A model generated the notes under the pieces. It was not told the origin of the DNA, did not search any database, and saw only the letters and a list, made by a program, of their open reading frames with translations. Source: Butyrivibrio proteoclasticus (lineage in GTDB: Bacteria; Bacillota; Clostridia; Lachnospirales; Lachnospiraceae). Taken from it: a stretch of DNA of 64,000 nucleotides. Where the stretch lies: contig NZ_FOXO01000011.1 in the NCBI RefSeq assembly GCF_900115735.1, positions 62,001-126,000 of the forward strand, given 5' to 3'. Of this stretch, positions 1 through 64,000 are shown in pieces (the stretch's first letter is position 1; the number at the start of each line of letters is the position of its first letter). Both the position numbers and the translations under genes were made by a program.

Positions 1-422
1 CTATGTTTGCTCCTAATCCGCTTATCGGACCTAATCTTGATGAGCTCGGAGCAAGATTCCCTGATATGTCTGAAGTTTACAAAAAGGACCTTCAGGATAT
101 CATCAGAAATACAGCAAAAGAAAATGGCATAGAGCTTAAAGAGGGCGTATATTGTCAGCTTACAGGTCCTTCATATGAATCACCTGCAGAGATCAGACTT
201 CTTCAGAAGCTTGGAGTATCGGCAGTTGGTATGAGTACTGTCAATGAAGCAATCGCAGCTAATCATATGGGACTTAAGGTGTGCGGAGTATCCTGCATAA
301 GTAATCTGGCTGCAGGTCTTTCAGAGAATCCTCTTTCGCACAAGGAAGTTCAGGAAGCAGCTGACAAGGCAGCTCCTTTATTTACAAAATTAGTTACAGA
401 ATCAATCAGGAAATTCAAGTAA
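1..422 (+). CDS. punA: Purine nucleoside phosphorylase, C-terminal part (5' end outside window)
   Basis: This is the C-terminal ~140 residues of a trimeric purine nucleoside phosphorylase, which splits inosine or guanosine with phosphate into base and ribose-1-phosphate for purine salvage. The piece contains the family segment GPNLDELGARFPDM, then CQLTGPSYESPAEI and a GMSTVNE stretch that shapes the purine pocket in this family. The reading frame is open to the window edge, so the first ATG at position 3 is probably internal; the full protein is usually about 270 residues. It ends 22 bases before the next gene on the same strand and may share its transcript. Family assignment is secure; the symbol follows common usage. 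Confidence 0.9.
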   Translation, partial: MFAPNPLIGPNLDELGARFPDMSEVYKKDLQDIIRNTAKENGIELKEGVYCQLTGPSYESPAEIRLLQKLGVSAVGMSTVNEAIAANHMGLKVCGVSCISNLAAGLSENPLSHKEVQEAADKAAPLFTKLVTESIRKFK

Positions 423-444
423 TATAAAGGAAAAACTTACATCT

Positions 445-2118
445 ATGGAGAGCATAATTTTTTTATCTGTCCTTGTAGGCATATCTTTGATCGCTTATCT
501 GCTAGGACTTAGAGACAGTAAAAGAGCTGAAAAAACTCTATTAACCAGATTAAAAAAGAACTTTGGAGAAGCACCAAAACGAAACTACAAACAAGATGAC
601 CTTGATCATTTGCAGGGGTATTTTAAAAATCATAAATCAGATTATCAGATTGATGATACAACCTGGAATGACCTTAATATGGATGGTGTATTTGCCAGGA
701 TGAATTACTGCCTTAGCGCTACAGGAGAGGAGTACCTTTATCATATGTTAAGGACACCCCTTCTTGATGATGATTTTGATTCTTTGGAAAAAAAGGTTTC
801 TTTTTTACAGAAAAATGAAGATGCAAGGATCAGCCTTCAGCTTATTTTTTCTAAGATTGGCAGAAACATAAGGTATTCAATTTATGATTACATTGATTAT
901 CTCAAAGATGCCGGTAAATTCAGCAATAGAGAGCATTATTTGATGCTTGTTATGATGGCGCTCTCTATATGTGTCTGTTTTTTCAATTTTTCTATTGGAT
1001 TTGTAGCTTTTGTTGTACTTGTAGTTATAAATCTACTTAGATATTTTGCCGTAAAGGGTGATATTGAGCCATATCTTGCTTCATACAGGTATATTCTAAG
1101 GGTCATCAGATCTGTTTCGTTTTTTGAAAAGGTGAATATTCCGGAACTTGAAGATGACATTTCAGCGCTCAAAAAAGCGGCTTCAGGATTAAAGGGCTTT
1201 TCAAAAGGCTCATATATTCTTATGTCTCAGAGCAGGATGAATTCAGGCGGCAACCCGGCCGAGCTTATTCTTGATTATATCAGGATCGCTACACATATTG
1301 ATCTTATTAAGTTCAATCAGATGTACAAAGAGATAAACCTTCACAGAGATGATCTTGATACGATCCTTACTATTACAGGCAGGATCGAGGCATACATATC
1401 AATTGCCTGCTTTAGGGAGTCATTTAATGGTAGTTTTTGCATTCCTGCATTTGAAGGTGATCTCTTTGATGCAAAAGAGCTGATCCATCCGCTCATTCAA
1501 AATGCTGTAGCCAATGATATAACCACCAAGGAAGGAATACTTATTACGGGATCAAATGCTTCCGGTAAGTCCACATTCCTTAAAACCTGCGCTATAAACA
1601 CTGTTTTGGCGCAGTCCATACATACAGTTCTTGGAAAAGAGTATAAGGCTCCTCTTTTTGAAGTTTATTCATCTATGGCGCTTAATGACAACATTTTTGA
1701 GGGCGACAGCTACTATATTGTAGAGATAAAATCGATCAAGAGAATTCTTGATGCTGCAGCAAAGTCCGGTAATAGAGTGCTTTGCTTTGTAGATGAGGTA
1801 CTCAGGGGAACTAATACAATTGAAAGAATTGCAGCGTCAACTGAGATTCTGAAAACTTTTGTAAAAAGAAATGTGACCTGCTTTGCAGCTACTCATGATA
1901 TAGAGCTTACATCTTTATTGAAGGACAGCCTTGGCATTTATCATTTTGAGGGCAATGTAACTGACAATGATGTCCATTTTGATTACAAGATGAAATCAGG
2001 ACCTGCCACAAACAGAAATGCCATTAAACTCCTTGGAGTTTTGGGCTACGATGAGGCAATCGTTGATAATGCACAGGCTCTTGCTGATAAGTTTTTAGCT
2101 ACAGGAAACTGGAACTGA
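445..2118 (+). CDS. Membrane-associated MutS-like ATPase (MutS domain V family)
   Basis: The 557-residue protein carries the C-terminal ATPase of the MutS superfamily but no mismatch-recognition domain. A Walker A motif (GSNASGKST, about residues 368-376) is followed by a Walker B segment ending in VDEVLRGTN (about 449-457) and a TTHD-like histidine loop (AATHD). The N-terminus is a hydrophobic helix (about residues 3-21), and a second hydrophobic hairpin lies near residues 165-200, so the protein should sit at the membrane. A middle helical region resembles the clamp and lever part of MutS. Members of this family are widespread in Firmicutes and their role is not well established. It is distinct from the true mutS at 34 kb and heads a co-directional run with the RNase HI gene. 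Confidence 0.8.
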   Translation: MESIIFLSVLVGISLIAYLLGLRDSKRAEKTLLTRLKKNFGEAPKRNYKQDDLDHLQGYFKNHKSDYQIDDTTWNDLNMDGVFARMNYCLSATGEEYLYHMLRTPLLDDDFDSLEKKVSFLQKNEDARISLQLIFSKIGRNIRYSIYDYIDYLKDAGKFSNREHYLMLVMMALSICVCFFNFSIGFVAFVVLVVINLLRYFAVKGDIEPYLASYRYILRVIRSVSFFEKVNIPELEDDISALKKAASGLKGFSKGSYILMSQSRMNSGGNPAELILDYIRIATHIDLIKFNQMYKEINLHRDDLDTILTITGRIEAYISIACFRESFNGSFCIPAFEGDLFDAKELIHPLIQNAVANDITTKEGILITGSNASGKSTFLKTCAINTVLAQSIHTVLGKEYKAPLFEVYSSMALNDNIFEGDSYYIVEIKSIKRILDAAAKSGNRVLCFVDEVLRGTNTIERIAASTEILKTFVKRNVTCFAATHDIELTSLLKDSLGIYHFEGNVTDNDVHFDYKMKSGPATNRNAIKLLGVLGYDEAIVDNAQALADKFLATGNWN

Positions 2119-2148
2119 TTTTATTTTTTTGAATTTAGAGGTAATGAA

Positions 2149-2637
2149 TTGAAAGTTGAATTATATTCAGATGGGTCTGCCAGGGGAAACCCGGATGGAC
2201 CCGGAGGATTTGGAACAATACTAAGGTACGTAGATACCAAAGGCGCTATCCATGTAAAAGAGCTCAGCGCCGGATTTGACAAGACCACAAATAATCGAAT
2301 GGAACTTTTGGGCGTAATATCAGGGCTTGAATGCCTTAACAGACCCTGTGATGTAGTTGTTACTTCGGATTCACAGTACGTACTTAAGCCATTTACTGAT
2401 CATTGGCTTGATAACTGGATTAAAAAAGGCTGGAAAACTTCCGGCAATAAACCGGTTAAAAATGTGGAACTATGGAAGAGACTTCTAGAGGCAACAAAGC
2501 CTCACAATATAACCTGGAACTGGGTTAAAGGGCATAACGGACATCCGGAGAATGAGAGATGTGATGAGCTTGCAACCACAGCTGCAGACCAGCCCAAAGA
2601 GCTTTTGAGGCATGATGATGGTGGTGATCTTAGATGA
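2149..2637 (+). CDS. rnhA: Ribonuclease HI
   Basis: The 162-residue enzyme cleaves the RNA strand of RNA-DNA hybrids. The four metal-binding acidic residues are present: D8 in [10 protein letters not shown]52 in NRMELL, D74 in TSDSQYV, and D139 in NERCDELA, with the mobile histidine H129 in KGHNG. Translation most likely starts at a TTG at 2149, because the ATG five bases upstream runs into a stop after two codons. An AGAGGT ribosome binding site precedes it. It overlaps the next gene by four bases (ATGA), so the two are probably translationally coupled. Confidence 0.95.
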
Positions 2638-3245
2638 TTTACTATATTGCAGATTGCCATTTTTTTCATGCTACTCTCAATACCAAGATGGACAAGCGTG
2701 GCTTCGCAGATGTAACCGAAATGAATGAATACATGATAAAAAAATGGAATGACAAGGTTACAAATGCGGACACTGTTGTTATTTTAGGTGATTTGTCACT
2801 TGGAAATGTTCAGGAGACCAATGAACTTATTCACAGACTAAAAGGAAAGCTTTGCCTTATTGTTGGGAACCATGATAAATATATCGGAAAACCTGACTTT
2901 GACTTGGGGAGATTTGAATGGATAGATAATTACAAAGAGATTACAGATTCTCAAAAGAAAGTTATCTGCTGCCATTATCCAATACCATTTTATGAAGGAC
3001 AATACAGAAAGCGTCATAATGGGGATACTAAGACGTATATGTTGTATGGCCATGTGCATGAGACGAGAGATGAAATGCTCATGCAGAGGATCATAGAGAT
3101 GATCAGAAATACATCTTATTTTCCTATTGGGAGTGAAACAGAAGGGTTCATTCCCTGTAACATGATCAATTGTTTTTGCAAAAGATCCGATTACACACCA
3201 CTAACTTTGACGGAATGGATCAGGTATGAAAAAGGGGAAAAATAA
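2634..3245 (+). CDS. Calcineurin-like metallophosphoesterase
   Basis: This small phosphoesterase (203 residues) shows the usual metal-ligand series: DCHF near the N-terminus, [13 protein letters not shown], a CHYP motif and GHVHE. Such proteins hydrolyse phosphomonoesters or phosphodiesters; the substrate cannot be read from the sequence. It begins inside the stop of rnhA and its own end overlaps the next lipoprotein gene by 20 bases, so the three form a tight operon. The N-terminal [10 protein letters not shown] places it in the group of small phosphoesterases often found in phages and Firmicutes genomes. Confidence 0.85.
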
Positions 3246-4416
3246 ATTTAACTGTATAATAGCATCTTTAGCTTTAGTGTTCAGTCTTACAGGTTGTCTG
3301 CCGGGATATAATTCCGCAGATGTTTTGATAGTTGATGCAAAAGCTTGGGTAAATGGAGCAAGTTATCTTATTACCCATGAGGCATTTGCATTTCTCTACG
3401 ATATTGACCATATTTCGATTTTTAATTTTTTATCAAAGAACCCTCTGCTTAATGTTTGCAGAGGGAAGTACTTTTATAAGTTTAAATCTCACAACTTATA
3501 TGTAAATAATAATGATGGAAAAGTATATACAGATGAGCTCTTGCCTTACGCAAACAGCTGTTTTGAAGATCTGTTTAGAAATAGTCTTGAGCTGTCTGAC
3601 TCTGAAAAGCTTGTCGTAGACTATGATCCAAACTATGAAATTCAGACTACAAGCTATATTAGAAATAATGGCTCTTTTTCAAAGAAATACTCAGGTAGTA
3701 CAGATTATTATGTGAAAGCTTTTCCTGCTGAATATACCAAGGCAAATGTAGATAACTATATCTATTCGGAATACCCCTATTGTGGAGATATTGATGAATG
3801 CCACATCATTACTGATAAATCTTGTGAAAACCTTCAGGAGATAATCTCCCTAAAGGAATATGCAACGAATTTTAAAGACAGTGAGAGTTTAATGATCTAT
3901 TGTCCTGATGGATATATGGAAGTGAATGTTATAGGCTTCGGTGATGATGGGGACATGGATATTTCTGCAGAAATATATAAAAAGGAATCAATTGTTTTTG
4001 ATGATAAGGTGAAAATTGAGTTTTTTAATGAGTTTTCTCAGCATTATTCCTATGTTCGATCAGCTGACGATTATGAGCTTATGGAATCTGATTACTATTC
4101 GGCTAATAGAGATTTCAGAGTGATCTTTTCGAGTACTGATCCGGAACAGATATGTTCCATACATGTAAACGGTGATGAACCCTATGATATATATCTGGCC
4201 AATGCGCCCTACAGAAGGGTGCAAATAAAGAAGGCTTTAACAAATGAAGCTGTTTACTCTGAAAAATGTGCGACAAAAAAGTATGATGATAACTGGACAA
4301 AGCTGGTAACTTCTTCGCTAAGAGAGAAGGAAATTCATGAAGAGGGCCACCTGCAATCCAAAATGGATACAATGTTTTCCAATGATGGAGGATATACTTT
4401 AGAATTATATAAATAA
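3226..4416 (+). CDS. Predicted lipoprotein of unknown function
   Basis: I do not recognise a family. The 396-residue product starts with a basic, hydrophobic signal peptide ending in a lipobox, SLTGC, with the lipidated cysteine at residue 24, so it should be anchored on the outer face of the membrane. The rest is acidic and rich in tyrosine, aspartate and asparagine, with no repeats and no obvious catalytic motif. The start overlaps the upstream phosphoesterase gene by 20 bases, with AAAAAGGGG inside the overlap. It is the last gene before a run of hairpins and a terminator. Confidence 0.6.
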   Translation: MKKGKNKFNCIIASLALVFSLTGCLPGYNSADVLIVDAKAWVNGASYLITHEAFAFLYDIDHISIFNFLSKNPLLNVCRGKYFYKFKSHNLYVNNNDGKVYTDELLPYANSCFEDLFRNSLELSDSEKLVVDYDPNYEIQTTSYIRNNGSFSKKYSGSTDYYVKAFPAEYTKANVDNYIYSEYPYCGDIDECHIITDKSCENLQEIISLKEYATNFKDSESLMIYCPDGYMEVNVIGFGDDGDMDISAEIYKKESIVFDDKVKIEFFNEFSQHYSYVRSADDYELMESDYYSANRDFRVIFSSTDPEQICSIHVNGDEPYDIYLANAPYRRVQIKKALTNEAVYSEKCATKKYDDNWTKLVTSSLREKEIHEEGHLQSKMDTMFSNDGGYTLELYK

Positions 4417-4446
4417 TGATTTTGAATTTAGAAGATTATAAATAAA

Positions 4447-4567
4447 GAGTCGCTCGCGACTCTTCGCGCACGAGCGGTATTGCGAAGCAATTAATTTCAT
4501 TGCCGCGAGGTGCGCATCCTTAGCGGAGCGTTTTTTTATATCATAGGAAAGCAATTTCCTATGATAT
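4447..4567. repeat. Tandem hairpin cluster between convergent genes
   Basis: Three separate foldback structures are visible. GAGTCGC/GCGACTC (4447-4462) is a perfect 7-bp stem with a 2-base loop. The 4464-4516 region pairs GCGCAC with GTGCGC around an inner ATTGC-GAA-GCAAT hairpin. The palindrome at 4538-4567 has a stem of about 13 bp closed by a GCAA tetraloop. They lie just before a bidirectional terminator. No open reading frame of note is present. This type of sequence is typical of extragenic palindromic elements, but I see no second exact copy in this window. Confidence 0.6.
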
Positions 4568-4569
4568 TA

Positions 4570-4607
4570 AAAAAGTCCACGCACCAAAAGCCGGTGTGTG
4601 GACTTTT
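4570..4607. terminator. Bidirectional intrinsic terminator
   Basis: A-rich and U-rich flanks surround a 16-bp stem (AAAAAGTCCACGCACC paired with GGTGTGTGGACTTTTT, one G-U pair) with a short AAAAGC-type loop. It sits between convergent genes and can end transcription of both. Confidence 0.85.
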
Positions 4608-4639
4608 TCTTTTTGAATGCAAATTTTTATTTTAAATGA

Positions 4640-5293
4640 TTACTCGCCAAATACTGCAAGGTAGTCTTTCTGGAACTTCTCGATTCCTGCATCTGTAAGA
4701 GGATGATGAGTCATCTGCTCGATAACCTTGTAAGGAACTGTAGCGATATCAGCACCGGCAAGAGCACAGTCTGTTACGTGCATTGGATTACGGATAGAAG
4801 CAGCGATGATCTCTGTCTGAATGTTGTGGATGTTGAAAATCTCTGCAACTTCTGAAATAAGGTCTGTTCCACGAACGCTGATGTCATCAAGTCTTCCGAG
4901 GAATGGGCTTACGAATGCAGCGCCTGCTCTTGCACAAAGAAGTGCCTGGTTAGCAGTAAAGATAAGTGTCATGTTTACTTTAATTCCTTCACTTGAAAGA
5001 ACCTTACATGCCTTAAGTCCTTCAACAGTCATAGGAATTTTAACAACCATGTTCTTGTGAAGCTTTGCAATTTCTCTGCCTTCTGCAATCATGCCTTCAG
5101 CATCTGTAGTTGTTGCCTTTACTTCTCCGCTAATAGGTCCGTCAACAATAGAAGCAATCTCTTTTACAACTTCATATACATCACGACCTTCTTTTGCTAT
5201 GAGTGATGGGTTGGTTGTAACTCCGCAGATAACCCCCATGTCATTAGCTTTTTTGATTTCCTCAATGTTTGCTGTGTCAATAAAGAATTTCAT
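4640..5293 (-). CDS. fsa: Transaldolase-like / fructose-6-phosphate aldolase (TalC family)
   Basis: At 217 residues this is the short TalC/FSA subfamily of transaldolases, TIM-barrel class I aldolases of the pentose phosphate pathway. The N-terminal [11 protein letters not shown] and GVTTNPSLI segments are characteristic, and the Schiff-base lysine lies in VVKIPMT. A C-terminal VPYKVIEQM and a final helix with [11 protein letters not shown] complete the family pattern. Whether it acts as a transaldolase or splits fructose-6-phosphate cannot be decided here. It has a good AAAGGAG ribosome binding site and is transcribed alone, divergent from the adhesin gene. Confidence 0.88.
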
Positions 5294-5612
5294 ACCTGTA
5301 ACTCCTTTTATAAATAAATAGTTTCCGCATATGTAAAATAGTTTAGCACTTTTTGAGCATTATTTATGGCTTTTTATTGCTCAATTTCTATCATTTTGTG
5401 CTTAAGCGTCTTTTTTACGTGTTTGATGCAATTGTTTGAATTCTTAGATAATGCTTATTTTTTATATTGTGTACGATACATCGAATCCTTTCACACAATC
5501 TACACAAATCAAACACTATTTTTTCAATAAAAGTTTCCATAATACTAGTAATGAGTAGTATACAATTTAATTCATTTTAATTATGTACAATTTTTTAAAG
5601 GGGACTGTGTTA
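5294..5612. other. Intergenic region between divergent fsa and adhesin genes
   Basis: This stretch of about 319 bases is strongly AT-rich and contains no credible gene. It must hold the promoters of both divergent genes. A TACAAT hexamer at 5561-5566 could be a -10 box for the adhesin, but I find no convincing -35 box at the right distance. AAAGGGG at about 5598-5603 is the ribosome binding site that selects ATG 5613 for the adhesin. Confidence 0.5.
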
Positions 5613-8600
5613 ATGAAAAGTAGATTCGTAAAGGCATGTTTATGCCTTATTTTAAGTTTTAGTTTTAGTTTATTTGGTAGTAGTATCGTTACTTATGCAG
5701 AGGAAACTAATGAAATTTTTGATATTGAGAATATAGATGAGGAGAAATCTTCAAATGAAGAGAAATCTTCAAATGAGGAGAAATCTTCAAACGAGGAGAA
5801 ATCTTCAAATGAGGAGAAATCTTCAAATGAGGAGAAATCTTCAAATGAGGTTCACGATATAGAAGAGATTGATAACGAAGAGTCTGATGACGAATCCAAT
5901 GATAAGTCACAAGATATAATTCTGGATGATGATCAGGAAGTTGAAACTGAAGAAGCTGTAGATGATTCTGAGGGCAATGACTTTTTTGATGAAGTTAAGA
6001 TTGATGATGTTAATGTATCTATAAAAGCAAATGATGGTGTTATTCCAAGCGGGGCATCACTATTGGTCACAGCTGATGATAACGAAGAGGCGGCTAAAAG
6101 TATTGTTCTTACACAGTTATCAGAGGGCGTAAGTATTTCATATGCCAAGATATTTGATATAAGTATAAAAAGTGGTGAAGACAGCAATTTTCAGCCAAAT
6201 GGTGAAGTGAAAGTATATTTGGATTGCGATGATATAGAACAGGTCCTTTCCGATGAAACAAAAGAAATAAAGGTTTTCTATGTTACGGACAATTTTGATG
6301 GTGCAAAGCCTGTTGAATCCGGTATTGAAGATGGCAAGCTTTACTTTTCTCCAATGCATTTTTCTAAATATGTACTTGTTGTATTAAATAAAACTGAAAG
6401 TACTTCAAATGACGTAAATACAGGTAATGGCGATCAAGATGAGGAAAAAATTGCCATTTCTGATTTTGTTGAATCTATTAAAGTTTATGCTGATGGCCAG
6501 GAATTATCCAATGATCAGGTGGTTTCATTAAATGATACAACGTTTAGAGTTGAATACAAATTAAAGAGCAAAATTGGTGTAAATTTCCCTGACGATGAAA
6601 AATATGAAGACATTCCATATGTGAATACTGGTGATGTGTTTGTTATTCCAAAGATTGATTCTTTCTTTTCATTGACTACAGATAGTATTCCTGAAATTGT
6701 ATCTAATGGAGAAAGTTTCGCAACTTTAAATGTAGAGGATGATGGGATTCACCTTACTGTTATAGATGATAACGAAGAAAGATTTATTACAGATGCTACT
6801 TTTGGATATGCATTCAGATTTAATTCATCTAATGAGGAGATAAAAGATAAAGGAACAATTAACATAGTAATTGGTGATGTGACATATTCAGTTCTAATAG
6901 CTGAGAATCAGCCCAAAGCGCCTAAAATAACAAAAACAGGTGTTTATAACGAAAATGATGAACTTATTCACTGGACTGTAAACATTACAAATGATTCCAA
7001 TCCAATTCAGTATGAAAACGGATATAGTTTAGTTGATATATTTGATGATAAGCAGGAATATATTGTCGGGTCTTTTGAGATAAATGATGTAAATTCGGAC
7101 GAAGTTGTATTCGATTCAGAGAATAATAAGTTAAGCTACTCAATAGATAACTCTTCTGCAAATGTGGCTGGCAGAAATATTAAAGTTTCATACAACACAA
7201 AGCCCTCTTTGGATTTTTTGGAGACTTCATTTAAGAATAATAAAAGTGGTGAGAACAGTGTTACATTTACAAATAAAGCTTCACTATATGATGGAGAAAA
7301 AGAAATTGTATCCTGTGATCCTGCTTCAGTTAAAATAAATAAGAATTTTGTAACATGGGTTACAAAGGACAAAACAACAATTAATGCTGATGGTACAGCA
7401 GATTGGAAAGTAACTGTAAATACTAATGGTTACGTACTTAAAAAGCTTACTCTATATGATAAATTCAATACAGATGATAAGACATCGATGAAGCTTGTTG
7501 AGGGCAGTCTTAAGATTGATGGAAATAATGCTGATGCAAGTTTATTTTCAAGTGGAGATACTTCCTATGATTTTAGTTATTGCTTAGGAAATACAACTTC
7601 TGCAAAAACAGAATACGTTATTACATATAGAACACAAATAGAAAACTTTGATGATTTCCAAAAAGGAAATCATACTATTCCCAGCAATAAAGTATGGCTA
7701 TCCTATGAAACAACTGATGGCCAAAATGTCGAAATGATAGTTCGCCCCACTGCAGTAATTGATGGAATCAGTGCAAATGCAGGAATTGATAAAGTATACA
7801 CAAGTTATGATGCCGCAAATCATCTGATTACCTGGACTGTGACTGCTAATAAAAATAAGCAGTTATTAAATGATCCTCATATTATTGAGACACCTGGCGA
7901 AGGCCTTGAGCTTGTTGAAATAAAAAACATTATTTTAACAGATGCTGAGGATCGTACTGAGAAAATTGATGATATATCACTTGATGATCAGGAAGATTAT
8001 GATTTTAAGCTTGCCAGTCTTAGCGGCAAAACGGTTACTTTTGATGTAGTTACAAGGATTACAGATAAAACATTTTGGTCCAATAACTCAAAAAGATTTT
8101 TTAATAACAGTGTTGTTCTTAAAGGTAATGTAAGTGGAAACGATGAAGTGATTGCTGCGGATTCTGCGACTAAGGAACTAACCAGTACAGTTATTGAAAA
8201 AGAGGCAAGACCTTATAATTACATAGATCATACAATCGATTACACTATAAGTGTCAATCATAACAATATGGAAATGAAAGACACAGTTATTACTGATGAT
8301 CTTGGAACAAATGGCCTTGAACTTGTCGAAGGAACTGTAAAGCTTGGAGGCGAAAGCATTTCATCAAATGGATCTGACGGCAACAGTTATACATATAACA
8401 ATGGAACATTAGTGGTGAATCTTTCAGATATGGATGCTGATAATTCGCTGTCAGGTGCAAGAGCTGTGCTCACTTTTACTGCAAAGGTAACTGATGATAA
8501 GTTAAAATCCATTGAAAATAGTGTTGATGAAACTCTGGGATTGACTAATAAGAAATTTAAGGTTAATAATACAGCAAATATAACTTTTGATAATAACACA

Positions 8601-11411
8601 TCAGGGCAGAATGTCTCTTGTGAGACTGATATAAATCACATCGTTCTTGTCAAGGAAGGTTCATTTGATAAAACTACAGGTGTGGCTAGTTATAGAGTTT
8701 CTTATAATGGTTCTGCATTGGAAATTCCTGTAGGAACCACAATTCAGGATACACTTGGTGCTAGTTTTGTACTTGATAAAAAATCTGTTAAAGTTTATGA
8801 AGCTACAGTCGAGTCCTCTGATGGTAAACTTAATGAAACCGATAAGGAAATTGATACGGATACAGCAGTAATCAGCTTTGAAAAGACCGAAGATGATGGT
8901 AAAAGTCATGATGTCATGAAGGTTACGTTCAAAAAGCAAATTAGTGTACCAATTATAATAAAATATAATGCAGCAGTTGAGTATCCGGAATACAACGATA
9001 TTACTAATTCTGTTAGTGTCTATAGCGATACTGAGAGAACAACATCAGTTGCTAAAAAAACTATTTCATTAACAGGCTATTCTTCAGCTGGTGGATCTAG
9101 CCTTGTGAAAATTGTTGTGACAAAAGTTGATGAGGAAGACAGTTCTGTACTTTTACAGGGAGCAACATTTGTAGTTAGTAAAAATGGTAATGGTAGTGAC
9201 CCTATAGATACAATTACAACCAATAAGAAGGGTATTGCAAAATGTCTTAGTGGTCTTACTGATGGTGAAACCTATTATCTTATTGAGACTGTAGCGCCTG
9301 AAGGTTATGTACTATCAAGTGTGCCTTACAAAGTAACTATTACAAACAGAGTTGGAAATGTAAAAATTGCAAATAAAAAGATTACTACAAGTGTTTATGT
9401 AGAGCTTCAAGACACATTTGGTGAAAAACTAAATGGTGGTTCTCTTGTATTAAGAAGAGCTGAAGATAACAAAATAATTGAATTAAACGGTGATAAAGGT
9501 GAAGTTAACTATAATACTGAATATATAGTTAGCGAAGAAAAAACACCTTATGGATATAATACGGCTGAGGATGTTTCATTTAAGATTGTAAAAGAAGATG
9601 AAAAAGACGTTATTTATATTAAACAGGATAGTGAGTTTAAAAAGATTACTGATGATAAGGTGATTCTGCAAAATTCCAAAAAAGAGAATGTTGAAGTTAC
9701 GATCAATCTTGTATCCGATAGCCATAATGAGAATCTTACTGATGCAGAGTTTGTGGTTTCAATAAATGAAGATGGTCATGATCCTATATATGAATGGACA
9801 ACAACGGGAATTGATAAAAAGTTAGAGTTGACACCTGGAACGTATTATTTGGTGCAGACGAAAGTTCCTGAGGGCTTTATTACATCATCAAAGTACAAGA
9901 TTGAAGTATCTGATGGAAATAAAATATCTATATCTAAGAAAAATACTGAAACAGGTACTTATTCAGACTTGGTGGAAGATGACACGATTAGTGTAGTCAA
10001 TGAAGTTGACGTATCAAAAACGAAAGTTGTAACATTTGTGAACAAAGATACAGAAGGAGTTCTTTTAAAAGGATCATCGCTTACTGTTTCTGAAGATACA
10101 GATGAATCAAAGACATTTAAGTGTGTGGTAGCAACTGAGGTTGAGCCCAATGTTGACGAGAAAGATAAAGTTTCACTTAACTATCAAACAGCTTATACAG
10201 TTGAACAATATGTTACGCCTGAAGGATATATTACTTCTGATCCTGTAAAGTTTAAAATTAGTAATGATGGAAGTGTTTTAAAACTAGTCGATGGTGTATA
10301 TAAGCCAGATAATTCATCATCTGAAGTGTTGATTGTAAATGATAAGATTGTCGATGATGATGAAAATGAAGATAAGCCATCTGATATACCACAGTTTGGA
10401 AATGTTCCAAAGCCTGGTGATAAAGAACAGACTATAACACCTCCTGGGGATAAAGGTGATAAAGAACAGACTGAAACAAAGCCTGACAATACTGGCGATA
10501 AGGATAAGACTGAAATAAAGCCGGAAAATCCGGGCGATAAGGATAAGACTGAAATAAAGCCAGAGAATCCGGGCGATAAGAGTAAGACTGAAATTAAGCC
10601 AAAGAATCCGGGCGATAAGGATAAGACTGAAATAAAGCCAGAGAATCCGGGCGATAAGAGTAAGACTGAAATAAAGCCAGAGAATCCGGGCGATAAGAGT
10701 AAGACTGAAATTAAGCCAAAGAATCCGGGCGATAAGGATAAGACTGAAATAAAGCCAGAAAATCCGGGCGATAAGGGTAAGACTGAAATAAAGCCAGAGA
10801 ATCCGGGCGATAAGGGTAAGACTGAAATTAAGCTAGAGAATCCGGGCGATAAGGATAAGACTGAAATTAAGCCAGAGAATCCGGGCGATAAGAGTAAGAC
10901 TGAAACAAAGCCAGAGAATCCTGAAGATAAGAGTAAGATTGAACTAAAGCAAGAAAATCCGGGCGATAAGAGCAAAACTGAAATAAAGCCGGAGAATCCA
11001 GCTGACAAGGTTCAGATATCATTAATACCTGAAAATGGTAAGCCTGTAATGGATAGTGCTTCAGTTGAAAAAAATGAATTGACATCTATATTTGAGCCAT
11101 TTGGTAATGATCATCAAGAGGATTCAAAAGATGAAACAGATGATGAAGAACAGAATAGTGAAAAATCTGAAAGTAATAATACATTAGTAATTGTTTCATC
11201 TCAAAAGGATTCTTCAGAGCAGGTTGTAGAGAAGAACAATGATATTTCAGATGGTGGCGAAACAAATACGTCTCAGGGTGATGTTAATAATGCGAAAAGA
11301 CTTGCTAAAACAGGTGGATTTATTGGTACATTATTTGGTTATGCATTTGGTATTGCCTTCCTTATTGGTGGTTTGTACTTGATGTTTGGTAAGAGAAATG
11401 AGAAAAAATAA
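5613..11411 (+). CDS. Giant sortase-anchored surface protein with SpaA/Cna-B-like domains
   Basis: The start at 5613 is preferred over ATG 5583 because an AAAGGGG box lies 9-10 bases before it; this gives 1932 residues. The order is: signal peptide ending TYA (residues 1-29); six EEKSSN repeats (43-78); an acidic region; five or more beta-rich modules with W-T-V-x-x-N patterns and late SLVDIFDD / VITDDLG-type motifs (about 430-1150); four SpaA/Cna-B-like domains with E-x-x-x-P-x-G-Y motifs (about 1160-1580); thirteen 13-residue Pro-Gly-Lys repeats (1624-1792); and LAKTG (1897-1901), a hydrophobic helix and a KRNEKK tail. It should be covalently wall-anchored and act in adhesion. Many Cna-B domains carry internal isopeptide bonds. 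The sortase gene overlaps its 3' end. Confidence 0.9.
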   Translation: MKSRFVKACLCLILSFSFSLFGSSIVTYAEETNEIFDIENIDEEKSSNEEKSSNEEKSSNEEKSSNEEKSSNEEKSSNEVHDIEEIDNEESDDESNDKSQDIILDDDQEVETEEAVDDSEGNDFFDEVKIDDVNVSIKANDGVIPSGASLLVTADDNEEAAKSIVLTQLSEGVSISYAKIFDISIKSGEDSNFQPNGEVKVYLDCDDIEQVLSDETKEIKVFYVTDNFDGAKPVESGIEDGKLYFSPMHFSKYVLVVLNKTESTSNDVNTGNGDQDEEKIAISDFVESIKVYADGQELSNDQVVSLNDTTFRVEYKLKSKIGVNFPDDEKYEDIPYVNTGDVFVIPKIDSFFSLTTDSIPEIVSNGESFATLNVEDDGIHLTVIDDNEERFITDATFGYAFRFNSSNEEIKDKGTINIVIGDVTYSVLIAENQPKAPKITKTGVYNENDELIHWTVNITNDSNPIQYENGYSLVDIFDDKQEYIVGSFEINDVNSDEVVFDSENNKLSYSIDNSSANVAGRNIKVSYNTKPSLDFLETSFKNNKSGENSVTFTNKASLYDGEKEIVSCDPASVKINKNFVTWVTKDKTTINADGTADWKVTVNTNGYVLKKLTLYDKFNTDDKTSMKLVEGSLKIDGNNADASLFSSGDTSYDFSYCLGNTTSAKTEYVITYRTQIENFDDFQKGNHTIPSNKVWLSYETTDGQNVEMIVRPTAVIDGISANAGIDKVYTSYDAANHLITWTVTANKNKQLLNDPHIIETPGEGLELVEIKNIILTDAEDRTEKIDDISLDDQEDYDFKLASLSGKTVTFDVVTRITDKTFWSNNSKRFFNNSVVLKGNVSGNDEVIAADSATKELTSTVIEKEARPYNYIDHTIDYTISVNHNNMEMKDTVITDDLGTNGLELVEGTVKLGGESISSNGSDGNSYTYNNGTLVVNLSDMDADNSLSGARAVLTFTAKVTDDKLKSIENSVDETLGLTNKKFKVNNTANITFDNNTSGQNVSCETDINHIVLVKEGSFDKTTGVASYRVSYNGSALEIPVGTTIQDTLGASFVLDKKSVKVYEATVESSDGKLNETDKEIDTDTAVISFEKTEDDGKSHDVMKVTFKKQISVPIIIKYNAAVEYPEYNDITNSVSVYSDTERTTSVAKKTISLTGYSSAGGSSLVKIVVTKVDEEDSSVLLQGATFVVSKNGNGSDPIDTITTNKKGIAKCLSGLTDGETYYLIETVAPEGYVLSSVPYKVTITNRVGNVKIANKKITTSVYVELQDTFGEKLNGGSLVLRRAEDNKIIELNGDKGEVNYNTEYIVSEEKTPYGYNTAEDVSFKIVKEDEKDVIYIKQDSEFKKITDDKVILQNSKKENVEVTINLVSDSHNENLTDAEFVVSINEDGHDPIYEWTTTGIDKKLELTPGTYYLVQTKVPEGFITSSKYKIEVSDGNKISISKKNTETGTYSDLVEDDTISVVNEVDVSKTKVVTFVNKDTEGVLLKGSSLTVSEDTDESKTFKCVVATEVEPNVDEKDKVSLNYQTAYTVEQYVTPEGYITSDPVKFKISNDGSVLKLVDGVYKPDNSSSEVLIVNDKIVDDDENEDKPSDIPQFGNVPKPGDKEQTITPPGDKGDKEQTETKPDNTGDKDKTEIKPENPGDKDKTEIKPENPGDKSKTEIKPKNPGDKDKTEIKPENPGDKSKTEIKPENPGDKSKTEIKPKNPGDKDKTEIKPENPGDKGKTEIKPENPGDKGKTEIKLENPGDKDKTEIKPENPGDKSKTETKPENPEDKSKIELKQENPGDKSKTEIKPENPADKVQISLIPENGKPVMDSASVEKNELTSIFEPFGNDHQEDSKDETDDEEQNSEKSESNNTLVIVSSQKDSSEQVVEKNNDISDGGETNTSQGDVNNAKRLAKTGGFIGTLFGYAFGIAFLIGGLYLMFGKRNEKK
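5739..5846 (+). repeat. Six 18-bp tandem repeats encoding EEKSSN
   Basis: The unit GAGGAGAAATCTTCAAAT occurs six times in a row with only synonymous changes (GAA for GAG once, AAC for AAT once). It encodes an acidic, serine-rich hydrophilic spacer just after the signal peptide. Copy number is likely to vary by replication slippage. Confidence 0.95.
10482..10988 (+). repeat. Thirteen 39-bp tandem repeats encoding a PENPGDK-KTEIK wall-spanning stalk
   Basis: Exactly thirteen 39-base units in one frame encode the 13-residue pattern P-E-N-P-G-D-K-x-K-T-E-I-K, where x is D, S or G, with a partial fourteenth unit after it. A block of three units (S, then PKNPGDKD, then PENPGDK) appears twice, which points to duplication of larger segments. 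Pro-rich, charged repeats next to an LPxTG-like motif usually span the cell wall. The long open frame on the other strand here is a by-product of the repeat. Confidence 0.95.
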
Positions 11412-12009
11412 TATTAGAAAACTGTCAGGGATTGCCCTGACAGTTTTTGGAATCATAATGATATCTGCTTCAATTGCCACTAATATTTATCAATACACTA
11501 AAAAGCAGGAGATTATAGCAACTTTTGATAATACTGTGAGTCATGAAGATATTCTTTCACCAATTCAAAGTAATCAGGATATTGATGAACAAGATAATAG
11601 TGATATTTCAGAATTCTCAGCAGACTATATTTTAGAGATACCATGTATAGATTCTTTGGAACCGGTTGTAGAGGGCACGGATAGAAGTGCCTTGTCTGCA
11701 GCTCTTGGACATGAAGAATCAACTGTTTTACCCGGTGAAGTCGGTAATTGCGTAATTGCAGGCCATAGAAATTATACTTTTGGTAAATATTTTAATAGAT
11801 TAAATGAAGTTGAGATTGGCGATATGATATATATTCATACGCCTACAGACGAATACAGCTATCAAGTATCTGAAATAAAAACGGTAAGACCTGAAGATGT
11901 TGATATTCTTGAAAATACTGAGAACGAAATATTGACACTCTATACATGTACTCCAATCTATATTGCAACACATAGATTAGTTGTAGTGGCAGAAAGAGTC
12001 TATAACTAA
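11398..12009 (+). CDS. Dedicated sortase (class D-like) for the LAKTG surface protein
   Basis: From ATG 11398 the product has 203 residues; an ATG at 11386 is also in frame. An N-terminal transmembrane helix (about residues 9-30) is followed by a sortase fold with the catalytic triad: H123 in AGHRNYTFG, C184 in LYTCTP, and R193 in THRLVV. Sortases cleave between Thr and Gly of the sorting signal and join the protein to the peptidoglycan precursor. Its start overlaps the end of the adhesin gene by about 14 bases, so it is almost certainly co-expressed and specific for the unusual LAKTG signal. The TLYTCTP motif and single N-terminal anchor fit class D; the class is inference. Confidence 0.9.
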   Translation: MRKNNIRKLSGIALTVFGIIMISASIATNIYQYTKKQEIIATFDNTVSHEDILSPIQSNQDIDEQDNSDISEFSADYILEIPCIDSLEPVVEGTDRSALSAALGHEESTVLPGEVGNCVIAGHRNYTFGKYFNRLNEVEIGDMIYIHTPTDEYSYQVSEIKTVRPEDVDILENTENEILTLYTCTPIYIATHRLVVVAERVYN

Positions 12010-12020
12010 AAAAGAAAAAT

Positions 12021-12064
12021 AAAAGTTCCAATCGAAGTGAAATTGCACGATTGGAACTTTTTTG
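12021..12064 (+). terminator. Intrinsic terminator after the sortase
   Basis: AAAAGTTCCAATCG pairs perfectly with CGATTGGAACTTTT (14 bp) around a 13-base loop, followed by a T-run. Confidence 0.9.
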
Positions 12065-12073
12065 TTATATTTA

Positions 12074-12103
12074 TTGACTTGTACGATTTAAAGCGTTAAA
12101 GTA
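12074..12103 (+). promoter_or_regulatory. Promoter and putative operator of the symporter gene
   Basis: TTGACT at 12074-12079 is a good -35 box, with a weaker TAAAGT -10 box 17 bases on (12097-12102). The stretch 12078-12095, read on the minus strand, is CGCTTTAAATCGTACAAG. It matches 17 of 18 bases of the plus-strand sequence at 18663-18680 in the acyl-CoA synthetase promoter. It covers the spacer, where a repressor would block RNA polymerase. The operator role is inference from the match. Confidence 0.6.
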
Positions 12104-12138
12104 TTAAAAGAACATATCAAACTGATTGGGAGGTTTCT

Positions 12139-13692
12139 ATGATTATTAAAGTATTGTTGCTTGTGGTGTTTTTTGCAGTGATGCTCTTTATTGGTTTTAC
12201 CTGCAGGAAAAATTCGACAGATGTTAATGGATTTGTCCTTGGTGGAAGATCTGTTGGTCCATGGGTGTCTGCTTTTGCCTATGGAACAAGTTATTTTTCT
12301 GCTGTAATTTTTGTTGGTTATGCAGGACAGTTTGGATGGAAGTACGGAATAGCTGCTACTTGGGTAGGAATTGGAAATGCTATAATAGGATCGCTTATGG
12401 CATGGTCAGTTCTTGGCAGGAGAACAAGGATCATGACACAGCATCTTAATTCTGCTACAATGCCGCAGTTCTTTGCTTCCAGATTTGGAGGATCATCACT
12501 GAAAATTGCTGCATCTGTGATCACATTTATTTTTCTTATTCCATATACAGCATCTTTATACAATGGCCTTTCAAGACTCTTTGGAATGGCATTTAATATC
12601 GACTACTCTGTTTGCGTTGTAGTTATGGCAGTTCTTACCGGAATATATGTAATTGCAGGTGGTTATATGGCTACAGCCATCAACGATTTTATCCAGGGAA
12701 TTATTATGCTCTTTGGAATATCAGCAGTAGTTATTTCTGTTCTTAACAGTCAGGGCGGATTTCTTGCATCACTTGACGGACTTGCAAGGATCTCTGATGA
12801 GTCTGTAAGTATAACTCCAGGTATTTTTGCTTCCTTCTTTGGACCGGATCCTTTGAACCTTCTCGGAGTCGTTATCCTGACATCTCTTGGAACCTGGGGA
12901 CTTCCACAGATGGTACAAAAATTCTATGCAATAAAGAGCGAGAGAGCAATCTCTAAAGGAACTATAGTTTCTACATTCTTTGCCTTCGTTGTTGCTGGTG
13001 GATGCTATTTCCTTGGCGGTTTCGGAAGACTTTTTTCAGACAGGATAGATATTGCTGCAAATGGATATGACAGCGTGGTACCTGCAATGTTATCAGGACT
13101 TCCGGATATTCTTATTGCAGTTGTAGTAGTGCTTGTTTTATCAGCTTCTATGTCCACACTTTCATCACTTGTTCTTACAAGTAGTTCAACGCTTACTCTT
13201 GACCTTTTAAAGGGCCATATTATCAAAAAGATGGATGAAAAGAAGCAGATTCTCATAATGAGATGCCTTATTGTTGTGTTTGTAGCTGTTTCAGTTATTA
13301 TAGCAATTATTCAGTACAAACAAAATGTGACTTTTATAGCTCAGCTTATGGGAGTTTCATGGGGAGCCCTTGCAGGAGCCTTTCTTGCACCTTTTTTATA
13401 TGGACTTTACTGGAAGGGGACTTCTAAAGCCGGAGTGTGGTGTAGTTTTATCTTTTCAACTGTTGTAATGCTTGCAAATATGCTTGTAAGACCAAGTTTT
13501 CCAAATCTTTTACAGTCTCCTATAAATGCCGGATCTTTTTGTATGATAGCAGGACTTGTAATAGTTCCTCTGGTTTCTTTATTTACTAAAAAGCCTGATA
13601 AAGCCTTGGTTGATAGCGCCTTTGCATGCTACAATAAGGAAGTTATGGTTCATCAGAGTACATCACTTTCTGATGAAGAAAACATAGCTTAA
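12139..13692 (+). CDS. Sodium:solute symporter (SSS family)
   Basis: This 517-residue protein has about thirteen hydrophobic segments and the SSS-family opening: an N-terminal helix, then a Gly-rich VLGGRSVGPWVSAFAYGTSYFSA segment that carries the first sodium-site helix. A second family signature, YVIAGGYMATAINDFIQG, lies in the middle. These transporters use the sodium gradient to import proline, pantothenate, acetate, phenylacetate or sugars; the substrate cannot be set from the sequence. A GGGAGG ribosome binding site precedes the ATG. Its promoter shares a nearly identical palindromic site with the acyl-CoA synthetase at 18.7 kb, so a carboxylic or arylacetic acid substrate is a reasonable guess. 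Confidence 0.85.
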   Translation: MIIKVLLLVVFFAVMLFIGFTCRKNSTDVNGFVLGGRSVGPWVSAFAYGTSYFSAVIFVGYAGQFGWKYGIAATWVGIGNAIIGSLMAWSVLGRRTRIMTQHLNSATMPQFFASRFGGSSLKIAASVITFIFLIPYTASLYNGLSRLFGMAFNIDYSVCVVVMAVLTGIYVIAGGYMATAINDFIQGIIMLFGISAVVISVLNSQGGFLASLDGLARISDESVSITPGIFASFFGPDPLNLLGVVILTSLGTWGLPQMVQKFYAIKSERAISKGTIVSTFFAFVVAGGCYFLGGFGRLFSDRIDIAANGYDSVVPAMLSGLPDILIAVVVVLVLSASMSTLSSLVLTSSSTLTLDLLKGHIIKKMDEKKQILIMRCLIVVFVAVSVIIAIIQYKQNVTFIAQLMGVSWGALAGAFLAPFLYGLYWKGTSKAGVWCSFIFSTVVMLANMLVRPSFPNLLQSPINAGSFCMIAGLVIVPLVSLFTKKPDKALVDSAFACYNKEVMVHQSTSLSDEENIA

Positions 13693-13718
13693 AACTTATT
13701 TAGGAGATTTACTTTTTT

Positions 13719-14186
13719 ATGATTAGAAGAGCAAAAGAAACAGATATTCCACGCATGATTACATTACTTAATCAGGTGCTTGAGATACATGCAAAGATAA
13801 GACCTGACATTTTTGTATCAGGCAAGACTAAGTATTCAGTAGCAGAGTTAAAAGAAATCCTGGCTGATGATAATAAGCCTGTTTACGTTTACACAGATGA
13901 AAATGATGAATGTATGGGCTATTGCTTCTGCGTTCTTAGGGGGATTCCCAAGGCAGATTTTATGGCTCCTATAAAGATTCTTTTTATTGATGATCTGTGT
14001 GTGGATGAGTCAAAAAGGGGAGATCATATAGGAAAGAAACTATTTGACCATGTTAAAGAAGAAGCTAAAAAGCTTGGATGCTATGAAGTTACTTTAAACG
14101 TCTGGGAAGGCAATGACAACGCTATTGCCTTTTATAACAGCCTTGGCATGAAGGTAAAAGAGTATCAGATGGAATTGATTTTATAA
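13719..14186 (+). CDS. GNAT-family N-acetyltransferase
   Basis: The 155-residue protein fits the GNAT fold. The acetyl-CoA binding loop appears as DESKRGDHIGKKLFDHV (about residues 95-111), after the beta strand ILFIDDLCV, and the C-terminal NVWEGNDNAIAFYNSLGMK motif is typical. The acceptor is unknown; candidates are amino groups of small molecules or protein N-termini. It starts 26 bases after the symporter and is probably co-transcribed with it. AGGAG lies about 13 bases before the ATG, a little far. Confidence 0.85.
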   Translation: MIRRAKETDIPRMITLLNQVLEIHAKIRPDIFVSGKTKYSVAELKEILADDNKPVYVYTDENDECMGYCFCVLRGIPKADFMAPIKILFIDDLCVDESKRGDHIGKKLFDHVKEEAKKLGCYEVTLNVWEGNDNAIAFYNSLGMKVKEYQMELIL

Positions 14187-14269
14187 TAGATACCTTTGTA
14201 AAAAGAGCTGACGAGGCTTTATACAATGCAAAAAAAACCGGAAGAAATAAAGTAGTATTTGCAAAATGA
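14186..14269 (+). pseudogene. Remnant of a GGDEF-domain C-terminus
   Basis: Reading from 14186 in a frame different from the GNAT gene gives IDTFVKRADEALYNAKKTGR, then NKVVFAK and a stop. That is the classic final helix of diguanylate cyclase GGDEF domains (consensus like L-x-x-A-D-x-A-L-Y-x-A-K-x-x-G-R-N). There is no start codon, no ribosome binding site and no catalytic loop, so this is a broken leftover of about 27 codons. A terminator follows. It probably marks where a larger gene was deleted or replaced. Confidence 0.75.
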
Positions 14270-14276
14270 CATAAAT

Positions 14277-14309
14277 AAACCCTCTGGCCAAATGGTCAGA
14301 GGGTTTGTC
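14277..14309. terminator. Bidirectional intrinsic terminator
   Basis: AAACCCTCTGGCC pairs with GGTCAGAGGGTTT around an AAAT loop, with A-rich and T-rich flanks. It lies between the GNAT/GGDEF remnant and the convergent ACT gene and serves both. Confidence 0.9.
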
Positions 14310-14311
14310 TT

Positions 14312-14746
14312 TTAGATGTTTGCAATATCTTCCTGTGAAAGGAGCTTTAATCCTTTTCCTGTAAGTTTTGCTTCAGCAGCCTTTGTATCAGCAACTCTGA
14401 AGATCATGTAAGCGTGGTTGGAAGAACCTCTTCCGGGAAATGCATACATATACTCGATGTTAACAGATGCATCGGCAAAAACTTCCAAAAGCTTATCAAG
14501 TCCACCTGCCTCATCAGGAATCTCAACTGCAAGAACTGAAGTAAGGCTTGCGACGAAGTCATTTTCTTTTAAAGTATTTACAGCTTCTAAAGCGTCATCA
14601 ACGATTATACGGGCAATTCCAAAATCCTTGGTCTCAGCAAGGGAAGTGGCACGCATATCTATGTTGTTTTTGGCCATTACGCTTGTGAGCTTTTTTAATG
14701 TGCCGGGTTTATTTTCAAGGAAAACTGATATCTGTTTTATACTCAT
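14312..14746 (-). CDS. Double ACT-domain amino-acid-binding regulatory protein
   Basis: The 144-residue protein consists of two ACT modules. The first begins KQISVFLENKPGTLKKLTSVMAKNNIDMRA (about residues 3-32), and the second begins about residue 72 with the AVEIPDEAGGLDKLLEVF pattern. ACT domains bind amino acids and switch partner activity. Proteins of this type are commonly encoded next to indolepyruvate oxidoreductase and phenylacetate-CoA ligase genes, as here. An AGGAGG box precedes the ATG. It lies 69 bases downstream of the ligase gene and could share its transcript. A role in sensing aromatic amino acids is inference from context. Confidence 0.85.
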   Translation of the reverse strand: MSIKQISVFLENKPGTLKKLTSVMAKNNIDMRATSLAETKDFGIARIIVDDALEAVNTLKENDFVASLTSVLAVEIPDEAGGLDKLLEVFADASVNIEYMYAFPGRGSSNHAYMIFRVADTKAAEAKLTGKGLKLLSQEDIANI

Positions 14747-14815
14747 GATAGAATCCTCCTATATTTCTAGTATAGAATAATTTTTGAATAAATACTGCAA
14801 AAATATAGATAAAAC

Positions 14816-16117
14816 TCAGATTTTTCTCTTATCGATAACTCTTACGGCTTTTCCTTCGCTTCTTGCAATTGACTTTGGTGCAAGGAGAGAGATCCTTACC
14901 TTGATTCCAAGCATTGAGTACATATCTGTAGCAAGTTTTTTCTGACGTTCCTCGATTTCACCGACATTATCTGTGAACATCTCAGGTGTCATTTCTACCT
15001 GAACATCAAGAGAGTCAGTGTTGTTGGCTCTGTCAACAACTATCTGGTAGTTTGCAGCATATCCATTGTTCAAAAGAACTGTTTCAATCTGGCTCGGGAA
15101 TACATTTACACCTCTTACTATAAGCATGTCGTCTGAGCGGCCCATTGGTTTAGCCATTTTGATGAATGTTCTTCCACAGGAGCACTTGCCTCTTGTAAGT
15201 TTGCAGATATCTCTCGTGCGATAGCGAAGCATTGGGAAAGCTTCTTTATCTACGGCTGTAAATACCAGCTCGCCCTGTGAACCTTCAGGAAGCACTTCCT
15301 CAGTGTCAGGATCGATGATTTCTGCAATGAAGTGGTCCTCATTTATGTGCATACCGTTTTGTTCACAGCATTCAAAGGCAACTCCGGGACCTGAAAGCTC
15401 TGTAAGACCATAAATATCATAGGCTTTGATTCCTAAAGTGGATTCTATTTCCTGACGCATTTCTTCACTCCAGGCCTCTGCACCAAAGATTCCTGCCTTA
15501 AGAGGAATATCTTCAGGCTTGTAGCCTTCTTCTTTGAAACGCTCTGAGATATATGCAGCATAACTTGGTGTGCAGCAGAGGATAGTGGCCTTAAGGTCAT
15601 TTATAAACATCATCTGTCTGTCAGTGTTGCCGGAGCTTATCGGAACTGTAAGGCAACCAACTTTATGAGAGCCACCGTTAAGGCCGGCGCCGCCTGTAAA
15701 GAGACCAAAACCATATGCAATCTGGCAAATATCCTCGTTAGTTCCACCGGCAGCCATGATAGCTCTTGCGCAGCAGTCTTCCCAAAGATCAATGTCATGC
15801 TGTGTATAGAAAGCGACAACTCTTTTTCCTGTTGTTCCGGAAGTTGAGTGGATTCTTACGCAGTCCTTCATTGGAGCACCAAGAAGTCCTGTCGGATAAG
15901 CATCTCTTAGATCTTTTTTTGACAAAAATGGTAGCTTATGTAGGTCGTCAACTGACTTTATATCATCGGGAGTAACGCCTTTTTCCTCCATTTTTTTCCT
16001 GTAGTAAGGGACGTTATCCCAAACTCTTTTTACCTGCTTTACAAGCTTTTCACTCTGAATCTTTTTTATTTCTTCATAAGGTGCTGTTTCAATTTCTTTC
16101 TGAAAATATTGCTCCAT
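14816..16117 (-). CDS. paaK: Phenylacetate-CoA ligase (aryl acid-CoA ligase)
   Basis: The ATG at 16117 is chosen over 16138 because GGGGAG lies about 8 bases before it, giving 433 residues. The protein is a class I adenylate-forming enzyme of the PaaK group. It has the phosphate-binding loop HSTSGTTGKR (about residues 92-101), an IYGLTELSGPG motif that binds adenine, a YRTRDI segment and a C-terminal domain with the hinge GRSDDMLIVRGVNVFPSQIE. It activates phenylacetate or indoleacetate with ATP and CoA; run backwards it would release the acid from its CoA ester. It follows iorB by 27 bases in one operon, which links it to arylacetyl-CoA made or used by IorAB. Confidence 0.92.
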   Translation of the reverse strand: MEQYFQKEIETAPYEEIKKIQSEKLVKQVKRVWDNVPYYRKKMEEKGVTPDDIKSVDDLHKLPFLSKKDLRDAYPTGLLGAPMKDCVRIHSTSGTTGKRVVAFYTQHDIDLWEDCCARAIMAAGGTNEDICQIAYGFGLFTGGAGLNGGSHKVGCLTVPISSGNTDRQMMFINDLKATILCCTPSYAAYISERFKEEGYKPEDIPLKAGIFGAEAWSEEMRQEIESTLGIKAYDIYGLTELSGPGVAFECCEQNGMHINEDHFIAEIIDPDTEEVLPEGSQGELVFTAVDKEAFPMLRYRTRDICKLTRGKCSCGRTFIKMAKPMGRSDDMLIVRGVNVFPSQIETVLLNNGYAANYQIVVDRANNTDSLDVQVEMTPEMFTDNVGEIEERQKKLATDMYSMLGIKVRISLLAPKSIARSEGKAVRVIDKRKI

Positions 16118-16144
16118 ATCTTTTTCTCCCCAAAACAATTCTTA

Positions 16145-16720
16145 TTATGCGAAGTTTTTGCCAAGCTCGAAAGCTTTTTTATTCATATCGAGGAATTTGG
16201 CAGGTACATTGGCTTCAAGGCTCTTCATCCATTCATCTTCAGGAAGATCGAAGTAGTGTGAGAGTCTTCCAAGTAAAACAATATTTACAGCCTTTGAGGA
16301 ACCGGCCTTTTCTGCAAGAGTAAGGCAGTCGAGAGCATCCACCTTTGCACCTGTAGATCTAATCTTATCAATAATATTTTCAGGATATTCAGCTGCTCCT
16401 GTAATTACCGGCATAGGATCTATCTGCTGAGTGTTTGTGACGATCTGTCCATCCTTTTTAAGGTATGGAAGCCATCTTGCAGCTTCTAAAGCTTCAAAGG
16501 AAACAATGTAATCAGCCTGACCTTTATCGATGACAGGAGAGAAGACTTTATCGCCGTACCTTACATAAGTTACAACACTTCCTCCTCGCTGGCTCATGCC
16601 GTGTACCTCAGAAACTTTTACATCAAATCCCTGAGCCATTAAAAGATGTCCTAAAAGTTTGCTGGCAAGAAGTGAACCCTGTCCGCCTACACCAACGATC
16701 ATAATATTTTTAGTTTCCAT
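16145..16720 (-). CDS. iorB: Indolepyruvate:ferredoxin oxidoreductase, beta subunit
   Basis: Start 16720 is selected by an AAGGAGG box just upstream, giving 191 residues. The protein is the gamma-type domain of 2-oxoacid:ferredoxin oxidoreductases: the N-terminal NIMIVGVGGQGSLLASKLLG (about residues 4-23) and the EVHGMSQRGGSVVTYVRYG segment (about 40-58) are diagnostic. With IorA it interconverts arylpyruvates and arylacetyl-CoA using CoA and ferredoxin. It starts four bases after the iorA stop codon and is translationally linked to it. Confidence 0.93.
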   Translation of the reverse strand: METKNIMIVGVGGQGSLLASKLLGHLLMAQGFDVKVSEVHGMSQRGGSVVTYVRYGDKVFSPVIDKGQADYIVSFEALEAARWLPYLKKDGQIVTNTQQIDPMPVITGAAEYPENIIDKIRSTGAKVDALDCLTLAEKAGSSKAVNIVLLGRLSHYFDLPEDEWMKSLEANVPAKFLDMNKKAFELGKNFA

Positions 16721-16724
16721 TGTT

Positions 16725-18479
16725 TCAAGCCTCCTTTTCCGGAGCATTAAAGGCTCCAACCGGACAGAGCTGGCTACATACATTGCAGCCTACACACAGT
16801 GTTGTATCAATTCTGGCCTGTCCATCTTTCATGGAAATTGCAGGGCATCCAATTCTCATACAGGATTTGCAGCCCACACATTTATTCTTATCCACGCTAA
16901 GAGGAGGATTGTGTTTTACGTATTTTAACAGTGCACAAGGGCGTCTTGATATTATTACGGAAGGAGCGTCCGCAGAGAGTTCTTCCTTGAGGACTTTATC
17001 ACATTCTTCAAGATCATAAGGATCAACTACGCGAACTCTTTCAAAGCCCATAGCTCTGCAAAGGGCTTCAAGATCGATCTTTCCTGCAGGGTCACCTTTT
17101 ATGTTGTAGCCGGTTGTAGGATTTTGCTGGTGACCAGTCATTCCGGTGATGGAATTGTCGACAATTATGATAGTTGAGTTTGACTGGTTATAAGCAACGT
17201 TTGCAAGACCTGTCATTCCTGAATGCATAAATGTAGAATCACCGATAACAGCAACAGTTTTGTGCTCACTTTCGGCACCTCTTACTTTGTTAAAGCCATG
17301 GAGCGCGCCAATTGAAGCTCCCATACAAAGAGTCATTTCAATTGCACCAAGAGGTGGAACGGCGCCTAATGTATAGCATCCAATATCGCCTAAAACAGTG
17401 CAGTTATTCTTTTTAAGGGTATAGAAGAGTCCTCTGTGAGGGCAGCCTGCACACATAACAGGCGGACGATTAGGAATCTCGGCATCAAGGGCAAAAGAGT
17501 TCTCGACTTCTTTTCCGAATTTCTGTGCAATGAGGTTCTGTGAAAATTCATCAACGATTGGTAGAAGCTCTTTTCCTGTTACTTCAATTCCAAGAGCTTT
17601 TACATGATTTTCAATGATAGGATCAAGTTCTTCTACAACAAAGAGCTTCTCAAACTTTGCAGCAAAGTCCTTTATAAGCTTTTCAGGAAGAGGATTGGTC
17701 ATACCAAGCTTAAGAACGCTTACGGAGTCTCCAAAAACCTCTTTTACATACTGGTAAGAAGTTGAACAGGTAATGATACCTATCTTTGTATCACCCATTT
17801 CAACTCTGTTGAGAGGACTCTCTTCAGCATAAGAAATAAGGTCTTTAGTTCTCTGCTCAACGATAGGATGGCGCTTTTTGGCATTGCCCGGCATCATTAC
17901 GTATTTTGCGATATTTTTTTCGTATGGCTTATCGGGAACAGTTCTTTCGCCTGTACTTACGAGAGACTGAGAGTGTGCAACTCTTGTGCACATTTTTAAA
18001 AGAACAGGAGTGTCAAATTTTTCAGAAATTTCATATGCAAGCTTTGTGTATTCAAGGGCTTCGCTTGAATCAGAAGGCTCGATCATAGGAACTTTGGCAG
18101 CGATAGCGTGGTGTCTTGAATCCTGCTCGTTTTGAGATGAATGCATCCCTGCGTCATCAGCAACTACGATCACGAGACCTGCATTAACTCCTGTGTAAGA
18201 CATTGTGTAAAGTGGATCTGCAGCCACATTAAGACCAACGTGTTTCTGAGCGCAGAAAGCTCTTTTTCCTGCAAGTGATGCGCCGAAAGCAGATTCCATA
18301 GCCACCTTTTCATTAGGAGCCCATTCACAGTATATATCATCATATTTTGCAGCTTCTTCAGTTACCTCTGTACTTGGAGTACCGGGATAGCTGGAAATGA
18401 AGCATACTCCGGCTTCATATAATCCCCGGGCAACAGCCTTGTTGCCAAGCATGAGCTGTTTGCCATTGTTTTTGCTCAT
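16725..18479 (-). CDS. iorA: Indolepyruvate:ferredoxin oxidoreductase, alpha subunit
   Basis: The 584-residue subunit has the pyrimidine-binding domain at the N-terminus (GNKAVARGLYEAGV, SSYPGTPSTEV) and then the thiamine diphosphate domain. That domain carries a cysteine-rich CAGCPHRG loop, GDIGCYTLG, and the Mg/ThDP-binding GDSTF...N series at about residues 415-445. The C-terminus holds two 4Fe-4S ferredoxin motifs, CVGCKSCMRIGCP and CVGCNVCSQLCP. It oxidatively decarboxylates indolepyruvate, phenylpyruvate or hydroxyphenylpyruvate to the CoA ester, or runs reductively to make the arylpyruvate. AGGAGG precedes the ATG. It is first in the iorA-iorB-paaK operon, and a putative operator lies 60-80 bases upstream. 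Confidence 0.95.
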   Translation of the reverse strand: MSKNNGKQLMLGNKAVARGLYEAGVCFISSYPGTPSTEVTEEAAKYDDIYCEWAPNEKVAMESAFGASLAGKRAFCAQKHVGLNVAADPLYTMSYTGVNAGLVIVVADDAGMHSSQNEQDSRHHAIAAKVPMIEPSDSSEALEYTKLAYEISEKFDTPVLLKMCTRVAHSQSLVSTGERTVPDKPYEKNIAKYVMMPGNAKKRHPIVEQRTKDLISYAEESPLNRVEMGDTKIGIITCSTSYQYVKEVFGDSVSVLKLGMTNPLPEKLIKDFAAKFEKLFVVEELDPIIENHVKALGIEVTGKELLPIVDEFSQNLIAQKFGKEVENSFALDAEIPNRPPVMCAGCPHRGLFYTLKKNNCTVLGDIGCYTLGAVPPLGAIEMTLCMGASIGALHGFNKVRGAESEHKTVAVIGDSTFMHSGMTGLANVAYNQSNSTIIIVDNSITGMTGHQQNPTTGYNIKGDPAGKIDLEALCRAMGFERVRVVDPYDLEECDKVLKEELSADAPSVIISRRPCALLKYVKHNPPLSVDKNKCVGCKSCMRIGCPAISMKDGQARIDTTLCVGCNVCSQLCPVGAFNAPEKEA

Positions 18480-18514
18480 TTATAATCCTCCTACCTTCTT
18501 GAATATTTCGCACA

Positions 18515-18557
18515 ATTATATAAAACAGATATTGTTCTGATTTAAAGTGATAAAGTG
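18515..18557 (-). promoter_or_regulatory. Putative iorA promoter with degenerate operator
   Basis: On the minus strand TATAAT (18520-18515) is a good -10 box for iorA, but the -35 region is poor. Just upstream, plus-strand TGATTTAAAGTG (18538-18549) resembles the CG-TTTAAA-CG core of the two sites at 12084 and 18663, differing at both flanking CG pairs. The spacing places it over the -35 region. This site is weaker evidence than the other two. Confidence 0.4.
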
Positions 18558-18624
18558 CATATACAATTAGGATAATAAAAATAAAAAAATAAATCAAGGA
18601 TGAAATAATCGAACTTCACTTGTA

Positions 18625-18680
18625 TTGACCTTTTTAGCAAATGTCTTTATAATTAACTTTAGCGCTTTAAAGCGTACAAG
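18625..18680 (+). promoter_or_regulatory. Promoter and palindromic operator of the acyl-CoA synthetase gene
   Basis: TTGACC (18625-18630), a 17-base spacer and a perfect TATAAT (18648-18653) form a strong sigma-70-type promoter. Immediately downstream, covering the expected start point, is the perfect 12-bp palindrome CGCTTTAAAGCG (18663-18674). The 18 bases from 18663 match the minus-strand site in the symporter promoter at 17 positions. A repressor bound here would block initiation. Confidence 0.75.
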
Positions 18681-18694
18681 AAGGGGATTACAAT

Positions 18695-20329
18695 ATGCCG
18701 ATTACAGATTTACTAGAAAGAAACAGCAAACTTTATGGGGAAGAGGTTGCTCTTGTGGAGATAAATCCTGAAATAAAAGAAGAGCAGCGAGTAACATGGA
18801 AGGAATATGAGCTTATTCAGCCCACAAGTACTTCCTATTACAGAAGACAGATCACATGGTCTGTATTTGATGAAAAAGCTAACAGAGTAGCCAATATGCT
18901 CATGGAAAGAGGCATAAAAAAAGGACAGAAGTGCGCTATCTTGCTTATGAACTGTCTCGAATGGCTGCCTATATACTTTGGAATATTAAAATGCGGAGCT
19001 GTAGCTGTTCCGCTTAATTTCAGATTTACATCTGAAGAAATTGATTATTGCCTTAAAGCTTCTGATTCTGATGTCCTTTTCTACGGACCAGAGTTCATCG
19101 GAAGAATCGAGGATATTGCTGAAAAGTTGAAGAAGGAGATGCTTCTTTACTATGTTGGAGACCAGTGTCCATCCTATGCTGAGGATTATTACAAGCAGGT
19201 TTCAAACTCATCTTCAACAGCGCCAAGAGTCCTGATTGAAGATAAGGATGATGCAGCGATATATTTTTCCTCAGGAACTACAGGATTTCCTAAGGCAATT
19301 TTGCATATACACACTGCACTTATGCAGTCTGCCAAAATGGAAGCAATACATCATGAGACGACACATGATGACAATTTCCTCTGCATTCCGCCGCTCTATC
19401 ATACAGGAGCCAAAATGCACTGGTTTGGATCACTATATACAGGAAGCAGAGCAGTTCTTTTGAAGGGCAATTCACCGGAAGCGATATTTAGAGCAGTTTC
19501 TGAAGAACACTGCACAATTGTATGGCTTCTTGTTCCGTGGGCGCAGGATATTCTTGCTGCACTTGATAGCGGAAAGCTTAAGATGGAAGATTACAAATTA
19601 AGTCAGTGGCGTCTGATGCACATAGGTGCTCAGCCGATTCCACCAAGTCTTGTTCGCCATTGGCTTCAGTATTTTCCTCATCATAAGTATGATACCAACT
19701 ATGGCCTTTCAGAATCAACAGGCCCAGGCTGCGTGCATCTTGGAATGGAAAATGTCCATAAGGTAGGCGCCATAGGTGTTCCAGGTTATGGCTGGAAGAC
19801 CAAGATAGTAGATGAAGAAGGAAATCCTGTTAAGCAGGGCGAAATCGGAGAGCTTTGTGTCAAAGGTCCGGGGGTTATGGTCTGCTATTATAAAAATCCT
19901 GAAGCAACAGCTGAAATCCTTAAAAACGGATGGCTCTTTACCGGTGATATGGCTCGTCAGGATGAGGATGGCTTTATATTCCTTGTTGACCGTAAAAAGG
20001 ACGTTATTATTTCGGGTGGTGAGAATTTGTACCCTGTTCAGATTGAGAGCTTCCTGATGAAAAATGACAAGATTCACGACGCCGCTGTTATAGGTCTTCC
20101 TGATCAGCGTCTTGGTGAAATTGCTGCTGCAATTATCCAGGTGAAAGAGGGAATGACTCTTACTGAGGAAGATGTAGATGCTTTCTGTGTTGACCTTCCA
20201 AGATATAAAAGACCAAGAAAAATTATTTTTGACAAAGTAATCAGAAATGCTACCGGCAAGATTGATAAGCCTAAGCTCAGACTAAAGTATTGCGGCGATC
20301 ATCTTGTAGAAAAGCAAAATCAGGGATGA
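18695..20329 (+). CDS. AMP-binding acyl-CoA synthetase
   Basis: This 544-residue adenylate-forming enzyme has the P-loop YFSSGTTGFPKAI (about residues 190-202), a YGLSEST motif that closes the adenine pocket, the hinge region GWLFTGDMARQDEDGF and the DRKKDVIISGGENLYPVQIE linker (about 435-455). The catalytic lysine lies in the C-terminal NATGKIDKPKLR. It joins a carboxylic acid to CoA through an acyl-AMP. The family includes medium-chain, aromatic and alicyclic acid ligases, so the substrate is open. It is transcribed alone, divergently from the ior operon, from a strong promoter with an operator shared with the symporter, which suggests an aryl or alkanoic acid substrate. Confidence 0.85.
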   Translation: MPITDLLERNSKLYGEEVALVEINPEIKEEQRVTWKEYELIQPTSTSYYRRQITWSVFDEKANRVANMLMERGIKKGQKCAILLMNCLEWLPIYFGILKCGAVAVPLNFRFTSEEIDYCLKASDSDVLFYGPEFIGRIEDIAEKLKKEMLLYYVGDQCPSYAEDYYKQVSNSSSTAPRVLIEDKDDAAIYFSSGTTGFPKAILHIHTALMQSAKMEAIHHETTHDDNFLCIPPLYHTGAKMHWFGSLYTGSRAVLLKGNSPEAIFRAVSEEHCTIVWLLVPWAQDILAALDSGKLKMEDYKLSQWRLMHIGAQPIPPSLVRHWLQYFPHHKYDTNYGLSESTGPGCVHLGMENVHKVGAIGVPGYGWKTKIVDEEGNPVKQGEIGELCVKGPGVMVCYYKNPEATAEILKNGWLFTGDMARQDEDGFIFLVDRKKDVIISGGENLYPVQIESFLMKNDKIHDAAVIGLPDQRLGEIAAAIIQVKEGMTLTEEDVDAFCVDLPRYKRPRKIIFDKVIRNATGKIDKPKLRLKYCGDHLVEKQNQG

Positions 20330-20363
20330 TCATATTACGGGCATACGTATTTGTGACAAAAAT

Positions 20364-20398
20364 AAAGGGAAGTACCTTATTTGGCGCTTCCCTTTTTT
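20364..20398. terminator. Intrinsic terminator
   Basis: AAAGGGAAG pairs with CTTCCCTTT around a 14-base loop, followed by a T-run. It follows the acyl-CoA synthetase and also lies just past the stop of the convergent small gene. Confidence 0.85.
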
Positions 20399-20400
20399 CA

Positions 20401-20586
20401 TTAGATTTTTTTATCTTTATCGGCAATCATCGCAAGGGTAAAAGAGATATCATTAAGAGTCTGAGTCATATTCTGTATCATTAGTTCTATTTTCTTAGAA
20501 TCTGATACTTCTTCTTTTTGGAAGCGTTCCTTCATTTCTTTGATTCTCTTATCCTGCAATGTTTTAACTTCTGATACTCTGCTCAT
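20401..20586 (-). CDS. Small coiled-coil protein, unknown function
   Basis: A 61-residue, highly charged helical protein with heptad-like spacing of hydrophobic residues (V, L, I, M, F). No family is recognised. Its reality is supported by a perfect AAGGAGG box five bases before ATG 20586 and by placement of its stop just before a convergent terminator. A GTG three bases upstream could also serve as the start. It has no signal peptide, so it should be cytoplasmic. Confidence 0.55.
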   Translation of the reverse strand: MSRVSEVKTLQDKRIKEMKERFQKEEVSDSKKIELMIQNMTQTLNDISFTLAMIADKDKKI

Positions 20587-20950
20587 CACTACCTCCTTGA
20601 TAATATGATTGATATTGAATAAATATCTTTACATTCAATTATAAAGGTTTTTCGATGGAAAAACTGATTTTATGTTTAATTTAATATCTTTTTAACTATT
20701 TGATAATCGATTATCTGTGATCCCATGATGCAACACTTAAATTTATTTCGATTTCAATTGCGATAACTGTTGCAAATGAGATTGAAATAATCTAAAAAAT
20801 GTATAAAATTTATTGTTTGGTTTAATTTAATTTCAAAATATTCGTATAATAAAGTAATAGAGCACTTTAATTTGCAACTATTTATCTTTTTGTGCATATT
20901 AAAGGGATTTATAATCAAATATAAAATAATATTTTTATGGAGGAGTTATT
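20587..20950. other. AT-rich intergenic region between divergent genes
   Basis: About 364 bases with no gene. It contains a perfect 14-bp palindrome, GATAATCGATTATC (20702-20715), and a loose foldback ATTTCAAT/ATTGAAAT (20751-20788). TATAAT at 20845-20850 could be a -10 box for the DUF975-like gene, but no good -35 box is placed correctly. Palindromes of 14 bp are expected a few times by chance in 64 kb. Confidence 0.4.
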
Positions 20951-21634
20951 ATGTGGAACAGAAGTGAAGTTAAGGAAAATGGTAAAGCTAGTTTTAAGAG
21001 GAATTATTGGAAGTCTGTAATAGTTGCATTTATTTATACACTATTTTTTACATCAACTTCAGCTACATTTAAGAACAATCAGGAGCAGCTTTCAAGTTCT
21101 TTCTCTGAAGAGGCTGCAAGTGATCCATCATTTATGGTAATACTTCTTATTGCTCTTGGAATTGTTGGTACAATCTTACTTATCCTAAAGTTGGTTGACC
21201 TTTTTGTTTTCAATCCATTGGAAGTTGGATGCAACAGATTTTTCCTTGTTAATCAGGAAACTGATGCTGATTTTCCTGAATTATTGCATGCATTCAAAAA
21301 CAATTACATAAATACAGTTTTAGGTCTTTTTATCAGAGATATAGTGATCGGACTTGGATGTATCTGCTTCCTGATTCCTGGATTTATCCTCATGTATTCA
21401 TACAGGATGGTTCCATATATTCTTGCTGAAGATCCAACAATATCAGCTATTGATGCTCTTAAAAAGTCAAGAGCCATGATGAAGGGACAGAAATGGGCAT
21501 GCTTTGTATATGATCTTTCATACATTGGATGGTATATTTTATCACTTATAACTATTGGAATTGTTGGTTTGTTCTATGTTAATCCTTATAAGCAGAATGC
21601 CGATGCTGAGCTTTATAGAAGAATCAGAGGGTAA
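20951..21634 (+). CDS. DUF975-family integral membrane protein
   Basis: The 227-residue protein starts WNRSEVKENGKASFKRNYWKSVIVAF, which is the hallmark opening of DUF975 proteins in Firmicutes. Four to five hydrophobic segments follow (about 22-40, 68-95, 115-150, 185-210), with conserved YRMVPYILAEDP and SRAMMKGQKW motifs. The function of the family is unknown. GGAGG lies ahead of the ATG. It is a single-gene unit, ended by the hairpin at 21675. Confidence 0.8.
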   Translation: MWNRSEVKENGKASFKRNYWKSVIVAFIYTLFFTSTSATFKNNQEQLSSSFSEEAASDPSFMVILLIALGIVGTILLILKLVDLFVFNPLEVGCNRFFLVNQETDADFPELLHAFKNNYINTVLGLFIRDIVIGLGCICFLIPGFILMYSYRMVPYILAEDPTISAIDALKKSRAMMKGQKWACFVYDLSYIGWYILSLITIGIVGLFYVNPYKQNADAELYRRIRG

Positions 21635-21674
21635 AAGATATATAGCAACAATTTAATAATTACTGACATATCAA

Positions 21675-21707
21675 GGATAGGCTTGTAAATACGAGCCTAT
21701 CCTTTTT
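21675..21707 (+). terminator. Intrinsic terminator
   Basis: GGATAGGCT pairs perfectly with AGCCTATCC around a 10-base loop and is followed by TTTTT. Confidence 0.92.
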
Positions 21708-21754
21708 GCCATTACAGGTGATCACTGCTCAATAATATTCCAAGAAAAAAATAC

Positions 21755-21783
21755 TTGCATTATACCCCATGGGGGTATATTAT
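21755..21783 (+). promoter_or_regulatory. CsoR-type copper-responsive promoter and operator
   Basis: TTGCAT (21755-21760) and TATTAT (21778-21783) are spaced by 17 bases. The spacer is the inverted repeat TATACCCC-ATG-GGGGTATA, which matches the known GC-tract operator of CsoR repressors (TACCCC...GGGGTA). CsoR bound there would shut off csoR-copA until Cu(I) releases it. Confidence 0.85.
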
Positions 21784-21833
21784 GTTTTCAACAAATAAAT
21801 TTTGTAAAATCTATCGTGTACAGGAGATTGTTT

Positions 21834-22145
21834 ATGTCGTGTCCGAAATGCGATGCTAATGCATCAGTTAAGACAAAGGTTAGGGAAGAAAAAGAATATA
21901 AAGATCTTATCAACAGGCTTAAGAGAATTGAAGGCCAGATAAGGGGCATAGAAGGAATGGTTGAAAATAATTCCTACTGTACAGATATCCTTACTCAGGT
22001 CGCTGCTGCAAATAAGGCACTCAACAGTTTTGCAAAAGTTCTTTTATCTAATCATATAAAAACCTGTGTGACAAATGACATAAGGGCAGGCAAGGATGAG
22101 ACTGTAGACGAACTTCTGGATGTTTTACAGAAAATGATGAGGTGA
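21834..22145 (+). CDS. csoR: Copper-sensing repressor CsoR
   Basis: ATG 21834 with CAGGAGA upstream gives 103 residues; the upstream in-frame start at 21816 lacks a binding site. The protein is an all-helical DUF156 member with the ligand set C49, H74 and C78, whose 25- and 4-residue spacings equal those of characterised Cu(I)-binding CsoR. An extra N-terminal CPKC pair (C3, C6) is present. In apo form it represses its own operon, and Cu(I) binding releases it. The operator lies in its promoter and copA follows seven bases downstream. Confidence 0.93.
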
Positions 22146-22152
22146 TAAAAAT

Positions 22153-24756
22153 ATGGATAAATACATTGTTACAGGCATGAGCTGTGCAGCTTGTCAGGCA
22201 AGAGTTGAAAAGGCTGTAAGCAGTGTAGAAGGTGTTAAGAGCTGTAATGTTAATCTGCTTACCAATTCCATGGGTGTTGAGGGTTCTGCAAACGAAGCGG
22301 ATATTATAAAAGCAGTAGAAAATGCCGGATATGGCGCACAGCCTATGTCACATAAGATAAATGCTCAAAGCGGTGAGTCTTCTGAAAATTTAAAATCAAA
22401 TGATTTTGCGATGGAAGAAGAGGCTCTTAGAGATAAAGAGACTCCTATCCTTAAGAAAAGACTTATCACATCAATTGGATTTCTTGTGGTTTTGATGTAC
22501 TTTTCCATGGGGCATACCATGTTTGGATGGCCACTTCCTTCATTCTTTGAAGGAAACCATGTTGCTATGGGTATGGTACAGATGATACTTACGATCATTG
22601 TCATGTTTATAAATCGCAAGTTTTTTATAAGCGGATTTAATGGGCTTTTCCATGGCGGCGCCAATATGGATACGCTGGTTGCCCTTGGAAGTTCAGCAGC
22701 TTTTGTGTACAGCCTTGTAGCTCTTTTTCTTATGACAGACGCACAGGTAAAAGGCGACTCGGAAGCAGTAATGTACTTCATGCATGAGTTTTATTTTGAA
22801 TCTGCTGCAATGATCCTTACACTTATCACTGTTGGCAAGATGCTTGAAGCAATGAGTAAGGGCAGAACAACAGATGCCATAAAGAGCCTTATGAAGCTTG
22901 CCCCCAAGACTGCAAATATCATCAATGAGTCAGGTGAAGAAAAAGAAGTATCAATCGAAAATGTTCAGATCGGAACAGTATTTGTAGTAAGACCTGGTGA
23001 AAGCATACCTGTAGATGGCGTAGTCATTGAAGGAAACAGTTCTGTAGACGAGGCAGCCCTTACAGGCGAGAGTATTCCTGTTGATAAGGCTGTTGGAATG
23101 GAAGTATCTGCAGCAACCATTAATCAGTCAGGATTTATCAAGTGCAGAGCTACAAGAGTTGGAAGAGATACAACGCTTTCACAGATAATTCAGATGGTAA
23201 GCGATGCTGCATCAACAAAGGCACCTATCGCAAAAGTGGCAGATAGAGTTTCGGGAGTATTTGTCCCTGTAGTAATGGGAATAGCTCTTTTGACAATTAT
23301 AGTCTGGCTCTTACTTGGAGCAGATTTTGGAAACGCACTTGCAAGAGGAATAGCGGTTTTGGTTATCAGCTGTCCATGTGCCCTAGGTCTTGCGACTCCT
23401 GTTGCCATAATGGTTGGTAATGGCATTGGTGCTAAAAACGGCATTATGTTCAAGACAGCAGCTTCACTTGAAATGCTTGGAAAGACTCAGATTGTTGCAC
23501 TTGATAAGACGGGAACTATAACAAAGGGCGAGCCTATTGTCACTGATGTATTTTCTGCAGACTCAATTGATAAAAGTGGATATACCCCCAGTAAGTATGA
23601 AAATTTTGATGACAAACTAATTAAGATAGCAGGTCTCCTCGAGTCAAAAAGTGAACATCCTTTGGCAAAAGCAGTAATGAAGCATGTTAATGACCTTAAC
23701 GTTGAGCTTGATGAAGAAATCACAGATTTCAAGGCGGTCTTTGGTAATGGACTTGAGGCAAACCTTGATGGTCACATTATACGAGGTGGTAAAAGACATT
23801 TCATAGAAAAATACGCAAGGATTCAGGGAGAAATACTTGAAAAGGCTGACGGGCTTGCAAGTGAAGGAAAGACACCACTTTATTTTTCTCAGGACAATAA
23901 ACTTGTGGGCATAATCGCTGTTGCAGACACTATCAAGGATGATTCAGAAGAAGCAATCTCCCAGCTTAAGAACATGGGAATTAAAGTGGTCATGCTTACA
24001 GGTGACAATGAGAAAACTTCGATTGCTATTGGTAAAAAGGCCGGAGTTGACAACATTGTTGCAGAAGTCCTTCCTGAAGAAAAAGCGAAGGTGGTAGCAG
24101 ACCTTTCAAAGCAGGGAATTACAGCCATGGTCGGTGATGGTATTAATGATGCGCCTGCACTTACAAGGGCTGATACAGGTATTGCCATAGGGGCAGGAAC
24201 TGATGTGGCGATTGACGCTGCAGATGTCGTTTTGATGAAGAGCAGCCTTCTTGATGTTTCAAAAGCAATACGACTTTCAAGACAGACTCTTAAGAATATC
24301 CATGAGAACCTGTTTTGGGCATTCTTTTACAATGTAATAGGAATCCCGCTGGCCGCAGGCTGTTATATAAAGCTGTTTGGCTGGTCACTTAGTCCAATGT
24401 TTGGAGCTGCAGCCATGAGTTTATCAAGCTTTTTTGTAGTTACAAATGCTCTAAGACTTAATCTTTTTAATATAAATGATTCATCAAAAGATAAGGCTAT
24501 CAGGCATAAAATTAAAAATATAGTTATAGAAGAAAGGAAAGATAAAATGACTAAGACACTTAAGATTGAAGGAATGATGTGTGGCCACTGTGAGGCTACA
24601 GTAAAGAAAGCTCTTGAAGGAGTTAGCGGAGTAGAAAGCGCTGTAGTAAGCCACCAGGACGGAACAGCTGTTGTAACAGTTTCAGAAGATGTTGCAAATG
24701 ATGTTCTAAAAAAGGCAGTAGAAGATAAGGACTACAAAGTTACTGATATAGCATAA
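22153..24756 (+). CDS. copA: Copper-exporting P1B-type ATPase with N- and C-terminal heavy-metal domains
   Basis: The 867-residue pump has an N-terminal HMA domain with GMSCAACQ (about residues 8-15), eight predicted membrane helices and the CPC metal site in [13 protein letters not shown]. The phosphorylated aspartate is in [11 protein letters not shown], and the hinge is [11 protein letters not shown] second HMA domain with GMMCGHCEA occupies the last 69 residues (799-867). Normal CopA ends after the last membrane helices, so the C-terminal domain is a fused CopZ-like chaperone. An AAAGGA box and an in-frame ATG at 24547 precede it, so a free 69-residue CopZ may also be made. It exports Cu(I) under CsoR control. 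Confidence 0.95.
24547..24756 (+). CDS. copZ: Possible internally initiated CopZ-like copper chaperone
   Basis: This is the in-frame 3' part of copA. AAAGGA at about 24533-24538 sits eight bases before ATG 24547, and the 69-residue product would be a complete ferredoxin-fold HMA chaperone with the MxCxHC metal site, ending in the usual YKVTDIA. The stretch just before it ([12 protein letters not shown]) reads like a linker. Whether it is translated separately is inference; the fused form is certain from the open frame. Confidence 0.5.
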
Positions 24757-24761
24757 ATAAT

Positions 24762-24804
24762 AAAAAGGATTGGTTTGCCTCTTATGGCATACCAATCCTC
24801 TTTT
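24762..24804. terminator. Bidirectional intrinsic terminator
   Basis: AGGATTGGT pairs with ACCAATCCT, with an inner TGCC/GGCA stem and A- and T-rich flanks, between convergent copA and dut. Confidence 0.85.
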
Positions 24805-24823
24805 AATAATAAGATTATATTTT

Positions 24824-25261
24824 TTACTGTTTTCCTGTTGTTCCAAAGCCGCCACGGTCTGTGTTTCCAAGGTGTTCACATTCATTAAAGATTATTTTGG
24901 GCTGGTTTTCCATAATGCGGAATTGGCAGATCCTGTCGTTGAAAGAAATATGAGTATCACGCATAGCGATAGCTGCCATGAACCATTGATCATTGTCACC
25001 ACAGTATGAGTGATCAACTACGCCCATATGATTTGACTGGATAATGCCAAAGTTCTTATAAGTTGAACTTCTTGGTACAATGTGGGCTTCATAGCCTTCA
25101 GGTATTTCCATGGCTACGCCAAGCGGTATGAGATGAAATTCACCTTTTTTCAGGTCTACATCTTCGGCACTTCTTAGATCGATCCAGTCTGATTTTCCAT
25201 CAATGTATGTAAGCTTTTCGATTTTGTCATTTAAATATTTGATCTTGATTTCTTTTTCCAT
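24824..25261 (-). CDS. dut: dUTP diphosphatase
   Basis: The 145-residue enzyme hydrolyses dUTP to dUMP and pyrophosphate, protecting DNA from uracil and feeding dTMP synthesis. Trimeric dUTPase motifs are present in order: DLRS (motif 1, unusual WIDLRS in place of GYDLRA), PRSS (motif 2), [14 protein letters not shown] (motif 3), RICQFRI (motif 4) and the C-terminal RGGFGTTG arm (motif 5). The gene stands alone and is convergent with copA. Confidence 0.93.
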
Positions 25262-25470
25262 TTTCTCTCCCAGCGTTATTCTTAATAGATATTATTGAAC
25301 CATTATACAACGTCTTATGATGATTTGGGTAGAAGAGTAAGTATTGAAAAATATATTTGATATGGTAGAATGTCATTTGTTGTTTTGTTATAAAAAACGT
25401 GATATTACTATATAGAGACGCTTAAAGATAGTCATTTTCGGCGCCTCTAATAAAGAAGATAGGAGCAATT

Positions 25471-26934
25471 ATGGTTAAGATTCGTACAAGATATGCACCG
25501 AGCCCAACGGGACGTATGCATGTAGGAAATTTAAGAACAGCTCTTTATGCTTATCTTATTTCTAAGCATGAAGGCGGTGACTATATATTAAGAATCGAGG
25601 ATACTGATCAGGAACGTTTTGTAGAGGGTGCAACAGAGATCATCTACAGAACACTTAAGGAAACAGGTCTTATTCATGATGAGGGTCCGGACATTGGCGG
25701 ACCTGTTGGACCATATGTTCAGAGTGAGAGACAGAAGGCCGGCATTTATATGCAGTATGCAAAAGAACTCATTGATAAAGGTGAGGCTTATTATTGCTTC
25801 TGCGATGAAGATAGACTTAAGACTCTTGTTCAGAAAATTGAAGTTGATGGTGAGACAAAAGAAATCAGTGTTTACGACAAGCATTGTCTTCACTTATCAA
25901 AAGAAGAAGTTGAGAAAAACCTTGCTGAAGGTAAGCCATTTGTTATCAGACAGAATAACCCAACAGAGGGAACAACTACATTCCATGATGAACTTTACGG
26001 AGATGTATCCGTTGAGAATAAAGAACTTGATGATATGATTCTCATTAAGTCTGATGGATATCCAACATACAACTTTGCTAACGTTGTAGATGACCATCTT
26101 ATGGGAATCACTCATGTTGTTCGTGGTAATGAGTACATTTCATCATCACCTAAGTACAACAGACTTTATGATGCATTTGGCTGGGAAGTACCTAAATACA
26201 TTCACTGCCCACTTATTACAGATGAAGAGCATCATAAGCTTTCAAAGAGATCAGGACATTCATCTTTTGAAGATCTTATCGAGCAGGGCTTTTTACCTGA
26301 AGCAGTTGTTAACTTTGTAGCTCTTCTTGGCTGGTCTCCTGAGGATAATGAAGAGATCATGAGCCTTGAAGACCTCATCAAAAAGTTTGACTACAAGAGA
26401 ATAAACAAATCTCCTGCAGTATTTGATTATACAAAGCTTAAATGGATGAACGGCGAGTACTTAAAGAGAATGGATGATGACAGATTCTTTGAGCTTGCAA
26501 AGCCTTATCTTGAGAAAGCTATCACAAAGGATCTTGATCTTAAGAAAATCGCCAATATGGTTAAGACTAGAATTGAGATCTGGCCTGATATTGCACCAAT
26601 GGTTGACTTCTTTAACGAAGTTCCTGAATATGACACAGCAATTTATTGCCACAAGAAGATGAAAACTGATGTTGAGAGCAGTTTAAAGGTTCTCAAGGAA
26701 GTTCTTCCTGTTCTTGAAGCACATGATGATTATACAAACGATGCACTTTATGCTTGTCTTTCAGATTTTGTTAAGTCTCACGAGTACAAGAACGGATATG
26801 TTCTCTGGCCAGTAAGAATCGCTCTTTCAGGAAAAGAGATGACCCCTTGCGGAGCTACAGAACTTATGGAAGTTATTGGCAAAGAAGAGTCAATTAAGAG
26901 AATTAAAGAAGGAATAGCATTACTTGAAAAATAA
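25471..26934 (+). CDS. gltX: Glutamyl-tRNA synthetase
   Basis: The 487-residue class I synthetase has the HIGH-type signature in [15 protein letters not shown] (about residues 9-23) and the KMSKS-type loop HKLSKRSGH (about 254-262). It charges tRNA-Glu, and in many Firmicutes tRNA-Gln as well. The metal-site region has CFC (CYCFCDE) but is not a complete zinc-binding pattern. An AGGAG box precedes the ATG. Its end overlaps the start of the helicase gene by 11 bases. No T-box leader is evident upstream. Confidence 0.96.
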
Positions 26935-28846
26935 TAATTTTCAAGGTAATTCCGCTCAAATGATGGCTATAAGTCATTACAAAGGCCCTGCAATGGTACT
27001 TGCAGGGCCCGGTAGCGGAAAAACCTTTGTTATAGTTTCGAGGATACGCTATCTCATAGAAGAAAGAGGCGTTGTACCATCCGGTATTCTGGTAATCACT
27101 TTTACCAAAGCGGCTGCTTTAGAGATGCAGCAGCGATTCATGAAAAATACGGATAGTTCTTATCCGGAAGTGACTTTTGGAACATTTCATTCTATCTTTT
27201 ATCAGATAATCAAAAACTCTGGTCACTACAATTCCAAAAATATAGAAATTGCAAATGAAAGCTTTAAGCAAAAGATCATTTATAATATTCTTTTTTCTAT
27301 TGCAGAAAAAGATCCGCTATTGAAAGAGGAAATGGACTCGGATACAGACATATGTAAGAATGTGCTCTCTGAAATATCAAGAATTAAGAACAGCTCTTTA
27401 AAGAGTGATGACTGCAACAGCTGTTTTGCCTTTTCAAAGTATTTTAATGAGATATTTGAGAAGTATAAAAGGGCATTAAAGGAATTTGAAAAAATAGACT
27501 TTGATGACATGATACTTTTGTGCTATGAGCTATTGTCTGAGGATGAGGCACTTCTTGAGCTGTGTAGAAAAAAGTATAGTTTTATCCTTATAGATGAATA
27601 TCAGGATATCAATTTAATGCAGTATAAAGTTATTGAACTGCTGATGGGACAAGATAAGAATCTTTTTATTGTTGGCGATGATGACCAGTCAATTTATGGC
27701 TTTAGAGGTTCTGAGCCCAGGTTCATGCTTGAATTTGAGGATTCCTTTAAAGCTCATGACCCTAAAACCTATAATCTTAACATTAATTACAGGTGCGGCA
27801 GTGATATACTAAATAACGCACTTCTTGTTATTGGTGAAAATAAAGAAAGACTTTTAAAGAATCTAAAGGCAGATGGCTCAAATGGCACAGGATGTCTTGT
27901 TCCATTAAAGTTTACAACAAAAGAAAAACAGTATAATTCTATAAAATCTTTTCTTCACAGGCAAAAGGATAATCTTTCAAATATTTCTATAATCTGCAGA
28001 ACCAATTCTGAATGTATGTCTATAGCAGCAATGCTAAAAGAAGAGAAAATCCCTACTAATCTTGATGAGTGCTCAAAGAGCTTTTTAGAGGCAGAAAGCG
28101 TTATGGTCTTAATTAATTATCTTAAGTTTTCGTGTGTAGAGAAAAGAAGAGAATTCTTTTACAAGATCATGAATAAACCTCTAAGGTATATTTCAAGAGA
28201 AGCAGTTCCTACAGAGATTGTAAATGAAATGGAAGTTAAAAGATTCTATAAGTCAAACAAAAGAATGCTTGAACAAGTTAATAAGCTTTTTTCCCAGATA
28301 AATATGATTTCGCATATGAGGCCGTCCTTGTCAATCAGGTATATAAGAAAAGAAATCGGGATAGACAGAGAATTTCAAAAAGAAAAAGAGCAACTTGATG
28401 AATTTGAAAGGCTTGCAAGAACATTTGAAGATACTAAGAGCCTTTTGAATGAAATTAACAAGAGATTTGGTGAAAGAGCTGATGAAAAAACTGTGATAAA
28501 AAGAAATAACGGAAATTTTGTAAAGCTACTCACTATGCATGGTTCGAAGGGGCTTGAATTTGATATGGTCTGGATTCCGGATGTTAATGAAGGAATCATT
28601 CCGAGCAGAGGTGCGGCTACAAACAATCAGATAGAAGAAGAGCGCCGCATGCTCTATGTTGCAATGACCAGGGCAAAAAAGGCGCTCATGATAAGTTATG
28701 TTACCGGAACTAAAGAAAATGCTATTCTTCCATCAAGATTCCTGCGGCCGATAAGATCAAAGTGGATGTTAAAATATGGTGATCAGCCGTCAAGTCCTTC
28801 TTCAGGAAGTTCTACAAGTTCATCAAATTCTACATCATCAAGATAG
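26924..28846 (+). CDS. UvrD/PcrA-type superfamily 1 DNA helicase
   Basis: The 640-residue helicase begins at TTG 26924, inside the end of gltX, with AAGGA ten bases before. Motif I is [11 protein letters not shown] (about residues 27-37), motif Ia [11 protein letters not shown], motif [11 protein letters not shown] (about 224), motif [15 protein letters not shown], motif IV NYRCG, motif [12 protein letters not shown] and motif [13 protein letters not shown]. It unwinds DNA 3' to 5' in repair or replication restart. At 640 residues it is shorter than UvrD or PcrA (about 730) and lacks their usual C-terminal extension. Its last 21 residues are a serine-rich tail read from DNA that is antisense to the convergent DUF1292 gene. 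Confidence 0.9.
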
Positions 28847-29139
28847 AGGTTGAAAGCTTCGGCAACAGCCTCATATTCAGCATCGTCACTTATATATCCA
28901 AGTTCAGGATCTTCATCCTCACCCTTGTAAATAAACTCATAAAACCAAACATTGCCATCGTTATTCTGTCCATTTTTATCGAGAGGAAGAAGCACAATGT
29001 AGTCTTTTGAATTAAAAGTAAGGACGATGATAATAGCACAAGTTACTACTTCGCCTCCGTCAAGCTCTACATCTACGGTCATCTGCTCATCGTTTTCAAT
29101 CTTTGTATTCATGTCTGTGGCAATTTTAGAAAATTCCAT
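28783..29139 (-). CDS. DUF1292-domain acidic protein
   Basis: The 118-residue, very acidic protein fits the DUF1292 (YrzB-like) family of small Firmicutes proteins: a central DYIVLLPLDK strand, then VWFYEFIY and an acidic linker, and a final [15 protein letters not shown] helix. The function is unknown. CAGGAGG precedes the ATG. The last 64 bases overlap the convergent helicase gene tail to tail, so there is no intergenic terminator between them. Confidence 0.85.
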   Translation of the reverse strand: MEFSKIATDMNTKIENDEQMTVDVELDGGEVVTCAIIIVLTFNSKDYIVLLPLDKNGQNNDGNVWFYEFIYKGEDEDPELGYISDDAEYEAVAEAFNLYLDDVEFDELVELPEEGLDG

Positions 29140-29263
29140 TAATAATCCTCCTGAAAAAACTTTTCGATTTATACATCAAGATTATAGCACGATACGATGC
29201 AGCATGAGAAGTTTTGTGGTAAAATATTATGGCTTATGTTATTTTAGAGTTACTGTACAGACA

Positions 29264-29290
29264 TAAAATGCGCACAGTGCTGCGCATTTT
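29264..29290 (+). terminator. Terminator-like hairpin in the leader of the debranching-enzyme homologue
   Basis: AAAATGCGCA pairs perfectly with TGCGCATTTT around a six-base loop and ends in T-rich DNA, 35 bases before the start of the next gene on the same strand. No plus-strand gene lies upstream since the helicase. It may end read-through or act as a leader attenuator. Confidence 0.55.
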
Positions 29291-29324
29291 TAGATAATAT
29301 GATCCAATGCAGAATGGAGCAAAG

Positions 29325-31262
29325 ATGTCAGAAAAGCTAGAAATAATTAAGGAAAAACCTTATCCGCTTGGTTGTTATATTGATTATGATAAGAGTCTTG
29401 TGGTGCGAACAGTTTTTGAAGGTGATAAAAACTGTGGAATTGCATTATATAAGGGAACTTCGAATGATGGAGAAACCGCTCTTAAGATTAAGCTACCCAA
29501 ATCTTTGAAGCGAGGCTCAATATATGCTGCGAGGATCAAAGGAATTAGTAATGTTGACGAATACTCATCTTATAACTATTTTGTTGATTCAACTTATTTT
29601 TGTGATTCCTATGCCAAGCATTTGATTGGACTTGAGACTTTTGGGCTTGATGTTCCAGATTGCGATATAAGAGCTAAACTTGATAATAGATCAACGTTAA
29701 AAGCTTCTGAGTATTCTTTTGACTGGGAAAATGATTCTTTCCCGGAGGTGCCATATGAAGACAGTTTTGTATATCTTCTTCATGTAAGAGGTTTTACAAA
29801 ATCTTCCGGAAGTGGCGTTCCTGCTCAGCACAGAGGAACATTTCTGGGAATACTTGATAAAATACCTTATCTTAAATCAATAGGCGTTACTACTGTAGAA
29901 ATCATGCCTGCCATAGAGATGAATGAAATTGAAACACCAAGGACTCATGGAGGTATTTTATCAAAAGAACTTTTGTATTCGAAGGATGGAAGCATTTCAA
30001 ATACTAACAGTATCAAGCCAAGGCTTAATTTTTGGGGTTATAAAAAAGGCTTTTATTTTGCACCAAGGACGGCTTATTGTTCAAATCCTTATGATGCCGA
30101 AAATGAGTTTAAATTTTTTATTAAAACAATGCATGCAAACGGCCTTGAAGTCATTATGCAGTTCTTTTTTGAAGAGAGTGAAAATGAGAGCCTTATTATT
30201 GATGCATTAAGATACTGGAGATGTTCTTATCATGTTGATGGTTTTCATTTAAAAGGTGCCAGAATTCCTATCAGACTTATTACGAAAGAGCCTTTATTTT
30301 CAGATGCCAAGATATGGTATGACTGGTTTGAAGATGGTCCTGTTCCGTCAAAACGTTATCTTGCTATTTACAATAATTCATTTTTGTATGCCGGCAGAAG
30401 ATTTTTAAAGAGTGACGATAACTCTGCAGGTGATTTTTTTCACGCAATGATTGCTAATGGAAATACACATGGTGTTATCAATTATATCTGCGATTATGAA
30501 GGGTTCAGGCTTTCTGATCTCGTTTCTTATGAACATAAGCACAATGAAGAAAATGGTGAAAACAATAAGGATGGAACCGACAACAATCTTAGCTGGAACT
30601 GCGGAATTGAAGGAAGAACCAGAAAGCAGAGTATATTGGAACTTAGAAAAAAGCAGGTAAAGAACATTCTTACTATGCTTCTTTTGGCGCAGGGAACACC
30701 GATGATATTTAGTGGTGATGAGTTCTGTTCTTCTCAGGGAGGTAATAATAATCCATATTGTCAGGATAATGAGACAGGATGGGTCGATTGGAAGGCACTT
30801 GAAAAAAACACTGAGATTTTTGAATATTTTAAGTTCCTGATCAGGTTCCGTTTTGAGCATAATATTCTTCATAATGCATCAGCATTTAAATTAATGGATT
30901 ATATATCATGTGGTTATCCGGATTTATCATGCCATGGAAGAGAAGCCTGGAGACCGGATTTTACAGGACATAGTCATATTTTAGGGATGCTTTACTGCGG
31001 TAAATATGATAAGGACGATAAAAATAGTCCGTTTATATATGTCTGCTATAATATGTACTGGATGAAAGAAGAGATTGCCCTTCCTAAGCTTCCGGATGGA
31101 CTTAGATGGAAGATGATTTCTGATACAGAAAGAGTTGACAAGATAGATAGTATAGAAAAAAAGGACAAAGCAGTTGAAAAAATGAGTGAAAGGTCAGTTA
31201 GAATCTACATGAGTGAAATTGACCCTGATAATAAAAGTAAAAGGAAGTTGAAAAGAAAATGA
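29325..31262 (+). CDS. GH13 glycogen-debranching-enzyme homologue lacking catalytic residues
   Basis: ATG 29325 has a TGGAG box nine bases upstream and gives 645 residues. Overall order matches GlgX/isoamylase: an N-terminal beta domain, a TIM barrel with LHVRGFTKSSGSGVP and GVTTVEIMPAIEMNE, and near-canonical DLVSYEHKHNEENGENN and DNNLSWNCGIEG. The key sites are changed: region II reads DGFHLKGA, with Lys310 where the Asp nucleophile should be; the acid/base region is replaced by YLAIYNNSF; region IV reads DYEGF instead of AHDGF; and region I lacks DVVYNH. It is probably a non-hydrolytic carbohydrate-binding or regulatory protein. It overlaps pepT by four bases. Confidence 0.8.
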   Translation: MSEKLEIIKEKPYPLGCYIDYDKSLVVRTVFEGDKNCGIALYKGTSNDGETALKIKLPKSLKRGSIYAARIKGISNVDEYSSYNYFVDSTYFCDSYAKHLIGLETFGLDVPDCDIRAKLDNRSTLKASEYSFDWENDSFPEVPYEDSFVYLLHVRGFTKSSGSGVPAQHRGTFLGILDKIPYLKSIGVTTVEIMPAIEMNEIETPRTHGGILSKELLYSKDGSISNTNSIKPRLNFWGYKKGFYFAPRTAYCSNPYDAENEFKFFIKTMHANGLEVIMQFFFEESENESLIIDALRYWRCSYHVDGFHLKGARIPIRLITKEPLFSDAKIWYDWFEDGPVPSKRYLAIYNNSFLYAGRRFLKSDDNSAGDFFHAMIANGNTHGVINYICDYEGFRLSDLVSYEHKHNEENGENNKDGTDNNLSWNCGIEGRTRKQSILELRKKQVKNILTMLLLAQGTPMIFSGDEFCSSQGGNNNPYCQDNETGWVDWKALEKNTEIFEYFKFLIRFRFEHNILHNASAFKLMDYISCGYPDLSCHGREAWRPDFTGHSHILGMLYCGKYDKDDKNSPFIYVCYNMYWMKEEIALPKLPDGLRWKMISDTERVDKIDSIEKKDKAVEKMSERSVRIYMSEIDPDNKSKRKLKRK

Positions 31263-32506
31263 ATAGACCCGATGTTATTTCAAAATTTTTAAACTATGTA
31301 AAATATGATACTCAGTCTGATGACACAACAGGAACTTCTCCTTCCACAATGAAACAGCATGAACTTGCGCGTTTCCTTGTAAAAGAATTAAATGAGATAG
31401 GTGCATCAGATGTTTATTATGATGAGGACCATTGCTACGTTTATGCTTCAATACCTTCTAACATAAACGACAACGTTGACAGACCTGCAATTGGTTTTAT
31501 CTCTCATATGGACACATCCGATGAAGTTAGCGGTAAGGATGTTAAGCCTAGAAAAGTTGAAAATTATGATGGAAAAGATATTGTTCTTAATAAGGAACTT
31601 GGTGTTGTATTATCACCTGAAGATTTCCCTGAGCTTTCTAATCATGTGGGCGAAACACTTATTGTTACAGATGGAACAACACTTCTTGGTGCTGATGATA
31701 AGGCCGGTATTGCCGAGATTATGACTATGGCAGAAGTTCTTTTGACAAATCCTGATATTCCTCACGGCGATATCAAGATTGCGTTTACTCCTGATGAGGA
31801 AATTGGTGAGGGAACAGCTCACTTTGATATTGAGAAATTTGGAGCAAAATTTGCTTATACAGTTGACGGCGGAAAGCTTGGAGACCTTGAGTATGAGAAC
31901 TTCAATGCTGCAGAAGGCAAGATAGTAGTAAATGGAAGAAGTGTTCATCCGGGCGATGCAAAAGATAAAATGGTGAATGCTTCACTTATCTGCTATGAGT
32001 TCCATTCTCTCTTACCTGTTCAGATGAATCCTATGTACACACAGGGAAGAGAAGGGTTCTTTCATTTGACAGAAGTAAGCGGATCAACAGAAAAGGCAAG
32101 TGCAAGCTATATTATTCGTGACCATGATGAAGCTTTGTTTGAGAAAAAGAAACAGCTCTTTATTGATGCTGCTGAGTATTTGAACAAAAAATATGGCGAG
32201 GGCACTGTAGAGGTCAAAGTTAGAGATCAGTACAAGAATATGATCGAAAAAATCAGACCTCATATGCATCTTATAGAAAATGCTAAAAAGGCTATGACAG
32301 ATATTGGTGTTACACCTTTGGAATTCCCAATCAGAGGAGGTACAGACGGAGCAAGCCTTTCATATAAGGGACTTCCATGTCCAAACCTTTGTACAGGTGG
32401 TTACAACTATCATGGCAAGTATGAGTATGCATCAGTACAGGAAATGGAAAAGACTGTAGATATTCTGTTTGGAATTGTTAATGAGTACGGAAAGAGTTAT
32501 AAGTAA
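31259..32506 (+). CDS. pepT: Peptidase T (tripeptide aminopeptidase)
   Basis: The 415-residue M20-family di-zinc enzyme removes N-terminal residues from tripeptides in the cytoplasm. Metal and catalytic residues appear in SHMDTSDEV (about residues 81-89), LGADDKAG, the catalytic FTPDEEIGEGT (about 178-188), YTVDGG and the final IRGGTDGASLS with NYHGKYEY. Length matches the family. It starts in the ATGA overlap with the GH13-like gene and its stop shares one base with the start of miaB. Confidence 0.95.
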   Translation: MNRPDVISKFLNYVKYDTQSDDTTGTSPSTMKQHELARFLVKELNEIGASDVYYDEDHCYVYASIPSNINDNVDRPAIGFISHMDTSDEVSGKDVKPRKVENYDGKDIVLNKELGVVLSPEDFPELSNHVGETLIVTDGTTLLGADDKAGIAEIMTMAEVLLTNPDIPHGDIKIAFTPDEEIGEGTAHFDIEKFGAKFAYTVDGGKLGDLEYENFNAAEGKIVVNGRSVHPGDAKDKMVNASLICYEFHSLLPVQMNPMYTQGREGFFHLTEVSGSTEKASASYIIRDHDEALFEKKKQLFIDAAEYLNKKYGEGTVEVKVRDQYKNMIEKIRPHMHLIENAKKAMTDIGVTPLEFPIRGGTDGASLSYKGLPCPNLCTGGYNYHGKYEYASVQEMEKTVDILFGIVNEYGKSYK

Positions 32507-33966
32507 TGGAATTTAAGAAAGATATAAATATTTTAAACGCAAACAAAGAAGAAGTAACTGATGCCGAGAGCTTAAAGCAACTTGGCTTTATTGAAGAAGC
32601 AAAGGGCTATGTTGAAGAGCTGAAAAAAGAGCTTGGAAGAACACCAAAGGCCTGTGTTGTGACTTTTGGATGCCAGATGAATGCAAGAGATTCTGAAAAG
32701 CTTCTGGCTATCTTAAAGCTTGTTGGATATGAAGAGACTGATTCCGAGGAGGCTGATTTTGTCCTTTATAATACATGCACAGTCAGAGACAATGCAGATC
32801 AGAGAGTCTACGGACGTCTTGGTGCATGTGGAAGCCACAAGAAAAAGAATCCTCATATGAAAATAGCTATTTGTGGCTGTCTTATGCAGGAGGAGAGCGC
32901 AGTTGAAAAGATCAAGAAGAGCTATCGCTTCGTTGACCTTATTTTTGGAACACACAACATTTATAAATTCGCTGAACTTTTGTGTACAGCCCTTGTATCT
33001 GACAGAATGGTTATAGATATTTGGAAGGAAACAGACAAGATTGTCGAGGATCTTCCTGTTTTCAGAAAGTATCCATTTAAGTCAGGTGTGAATATCATGT
33101 TTGGATGTAATAATTTCTGCACATATTGTATCGTGCCTTATGTACGTGGTAGAGAGCGTTCAAGAAATCCAAAGGATATTATCAGAGAGTGTGAAAAGCT
33201 TGCAAATGATGGCGTAAAAGAGGTTATGCTTCTTGGACAGAATGTAAACTCCTATGGCCTTGATTTTAAAGAAGGTGATCCGGAGCGCATATCATTCCCT
33301 GAACTGCTTGAAGAAGTATCAAAGGTCAAGGGAATTGAAAGAGTGAGATTTATGACTCCTCATCCTAAGGATTTTTCTGATGATCTTTTGGATGTAATTG
33401 CTCGTAACCCTAAGATTGCAAGACATATTCATCTTCCTTTGCAGTCTGGAAATACTGAGATATTAAGGCGAATGAACAGAAAGTACACAAAGGAAAGTTA
33501 TCTTGCACTTGTAGATAAGATCCACGAAAAGCTCCCTGACGTTGCTATAACTACGGATATTATCGTTGGTTTTCCGGGAGAAACAGAAAGTGATGTTGAC
33601 GACACAATTGATGTAGTCAAGAAGGCTGGTTTTGATAATGCGTTTACCTTTATTTACTCAAAGAGAACAGGTACACCTGCTGCCACTTTTGAGAATCAGG
33701 TTCCTGAAGAAGAGGTAAAAAAGAACTTTGATAAGCTTCTTAAAGTTGTTCAGGAAACAGCACGAGCACAGTCTGAAAAGATGACAGGAAGAGTTGATAA
33801 TGTGCTTGTTGAGAGCGTTAATGAACAGGATAGTTCGCTTATGACAGGACGTCTTTCAAACAATACATTGGTTCATTTCCCAGGAGATGAGTCACTTATT
33901 GGTTCATTTGTTGACGTCAGCCTCGATGAGTGTAAAGGCTTCTACTTCATGGGCCACATTGTTTAA
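32506..33966 (+). CDS. miaB: tRNA-2-methylthio-N6-dimethylallyladenosine synthase
   Basis: The 486-residue radical-SAM methylthiotransferase modifies A37 of tRNAs reading UNN codons. The N-terminal domain carries the auxiliary cluster cysteines in TFGCQMNARDSE, NTCTVRDNA and CGCLMQEE. The radical-SAM triad is CNNFCTYC in NIMFGCNNFCTYCIVPYVRGRERSR, and a TRAM domain follows at the C-terminus. An N-terminal extension of about 45 residues precedes the domain, common in clostridial members. It works on the product of MiaA, encoded five kb downstream. Confidence 0.96.
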   Translation: MEFKKDINILNANKEEVTDAESLKQLGFIEEAKGYVEELKKELGRTPKACVVTFGCQMNARDSEKLLAILKLVGYEETDSEEADFVLYNTCTVRDNADQRVYGRLGACGSHKKKNPHMKIAICGCLMQEESAVEKIKKSYRFVDLIFGTHNIYKFAELLCTALVSDRMVIDIWKETDKIVEDLPVFRKYPFKSGVNIMFGCNNFCTYCIVPYVRGRERSRNPKDIIRECEKLANDGVKEVMLLGQNVNSYGLDFKEGDPERISFPELLEEVSKVKGIERVRFMTPHPKDFSDDLLDVIARNPKIARHIHLPLQSGNTEILRRMNRKYTKESYLALVDKIHEKLPDVAITTDIIVGFPGETESDVDDTIDVVKKAGFDNAFTFIYSKRTGTPAATFENQVPEEEVKKNFDKLLKVVQETARAQSEKMTGRVDNVLVESVNEQDSSLMTGRLSNNTLVHFPGDESLIGSFVDVSLDECKGFYFMGHIV

Positions 33967-33989
33967 TGGTTTAGATGAATTACTATGGC

Positions 33990-34135
33990 TGTAGGTGAGT
34001 GTTAAGTGCGTAGGCAATTTTGCGAGCCTTTGTGCTCGTCGGTACTTGCGAATGTTTTTTATGAGCTAGTACCGCTACGAAGCACGAAGGAGCGGGAGCG
34101 TCCGCAAAATGAATACGCACGAACACAAACCTACA
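33990..34135. repeat. Long imperfect inverted repeat between miaB and mutS
   Basis: Arms pair in nested order: TGTAGGT with ACCTACA, GTGCGTA (34007-34012 area) with TACGCAC (34114-34120), ATTTTGCG (34017-34024) with CGCAAAAT, CCTTTGTGCTCG with CGAAGCACGAAGG (imperfect), and CGGTAC with GTACCG (34068-34073). The result is a single foldback of about 145 bases with few mismatches. It contains no gene. It could be a mobile hairpin element, a processed structure that ends or separates transcripts, or a degenerate MITE. Confidence 0.75.
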
Positions 34136-34182
34136 TCATTGCGTTACATTGCACAACATAAAATAGAAATGGGGATATAAAC

Positions 34183-36876
34183 GTGGAGAACACTACCATG
34201 TTTGAAAGTATAGATATTGCAAAAGTTTCACCTATGATGCAGCATTATCTTCAGACGAAAGCTGAATATAAAGATTGTATTCTATTTTACAGATTAGGTG
34301 ATTTCTACGAACTCTTTTTTGATGATGCGCAGATAGCTTCAAAAGAATTGGAGCTTACTCTTACAGGAAAAGCCTGTGGTCTTGAGGAGAGAGCTCCAAT
34401 GTGCGGAGTTCCTTTTCATGCAGTTGATTCTTACCTTACAAAGCTTGTTTCAAGGGGCTATAAGGTTGCAATTTGTGAGCAGACCGAAGATCCTAAACTT
34501 GCAAAGGGAATAGTAAAGAGAGATGTAACAAGAATAGTCACACCGGGAACGAATCTTAATATGCAGTCCCTTGAGGAAACAAAGAACAATTATATTATGA
34601 GTGTTCTTTATTCTCCTGACAACATTGGAATATCCATAGCGGATGTGACCACAGGTGATTATTATCTTACAGAGGTTGATAATTTAAGGGCCTGCAATGA
34701 TGAAATCGTAAAATATATGCCATCTGAGATCATCTGTAATGAGGCCTTTACATTTTCCGGAATTGATATAAATGATCTAAAGAACAGACTTCAGATTTTT
34801 GTAAATCCTTTGGACTCAAGATACTATGATGAAGATTCCTGTAAGAAACTTCTTTTAAAGCATTTTAAAGTTTCTTCACTTATCGGTCTTGGTATAGATG
34901 ATTTTCCTAATGGAATAGTTGCTGCCGGTTCACTGTTACAATATTTAACAGATATGCAAAAATCGGATATATCAAACATTACACACATATATCCGTATCT
35001 AACAAGTAAGTATATGCTTCTTGACAGTTCTACAAGGAGGAATCTTGAACTTGTTGAAACTATGAGAGACAAGCAGAAAAGAGGGACGCTCCTTTGGGTT
35101 CTTGATAAAACAAAAACTGCAATGGGAGCAAGAACATTAAGAAGCTTTATTGAGCAGCCGCTTATTGAAAAGGATGAGATTCTTTTGAGACAGGGGGCGG
35201 TAGATACCCTTTTAAAGAATGTTGTGACAAGGGAAGAGATAAGAGAGTACTTAAATCCTGTATACGATCTTGAAAGACTGATGTCCAAAATTATTTTCAA
35301 AACGGCTAATCCAAGAGATCTTTTAGCATTCAGGAATTCTATCAAGATGATACCTGCGATCAAAACAGCTCTTTTGGACATTCAGGATGATCCTGAAATA
35401 AAGAAACTTACTGAAAGACTTGATACTTTAAGTGATATACATGATCTTATTGATAGTGCAATTGTTGAAGAACCACCGCTTGCTATTAAAGAGAGTGGAA
35501 TCATAAAAGATGGTTTTGATGCAGATATTGATCATTTTAGGGAAGCCGGAACCAATGGAAAAGTATGGCTTTCACAACTTGAAGAAGAAGAAAAAGAAAA
35601 AACCGGAATAAAGAACCTTAGGATCAAGTACAGCAATGTGTTTGGCTATTCCTTTGAAGTTACTAACTCATTTAAGGATAAGGTTCCCGATTACTTTATT
35701 AGAAAGCAGACTCTTACTAATTGCGAGCGATATACTACGCCTAAATTAAAAGAACTTGAGGATACCATTCTGAATGCACAGGACAAGCTCAACAATCTTG
35801 AGTATGATATGTTCTGCAAAATAAGAGATTCTATAGCACTTGAAATAAATAGGATACAGAGTACGGCAAAATCTATAGCTCTTTTGGATGTATATGCGTC
35901 TCTTGCTTATGTAGCTGAGAAAAACAGATATATAAAGCCTTCAATCAATGAAAAAGGGATAATAAATATTAAAAATGGAAGACATCCTGTTGTTGAGAGA
36001 ATGCTTGATTCATCAGATATGTTCATATCAAATGACACATATCTTGACAATAAAAAGAACTGTATTTCAATCATTACAGGGCCTAACATGGCAGGTAAGT
36101 CAACATATATGAGGCAGACAGCATTAATTGTGTTGATGGCACAGATTGGCTGTTTTGTACCTGCAGATAAAGCGGATATATGCGTTGTAGACAGGATATT
36201 TACAAGAGTTGGAGCTTCTGATGATCTTGGTAGCGGTCAGTCTACATTTATGGTTGAGATGAATGAGGTTGCAAACATTCTTAGGAATGCAACACCGGAT
36301 TCACTTCTTATCCTTGATGAGATAGGACGTGGAACCTCAACATATGACGGACTTGCAATTGCCTGGGCTGTTATAGAGCATATAAGCAACAGAAAGATAC
36401 TTGGTGCAAAGACTTTGTTTGCAACCCATTATCATGAACTTACAGAGCTTGAAGGTAAGATGGATAATGTCAATAACTATTGCATTGCAGTCAAGGAAAA
36501 TGGTGATGATATTGTTTTTTTACGTAAAATTATAAAAGGTGGTGCAGATAAGAGCTATGGTATTCAGGTTGCCAAGCTTGCAGGCGTGCCTGACATGGTA
36601 ATTGACAGAGCGAAAGAAATAGTCACTGAACTTACTGACAATGATATTACTGAAAAGGTGCAGAGTATTGCCAAAGAATCCAAAAGTGATAAAAAAGTCA
36701 AAGTTCAGCACTATGATGATGTAGATATAGATCAGATGACTCTTTTTGATACTGTTACCGACGAGGATGTATTAAAGAGGCTTCAGGAAATTGATATAAC
36801 AACTCTTACTCCAATGGATGCGCTTAACACACTTTATAAGCTTCAAAGTGATTTGAAAAACAGGTGGAAAAACTAA
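34183..36876 (+). CDS. mutS: DNA mismatch repair protein MutS
   Basis: The 897-residue protein binds mismatches and recruits MutL. Domain I has the mismatch-reading FYELFFDDA (Phe-X-Glu motif, about residues 41-49). The ATPase has Walker A TGPNMAGKSTYMRQ, then the GASDDLGSGQSTFMVEM segment, Walker B ILDEIGRGTSTYDG and ATHYHEL. The likely start is GTG 34183, with GGGGAT about nine bases upstream; ATG 34198 is too far from that box. The stop is followed at once by mutL. Confidence 0.97.
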   Translation: MENTTMFESIDIAKVSPMMQHYLQTKAEYKDCILFYRLGDFYELFFDDAQIASKELELTLTGKACGLEERAPMCGVPFHAVDSYLTKLVSRGYKVAICEQTEDPKLAKGIVKRDVTRIVTPGTNLNMQSLEETKNNYIMSVLYSPDNIGISIADVTTGDYYLTEVDNLRACNDEIVKYMPSEIICNEAFTFSGIDINDLKNRLQIFVNPLDSRYYDEDSCKKLLLKHFKVSSLIGLGIDDFPNGIVAAGSLLQYLTDMQKSDISNITHIYPYLTSKYMLLDSSTRRNLELVETMRDKQKRGTLLWVLDKTKTAMGARTLRSFIEQPLIEKDEILLRQGAVDTLLKNVVTREEIREYLNPVYDLERLMSKIIFKTANPRDLLAFRNSIKMIPAIKTALLDIQDDPEIKKLTERLDTLSDIHDLIDSAIVEEPPLAIKESGIIKDGFDADIDHFREAGTNGKVWLSQLEEEEKEKTGIKNLRIKYSNVFGYSFEVTNSFKDKVPDYFIRKQTLTNCERYTTPKLKELEDTILNAQDKLNNLEYDMFCKIRDSIALEINRIQSTAKSIALLDVYASLAYVAEKNRYIKPSINEKGIINIKNGRHPVVERMLDSSDMFISNDTYLDNKKNCISIITGPNMAGKSTYMRQTALIVLMAQIGCFVPADKADICVVDRIFTRVGASDDLGSGQSTFMVEMNEVANILRNATPDSLLILDEIGRGTSTYDGLAIAWAVIEHISNRKILGAKTLFATHYHELTELEGKMDNVNNYCIAVKENGDDIVFLRKIIKGGADKSYGIQVAKLAGVPDMVIDRAKEIVTELTDNDITEKVQSIAKESKSDKKVKVQHYDDVDIDQMTLFDTVTDEDVLKRLQEIDITTLTPMDALNTLYKLQSDLKNRWKN

Positions 36877-38904
36877 ATGGCTTTCATAAATGAACTTGAT
36901 AAAAATACCATAGATCAGATTGCTGCAGGAGAAGTTGTAGAAAGGCCTGCAAGTGTAGTAAAAGAACTTGTTGAAAATGCTATCGACAGTGGGGCGAATG
37001 CAGTTACTGTTGAGATAAAAGGTGGCGGAATCGATATGATTCGCGTGACAGATAACGGCAGTGGAATAGAGAAAAGTCAGATTCGTAAAGCTTTTAAGAG
37101 ACATGCTACAAGTAAACTTACTTGTATAGATGACCTTTATACCATTCATTCACTCGGCTTTAGAGGTGAAGCACTCTCTAGTATTTCATCTGTTGCGCAG
37201 GTTGATATGATCACCAAAACAGCAGATGATCTTACCGGTACCAGGTATACAATAAATGGAGGAGAAGAGATTTCTTTTGAAGAAATCGGAGCTCCGGATG
37301 GGACTTCTCTTATTGTTAGAAATCTTTTTTACAATACTCCTGCAAGGAAAAAGTTCCTTAAAACTCCTCAGACTGAAGGAAGTTATGTTGGAGATGTCAT
37401 GGAGCATCTTGCTCTTGATAACCCAACAGTTTCTTTTCACTACATAAATAATAAAGAGGATAAATTCTCTACAACAGGAAACGGTGATCTGAAGGAGATA
37501 ATCTACAGGATCTACGGGAGAGATATTTCTGTAAGTCTTGTTCCTATAAATGTTTCAGATAATGGTTATACTCTTGAGGGGTATTTGGGCGAACCTTCCA
37601 TAAACAGATCGAACAGGAATTTTGAAATCTTTTTTGTAAATGGAAGATATGTAAAAGATAAGGTGATGTCCAAGGCTTTGGAAGAAGGCTATAAGCAATA
37701 TCTTATGATGCATAAGTTCCCTTTCGCCGTGCTACATCTTCGTCTGGATCCTTCTATGGTAGATGTTAATGTTCATCCAGCCAAACTTGAAGTTAGATTT
37801 GGCAATCAGCCTGCGCTTTATGACTTTATCAAAACGCACGTGGAAAACACGCTTCGAAGCCATGAAATGATACCGGATGCACTTCTTGGAGAAGATGAAC
37901 CTGTAAAGAAAAAAGATGAAGCGTTAAATCATGACAAAAATGTTCAGGATGTTTTGAAGAGTACTAATAAGGAGCCGGAAATTATCAGTAATTTTGATGA
38001 TGATAATGATGGCAGTAGGAAAACTGAAAAACCGCAGAAATACAATGCTCCACAGCCTTTTGAAAAAGTAAGGTTCGAAGAGAATAAATTAAAGGAAGAT
38101 GAGCCGATATATGCAACAGGTATAAAGGCAGAACCTATAAAGATTGAGGATTCAAATAAGTCTGCAGTCTGGACCAGAATATTTGGTGATTCTGCTGGTT
38201 CAAAAGCAAAAGATTCATATAGATCATCACCTATAATCAAACAGGATGAGGCTATTATAGTTGAAAAGCCTGTTCAGCTTAATCTTTTTGATGAAAAAGT
38301 GCTAAGCAGAGACAATGTAAAAGAATATGATATAATCGGTCAAATCTTTGGAACATATTGGATAATAGGCTTTAAGGATAAGATTTTTCTTATGGATCAA
38401 CATGCTGCTCACGAAAAAGTCAACTATGAGCGTATGATGAAAAGATATAAATCAGGAGAACAGCTTTCGCAGATGGTAAATCCTCCTGTAATTATTTCTC
38501 TTTCAGCTTCTGAAGAAGAATTGTTTCTTAAGTATAGACAGTATTTTGAAAAACTTGGATTTAATATTGAGAACTTTGGTGGACATGAATATGCCATGAG
38601 AGCAATTCCGATTGATCTTTTCGGTTGTGATAATGAGAAAGACATGTTTATTGAGATTCTTGATGAGCTTTCACATGAGACAAATCTTGACAGGACTCCT
38701 GACGTTATAAATTATAAAATTGCAAGTATGGCATGCAAAGCTTCAGTTAAGGGTAATACAAAAATGTCAAGGGCTGAACTTGAGGCACTTCTTGACGAAC
38801 TTTTGACTTTGGAAAATCCTTATAATTGTCCTCATGGAAGACCAACAATTATATCTATGTCCAAGTATGAGATTGATAAGAAATTTAAGCGAGTAGTGGA
38901 ATGA
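36877..38904 (+). CDS. mutL: DNA mismatch repair protein MutL
   Basis: The 675-residue GHKL ATPase links MutS to downstream repair. N-terminal ATP-binding motifs are IAAGEVVERPASVVKELVENAIDSG (about 14-38), DNGSGI, RHATSKL and LGFRGEAL. A long low-complexity, charged linker (about 335-470) precedes the dimerisation domain. That domain contains the endonuclease motif DQHAAHEKVNYE (about 507-518), so it is a nicking MutL, as expected in organisms without MutH. It follows mutS with no gap and overlaps miaA by four bases. Confidence 0.97.
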   Translation: MAFINELDKNTIDQIAAGEVVERPASVVKELVENAIDSGANAVTVEIKGGGIDMIRVTDNGSGIEKSQIRKAFKRHATSKLTCIDDLYTIHSLGFRGEALSSISSVAQVDMITKTADDLTGTRYTINGGEEISFEEIGAPDGTSLIVRNLFYNTPARKKFLKTPQTEGSYVGDVMEHLALDNPTVSFHYINNKEDKFSTTGNGDLKEIIYRIYGRDISVSLVPINVSDNGYTLEGYLGEPSINRSNRNFEIFFVNGRYVKDKVMSKALEEGYKQYLMMHKFPFAVLHLRLDPSMVDVNVHPAKLEVRFGNQPALYDFIKTHVENTLRSHEMIPDALLGEDEPVKKKDEALNHDKNVQDVLKSTNKEPEIISNFDDDNDGSRKTEKPQKYNAPQPFEKVRFEENKLKEDEPIYATGIKAEPIKIEDSNKSAVWTRIFGDSAGSKAKDSYRSSPIIKQDEAIIVEKPVQLNLFDEKVLSRDNVKEYDIIGQIFGTYWIIGFKDKIFLMDQHAAHEKVNYERMMKRYKSGEQLSQMVNPPVIISLSASEEELFLKYRQYFEKLGFNIENFGGHEYAMRAIPIDLFGCDNEKDMFIEILDELSHETNLDRTPDVINYKIASMACKASVKGNTKMSRAELEALLDELLTLENPYNCPHGRPTIISMSKYEIDKKFKRVVE

Positions 38905-39842
38905 GTAAGCAAAAGCTTGTTGTATTAACAGGGCCAACTGCTGTTGGCAAATCCAAATTATCAATTGAACTTGCAAAAGCTATTGGCGGAGAGATAATCT
39001 CCGCTGATTCTATGCAGGTTTATAAATACATGAATATCGGAACTGATAAAATATCTACTGAAAAAATGGGAGGCGTGAAGCACCATCTTATTGATTTTCT
39101 TGATCCCAAGGAAGATTTTAATGTTTTTATGTTCCAAAAGCTTGTAAAAGAAGCTATAGAAGACATTTCCTTAAGAGGCAAAGTCCCGATTCTTGTGGGA
39201 GGTACAGGATTTTATATTCAGGCAGTCCTTCGTGATATTGATTTTACAGAGACTGATGAGGATGATTCTTACAGGAAAGAACTTGAAAAAAGAGCAGAAA
39301 ATGGTGAAGGGCATGAACTTTTTGAAGAACTGAAAAAGGTTGATCCCCAGTCAGCTGAGATAATTCATGAAAATAATTCAAAGCGTGTTATAAGAGCTTT
39401 GGAGTATTATAAAAAAACAGGAAAGAAAATATCAGAGCACAATAAAGAACAGAGTAACAACAATTCTCCCTATGACTTTACATATTTTGTATTGACAGAT
39501 GATAGAAAAACGTTATACTCACGCATAGACGCTCGTGTCGATAAAATGATATCTGATGGACTTGAGCAGGAAGTCAGAGAACTTGTTAAGATGGATATTC
39601 CTATGACTGCTACCTCAATGCAAAGTCTTGGCTATAGGGAAATGATCGGATATTTAAATGGTGAGTATGACCTTGATAGAGCTGTTTATCTGATAAAGCT
39701 TAACACAAGACACTTTGCAAAAAGGCAGTTGACATGGTTTAGACGTGAAAAAAATGTCATATGGTTGGATAAAGCAGCTTTCGGCCATGATGAAGATATA
39801 ATATTGAAAGAGATGCTTAGGATTTATGGAAATGAACAGTAA
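38901..39842 (+). CDS. miaA: tRNA dimethylallyltransferase
   Basis: The 313-residue enzyme adds the isopentenyl group to A37 of tRNAs, the substrate later modified by MiaB. The P-loop GPTAVGKSKLS (about 10-20), DSMQVYKYMNIGTDK, HHLIDFLDP, GGTGFYIQA and a C-terminal RQLTWFRRE are all diagnostic. It starts in an ATGA overlap with mutL, an order common in Firmicutes; no hfq follows. Confidence 0.96.
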   Translation: MSKQKLVVLTGPTAVGKSKLSIELAKAIGGEIISADSMQVYKYMNIGTDKISTEKMGGVKHHLIDFLDPKEDFNVFMFQKLVKEAIEDISLRGKVPILVGGTGFYIQAVLRDIDFTETDEDDSYRKELEKRAENGEGHELFEELKKVDPQSAEIIHENNSKRVIRALEYYKKTGKKISEHNKEQSNNNSPYDFTYFVLTDDRKTLYSRIDARVDKMISDGLEQEVRELVKMDIPMTATSMQSLGYREMIGYLNGEYDLDRAVYLIKLNTRHFAKRQLTWFRREKNVIWLDKAAFGHDEDIILKEMLRIYGNEQ

Positions 39843-41115
39843 TATGTATGAAAACCTTGGTATTTCCAAGGAAGTTTATGAATTTGGTGAAAAGATTTTA
39901 AAGGAACTTGAGCCAAGATTTAAGGCTATAGATGAAACTGCTGAATATAATCAGCTTAAAGTTCTTAAAGCGATGCAGGATAACAAGGTTAGTGAAGCCT
40001 GTCTTCTTGGCACTACAGGTTACGGCTACAACGACATAGGAAGAGAAAAACTTGAAGCAGTCTATGCATCAGTTTTTCATGCAGAGGATGCTCTTGTAAG
40101 ACCGCAGATTACATGTGGGACACATGCACTTGCACTTGCTCTTATGAGTAACCTTCGCCCTGGAGATATGCTTTTTTCTCCTGTGGGAAAACCATACGAT
40201 ACTTTGGAAGAAGTTATTGGGATAAGACCTTCAAAAGGTTCACTTGCTGAGTATGGTGTTTCATATTCACAGGTTGATCTTCTACCGGATGGAAGTTTTG
40301 ATTTTGAGAATATCAAAAAGGTATTGCTTGAAAACGACAATATAAAGCTTGTCACTATTCAGAGATCAAAAGGATATCAGACTAGACCTACACTTTCTGT
40401 AGAGAGGATTGGAGAACTCATAAGCTTTATCAAGGGCATTAAAAAGGATGTACTTTGTATGGTAGATAACTGCTATGGTGAGTTTGTTGAAAGAATTGAA
40501 CCTACAGATCTTGGAGCAGACATGGTTGTTGGTTCACTTATCAAAAATCCCGGTGGCGGACTTGCACCAATAGGCGGATATATTGCAGGTAAAAAAGAGT
40601 GCGTTGAAAATGCAGCTTTCAGACTTACTTCTCCCGGACTTGGTAAGGAAGTAGGAGCTTCTCTGGGAATCCTTCCTCAATTTTATCAGGGGTTTTTCCT
40701 TGCCCCTATCGTAACAGCTTCAGCTTTAAAGGGAGCGATTTTTGCAGCAAATATCTACGAAAAGCTTGGCTTTGAAGTTTGCCCAAATGGTAGTGAGGAC
40801 AGATTTGATATCATTCAGGCAGTTACATTTGGAAAACCTGAGGGAGTTATTGCTTTTTGTGAGGGAATTCAGGCGGCAGCACCTGTTGATTCTTTTGTTA
40901 CACCAGAGCCTTGGGATATGCCTGGTTATGATGCACAGGTTATCATGGCTGCAGGTGCGTTTGTATCAGGCTCATCTATCGAGCTTTCAGCAGATGGGCC
41001 TATTAAAGAGCCATATTCAGTATTTTTCCAGGGGGGACTTACATGGCCTCATGCTAAATATGGTATTTTAAAGACTTTGCAAAAGCTTTATGATGTAAAA
41101 ATGGTATCTTTGTGA
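39826..41115 (+). CDS. Methionine gamma-lyase-like PLP enzyme (YnbB family)
   Basis: The 429-residue protein belongs to the group annotated as methionine gamma-lyase or aluminium resistance protein (B. subtilis YnbB), always near miaA. The PLP lysine lies in VVGSLIKNPGGGLAPIGGYIAGK, and a RPQITCGTHALALAL segment forms the cofactor pocket. The true substrate of the family is not settled. It overlaps the end of miaA; ATG codons at 39826, 39832 and 39844 are all possible starts. Confidence 0.85.
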   Translation: MEMNSNMYENLGISKEVYEFGEKILKELEPRFKAIDETAEYNQLKVLKAMQDNKVSEACLLGTTGYGYNDIGREKLEAVYASVFHAEDALVRPQITCGTHALALALMSNLRPGDMLFSPVGKPYDTLEEVIGIRPSKGSLAEYGVSYSQVDLLPDGSFDFENIKKVLLENDNIKLVTIQRSKGYQTRPTLSVERIGELISFIKGIKKDVLCMVDNCYGEFVERIEPTDLGADMVVGSLIKNPGGGLAPIGGYIAGKKECVENAAFRLTSPGLGKEVGASLGILPQFYQGFFLAPIVTASALKGAIFAANIYEKLGFEVCPNGSEDRFDIIQAVTFGKPEGVIAFCEGIQAAAPVDSFVTPEPWDMPGYDAQVIMAAGAFVSGSSIELSADGPIKEPYSVFFQGGLTWPHAKYGILKTLQKLYDVKMVSL

Positions 41116-41194
41116 TAAACTATTAGCTGTACCATTTTGTACTTTTCTGATCGTCTGGAGAAGCGGCGCATTGCGTTATGTCAGAAAGGTTGAG

Positions 41195-41908
41195 ATGAAT
41201 ACAATTAATAAAAAGATATTTGGTAGCGATGCATATAAAGAAATGCTTCCTTATGAACGCTTTTTAAGTGCGGGACCAGAGAGTCTTACAGATGCAGAGC
41301 TTCTTGCAATCATTATTCGTACAGGCAGTGGTGAGAATTCTCCTATTGAGATTGCTCACAAGGTTTTATGTTTATCCAATGGCAAAGAAAGAGGACTAAA
41401 CGGTCTATTTTCTCTGACAGTCGATGAGCTAAAAAGTATACACGGTATTGGTGAAGTTAAGGCTGTTAAACTTAAATGTCTTACGGAACTCGCCAAGAGA
41501 ATGTCTGTTCAGAGCTCTTTTAGTGGTACTTTTTTTGATTCTCCGAAGCAGATTGCACTCTTATATATGGAAAAGATGAGACATGAAGAGCGTGAAAAAG
41601 CGATACTTCTTTGTTTAAATAACAAGCATAAGCTTTTAAACGAAACTGTTTTATCCATAGGAACAGTCAATTCAGCTTTGGTGTCTCCAAGAGATATTTT
41701 TACACATGCGCTTAAAAGTGGAGCATCTTTTGTAATTCTTTTACATAATCATCCCAGCGGGGATCCAACTCCTTCAAGGGCTGATGCGGAACTTACCAAA
41801 AAGATCAGCGAATCAGGCATTATGCTTGATATCAGGCTTATAGATCATATTATTATAGGAAATCAGTCATATTACAGCTTTAGTGAAAAAGGGCTTTTAT
41901 GGCAATAA
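41195..41908 (+). CDS. radC: DNA repair protein RadC homologue (JAB/MPN metalloprotease fold)
   Basis: ATG 41195 is preceded by AAAGG and gives 237 residues; the TTG at 41171 would add eight residues without a good box. The N-terminal helix-hairpin-helix (IHGIGEVKAVKLK) is followed by a JAMM domain with HNHPSGDPTPSRAD (about residues 192-205). Despite its name the biochemical role of RadC is unproven. It lies just upstream of mreB, a conserved gene order in Firmicutes. Confidence 0.93.
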   Translation: MNTINKKIFGSDAYKEMLPYERFLSAGPESLTDAELLAIIIRTGSGENSPIEIAHKVLCLSNGKERGLNGLFSLTVDELKSIHGIGEVKAVKLKCLTELAKRMSVQSSFSGTFFDSPKQIALLYMEKMRHEEREKAILLCLNNKHKLLNETVLSIGTVNSALVSPRDIFTHALKSGASFVILLHNHPSGDPTPSRADAELTKKISESGIMLDIRLIDHIIIGNQSYYSFSEKGLLWQ

Positions 41909-41917
41909 GGAGAAGAA

Positions 41918-42922
41918 ATGGCTAATATTTTTGGAATTGATCTTGGAACCAGCAATATCAAAATCTTTAACAGAGATGAAGACAGTCTTACAGTAGAAAA
42001 GAACATGATTGCTATTGAGAATAAGACAAATATCTTCGCTTACGGAAATTCTGCATATGAGATGTATGAGAAGGCTCCTGACAAGATTAAGATATCATAT
42101 CCGCTTAACAGCGGTGTTATTGCGGATATTGAACATATGGAAACCCTTGTTAAACTTTTTATAACGGATCAGATGAAGGGCAGTGTTAAGCCTTGTGATG
42201 TTTATATTGCTGTACCTAAGGATGTTACAGAAGTTGAAAGGAGAGCTTTCCATGATCTGATAAATGATGCAGGAATTAAGGCTAAAAAGATCATGATGGT
42301 TAAAAAACCTCTTGCTGACGGACTTGGTATGAATGTTGACGTTATGAACTCTCAGGGTGTCTTAGTTGTGAATGTTGGATATGACACTACAGAGATTTCG
42401 ATATTATCTCTTCGCGGTATCGTTGTAAGTAAGCTTATTAAGGTCGGCGGCAAAAAATTTGATGAATCTATAAGAAATGTTATCCGTAAGGAATTTGGCC
42501 TTTTAATCGGTGAAAAGACATCTGAAAGTGTTAAGATTTCATTAAAAGAGCTTGAAAAAGAAGGCAAGGATGCTGTTGTTTATGGCAGAGATATCGTTAC
42601 AGGTCTTCCTGTTGAAAGAAAGATACCTATCGATCTTCTTAATCAGGCGCTTGTTGAGAACTTTGATGTTATTCTTGATAATGTTAAAGCTACTCTTGAG
42701 AAAACACCACCAGAACTTGCTGCTGATATTTTTAAGCATGGCTTATATCTTACAGGTGGTGCTTCACAGGTTTGCCATCTTGCACAGAGACTTAGCAATG
42801 GCGTAGGTCTTAATGTGAACCTTGCAGAGAATCCAATTGGTTCAGGTGCTCTTGGACTTGCTAAGATTATTAAAGATGATCAGTACAAACCTCTTGCATA
42901 TGGAATCGAAGAGGATAGATAA
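41918..42922 (+). CDS. mreB: Rod-shape actin homologue MreB
   Basis: The 334-residue actin-fold ATPase polymerises under the membrane and directs lateral wall synthesis. The phosphate-1 loop is GIDLGTSNIKIF (about 5-16); phosphate 2 is VLVVNVGYDTTEIS, with Gly-Tyr in place of the more usual Gly-Gly-Gly; the adenosine motif is LYLTGGASQ (about 289-297). AAGGAG precedes the ATG. The protein is somewhat divergent from canonical MreB, so it might be an Mbl-type paralogue. mreC follows with no gap. Confidence 0.93.
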   Translation: MANIFGIDLGTSNIKIFNRDEDSLTVEKNMIAIENKTNIFAYGNSAYEMYEKAPDKIKISYPLNSGVIADIEHMETLVKLFITDQMKGSVKPCDVYIAVPKDVTEVERRAFHDLINDAGIKAKKIMMVKKPLADGLGMNVDVMNSQGVLVVNVGYDTTEISILSLRGIVVSKLIKVGGKKFDESIRNVIRKEFGLLIGEKTSESVKISLKELEKEGKDAVVYGRDIVTGLPVERKIPIDLLNQALVENFDVILDNVKATLEKTPPELAADIFKHGLYLTGGASQVCHLAQRLSNGVGLNVNLAENPIGSGALGLAKIIKDDQYKPLAYGIEEDR

Positions 42923-43792
42923 ATGAGTCCCATCATAAGGCAAAGAGGAGAAGAATTTACCCTTCCAAGTAAATATCTCCTCTTTATTTTGACAATTCTA
43001 TGTACAGCGTTAATTGTAATTACATTTAATACTAATCTGTTTACGGGTCCATTGAATTCGTTTGCAGGTATTTTTGTTGTACCATTTCAAAAGGGAATAA
43101 CTATCTGCTCAAGTTATATTAAAGAGAAAACAGATAAGCTTGCATCTATAACACAGCTTCTTGATGAAAATGAACAACTAAAAAATCAGATTGACGAACT
43201 TACTATTGCGAATACGAATCTCGAGCAGGAAAAGTATGAACTTACTGAACTTAGGGAATTGTATGAGCTTGATTCCAAATATAATGATTATCCTAAGACA
43301 GGAGCCAGAATAATCGCAAAAGATGCCGGCAACTGGTATTATTCTTTTGTTATTGATAAGGGTTCTGATGACGGAATTACTATTGATATGAACGTTATTG
43401 CCGGAGCAGGACTTGTTGGAAGAGTTATTGATGTGGGACCGGATTGGGCAAAGGTTCAGTCTATTATTGCTGATAATTCAGCAGTGAGTGGAATGGTTCT
43501 TTCTTCTTCTGACAATCTTATTGTCACAGGCGATTTGGAGCTTTACAGAAGTGGATATATAAGTTTTTCAAAACTTGTGGATGATGCAGACAAAGTTAGC
43601 ATCGGCGATAAGATAGTGACTTCTAATATCAGTGACAAGTACCTTCCTGGAATTTTAATCGGATATATATCTACTTTGGAAGATGATTCAAATAATCTTA
43701 CCAAGTCAGGAACTCTTTCTCCTGCAGTAGACTTTGAACATATGAATGAAGTACTTGTAATATTACAAGTCAAGAATAATGGCGGAAATTAA
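42923..43792 (+). CDS. mreC: Rod-shape-determining protein MreC
   Basis: The 289-residue protein has one N-terminal membrane helix (about 18-38), a coiled coil (about 68-112, LLDENEQLKNQIDELTI), then the extracellular double beta-barrel with ARIIAKDAGNWYYSFVIDKGSDDGI and VAGAGLVGRVIDV-like repeats typical of MreC. It scaffolds PBP2 and MreB across the membrane. It begins directly after the mreB stop and precedes mreD by eight bases. Confidence 0.95.
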   Translation: MSPIIRQRGEEFTLPSKYLLFILTILCTALIVITFNTNLFTGPLNSFAGIFVVPFQKGITICSSYIKEKTDKLASITQLLDENEQLKNQIDELTIANTNLEQEKYELTELRELYELDSKYNDYPKTGARIIAKDAGNWYYSFVIDKGSDDGITIDMNVIAGAGLVGRVIDVGPDWAKVQSIIADNSAVSGMVLSSSDNLIVTGDLELYRSGYISFSKLVDDADKVSIGDKIVTSNISDKYLPGILIGYISTLEDDSNNLTKSGTLSPAVDFEHMNEVLVILQVKNNGGN

Positions 43793-43800
43793 GATTTTTT

Positions 43801-44325
43801 ATGAATATTAGGCGTATACTTGTAAACTTCATATTTATAATAGTTTCGTTTATTTTACAGACTACGCTTTTCAGGGCTCTTGATTTTGGTGGCATAGCGC
43901 CCAATATCCTTATGATAATGACTTCTTCTACTGCATTCATCAAAGGAGATAAAGCGGGACTTTTAACCGGCTTTTTTTGTGGCCTTCTAATCGATATTTT
44001 CTTTGGAACATATCTGGGCTTTTTTGCACTTATCTACATGTATATTGGATTTATTGTAGGAAAGCTTCATATTATCTTTTTTTCACAAAACGTTGCAATC
44101 CCGATTTTGGTAATAACGATATCAGACTTTGTTTATGGCTTTGTCTGTTATATTCTCATGTTTTTGTTTAGAACAAAATTTAATATTGGCTATTATATGC
44201 AGACGGTAATAATACCGGAAGTGGTTTATACGGCGATAGTGGCAATATTTATTTATCCTATCATCCTAAAGATCAATAATATTATTGATGAAAAGGAACA
44301 AAGGAGCGCTAAGAAATTTGTTTGA
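43801..44325 (+). CDS. mreD: Rod-shape-determining protein MreD
   Basis: The 174-residue, very hydrophobic protein has five or six membrane helices. It matches MreD by size, by the LQTTLFRALDFGGIAPNILMIM opening and by position between mreC and the PBP2 gene. It is a membrane component of the elongation machinery. Its 3' end overlaps the next gene. Confidence 0.92.
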   Translation: MNIRRILVNFIFIIVSFILQTTLFRALDFGGIAPNILMIMTSSTAFIKGDKAGLLTGFFCGLLIDIFFGTYLGFFALIYMYIGFIVGKLHIIFFSQNVAIPILVITISDFVYGFVCYILMFLFRTKFNIGYYMQTVIIPEVVYTAIVAIFIYPIILKINNIIDEKEQRSAKKFV

Positions 44326-47176
44326 TGAAATAAAAGAAAACATTATTAAATTCATAACTTCCAGAGCAGTCATAGTTTCTTTTGTTCTGTTTACTTTGGC
44401 ATGTGTAATGATATACAGGCTTTTTTCGCTACAGGTTATTAATGGCGAATACTACCTTGATACATTTAAACTCAGAATTAAAAAAGAGAAGACTATAGCT
44501 GCAGCCAGAGGTAATATTTATGACAGAAATGGTAATCTTCTTGCTTATAATGAGCTTGCCAACTCTGTCACAATAGAAGATGTATATAAGTCTGGATCAG
44601 GCAAAAATGCGGCAATCAATCAGACATTAAATTCACTTATCGATATTATCGAAGAAAATGGTGATACGGTTGATCAGGATTTTAATATAGTACTTAATGA
44701 AAGTAATGAATATGAATTTAAAGTAACCGGTAATTCACTTTTAAGATTTTTGGCCGATGTTTATGGACATACATCAGTCAATGATCTTAAATACGAAGAA
44801 AAAACTAAAACACCGGAAAATGTAATTGATGATCTGTGTAAAAAGTTTGGAGTTGGGGAGTACGAAACCCCGGGTGTTTCATCTTCTTTCGTGGCTCGTA
44901 GAGGTTACACCAATGACAGAGCACTTAAAATCCTGACTGTTCGTTATAATATGGATTCAAACAGCTATCAGAAATATATCGATACAACAGTTGCTTCTGA
45001 TGTAAGTGATCAAACGGTTGCTGATGTAATGGAGAATCTTGGCATGCTTGATGGCGTTTCCATTGAGGAAAGCACAGCAAGAAAGTATGTTGATTCCCAG
45101 TATTTTTCGCATTTACTTGGTTATACGGGTAAAGTTTCAGAGGATGAGCTTGCTGAACTCCAGCAAATAAGCTCCAGCTATGGAATTAACGATACTGTCG
45201 GAAAGTCCGGTATAGAGCAGGCAATGGAATCTGTTCTACAGGGAACAAAAGGATCTGAAACAGTTTATGTTGACAATACCGGTCAGGTAATAGAAACCAG
45301 CAATTATGTTGATTCAATTGCCGGAAATGATGTCTATCTTACTATAGATAAAGACCTGACAGAAGCCTGTTATGATATTATTGAGCAATCACTTGCGGGT
45401 ATTCTGGTTTCAAAAATTCAAAATGTAAAAACATATACATATACTGAGACAAGTAGTTCAAGTAGTATTGTAATTCCAATATATGATGTATATTATGCAA
45501 TATTTGATAATGATGTTGTTGACATTCCTCATTTTGCTGAAGATGATGCAAAAGATACTGAAAGAGCTGTATATGAAGCTTTTATTTCAAAGAATGCATC
45601 TGTTCTTGCAAATTTAAGAGAAGAATTTGAAGTAACAAAAACACCATATAATGCACTTACCAGTGAATATCAGTGGTATATGAGCCATATTGCAGCAATG
45701 CTTTATTCTGATGGTGTTATCAATTCTTCACTTGTTGATAAAGAAGATGATGTATATGTTGCATGGACTACAGATGAGACAATTTCACTTACAGAGTATT
45801 TAAAATATGCCATAGCAATGAACTGGATTGATGTTTCAAAGCTAAGTATTGATAATCAGTATGCTGATTCTGAAGAAATCTTTGCGCAAATTGTAGACTA
45901 TACTATCAATGAATTGTCTTCTGATTATGATTTCCAGACAAGACTTTATAAATATCTTTTATTGGAAGGCACTATCAGCGGCACACAGGTTTGTAATCTG
46001 CTTCTTGAACAGGGCAAAGTTACTTTATCTGATGAAGAACAGGGAATATGGGATAGAGGAGGAGAAACTGCTTATTCCTTTATGACAAACAGGATATCCA
46101 ATCTCGATATTACGCCTGCTCAGCTTGCTCTTGATCCATGTACAGGATCAATGGTGGTTACTGATGTTAATTCAGGTGATGTGCTGGCTATTGTTTCATA
46201 TCCAGGATATGACAACAATAAGATGGCCAATGGAGTTGATGCTGAGTATTATGCAAAGCTCAGAAGTGATAATTCAAATCCTTTGTACAACTATGCTACA
46301 CAGCAGAAGACGGCTCCAGGTTCAACATTTAAGATTGTTTCGGCAACAGCTGGACTTACAGAAGGTGTTATTACAACGGATTCCACAATCTTTTGCGGTG
46401 GTATTTTTGATAAGCTTGATCATCCACCGAGATGTTGGATTTACCCAAGTGGACATGGTAATTTAAATGTTTCAGGTGGTATCCGCAATTCTTGTAACGT
46501 ATTTTTTTATGAAGTTGGATACAGACTTGGCCTTTTAGGAAACTCTTATTCCTCAGAGACAGGTCTTGAAAAACTGGCAAAATATGCTGATATGTATGGC
46601 TTGACAGAAAAGTCCGGTATAGAAATTGCTGAATCAGAACCGTCAGTTTCTGATCAGGATGCCGTGCGTTCAGCAATTGGTCAGGGTAGTCATTCATATA
46701 CCACTATTGGACTTGCAAGATATGTAACGACTATAGCTAACAGCGGCACTTGCTATAACCTTTCTCTTATAGACAAAACAACTGACTCAAATGGTAATCT
46801 GCTTGAAGAATATAGTGCTTCTGTCAGAAATACAATTGATATGCCTCAGTCTTATTGGAATGCTATTCATTTAGGTATGAGACAGGTTGTACAAGATAAA
46901 TCATATTATGCAAATCTGGGAGTTAATGTAGCAGGTAAGACAGGTACAGCTCAGGAATCAAAGAGCAGACCTAACCATTCACTTTTTATTTGTTATGCTC
47001 CATATGAACAACCTGAAATTGCCATAGCAACAAGAATTGCCTATGGTTATACATCCAGTTATGCGGCTCAGATCACTAAAGAAGCTCTGGCATATTATTT
47101 TGAGCTTAGAGACGAGGATGATATTCTTTCAGGTACAGCAAGAGAACTTCAGGATGGCGCTACCAACGCTGACTAA
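44288..47176 (+). CDS. mrdA: Penicillin-binding protein 2 (elongasome transpeptidase) with large insertion
   Basis: A class B PBP of about 962 residues. One membrane helix (about 29-49) is followed by the dimerisation domain (RIKKEKTIAAARGNIYDRNGN) and the transpeptidase. Catalytic motifs are S679-T-F-K682, SCN in RNSCNVFF, and K884-TGT. Typical family members are about 600-750 residues; the excess lies between the dimerisation domain (VYLTIDKDLTEACYDI, about residue 355) and the start of the transpeptidase core (DPCTGSMVVTDV, about 615). The ATG at 44288 overlaps mreD by 38 bases. A TTG at 44318 with AAAGGAG eleven bases before it is a serious alternative start. Confidence 0.93.
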   Translation: MKRNKGALRNLFDEIKENIIKFITSRAVIVSFVLFTLACVMIYRLFSLQVINGEYYLDTFKLRIKKEKTIAAARGNIYDRNGNLLAYNELANSVTIEDVYKSGSGKNAAINQTLNSLIDIIEENGDTVDQDFNIVLNESNEYEFKVTGNSLLRFLADVYGHTSVNDLKYEEKTKTPENVIDDLCKKFGVGEYETPGVSSSFVARRGYTNDRALKILTVRYNMDSNSYQKYIDTTVASDVSDQTVADVMENLGMLDGVSIEESTARKYVDSQYFSHLLGYTGKVSEDELAELQQISSSYGINDTVGKSGIEQAMESVLQGTKGSETVYVDNTGQVIETSNYVDSIAGNDVYLTIDKDLTEACYDIIEQSLAGILVSKIQNVKTYTYTETSSSSSIVIPIYDVYYAIFDNDVVDIPHFAEDDAKDTERAVYEAFISKNASVLANLREEFEVTKTPYNALTSEYQWYMSHIAAMLYSDGVINSSLVDKEDDVYVAWTTDETISLTEYLKYAIAMNWIDVSKLSIDNQYADSEEIFAQIVDYTINELSSDYDFQTRLYKYLLLEGTISGTQVCNLLLEQGKVTLSDEEQGIWDRGGETAYSFMTNRISNLDITPAQLALDPCTGSMVVTDVNSGDVLAIVSYPGYDNNKMANGVDAEYYAKLRSDNSNPLYNYATQQKTAPGSTFKIVSATAGLTEGVITTDSTIFCGGIFDKLDHPPRCWIYPSGHGNLNVSGGIRNSCNVFFYEVGYRLGLLGNSYSSETGLEKLAKYADMYGLTEKSGIEIAESEPSVSDQDAVRSAIGQGSHSYTTIGLARYVTTIANSGTCYNLSLIDKTTDSNGNLLEEYSASVRNTIDMPQSYWNAIHLGMRQVVQDKSYYANLGVNVAGKTGTAQESKSRPNHSLFICYAPYEQPEIAIATRIAYGYTSSYAAQITKEALAYYFELRDEDDILSGTARELQDGATNAD

Positions 47177-47186
47177 TGGAGGAGAA

Positions 47187-48311
47187 ATGTTAAAGAAATA
47201 CAAGATAATGGATTATGACTTTCCTCTGGTCATAATGGTAATGAGTCTTACAATATTTGGAATAATGGCCATCAGTTCTGCCAACCCATCATATGTCTCT
47301 AAGCAGACAGCTGGTATGGTTTTTGGTGTGGTTTTGATGGTGTTTATATCACTGCTTGATTATTCTGTTCTGATAAAATTATATATTCCGTTTTACATAT
47401 TGAATGTAGCTCTTTTGGGGCTGGTTTTATCACCTTTGGGAAGTAGTACAAACGGTGCTCAAAGATGGATAAATCTGTTTGGGATAACGTTCCAGCCATC
47501 AGAGGCAGCCAAAATTTTATTGATTTTATTTTATGCTCAGTTTATCATGAAATATAAAGACAAAGTTAAAACCATAAGCTTTGTGATGATTTGTTTGGCG
47601 CTACTTGCACTTCCTTTAGGGCTTATTTTTAAACAGCCTGACCTTTCTACCTGCATTATGGTCATGATGATATTTTCATCTATGATATTTGTAGCAGGAG
47701 TAAACTGGAAATTAGTGGCCGTTGTTTTATCAGTTTCCATTCCGTCAGTATTATTTGTTATTTATAATGCTGTTCAGGAAGACAGCAGTATTCTTAAGGA
47801 TTATCAGCAGCGAAGAATTCTTGCCTGGTTGCATCCTGAAGAGTATGCTAATTCAGAAGCTTATCAGACACTTAATTCTATGATGGCTATAGGTTCAGGG
47901 CAGCTTTACGGCAAAGGTTACAACACAAATGAGATAAGCTCTGTTCTAAATGGCGGATTTATTTCAGAATCCCAGACAGACTTTATTTTCACTGTTATTG
48001 GTGAGGAGTTTGGTTTTATTGGGGCTTGTATTGTTGTGATTTTAATTCTTGGAATTGCTGTAGAGTGCTTTATGGTTTCCATGAGAGCCAAAGATAAGGC
48101 CGGAGAGGTTATTGCCGCAGGTGTTGGCGGCTGGATTGGTTTTCAGGGTATTATAAATATGGGAGTTGCAACCGGAGTTCTGCCAAATACAGGACTTCCA
48201 CTTCCTTTTGTTAGTGCCGGTCTGACGTCACTTTTAAGTGTTTATGTTGGCATTGGTTTTGTGCTTAATGTCAGACTTCAAGGAAATAAATATATTTTGG
48301 GGAGAGGTTAA
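47187..48311 (+). CDS. rodA: SEDS-family peptidoglycan polymerase RodA
   Basis: ATG 47187 with GGAGGAG upstream gives 374 residues. About ten membrane helices and the SEDS signatures are present: [17 protein letters not shown], the [11 protein letters not shown] loop, [15 protein letters not shown], and [22 protein letters not shown] near the end. It polymerises glycan strands from lipid II together with the PBP2 encoded ten bases upstream. Confidence 0.95.
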
Positions 48312-48316
48312 AGTAT

Positions 48317-48712
48317 ATGAATATAGCTTTAATTGCACATGATGCTAAAAAGAAACTTATGCAGAATTTTTGCATAGCTTATAGAGGTATCCTTAGTAAA
48401 AATGATCTTTATGCTACTGGAACAACGGGCAGACTTGTTGAAGAAGTAACAAATCTTTCAATTCACAAATATCTTGCAGGACATCTTGGAGGAGCTCAGC
48501 AGCTTGGTGCAGCTATCGAGCACAATGAAATCGACCTTGTGATCTTTTTAAGAGATCCGCTTACTGTAAAATCTCATGAACCTGATATCAGTAATATCAT
48601 GTCACTTTGTGATATGCATAATATTCCTGTTGCCACTAATCTGGCCTCAGCAGAGCTTTTACTTAAGTCATTGGATAGGGGAGATTTTGAGTGGCGTGAG
48701 ATGTATAAGTAA
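48317..48712 (+). CDS. mgsA: Methylglyoxal synthase
   Basis: The 131-residue enzyme turns dihydroxyacetone phosphate into methylglyoxal and phosphate, a glycolysis overflow bypass. Diagnostic segments are [10 protein letters not shown] (about 4-13), [20 protein letters not shown] with the glycine-rich substrate loop, and the catalytic IFLRDPL aspartate. It lies five bases after rodA and overlaps the next lipoprotein gene. The rodA-mgsA pairing is common in Clostridia. Confidence 0.95.
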
Positions 48713-49655
48713 GTTAGCTTTATTATGTCTTCTAGTAGGAACAATCGGACTTACCGGCTGTTCTTACTTTTCATATTCAGCAAAGTATTCGGTATCAACA
48801 TCAGATGAAGATACCAGAAAAACTCTTTTTTACCCAACTTTTGCTTCAGAACTTTGTGTTGCAGACGGTGATATTTCAGGAGAGGAAGATACAATTTCTT
48901 CTAATATCAGCGCTGGGCTTTTTGACCTTAATAATAGGGAAACATTATACGCAAAAAATGTTAATATTCAAGTTCATCCCGCAAGTCTGACAAAGGTAAT
49001 GACGGCGCTTGTTGCTTTAAAATATGGTAAACTTGATCAGGTTCTCGTAGCAGATAACAATGTATATGTGAACGAGAGTGGGGCACAAAAGGTTAATCTT
49101 AAAGAGGGTGACAGACTTACTCTTGATCAGGCGCTTAGGATTCTTCTAATTTATTCTGCAAATGATGTTGCAAATCTTATCGCAACAAATATTGGTGGTT
49201 CAATCGAAGGGTTTGCTGATTTAATGAACAAGGAAGCTCTTGCAATTGGTGCTACTAATTCTCATTTTACAAATCCTCACGGATTAACTGATGAAGATCA
49301 CTATGTAACAGCATACGATATGTATCTGATTTTTAATGCTGCAATGGAATATGAAGCATTCAGTGAAATAATAAACATGACTGAATATAGCACAAATTAT
49401 CTCGATTCTTCCGGTAATTCCATAGAGGTATCAGTATCTACTACTAATGCATATCTTTCAGGAAGTCAGTCAGCTCCTATGGGGGTGACTGTTATTGGTG
49501 GTAAAACAGGTACGACAACAGCTGCAGGGCATTGCCTTATTCTACTTGCAAGGGATACAAATGGAAGTCCTTACATTGCAGTTATTATGCGTGATACAGA
49601 CAGTGGCACACTTTACTCAGATATGTCATCATTGCTTGGAGAAATAACTAAATAG
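48696..49655 (+). CDS. D-alanyl-D-alanine carboxypeptidase, lipoprotein form
   Basis: The likely start is GTG 48696, with GGGGAG upstream; it begins a short signal peptide that ends in the lipobox IGLTGC. The product has about 319 residues and overlaps mgsA by 17 bases. Low-molecular-weight PBP motifs are S97-L-T-K100 (HPASLTKVM), SAN in IYSANDVAN, and K270-TGT. It trims the terminal D-alanine from wall peptides. Most members of the family use a C-terminal amphipathic anchor; here a lipid anchor is predicted instead. It ends the mre-rodA block. Confidence 0.9.
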
Positions 49656-49657
49656 AG

Positions 49658-49686
49658 TTGTTTTTTAACATGTAATATTCTATAAT
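49658..49686 (+). promoter_or_regulatory. Sigma-70-type promoter
   Basis: TTGTTT (49658-49663), a 17-base spacer and a perfect TATAAT (49681-49686) lie just after the carboxypeptidase stop and before the small P-loop gene, marking a new transcription unit. Confidence 0.65.
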
Positions 49687-49728
49687 TAGTACAAGAATTT
49701 AAATTCTAACTAGCAGGAGGGTATGCCG

Positions 49729-50148
49729 ATGGTTCAGTTAATTGTTGGGAAAAAGGGTAAAGGAAAGACAAAATGTTTATTGGACAAGGTTAATACCGAG
49801 GTTAAGAATGTACTCGGAAGCGTAGTATTTCTTGATAAGAACACCAAGCACATGTATGAATTAAACAATAAGATCAGACTTATTGTAGTTCCAGAGTTTA
49901 TGATTTCAAATTCTGATGAGTTTATCGGATTCGTAAGTGGTATTATTTCTCAGGACCACGATCTCCAACAGATGTATTTTGATGGATTTTTAAATATCTC
50001 TTGTCTAGAAGGTAAGGACATAACAGATACTATTGAAAAACTCGAAAAGCTTTCTGAGAAGTTCAATATTGATTTCATTTTAAGTGTATCAATGGATGAA
50101 TCAGAACTTCCAGAAAATGTTAAATCCAAGGTTGTAATTTCGCTTTAA
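49729..50148 (+). CDS. Small P-loop protein of unknown function
   Basis: ATG 49729 lies seven bases after CAGGAGGG and gives 139 residues; ATG 49723 is too close to the box. The N-terminus is QLIVGKKGKGKTKCLLD, a Walker A-like loop right after the first strand. The central region is hydrophobic-alternating, and there is a possible FILSVSMDE strand near the end in place of a clear Walker B. No family is recognised with confidence. The protein is soluble, with no signal or membrane segment. Its own promoter precedes it, and a GC-rich hairpin follows. Confidence 0.6.
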   Translation: MVQLIVGKKGKGKTKCLLDKVNTEVKNVLGSVVFLDKNTKHMYELNNKIRLIVVPEFMISNSDEFIGFVSGIISQDHDLQQMYFDGFLNISCLEGKDITDTIEKLEKLSEKFNIDFILSVSMDESELPENVKSKVVISL

Positions 50149-50162
50149 TTTTAAAGTATATG

Positions 50163-50196
50163 TATATAGGCCGCGGGCTTTCCGCGGCTTATATAT
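50163..50196 (+). terminator. GC-rich hairpin after the P-loop gene
   Basis: GCCGCGG pairs perfectly with CCGCGGC around a five-base loop, with extra TATA pairing outside. There is no T-run after it, so it may attenuate or process the transcript rather than fully end it. Confidence 0.5.
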
Positions 50197-50223
50197 TGTG
50201 AAAAAGTATAAAAGGTTAGGACA

Positions 50224-51840
50224 ATGGCTAAGAGGAACAGCCGAGTAACAAAATATCCGGGCAATATAAATAATATAAACATTGGAATGATTTTCTTTTC
50301 TGTAATGGCTATATATATCATTATCAGTGTTGTTACTTATATGCGAAGGGATCATATGGTCGGATATCAGGTCAAAGAGGGAGCTCTTTCAACTAATAAT
50401 ATCTATGATGCAGTGGCAATACGTACAGAAAAAGTTATAACAAGTGATAATGCCGGTTACGTAAATTATTTTGCAACAGAGGGCGGAAGAGTTGCAGTAG
50501 GTAACCTGGTTTATACAGTTGATGAATCAGGACAGCTTCTTGAGTATCTTAAATCCCAGGGTTCTGAAGAAGTCGCTCTTGGAGATGAGGATTTATCTGA
50601 ATTACGAAGTCAGATTGTAAATTTTGATTCATCATTTGATCCTCAGAATTTTTACACTGTATATGATTTTAAAGTCAGCATAGACGGAACTGTACAAAAG
50701 TTATCAAATAGTAGTATTTTACAGAATATCCAGTCTCTTAATTCAAATAGAGGAACGCTTTCATCAATTGTATATAAAAACGCTCCTGATACAGGGATTG
50801 TAGTTTATTCCATTGATGGCTATGAAGATCTGACGCTTGAAACGATGACTTTAGATAAGCTTGATCAAAAGAAATATGAAAAAACGCAGCTTATCAATAA
50901 TACACTTGTAAAACCAGGAGATCCTGTATACAAACTTTGTACAAGCGAAGAATGGTCCATTATTATAAATGAGCAGGATCCTGAAAGATTGCAAGAATTT
51001 GAAGATCTTGAATATATTAAAGTAAGATTTATTAAAAACCAGGATGAATCCTGGGGGAAAGTAACTACCTACACAAATGTTGATGGCGAAAGTTTTGTGC
51101 AACTCACATTTACCAATTCTATGATCACATTTTGTAGAGACAGATTTTTAAATGTTGAGCTTATCACAGAGGATGAAACAGGACTGAAGATTCCGAATTC
51201 CTCCATTGTAAATAAAAGCTTTTTCCTTATACCAAAGGCTTATCTGATTAATAATAATGACAATACTTCAGGCGTATTAAGAGAGAAATATGACGAGCAG
51301 GGTAACGCAACAACTGAGTTCGTTACTCTGGCAGTATACAATGAAACAGATACTGAGTATTATATTGATACGGACACTTTGAGGGCAGGGGATACTCTGA
51401 TAAAACCTGATTCTAATGAACGGTATACAGTCAGTAAGACTGATACTCTTATTGGCGTTTATAACATTAATAAGGGTTATGCAGATTTTAGACAGGTCAA
51501 GATTCTGTATCAGAATGATGAGTATGCAATCGTTCGATCCAACACTATGTATGGATTGAATGTCTATGACTATATTGTTCTTGATTCATCTACTGTTGAT
51601 GAAAATGCAGGCAAAGCTGATGTGGATACAGAAGCTACTGTTGAAGAAAACAGTGATAATAATGAAAGTTCTTCTGATGGAAGCCTTGATTTGGATGGTA
51701 GTGGTGATGATGCATCAACAGAGTTTTCGTCAGAAACACTGGTTGAAGATGTCCAAGAGTCTTCATCTGAAAGTTCATCTACAGAATCATCAAAAGGCGC
51801 ATCGGATAATTCATCTGAAGCAGTCTCAGATGGGATGTAA
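50224..51840 (+). CDS. HlyD-like membrane-anchored protein
   Basis: The 538-residue protein has a basic N-terminus, one membrane helix (about 20-38), then a beta-rich biotinyl-lipoyl-like region, NAGYVNYFATEGGRVAVGNLVYTVDESG (about 79-106), typical of HlyD-type adaptor proteins. A predicted extracellular beta domain follows, and a serine-rich acidic tail (about 460-538). It is not next to an ABC transporter. Genes like it sit upstream of sepF in related Clostridia, so a role in the cell envelope or division is inference. The family call is moderate. Confidence 0.65.
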   Translation: MAKRNSRVTKYPGNINNINIGMIFFSVMAIYIIISVVTYMRRDHMVGYQVKEGALSTNNIYDAVAIRTEKVITSDNAGYVNYFATEGGRVAVGNLVYTVDESGQLLEYLKSQGSEEVALGDEDLSELRSQIVNFDSSFDPQNFYTVYDFKVSIDGTVQKLSNSSILQNIQSLNSNRGTLSSIVYKNAPDTGIVVYSIDGYEDLTLETMTLDKLDQKKYEKTQLINNTLVKPGDPVYKLCTSEEWSIIINEQDPERLQEFEDLEYIKVRFIKNQDESWGKVTTYTNVDGESFVQLTFTNSMITFCRDRFLNVELITEDETGLKIPNSSIVNKSFFLIPKAYLINNNDNTSGVLREKYDEQGNATTEFVTLAVYNETDTEYYIDTDTLRAGDTLIKPDSNERYTVSKTDTLIGVYNINKGYADFRQVKILYQNDEYAIVRSNTMYGLNVYDYIVLDSSTVDENAGKADVDTEATVEENSDNNESSSDGSLDLDGSGDDASTEFSSETLVEDVQESSSESSSTESSKGASDNSSEAVSDGM

Positions 51841-51943
51841 AAATTTAGCAAAAACATCATATAAATTTGACATATTACGTAAAACTACGATAATATTATA
51901 TGTGATTTTGTTGGGAAAATAATTGTGAGGAGCATTAGATAAA

Positions 51944-52468
51944 ATGAATGTAATGGATAAATTCTTAAAAGCAATTCAGCTTAATGGGGATGAAGATGGT
52001 TATTATGACGAGGACGATACCTATTATGATGGTGGATCTAAAGGTGAGTCTATAAATAATCAGTCTCCAATAGGCAAGGATGATCCTACTATAGATGTTT
52101 CCGAGGATAAACCAAAGAAATCAGCGCCTAAAGTTGTTCCTTCCAGATCAAAAAAGGCTTTATCAGCTGCCGGAATGGAAGTTTGCGTGATTAAACCTAC
52201 ATCTGTTGAGGATGCCAGGGAGATTACAGAAACGCTCTTGGCTAATCGTACTGTAGTGCTTAATTTAGAGGGGCTTGACATGGATATTGCGCAGAGAATC
52301 ATTGATTTTACTTCTGGTTCTACTTTTGCAATTTCAGGTAACCTTCAAAAGATATCAAGATATATCTTCATTATTACACCTGCATCAGTTGATATTTCAG
52401 GCGATTTCCAAAATATTTTGAGTGGCTTTGGGAATGGAATACCAGAGGGACCTCATCAAATTGATTAA
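51944..52468 (+). CDS. sepF: Cell division protein SepF
   Basis: The 174-residue protein has an N-terminal amphipathic membrane-binding helix (MNVMDKFLKAIQL), a variable acidic linker and the C-terminal SepF domain (about 85-165) with the pattern VCVIKPTSVEDAREITETLL, NLEGLDMDIAQRIIDFTSG and KISRYIFIITPASVDI. It tethers FtsZ rings to the membrane. A GAGGAG box precedes it at 10-11 bases. A terminator follows. Confidence 0.95.
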   Translation: MNVMDKFLKAIQLNGDEDGYYDEDDTYYDGGSKGESINNQSPIGKDDPTIDVSEDKPKKSAPKVVPSRSKKALSAAGMEVCVIKPTSVEDAREITETLLANRTVVLNLEGLDMDIAQRIIDFTSGSTFAISGNLQKISRYIFIITPASVDISGDFQNILSGFGNGIPEGPHQID

Positions 52469-52473
52469 TGTTT

Positions 52474-52507
52474 AAAAAGCTGCTGCATTCGCAGCAGCTT
52501 AATTTTT
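52474..52507 (+). terminator. Intrinsic terminator after sepF
   Basis: AAGCTGCTGC pairs perfectly with GCAGCAGCTT around an ATTC loop, followed by AATTTTT. Confidence 0.92.
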
Positions 52508-52533
52508 GTTTAGAAGAATAGAGGGTACTAGGA

Positions 52534-53634
52534 ATGGAAAGTTTAGTTGTTAACTATGGTGGGAAGCCATGTTATGAAATTATGTTTGAAAAGGATTTTG
52601 GGGGCCTTAGTGATAAAGTTAGAGAGCTTGGTTTTGAGGGCAGGAAAATAGCCATTATTACTGACAGTAATGTTGAGAAGCTCTATGCTAAGGATGTTGA
52701 GGGTGAGCTTTCAAAGGTTTCAGATAAGGTATTAACTTATGCAATCCCTGCAGGTGAAGAGAATAAGAATCTTAAAGAAATTGAGAAAATATATAAAGTT
52801 TTGATCGATAGTCATTTTGACAGACATGACCTTGTTGTTGCACTTGGTGGCGGTGTAGTCGGTGATATGGCCGGATTTGCCTCAGCTACATATCTTAGGG
52901 GAATTGATTTTATTCAGATTCCTACAACTCTTTTGGCACAGACAGACAGTAGTATTGGTGGTAAGACAGGAGTTGATTTTGACGAGTATAAAAATATGGT
53001 AGGCGCTTTTCATATGCCCAGACTTGTTTATATGAATATTTCTACACTTAATTCCTTAAGCGGCAGGCAGTATGCTTCAGGATTTGCTGAAGTTATGAAA
53101 CACGGCCTTATCAAAGACGCTTCTTTCTATACATGGCTTATTGAGAATATGTATGAGATTGAAGATAAGGATGCAGATGTTGTTCTTGAGATGGTAAAAA
53201 GAAGCTGTGAAATAAAAAAAGCTGTCGTTGAAAAAGATCCTACAGAAAAGGGAGACAGAGCTCTTCTTAATTTTGGGCATACACTTGGACATGCAATTGA
53301 AAAGGCAAAAGGATTTTCGTTAACTCATGGCGAATGCGTAGCTTTGGGCTGTATTGCGGCAGCATTTATCTCATGGAAAAAAGAGCTGATTGCTATGGAA
53401 GAATATTATGAAATAAGAGATATGTTTGTTCCATTTAATCTTCCAATATCTGTAGAAGACCTTGAGCCTTCTGATGTAATAAAACTTACAAAATCAGACA
53501 AAAAAGCTGATGGTGATAAGATTAAGTTTATTCTTCTTAAAAAGATTGGAAAAGCATTTATTGATACTACAGTTACAGAAGATGAGATGGATGCTGCTTT
53601 AAAAGAGATTATCTACGTTGAGAATGGAGACTGA
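52534..53634 (+). CDS. aroB: 3-Dehydroquinate synthase
   Basis: The 366-residue NAD- and zinc-dependent enzyme closes the ring in the second step of the shikimate pathway. Signatures are ALGGGVVGDMAGFASATYLRGIDFIQIPTTLLAQTDSSIGGKTGVD (about 107-152) and the zinc-site LNFGHTLGHAIE (about 246-257). It starts a new transcript after the sepF terminator and overlaps the lspA gene. Its presence in the lspA-rluD cluster is unusual for a biosynthetic gene. Confidence 0.96.
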   Translation: MESLVVNYGGKPCYEIMFEKDFGGLSDKVRELGFEGRKIAIITDSNVEKLYAKDVEGELSKVSDKVLTYAIPAGEENKNLKEIEKIYKVLIDSHFDRHDLVVALGGGVVGDMAGFASATYLRGIDFIQIPTTLLAQTDSSIGGKTGVDFDEYKNMVGAFHMPRLVYMNISTLNSLSGRQYASGFAEVMKHGLIKDASFYTWLIENMYEIEDKDADVVLEMVKRSCEIKKAVVEKDPTEKGDRALLNFGHTLGHAIEKAKGFSLTHGECVALGCIAAAFISWKKELIAMEEYYEIRDMFVPFNLPISVEDLEPSDVIKLTKSDKKADGDKIKFILLKKIGKAFIDTTVTEDEMDAALKEIIYVENGD

Positions 53635-54184
53635 TAAGTTATTTATGAATACAAATTTATCTAAAAAGAAAAAGATTTTTTTACTGGTTGATTTTTTGAT
53701 GATAATACTTTTGGTTTTTTTAGACCAGTTTACAAAATATCTGGCAGTTATTCATTTGGAAGATAAGCCTGCAATTAATATCGTTAAAGGTGTATTAGAA
53801 CTTAACTTCTTAAAAAACAGTGGCGCTGCATTTGGTCTTTTGCAGAATCAAAAAGTTTTCTTTATCCTGGTTGCTGTAATGATACTTTTTATTATAGCTT
53901 ATGTGCTTTTCAGGATGCCGGATGATAAAAAATACAATATTATGCACATCTTGCTCGTATTGATAGCCAGTGGTGCTGCAGGGAACATGATTGACAGAGT
54001 TCGCAACGATTATGTTGTTGATTTCATCTATTTTGTTATCATTAATTTTCCGATATTTAACGTAGCAGATATATATGTTACTGTTGCAACGTTTTTGTTT
54101 GTGATTCTCTTTCTTTTTTACTACAAAGAGAATGATTTCAATTTCCTTAGCTTTAATCAGCAAAAGAAATTCAGGGAAAAATAA
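53624..54184 (+). CDS. lspA: Lipoprotein signal peptidase (signal peptidase II)
   Basis: This membrane aspartyl protease cleaves signal peptides of lipoproteins such as those at 3.2, 48.7 and 57.3 kb. Four hydrophobic helices and the motifs NSGAAFGLL, GNMIDRV (first catalytic Asp) and FNVADIYVT (second catalytic Asp) are clear. ATG 53624 gives 186 residues; TTG 53618 and ATG 53645 are also possible. It overlaps aroB by 11 bases and shares one base with the next gene. A basic C-terminal tail extends a little beyond the usual end. Confidence 0.95.
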   Translation: METDKLFMNTNLSKKKKIFLLVDFLMIILLVFLDQFTKYLAVIHLEDKPAINIVKGVLELNFLKNSGAAFGLLQNQKVFFILVAVMILFIIAYVLFRMPDDKKYNIMHILLVLIASGAAGNMIDRVRNDYVVDFIYFVIINFPIFNVADIYVTVATFLFVILFLFYYKENDFNFLSFNQQKKFREK

Positions 54185-55116
54185 TGGATACTGCAAACAA
54201 ATTATTTGAATATGTTGTAAGTGATGAATATGAGGGGTTAAGAATAGATAAGCTTTTATCTGAGCTTAGCCCTTCTTTTTCTCGCACTTACATAAAAAAA
54301 CTTATAGATGATAAAAAGGTCTTTTGCAATGGTAAAAATGTAAAGGCCAGTTTTTCCATATCCGAAAATGATTATATAAAAATGGAGATACCACCTGCTG
54401 AGATTCCTGAAATATTACCACAGGATATTCCGCTGGATATACTCTATGAAGATAATGATGTGCTGGTTGTTAATAAGCCCAAAGATATGGTTGTACATCC
54501 TGCTGCAGGTCATTACAAAGATACACTTGTAAATGCTGTTATGTATCACTGCCATGATAATTTATCAGGTATTAATGGCGTTATGCGACCTGGAATTGTT
54601 CACAGGATAGATAAAGATACTACCGGTTCAGTTATTATCTGTAAAAATGATAATGCCCATCAGAATATTGCTTTACAGCTAAAAGAACATTCAATAAACA
54701 GGGTTTATCACGCTATATGCTACGGCGTTATCAAAGAGGATGAGGGAACAATCAAAACGCTTATTGGCAGAAGTCCCAGTGATAGAAAAAAGATGGCTGT
54801 AGTTACAAATGGCGGCAAAGAAGCAATTACTCATTTTCGTGTTTTGAAGCGATTTGAGGAAGACAATATGACTTATATAGAATGCAGGCTTGAAACAGGA
54901 AGAACCCATCAAATTCGTGTTCACATGTCTTATATAGGACATCCTCTTTTGGGCGATGAAGTATATGCGGGAAACAGAAAAAGCAGATTCAAATTAGATG
55001 GTCAATGTCTGCATGCAAAAACTCTTGGTTTTATACATCCTACAACAGAAGAGTATATAGAAACGGATGCGCCGCTACCTGAGTATTTTTCACATTTGCT
55101 CAATGTTCTTAAATAA
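54184..55116 (+). CDS. rluD: RluD-family 23S rRNA pseudouridine synthase
   Basis: The 310-residue protein has an N-terminal S4 RNA-binding domain (LRIDKLLSELSPSFSRTYIKKLI, about 19-41). The RluA/RluD catalytic domain follows, with the active aspartate in GIVHRIDKDTTG (about 138-149), RVYHAICYG and RLETGRTHQIRVHM. It follows lspA with a one-base overlap, the standard lspA-rluD (ylyB) order. Confidence 0.94.
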   Translation: MDTANKLFEYVVSDEYEGLRIDKLLSELSPSFSRTYIKKLIDDKKVFCNGKNVKASFSISENDYIKMEIPPAEIPEILPQDIPLDILYEDNDVLVVNKPKDMVVHPAAGHYKDTLVNAVMYHCHDNLSGINGVMRPGIVHRIDKDTTGSVIICKNDNAHQNIALQLKEHSINRVYHAICYGVIKEDEGTIKTLIGRSPSDRKKMAVVTNGGKEAITHFRVLKRFEEDNMTYIECRLETGRTHQIRVHMSYIGHPLLGDEVYAGNRKSRFKLDGQCLHAKTLGFIHPTTEEYIETDAPLPEYFSHLLNVLK

Positions 55117-55153
55117 GGTAAAATAAGAAAAAGGGGAAAGGGGTGATGATTTT

Positions 55154-55789
55154 ATGAATACTATAATCACTATTGGAAGACAATTCGGATCAGGCGGAAG
55201 AGAAATAGGAGAAATGGTTGCAAATCATTTCGGGATTAAGTGTTATGACAAGGAGCTTCTTTCTAGAGCGGCAAAAGAGAGTGGCTTTTGTGAGGAGATG
55301 ATTCAGAATCATGATGAGCGTCCTACAAATTCTTTTCTTTATAACCTTGTAATGGACACATATTCATTTGGATATAATTCTTCAAGTTTTGTTGATATGC
55401 CAATCAGCCATAAAGTATTTTTGGCGCAGTTTGATACTATCAAAAAGATTGCTCAGGAAGGTCCTTGCGTTATTGTTGGTAGATGTGCAGATTATGCATT
55501 GTCTGATTTTCCAAATGTTCTTAATCTTTTTATCACGGCTGATGAAGAGTGCAAGATAAAGCGTATTAAAGAGCGCTTTGAGGACATCACAACAGATGAT
55601 AAGGCAAAAGATATGATGAATAAAAAGGATAAACAACGTCAAAGTTATTATAATTATTATTCATCCAAAAAATGGGGCAGAGCTGACAGCTATGACCTTT
55701 GCATCAACTCAAGCATTCTCGGTATCGATGGTACCGTGAAATTTATTACTCAGTATATTGAAGACTATGAGCTTTCCAAGAAACTTTGA
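55154..55789 (+). CDS. Cytidylate kinase-like protein
   Basis: The 211-residue P-loop protein belongs to the cytidylate kinase-like group: ITIGRQFGSGGREIGEMVANHFG (about 5-27) holds an atypical glycine-rich loop with SGGRE in place of GKS/T, followed by YDKELLSRAAKES and CVIVGRCADYAL. The natural substrate is uncertain, as this group is separate from true Cmk. AAAGGGG precedes the ATG. Confidence 0.85.
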   Translation: MNTIITIGRQFGSGGREIGEMVANHFGIKCYDKELLSRAAKESGFCEEMIQNHDERPTNSFLYNLVMDTYSFGYNSSSFVDMPISHKVFLAQFDTIKKIAQEGPCVIVGRCADYALSDFPNVLNLFITADEECKIKRIKERFEDITTDDKAKDMMNKKDKQRQSYYNYYSSKKWGRADSYDLCINSSILGIDGTVKFITQYIEDYELSKKL

Positions 55790-55800
55790 TTCACCTATAG

Positions 55801-55826
55801 AAGGCCTGGCTTAATTGTCAGGCCTT
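55801..55826 (+). terminator. Hairpin between the kinase-like gene and the diguanylate cyclase
   Basis: AAGGCCTG pairs perfectly with CAGGCCTT around a 10-base loop; only a short T-run follows. It may be a weak terminator or a leader hairpin of the following gene, whose ribosome binding site lies five bases downstream. Confidence 0.55.
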
Positions 55827-55842
55827 TCATGGAGGATTAGCC

Positions 55843-57258
55843 ATGTGGAAGCGTGCGCAGGAAAGATTTAGAACACGAAGCCTGATTGCTACACTCATTC
55901 TTATGCTGATCGTGTTCCTGTATTCTACTGTCTACGTTGTCTATGTAAAAAATTATACTAGAGACCAAAGTTATTTAGAACTAAAAAAATCCACCGATGA
56001 AGCCATTAGTTCCATCGAGGGTGAGTTTCGTGCGGACCGTAATATGTTACGGCTTATTTCTAAAATCATCTCCGAGTCCGGAGAATCGTTACATTCCCTA
56101 GGTGTTACCAGATATTTAAATATCTATTATGTCAATTCAAATATTTCAGAAGCGGCTATTCTTACGTCCCAAAATGAAGTAATCAGAATTTCAGGAAAAG
56201 ATATTGATGCAACAGGAATACTGGATTTTGACTTAGTGCTTGAAAAAGGAGAACATATTTCCACGCTTCAACGAGATCTTGAAATACCATCACTTCTTGA
56301 TATAAGAAGCTTTGTTCCCATAAGAAAAGAAGACAAAACAATAGCATTTATCTATGGTACAACAACACCCTCAAGTATTATTGATGCATGGGCTCCTGAA
56401 GTTTATGGAGGGCATGGCATTATATCCATCATAGAAAGAGATACAGGAAAGTTCCTTATAGATGGCCAAAACCGTGTCAATACCTTTTTTGATGAATCAA
56501 CTCTAAAACTCCTTGCAATAAGTACAGGGAAAACTCTTGATGAGAATATAAAAAATGGAAAAAGTGGCTATGCTATTGCCCGGGACTATTCGACAAATGA
56601 AATAATGTATTATTGCTATCTGCCAATGACAATAGCTAATTGGGAGATGGTTCTTAGCGTTCCTGAAAAATATGTGTTTGAGGCAGTAAGGCCAATGCAT
56701 ATAGGCTTATACCTGCTTATTGCCGCAGAGGCTATTTCTCTTATTATTTATTTCTTTTACATTATCCATATTACTACCGGATCCCTTAAAGGTATGGAAA
56801 GAAGAGCCAATATGGATGCTCTTACAGGCCTTCAGAATAGAAACAGGTATGAATATTTTTGCCAGCATCTTCAACAGGGAACTGATGGAATGGCTTGTAT
56901 TTACTTTGACGTAAATGGTCTTCATGAGTTAAATAATACACAAGGTCATGTTGCAGGCGATAATATGCTAAAAACCATAGCATCCATTATCAGCGCAGAA
57001 TTTGGCGAAAATAACACCTACAGGATTGGCGGCGACGAATTTGTTGCATTCAGGTATGAGAGGGATGAGCAGGCTGTAAGAAAGGACCTTAGAAGGGTTC
57101 TTGATGATATTGAAAAAGAAAATTATCATGTTGCAAGTGGCCTTGCCATGGCAACACCTGATAAGAAACTTTTAACAATAATTAAACTTGCTGAGGAGGA
57201 AATGTATAGGAATAAAGAGATCTATTACAAATCAATAGGAAAGGAGATGCGAGGATGA
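55843..57258 (+). CDS. Membrane sensor diguanylate cyclase
   Basis: The 471-residue protein has two membrane helices (about 15-36 and 285-308) that flank an extracellular sensor of about 245 residues, probably a Cache-type fold. A cytoplasmic GGDEF domain begins with MDALTGLQNRNRYEY (about 325). The active motif GGDEF is intact (396-400), as is the ALTGLQNR Mg/GTP segment, so it should make cyclic di-GMP from two GTP. The inhibitory RxxD site before GGDEF is absent. GGAGG precedes the ATG. Its last four bases overlap a peptide-binding lipoprotein gene, suggesting the two work together. Confidence 0.9.
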   Translation: MWKRAQERFRTRSLIATLILMLIVFLYSTVYVVYVKNYTRDQSYLELKKSTDEAISSIEGEFRADRNMLRLISKIISESGESLHSLGVTRYLNIYYVNSNISEAAILTSQNEVIRISGKDIDATGILDFDLVLEKGEHISTLQRDLEIPSLLDIRSFVPIRKEDKTIAFIYGTTTPSSIIDAWAPEVYGGHGIISIIERDTGKFLIDGQNRVNTFFDESTLKLLAISTGKTLDENIKNGKSGYAIARDYSTNEIMYYCYLPMTIANWEMVLSVPEKYVFEAVRPMHIGLYLLIAAEAISLIIYFFYIIHITTGSLKGMERRANMDALTGLQNRNRYEYFCQHLQQGTDGMACIYFDVNGLHELNNTQGHVAGDNMLKTIASIISAEFGENNTYRIGGDEFVAFRYERDEQAVRKDLRRVLDDIEKENYHVASGLAMATPDKKLLTIIKLAEEEMYRNKEIYYKSIGKEMRG

Positions 57259-59153
57259 GGCGTTTTTCTCAAAAATGCATACTTTTTTTCCTGTGTTTTG
57301 TGATGACTTTTTTGACCGGTTGCTATGGCAAACTTCCTGATCTTGAAAATCATACGCTTGAAGATGCTTACGACAACGAGGCAGTTGTATTTAGAACAAT
57401 TTATTCCTCAGAGGTTGTTAATCTAAACTATCTTGTAACCAGTTCCGCTGTTGATACAGCAATCTGTGCCAATGTTATAGATGCTCTTGTTGACTATGAC
57501 ACAAAGGGCAATATTATCCCCGGACTTGCTGAGAGCTGGGAGTCTAATGATGATTTTACTGAATGGACTTTTCATTTAAGGAAAGGGATAAAATGGGTCG
57601 ACTACAATGGCAATTATTATGCTGATGTTGTAGCTGATGATTTTGTATGCGCTGCAGAATATGTTAATAATGCCGCCAATGATACAGATTGCCAATACAT
57701 GTATTCGACAGGGGCTGTAGTTTTAAATGCTCAGAAATACTATGATTTTACATCATATGTCTTAAAACCGGATGACTATGAAGAAATACCGGAAAAAATT
57801 ATTCCCTCAGATATTGGCGTTATCGCAGAAGATGATAAGACTTTGAAATACATCCTGGAAAAACCATGTCCATTTTTTACAAGTGTTTTATCCTACACAA
57901 CGTATCTTCCGGTTTGTCGAAAATACCTTAATGAAATCGGAAGTGTCTTTGCTACGGACAATGAGTTTCTTCTTTATAACGGAGCTTATATACTCCATTA
58001 TTTTAATCCGCTTGAGAAACAGATATTTGTAAAAAATCCCACCTATTGGGATAAGAAAAACGTTTATATTGACAGAATTGAAAATTATTACGATGCAGAT
58101 GCCCTGTCAATAGGACCGGAGCAATATATGAATGGCTCTGTTGATAAGGCAATCATAAGTCCTGATCATCTTGATGAGTATATGAGTAACCCTAAATATG
58201 CAGAGAATATTCACAGGTCAAGACCGGATAGCTCTTTTTCATATTTTTATTCTTTTAATTTTGAGCCATTATTTGATAAAAGATATGAACCTGATAACTG
58301 GAAAAAAGCTGTAGAAAACTTGAGTTTTAGAAAAGCTGTCATGTCTTCCATAGACAGGGTAAGTATTTTAAAGCTCTATGAACCATACGATCCGGAAATT
58401 CTTCTAAATAACACGATCACTCCTAAAGGATCTAATTCTTTTAACGGAAAAGATTATACATCTTATGGGAAACTTGCGTATCACGCAGGAAATGACTCTT
58501 TTGACCCTAAAAAAGCAAGAATTTACAGAGATCTGGCGAGGCTTGAACTTACGCCAAAGGGGGCGACTTTTCCAATAAAAATGCTTATGCCATACAATCC
58601 TTCAACAGAAGGGGGGAAGCAGGAAGCATATATGATGGAGGAACAGATAGAATCGACTTTGGGTAAGGATTTTATCGATGTTATAGTAACTCCCGGGAGC
58701 GATATGGGGTTTTTACTATCAGTTCGCATGGCAGGTAAATATGCTTTTATGAAATGCCGATGGGGCGCGGATTATGAGGACCCTCAAACCTGGACAGAGC
58801 CCTTTGAAGATGATGGAGACTACACATTCTGGCAGCTTTCAGATAATTCAGAGATAAAAAAGATACATAAGAAGTGGCGGGAGCAGATTGATCTTGCTTC
58901 TTCAATTACTGACGATAATGACAGGAGGTTTACTGAGTTTGCAGAGGCAGAAAACATTATAATCAGCAATGCGATTGTAGTACCATTTTCTATAATGAAT
59001 GGTGATGGATATATCATGTCAAAGCTAAACGAGTTCGAAGGTGAGTACTCATCCTATGGTATGGCGAGGCAGCGATATAAATACTACAAAAAGCATGAAA
59101 AATCAATGAATTTGGAAGAATATGATAAAGAATATGCAGAATGGATTGAATGA
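57255..59153 (+). CDS. Peptide/nickel-type ABC substrate-binding lipoprotein (SBP family 5)
   Basis: The 632-residue lipoprotein starts with a signal peptide and lipobox FLTGC (Cys23). The mature part fits the OppA/DppA binding-protein fold: NVIDALVDYDTKGNIIPGLAESWESNDDFTEWTFHLRKGIKWVD is the family signature region (about 75-120), split over shorter motifs, and the later WGADYEDPQTWTEPF loop is typical. No permease or ATPase genes lie nearby. It overlaps the diguanylate cyclase gene by four bases (ATGA). A sensing role for peptides through the cyclase, rather than transport, is inference. Confidence 0.88.
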   Translation: MRRFSQKCILFFLCFVMTFLTGCYGKLPDLENHTLEDAYDNEAVVFRTIYSSEVVNLNYLVTSSAVDTAICANVIDALVDYDTKGNIIPGLAESWESNDDFTEWTFHLRKGIKWVDYNGNYYADVVADDFVCAAEYVNNAANDTDCQYMYSTGAVVLNAQKYYDFTSYVLKPDDYEEIPEKIIPSDIGVIAEDDKTLKYILEKPCPFFTSVLSYTTYLPVCRKYLNEIGSVFATDNEFLLYNGAYILHYFNPLEKQIFVKNPTYWDKKNVYIDRIENYYDADALSIGPEQYMNGSVDKAIISPDHLDEYMSNPKYAENIHRSRPDSSFSYFYSFNFEPLFDKRYEPDNWKKAVENLSFRKAVMSSIDRVSILKLYEPYDPEILLNNTITPKGSNSFNGKDYTSYGKLAYHAGNDSFDPKKARIYRDLARLELTPKGATFPIKMLMPYNPSTEGGKQEAYMMEEQIESTLGKDFIDVIVTPGSDMGFLLSVRMAGKYAFMKCRWGADYEDPQTWTEPFEDDGDYTFWQLSDNSEIKKIHKKWREQIDLASSITDDNDRRFTEFAEAENIIISNAIVVPFSIMNGDGYIMSKLNEFEGEYSSYGMARQRYKYYKKHEKSMNLEEYDKEYAEWIE

Positions 59154-59341
59154 TATTTTCATGGTATGGAATATATTATGAAATATTATTGCGTAATTTA
59201 TTCTATTTAATATAAATTTAATTGGTTGGCTATAAATTAGATGCTAATCTGAAGTTGTAAATACGGAATGTATATTCATTTGTAACACTCTTTTGCATAG
59301 AAAGGATTCTGTGCTTTTTGATTCTTCAAGGAGGAAAAACT

Positions 59342-59935
59342 ATGGCAGCAAGTATTAGTAATAATGTCAGTCAAATGTACCGTAACGTCGCAAATGCCAC
59401 CAAGACAGCAAAAATAACAGGCAAAAGCGATGTAAAATCTGCAGATAAATCCAAAGGTATTAGTAATAAAGATTCAATATTTGGAACAGGTGTTGGTAAC
59501 AGTGCCACAGTTTCTTTTTCTCCGGAAGCTGAGATGTATGGCAAGGTTGTTGATCTGCTTCAAAAGAAATATGAAAATGCTGATGTATTCGTAGCAGGAC
59601 CTGATGATGATCTTTCGCAGATAGGCGGAGACCTTGAATATAGCATTATTCTATCCGAAGATGAAATGAAACTTCTGGCTTCTGATGATGAAAAAGATAA
59701 AGAGGCGAAGGATAAGCTTTTGGGGAAAATTGATGATGCAATGAATAAAATCAGCGATATGAGCCAGAAAATCAGCGAAAATACTAATGAAAAAGATTCA
59801 ATTTCTAATTTCGGGATAAGTATTGGCAAAGACGGAAAGCTTAATTTCTTTGCCGACATAAATGGTAATTCATATAGTAATAATTCTTTGGATGAAATAA
59901 TAAAATCACTTGTGACTGATAAGACAAAAGCATGA
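59342..59935 (+). CDS. Conserved-looking cytoplasmic protein, unknown function
   Basis: ATG 59342 has a strong AAGGAGG box and gives 197 residues; the upstream in-frame ATA/ATG start has none. I do not recognise the family. The protein is hydrophilic: an N-terminal SNNVSQMYRNVANATKTAK segment, a Ser/Gly-rich linker, a VDLLQKKYENADVFVAG module and a coiled coil (about 120-155), then an ISIGKDGKLNFFADINGNS stretch. There is no signal or membrane segment. It is a single-gene unit with its own terminator. Confidence 0.6.
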   Translation: MAASISNNVSQMYRNVANATKTAKITGKSDVKSADKSKGISNKDSIFGTGVGNSATVSFSPEAEMYGKVVDLLQKKYENADVFVAGPDDDLSQIGGDLEYSIILSEDEMKLLASDDEKDKEAKDKLLGKIDDAMNKISDMSQKISENTNEKDSISNFGISIGKDGKLNFFADINGNSYSNNSLDEIIKSLVTDKTKA

Positions 59936-59945
59936 TCTGTATATT

Positions 59946-59978
59946 GAAAAAAAGGGCATAGAAATGCTCTTTTTTTTA
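59946..59978 (+). terminator. Intrinsic terminator
   Basis: AAAAAAGGGCAT pairs with ATGCTCTTTTTT (one G-U pair) around a short AGAA loop, followed by more T residues. Confidence 0.85.
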
Positions 59979-60051
59979 TAGTTTTTTAATAATTTGAGTA
60001 TCACAATTTAACGTATTATTAGTATAGAGTAAATTATTTTAGGGGAAAAAC

Positions 60052-61584
60052 ATGCAGGGACTTTCAAGAAATAAACAGCGAGAAGCATTTATTATTTCAG
60101 TAATATATCTTTTACTGGTAATTGTTATAGGATATCTGGTTCATTTGAGGGGAATAAAGGATCTTGTTGATATTTACCTTATCAATATCGGTATAGATGC
60201 ATTTGGAATGTTGATAGGTTACGTTTTATACATCTGCTGCCTGGTGGATGTGCAAAAAACAGGTGCTAACCTAAAACATTTATTGTCACTTATTAATGTT
60301 GCATATCTTGGCCTTTTTACAGATGCCTGTGCATGGCTTCTTGATGGCGTTCCCGGATTAAGAATATTAAATATTGTTGATAATACATTTTATTATCTCT
60401 GTGCTCCGGTTGAAGCTTATTTTTTCTGGCTTTATACAATGACCTATTTAAAGGTCAACAATGGCATAGTCAAAAATCTTGGTATTATTACAAAAATCGG
60501 CTTATATATTGCTGTAGGTATGAGAATTTTAAATCTCTTTACAGGTATTTATTTTACAGTCGATGAAATGGGGATATACCACAGAAGCGCTTATTACCCA
60601 TTATCAATGATATATGCTTTCTTTACTGCATTTTCAGCTCTTGTGGCTGTTATTATTGAAAGAAAGCAGCTTGAAAGATACCAGATTTATACGTTTTTTG
60701 TATATGTGCTTGCACCTGTTTCCATGGGAATATTTACCTTAGGTGTGTATGGACTTTCGCCAACAGCGGCAACAGTAATGCTGACAATTCTTCTCATGTA
60801 CTGCATATTAAATGTTTCCCAGGGGCTTGCAAAAGCTATCGCAGACAGAGATCTTGCTCTTGCATCGTCAATTCAGGAAAATGTACTCCCTAAAATTTTT
60901 CCATTCAGGCCTGATAGAAAAGAGTTTGATCTTTATGCCTCAATGAATCCTGCTAAGGAAGTAGGCGGTGATTTCTATGATTTCTTTATGGTGGACGATA
61001 ATCATATCGCCCTGGTTATGGCTGATGTTTCAGGAAAAGGAATACCTGCTGCACTTTTCATGATGGTTGCAAAGACTCTGATCAAGAACAGAGTCCTTGC
61101 GGGAGACGGACCTGCGAAAGCTTTAATTAATGTGAATGAACAGCTTTGTGAAGGCAATTCTGCTGAGTTATTTGTAACAGTATGGCTTGCAATTCTTGAT
61201 CTTTCAACAGGAAAGGGAACAGCAGTTAATGCAGGCCACGAGCATCCTGCATTTAAGGAAAAGAATGGTGATTATGAGCTTGTTGTATATAAACATTCTC
61301 CGGCAGTTGCAACAATTGAAGGTATAAGATACAAGGAACATGATTTTGAACTTAATCCTGGAGATACTATTTTTGTATATACTGATGGCGTTACAGAAGC
61401 CACCAATATAAACAATGAGCTTTTTGGTGAAGAGAGACTTATTAAAGCCCTTAACTCAGATAAAGATGCAGACCCACAGCAGGTTCTTTCAAATGTGAAA
61501 AGTCATATTCAGGATTTCGTAAAAGATGCAGATCAGTTTGATGATATAACTATGCTTTGCCTTAAGTATAATGGTCCGGCATAA
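60052..61584 (+). CDS. Membrane SpoIIE/RsbU-type serine phosphatase
   Basis: The 510-residue protein has about eight membrane helices in the N-terminal half (residues 12-260). A short SIQENVLPKIFPF linker helix leads to a PP2C-type SpoIIE phosphatase domain (about 295-508). Metal-binding aspartates lie in KEVGGDFYDFF, VMADVSGKGIPAALFM and the late YTDGVTEA and DDITMLCL motifs. Such enzymes dephosphorylate anti-sigma-factor antagonists of the SpoIIAA/RsbV type, releasing stress or developmental sigma factors. No partner kinase or antagonist gene is adjacent. The membrane part is not a known ligand-binding domain I can name. Confidence 0.9.
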   Translation: MQGLSRNKQREAFIISVIYLLLVIVIGYLVHLRGIKDLVDIYLINIGIDAFGMLIGYVLYICCLVDVQKTGANLKHLLSLINVAYLGLFTDACAWLLDGVPGLRILNIVDNTFYYLCAPVEAYFFWLYTMTYLKVNNGIVKNLGIITKIGLYIAVGMRILNLFTGIYFTVDEMGIYHRSAYYPLSMIYAFFTAFSALVAVIIERKQLERYQIYTFFVYVLAPVSMGIFTLGVYGLSPTAATVMLTILLMYCILNVSQGLAKAIADRDLALASSIQENVLPKIFPFRPDRKEFDLYASMNPAKEVGGDFYDFFMVDDNHIALVMADVSGKGIPAALFMMVAKTLIKNRVLAGDGPAKALINVNEQLCEGNSAELFVTVWLAILDLSTGKGTAVNAGHEHPAFKEKNGDYELVVYKHSPAVATIEGIRYKEHDFELNPGDTIFVYTDGVTEATNINNELFGEERLIKALNSDKDADPQQVLSNVKSHIQDFVKDADQFDDITMLCLKYNGPA

Positions 61585-61590
61585 TGACAT

Positions 61591-61659
61591 CTTGAATCAA
61601 AGATTCAAGATACAAGCAAATAGGCCATTCCAAAGCGACTTCGTCGCATGGCCTATTTG
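61591..61659 (+). terminator. Two consecutive hairpins after the phosphatase gene
   Basis: CTTGAATC-AAA-GATTCAAG (61591-61609) is a perfect 8-bp stem. It is followed by CAAATAGGCCAT paired with ATGGCCTATTTG (61617-61659, 12 bp) around an inner GCGAC/GTCGC hairpin. No T-run follows the second stem, so termination strength is uncertain. Confidence 0.6.
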
Positions 61660-61824
61660 CCACCTAAATCATATTCTCACGAAACCCGCAGTAAATGCGT
61701 GTTTCTGTAATTTCATCTAAGATGTCATATTTTTTTATCATTTTTTTCTCATATGTGATAGCTTTTTACCCGATAATATCTTTAGAAGTGTGTTGATTTT
61801 TATTGCTTTCTATGGAGATTATTT

Positions 61825-64000
61825 ATGGGTAAAAAGCTAAAGAGTATTTTCGTATTTTTATTATCCACAGTAATGATATTGACATCACCTATAATTATAA
61901 GTGTCAATTCATTTACTTCTTATGCTGCCGGTGTAACAGAACTTGATCAGTTACAAAAGCAGAATCCAGTTGGTACAATCCTTACTTCAGATTCTTTCCC
62001 GGGATTTAAGATTCTTTATGATGGTAAAGAAAAATATGAAGTAAAAAATGGAATAAACAAAGTTTCTCTTAAAATAACGGTTATTGATGAAATACTCGCT
62101 AAGAGAAGTGTTCCATTTCTCAAATTCTTTTTTGGTGCATTTAATATTGAAATAAAAACAGGGAAGACTTTAGTACTTAATGCTTCATTTAAGGGCGTTT
62201 CAAATGAAACATATAAAGAATATAATTCCTTAGCGCATAATAGTAATGATAAGGAATCAGAAAATGCTTTTGAAAGCGCGACACAAATTCTTATAAGCTT
62301 ATTTGGTGTTCTTGCAGATGAAAAAGAATACCATGCTTTTGATGAAGCAACTAATGAATCTTCAAGCAATATAAATGAAATTCCTAAAAAAGAAAATGTA
62401 ACTCCTAAGAACGCGTCCGAAGTTCCCAAAAATGTAAACGATACTGTAAAAGAAGAAAGTAAAGAAAATGGTGAAGAAGATTCTGACGACGATAGTGAAG
62501 AAGATTTTGACAACGATAGTGAAGAAGATTCTGATGATAGTACAACAGAAGAAACAGATGAGGACGATTCCTATGCAAGAACAGTTATGATTTTCCTAAA
62601 TGGAACCGATCTTGAAAGTTGTAATCATCGTGGTTCAAAAAACATGTTGGATCTTTTGAGAGCTAATCTTCCGGATAACACAAAGGTTTTTATAACTACC
62701 GGTGGTACATTGACCTGGCATATGGCAGATGCCGATTATTATAAAGAATACGCTAAAGATTTGCTTTATCCTAACATACAAAATTTAAGTGATGCCCAAA
62801 AGAAAGAAGTTGACAGATATGCCAATGAACTCTATGAAGACTATGCAACAGAAATATCTCAGGATATACAGATATATGAAGTAATTAAAGCAAATGGTAA
62901 TGATAATGTGAATTCACTTTCTTTACTTGATACTTTTACTGATATGTATTTCCTTGAAACGACTTACCTTACATATTTTATAGACTATGTTACTGCTATT
63001 AGTAATTCAGAGTTTTATGATCTTATTTTTTGGGACCATGGAAGTGGTATAGAAGGATATGGCGTTGATGAAATTTATAAACAAGATCTAAATGATCATA
63101 TTACAGAAAAAAGAGAGGATATTGGCTTTTCTCTGGCTCAGTTGATGACTTCTATTGAAAACACTGATCTGATAAAAAATGGTAATAAATTTGATTTCAT
63201 AGGATTTGATGCTTGCCAGATGGCAACAATAGAAGTTGCAGGTGCTCTTCATAATTATGCTGATTATCTTATTCTTTCACAGGAAAATATACCCGGAGAG
63301 GGATGGGATTATAATGCATTCGTTAATTCGATTGGTGATAATCCTGACATTAATACCATTGATCTGGGATGTGACATTGTTGATTCATTTATGGATCAAT
63401 ACAAAGACTATGAAGGTAATACAACTCTATCACTTATTGACTGTTCAAAGCTTGATGGAGTAAATGAGTCTCTTTCAAGTTTTGCGTATGCTTTGATAGA
63501 TGAGATCAAAGACATTAACGGTTATGAAAATGTAATAGCAACAATTGGAAAAGAAGGCGATTATGGTATAAAAAAGGGTTTTAAAAATGAATGCCTTTTG
63601 GACATAGTAAAGCTTTGTTCTAATTTAATTGAGTCTGGTGATATAACCGATAATCTAAAGAATAAATGTACAGATCTGATAAATTCAATTGAAGGTAAGG
63701 CAGTTATATACACTAAGGGAAAAGATACTGATGCCGGAAATTGTGGCCTTAGTATAAATTTTCCAACACAACCATTTTCAAAAGCTTATGGAGGAGTAGA
63801 TAAAGAAGGAAAAGAAAGGAATTACTATCAAAGCAGAGCAGAAGCAGTTGATTCAGTTTATGCAGATATTAATGCAAATGAAGTCTATATGAAGGCCTAT
63901 GCTCAGTTAGCATTAACTACTATCGCCGCCTATGCTGTAGGAGATCTTTGGACGAATAGTAATTCTTATACAACTGATGACATAATCAATATTCTTGAAG
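61825..64000 (+). CDS. Secreted clostripain-family (C11) cysteine protease, 3' end outside window
   Basis: ATG 61825 has GGAG seven bases upstream. The frame is open to the window end, at least 725 residues. A signal peptide ends in SYAA (about 35). An N-terminal domain and a very acidic Glu-Asp-Ser tract (about 212-250) precede the C11 peptidase core. That core opens VMIFLNGTDLES and has the catalytic His405 in WDHGSG and Cys464 in GFDACQMA. Clostripain-type enzymes cut after arginine or lysine. The C-terminal part, including any wall anchor, is missing from the window. Confidence 0.85.
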   Translation, partial: MGKKLKSIFVFLLSTVMILTSPIIISVNSFTSYAAGVTELDQLQKQNPVGTILTSDSFPGFKILYDGKEKYEVKNGINKVSLKITVIDEILAKRSVPFLKFFFGAFNIEIKTGKTLVLNASFKGVSNETYKEYNSLAHNSNDKESENAFESATQILISLFGVLADEKEYHAFDEATNESSSNINEIPKKENVTPKNASEVPKNVNDTVKEESKENGEEDSDDDSEEDFDNDSEEDSDDSTTEETDEDDSYARTVMIFLNGTDLESCNHRGSKNMLDLLRANLPDNTKVFITTGGTLTWHMADADYYKEYAKDLLYPNIQNLSDAQKKEVDRYANELYEDYATEISQDIQIYEVIKANGNDNVNSLSLLDTFTDMYFLETTYLTYFIDYVTAISNSEFYDLIFWDHGSGIEGYGVDEIYKQDLNDHITEKREDIGFSLAQLMTSIENTDLIKNGNKFDFIGFDACQMATIEVAGALHNYADYLILSQENIPGEGWDYNAFVNSIGDNPDINTIDLGCDIVDSFMDQYKDYEGNTTLSLIDCSKLDGVNESLSSFAYALIDEIKDINGYENVIATIGKEGDYGIKKGFKNECLLDIVKLCSNLIESGDITDNLKNKCTDLINSIEGKAVIYTKGKDTDAGNCGLSINFPTQPFSKAYGGVDKEGKERNYYQSRAEAVDSVYADINANEVYMKAYAQLALTTIAAYAVGDLWTNSNSYTTDDIINILE

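Follow-up and report, generated by a model that had tools for sequence, protein, structure and literature searches.

A single regulator common to a sodium:solute symporter gene, an acyl-CoA synthetase gene (acs) and the ior genes of Butyrivibrio proteoclasticus is well supported by palindromic sites in their promoter regions, and the form of these sites strongly indicates that they are operators of the TrpR family. We consider it likely that a TrpR-family protein represses a module for the supply of aromatic amino acids when amino acids are plentiful, and that in Butyrivibrio this protein is probably HisR. The sites were found in a stretch of 64,000 nucleotides, referred to here as the window, and were followed through the genome, the genus and other families.

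Operators and genes of the window

A sequence-only reading of the window had reported that the minus strand at 12095-12078 and the plus strand at 18663-18680 share 17 of 18 bases, and had held this to be beyond chance. Both statements are borne out. With up to three mismatches allowed, the 18-base motif has four matches in the window against 0.10 expected from dinucleotide shuffles, these being two sites that are each matched again on the other strand with a shift of 6 bp. At no more than one mismatch, CTTNNNCGCTTTAAANCGNNNAAG occurs only at these two sites (operators A and B) in the whole 4.17-Mb genome; the motif is thus rare and is not scattered over random places.

The observation in fact understated the case. 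The sites belong to 24-bp imperfect palindromes, 12078-12101 and 18657-18680, which are identical at 22 of 24 bases (CTTTAACGCTTTAAATCGTACAAG for operator A, read 12101-12078; CTTTAGCGCTTTAAAGCGTACAAG for operator B, read 18657-18680; consensus CTTTAACGCTTTAAAGCGTTAAAG), and each 24-mer consists of a pair of TTTA-N6-TAAA palindromes, one displaced from the other by 8 bp. Operator A carries a further 8-bp half-site and so extends over 12078..12109, while operator B covers 18657..18680; both are drawn without strand, as is the weaker operator C. The latter had been placed at 18538-18549, before iorA. It is a real site with counterparts in relatives and is better drawn as 18532..18555 (TTGTTCTGATTTAAAGTGATAAAG), with a single intact TTTA-N6-TAAA core and the iorA start 52 bp away. 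TTTAAA and TAAA words are frequent in AT-rich promoters, and the likeness of the sites could be put down to chance on that ground; such a reading is hardly credible given the count of four matches against 0.10, and the conservation in relatives described below already refutes it.

The sites had also been said to overlap good sigma-70-type promoters. Their placement is as described: operator A reaches from the end of the -35 element through the spacer and the -10 element of TTGACT-17-TAAAGT (12074..12102, plus strand), and operator B begins 3 bases past the -10 element of TTGACC-17-TATAAT (18625..18653, plus strand) and lies on the expected acs transcription start. The acs promoter is indeed good, with 11 of 12 consensus bases, but the strength claimed for the symporter promoter did not hold, as a sequence with its 9 of 12 consensus bases is found no more often than in shuffles (1 against 0.8 expected) and makes a weak promoter call when taken alone.

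The symporter gene (12139..13692, plus strand) encodes a member of PF00474 (188.2 bits, cut-off 22.8) that is a putative carrier of an arylacetate or an aromatic amino acid; the 10 NCBIfam models listed for it all stayed below their cut-offs. A codirectional GNAT acetyltransferase gene (13719..14186, plus strand) starts 26 bp downstream and is perhaps co-transcribed with it. On the minus strand, iorA (16725..18479), for the alpha subunit of indolepyruvate ferredoxin oxidoreductase (TIGR03336, 723.8 bits, cut-off 650.9), is followed by iorB (16145..16783), for the beta subunit (NF005325, 283.7 bits, cut-off 230), the true start of which may lie inside this open reading frame. The row continues with a gene for a phenylacetate-CoA ligase-like protein (14816..16138), called PaaK-like only, as its best model, TIGR02155, gave 521.4 bits against a cut-off of 646.3, and ends with a gene for a double ACT-domain protein of PF19571 (14312..14746). 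The acs gene (18695..20329, plus strand) encodes an AMP-forming acyl-CoA synthetase of PF00501. The statement that the window holds no regulator gene stands for the TrpR family, of which it contains 0 genes; the check covered this family.

Conservation within Butyrivibrio

A position weight matrix (PWM) built from 10 seed sites placed 59 of 60 symporter upstreams over the 99% level of shuffles, a partly circular test since the seeds were motif matches from the same genomes. With a refined PWM, sites were found in 59/60 symporter upstreams, 36/40 acs upstreams and 19/20 upstreams of an ABC binding protein (SBP) gene, counts that are descriptive because the matrix was trained on these three sets. 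The acs sample comprised 40 of 62 matches, and the SBP set 18 orthologues and 2 distant paralogues. Twenty-seven of the 40 acs loci have iorA divergent from acs, and in 26 of these a site scoring at least 11 lies within 110 bp before iorA; at most one site, the best, had been taken into training from each acs-iorA stretch. The motif is therefore kept before orthologous genes in the genus, and it recurs before them in other families as well, in keeping with what had been expected of a true operator rather than with its loss in relatives. Isolated matches at one mismatch in six further loci (L015, L022, L023, L033, L036 and L041) were not consistent with the regulon and were set aside.

The 8-bp half-site repeat that marks tandem operators of the TrpR type is present before both the symporter and acs genes. 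When same-strand spacings of 5-24 bp between TAAAG and CTTTA were counted, 8 bp was the commonest (30 pairs in symporter and 46 in acs upstreams); in SBP upstreams this spacing was not seen with these exact words.

The candidate regulator

HisR is a TrpR-family (YerC/YecD) repressor with the consensus cacTTTAnnnnnnTAAAgtg and the core TTTA-N6-TAAA (Ashniev et al. 2022, PMC9413887), printed there as CACTTTA-N6-TAAAGTG, and the R. gnavus protein is described in the same text as binding its own site with histidine. The core of our operators is the core of this consensus. With a threshold of 11 matching bases out of 14, the printed consensus was found in 51/60 symporter, 32/40 acs and 15/18 SBP upstreams, where shuffles gave 1.8, 1.6 and 0.9, and equally in 19/20 hisZ, 9/9 hisR and 28/29 distinct aroG upstreams, where 0.1, 0.2 and 0.8 were expected; the nine hisR upstreams are those of 10 fetched loci for which a start could be set by pattern. 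In the genus, sites of the HisR type thus also lie upstream of hisZ, hisR and the gene of an ABC transporter, hisZ and hisG having been assigned by TIGR00443 and TIGR00070, both over cut-off. A PWM made from the hisZ and hisR sites placed operators A, B and C ahead of everything else in the window, a ranking that is partly circular as the training sites had been picked with motif-like patterns. The 20-bp HisR consensus at up to three mismatches was no commoner in the entire window than expected (5 matches against 5.6); three of the five matches lie at the operators described here.

Of 79 genomes of the genus, 75 have a single TrpR-family gene that passes the cut-off, and none has two. The single such gene of this genome encodes a protein of YerC/YecD type (TIGR02531, 144.5 bits, cut-off 42.2) that does not reach the cut-off of the E. 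coli-type TrpR model TIGR01321 (23.3 bits against 67.25). The gene lies near a hisA-like gene, and the structures 3FRW and 3G1C are close relatives of its product. Since the only TrpR-family protein of Butyrivibrio is thus of the HisR (YerC) type, HisR itself probably reads these operators. A histidine-sensing protein set over aromatic genes makes for an odd physiology, and a dedicated paralogue is missing in Butyrivibrio.

A fourth target emerged from a genome scan at three mismatches. The site CTATAGCACTTTAAACTGTAAAAG (PWM score 25.1), the best extra site found in the genome, lies 45 bp upstream of a DAHP synthase gene (aroG; TIGR00034, 269.6 bits, cut-off 173.2). DAHP synthase catalyses the first step of aromatic amino-acid synthesis. 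A site precedes the gene in 29 of 30 loci, L397 being the exception; these were the 30 best-matching loci among 70 genomes with the gene, and they had no part in the PWM training. Lower-scoring sites in the same genome lie before an aminotransferase gene (17.7), over the start of a sodium-dependent transporter gene (14.6) and before ilvE (11.0). A few such scores are expected per whole genome by extrapolation from shuffles, and these three are leads only.

Operons and paralogues in other genera

Eighty symporter homologues with their flanks were fetched from named genomes. In four of these loci (L238, L245, L255 and L264) acs, the symporter gene, iorA, iorB, paaK and the ACT gene form one operon in a single direction, an arrangement that, with the conserved motif, lends good support to the earlier proposal of one shared regulator. 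Among 50 symporter-bearing genomes, 37 have the motif before the symporter, acs or iorA gene when judged by the 99% shuffle level, and in 33 of the 37 it scores at least 11. A TrpR-family gene is present in 45 of the 50, with two or three copies in 21 genomes.

Twenty of the 25 extra TrpR-family copies were fetched, and 16 of them adjoin iorA, acs, paaK or the symporter gene, often standing directly before iorA; the other four (L328, L332, L336 and L342) lie away from the cluster. In the 224,174 bases of these 20 loci, all 21 matches scoring at least 11 fall within 250 bp upstream of a TrpR-family, acs, iorA, paaK or symporter gene, stretches that together account for 5.7% of the sequence. This score limit was chosen once earlier scores had been seen, and the loci include near-copies (L324, L325 and L331). 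Matches occur in 13 of the 20 loci and in 12 of the 16 linked to the cluster; the cluster-linked loci L326, L327, L330 and L339 have no site at this score.

In a tree of 39 TrpR-family proteins, 11 cluster-linked copies group together with good support (98/98) and away from HisR. Support is lower for three others that fall into this group, namely L330, L338 and L328, the last of which is not linked to the cluster. L340 and L341 are placed elsewhere, in a tree with many long and weak branches, and recruitment of a TrpR-family protein to the cluster may thus have happened twice.

A regulator from outside the TrpR family might instead read the Butyrivibrio operators, their likeness to HisR sites being convergent. 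The dedicated paralogue is absent from the genus, and the genomes of L250 and L277 have a strong site yet no TrpR-family match, both of which would fit such a regulator. Across the 50 genomes the motif was not significantly associated with the gene (35/45 with it, 2/5 without; p = 0.10). Genomes with two or more TrpR-family genes carry the motif more often than those with fewer (19/21 against 18/29; p = 0.02, relatedness ignored). Against a convergent likeness, promoters of TrpR-family genes and of the genes next to them carry this motif in other genera, and in Butyrivibrio six gene sets agree with the HisR consensus as published. We therefore consider a regulator of another family improbable and favour a TrpR-family protein.

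T-box leaders and the probable direction of the pathway

Three relatives carry a T-box leader (RF00230, gathering threshold 93 bits) at the same genes, before acs in L255 (113.1 bits) and L278 (109.4 bits) and before the symporter gene in L284 (111.5 bits), and none of the three has the motif within 300 bp. The specifier codon of a T-box follows GAA in the specifier loop. Read by this rule, L255 has the codon UUC, for Phe, and both L278 and L284 have UAC, for Tyr. The Rfam scan covered 32 of the 80 named symporter loci, mostly chosen for having no clear symporter site; 16 further symporter loci (with flanks of 1.5 kb) and five stretches of Butyrivibrio yielded no T-box.

Both T-box and TrpR-type control activate genes in response to a lack of the amino acid. 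The most likely product of the genes is thus Phe or Tyr, and perhaps Trp, and IorAB would work reductively. The best-known role of IorAB is an oxidative one in the fermentation of aromatic amino acids, and the cluster might accordingly serve breakdown, with Ior oxidising towards arylacetate for energy and the symporter moving substrates or products. Control that switches genes on at scarcity is the opposite of what breakdown needs, and the operator is shared with DAHP synthase; we hold breakdown to be a rather doubtful purpose and supply the likelier one.

A further alternative follows from the binding protein. Some Butyrivibrio without the symporter have the operator instead before the gene of this protein, which belongs to PF04392 by score and resembles the carrier component of HisXYZ/TrpXYZ-like systems (293.9 bits with the TrpX model NF041285, below its cut-off of 390). 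Counting symporters at 60% identity or more and binding proteins at 46% or more, 58 of 79 genomes have the symporter only, 16 the binding protein only, two both and three, which are incomplete, neither. No T-box was found before the binding-protein gene in 30 loci of other genomes and nine short Butyrivibrio upstreams. Symporter and binding protein might then be two histidine carriers, the latter possibly the published HisR-controlled hisXYZ carrier, with HisR and histidine controlling the symporter together with a route from imidazoleacetate to histidine by acs, the PaaK-like ligase and Ior. The near exclusivity of two carriers under one operator and the HisR-like nature of the only TrpR-family protein speak for this. 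The exclusivity may, however, reflect one event in one clade, and the Tyr and Phe T-boxes of three relatives and the position of the best extra site before DAHP synthase point away from an explanation by histidine alone. We retain the histidine regulon as a rival reading but regard it as unlikely, and the supply of aromatic amino acids remains our preferred reading.

Proposed mechanism

From the sites, their conservation, the gene neighbourhoods, the T-boxes and the one TrpR-family gene per genome of the genus, we infer the protein binding, ligand, repression, enzyme direction and transported substrate of the following model. E. coli TrpR binds as tandem dimers side by side, 8 bp apart. By analogy, two repressor dimers could sit side by side on each 24-mer. 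With its amino-acid co-repressor bound, the repressor would occupy the spacer and -10 element of the symporter promoter, the start site of acs and a region immediately before iorA. The symporter would take up arylacetates, the acyl-CoA synthetase or the PaaK-like ligase would convert them to arylacetyl-CoA, and IorAB would carry out the reductive carboxylation of arylacetyl-CoA to arylpyruvate, while DAHP synthase under the same control would feed the shikimate route. Arylacetate salvage is the likely purpose of the regulon.

The switch itself would be a cluster-encoded TrpR-family paralogue in many Clostridia, a Tyr or Phe T-box in the three relatives and HisR in Butyrivibrio, so that repressor, paralogue and T-box seem interchangeable on one gene set. 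The broader proposal is that Clostridia of gut and rumen have in common a module (Na+ symporter, two CoA ligases, IorAB and the ACT protein) for regenerating Phe, Tyr or Trp from arylacetates, which a shortage of amino acids would activate through paralogue, T-box or, in Butyrivibrio, HisR, the last of these tying histidine to the aromatic amino acids by tandem operators with 8-bp offset. We put it at an even chance.

Relation to known systems

The regulon shares with that of E. coli TrpR the protein family, palindromic sites, the tandem arrangement and a DAHP synthase gene as target. It differs in the half-site sequence, and the proteins are only distantly alike, as the TIGR01321 score given above indicates.

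With the HisR regulon of PMC9413887 it has in common the core, the protein family and the sites before hisZ and hisR in the genus. Table 2 of that paper covers his genes, hisXYZ, yuiF and hisR, places Butyrivibrio under the his operon and hisR, and includes four Lactobacillales genomes with tdcP-tdcA-tyrT. In contrast, indolepyruvate, iorA, aroG and DAHP do not appear in its main text, which uses "tandem" only of codons and T-boxes. The HisR2 paralogues of Enterococcus and Carnobacterium, described there with tdcP-tdcA-tyrT (tyrosine/tyramine), likewise neighbour aromatic amino-acid genes and come with a HisR-like site, but the genes and bacteria are different, the paralogue here adjoining ior, acs, paaK or the symporter gene. 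A literature search, which covered few subscription journals and did not extend to PaaK, returned no link of TrpR-family or HisR regulators to ior, nor of T-boxes to indolepyruvate. Our reading would carry the reach of the HisR/TrpR family beyond histidine to aromatic amino acids and place DAHP synthase, an SSS symporter, CoA ligases and IorAB in one regulon; if it is true, HisR in Butyrivibrio would couple the supply of histidine to that of aromatic amino acids.

The formation of Phe from phenylacetate was described in rumen cultures (Allison 1965, as cited in PMC7356843), and an aryl-acid route to aromatic amino acids with an Ior-type oxidoreductase in Methanococcus (Porat 2004, as cited in PMC4162585). 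The module proposed here has the same arylacetate precursors, and the same type of oxidoreductase as in Methanococcus. The relevant text of the two citing papers names no regulator or carrier for the route, and that of PMC7356843 no genes for the conversion of phenylacetate to Phe in rumen Clostridia; the Clostridia cluster would add candidates for both regulator and carrier, and the regulon offers named candidate genes for the conversion itself.

Further operator-like sites and neighbouring features

In the genome to which the window belongs, a site matching the probable TrpR-family (HisR-like) operator motif with a score of 17.7 was located approximately 50 bp upstream of a PLP aminotransferase gene (L403:2932-2955, contig C31), the gene itself being matched by NF005305 above cut-off. 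This aminotransferase is a possible candidate for the final step from arylpyruvate to the amino acid; the site upstream of it could be a chance match. Another site, scoring 14.6 (L404:2961-2984, contig C43), overlaps the 5' end of a gene that NF037979 identifies as a sodium-dependent transporter, and is probably a chance match.

At the acs-symporter locus of another genome, a TwoAYGGAY RNA (82.3 bits, L251:1972-2134) lies a short distance upstream of acs and is a candidate for RNA-level control of the acs-symporter genes. Within the window, positions 5583-11411 encode a surface-type protein of 1942 aa in which the stretch ENPGDKxKTEIKP recurs; the small gene that follows it (11386-12009) looks, judged by eye, like a sortase.

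In the his operon promoter of Butyrivibrio (hisZ upstreams L187-L206), half-sites recur every 8 bp and number as many as four, those in L191 being TTAGCATG, GTAGCACG, TTACCATA and GTAAAGTG. TTAAAG-like half-sites, also at 8-bp steps, were arrayed over more than 24 bp in upstream regions L343-L361 (e.g. L357:1335-1374), which precede genes for ABC binding proteins of another family.

In other genera, a third and divergent TrpR-family gene was observed away from the ior cluster (L332 and L336). Ashniev et al. (2022; PMC9413887) mention an Oscillibacter paralog adjoining histidine-use genes.
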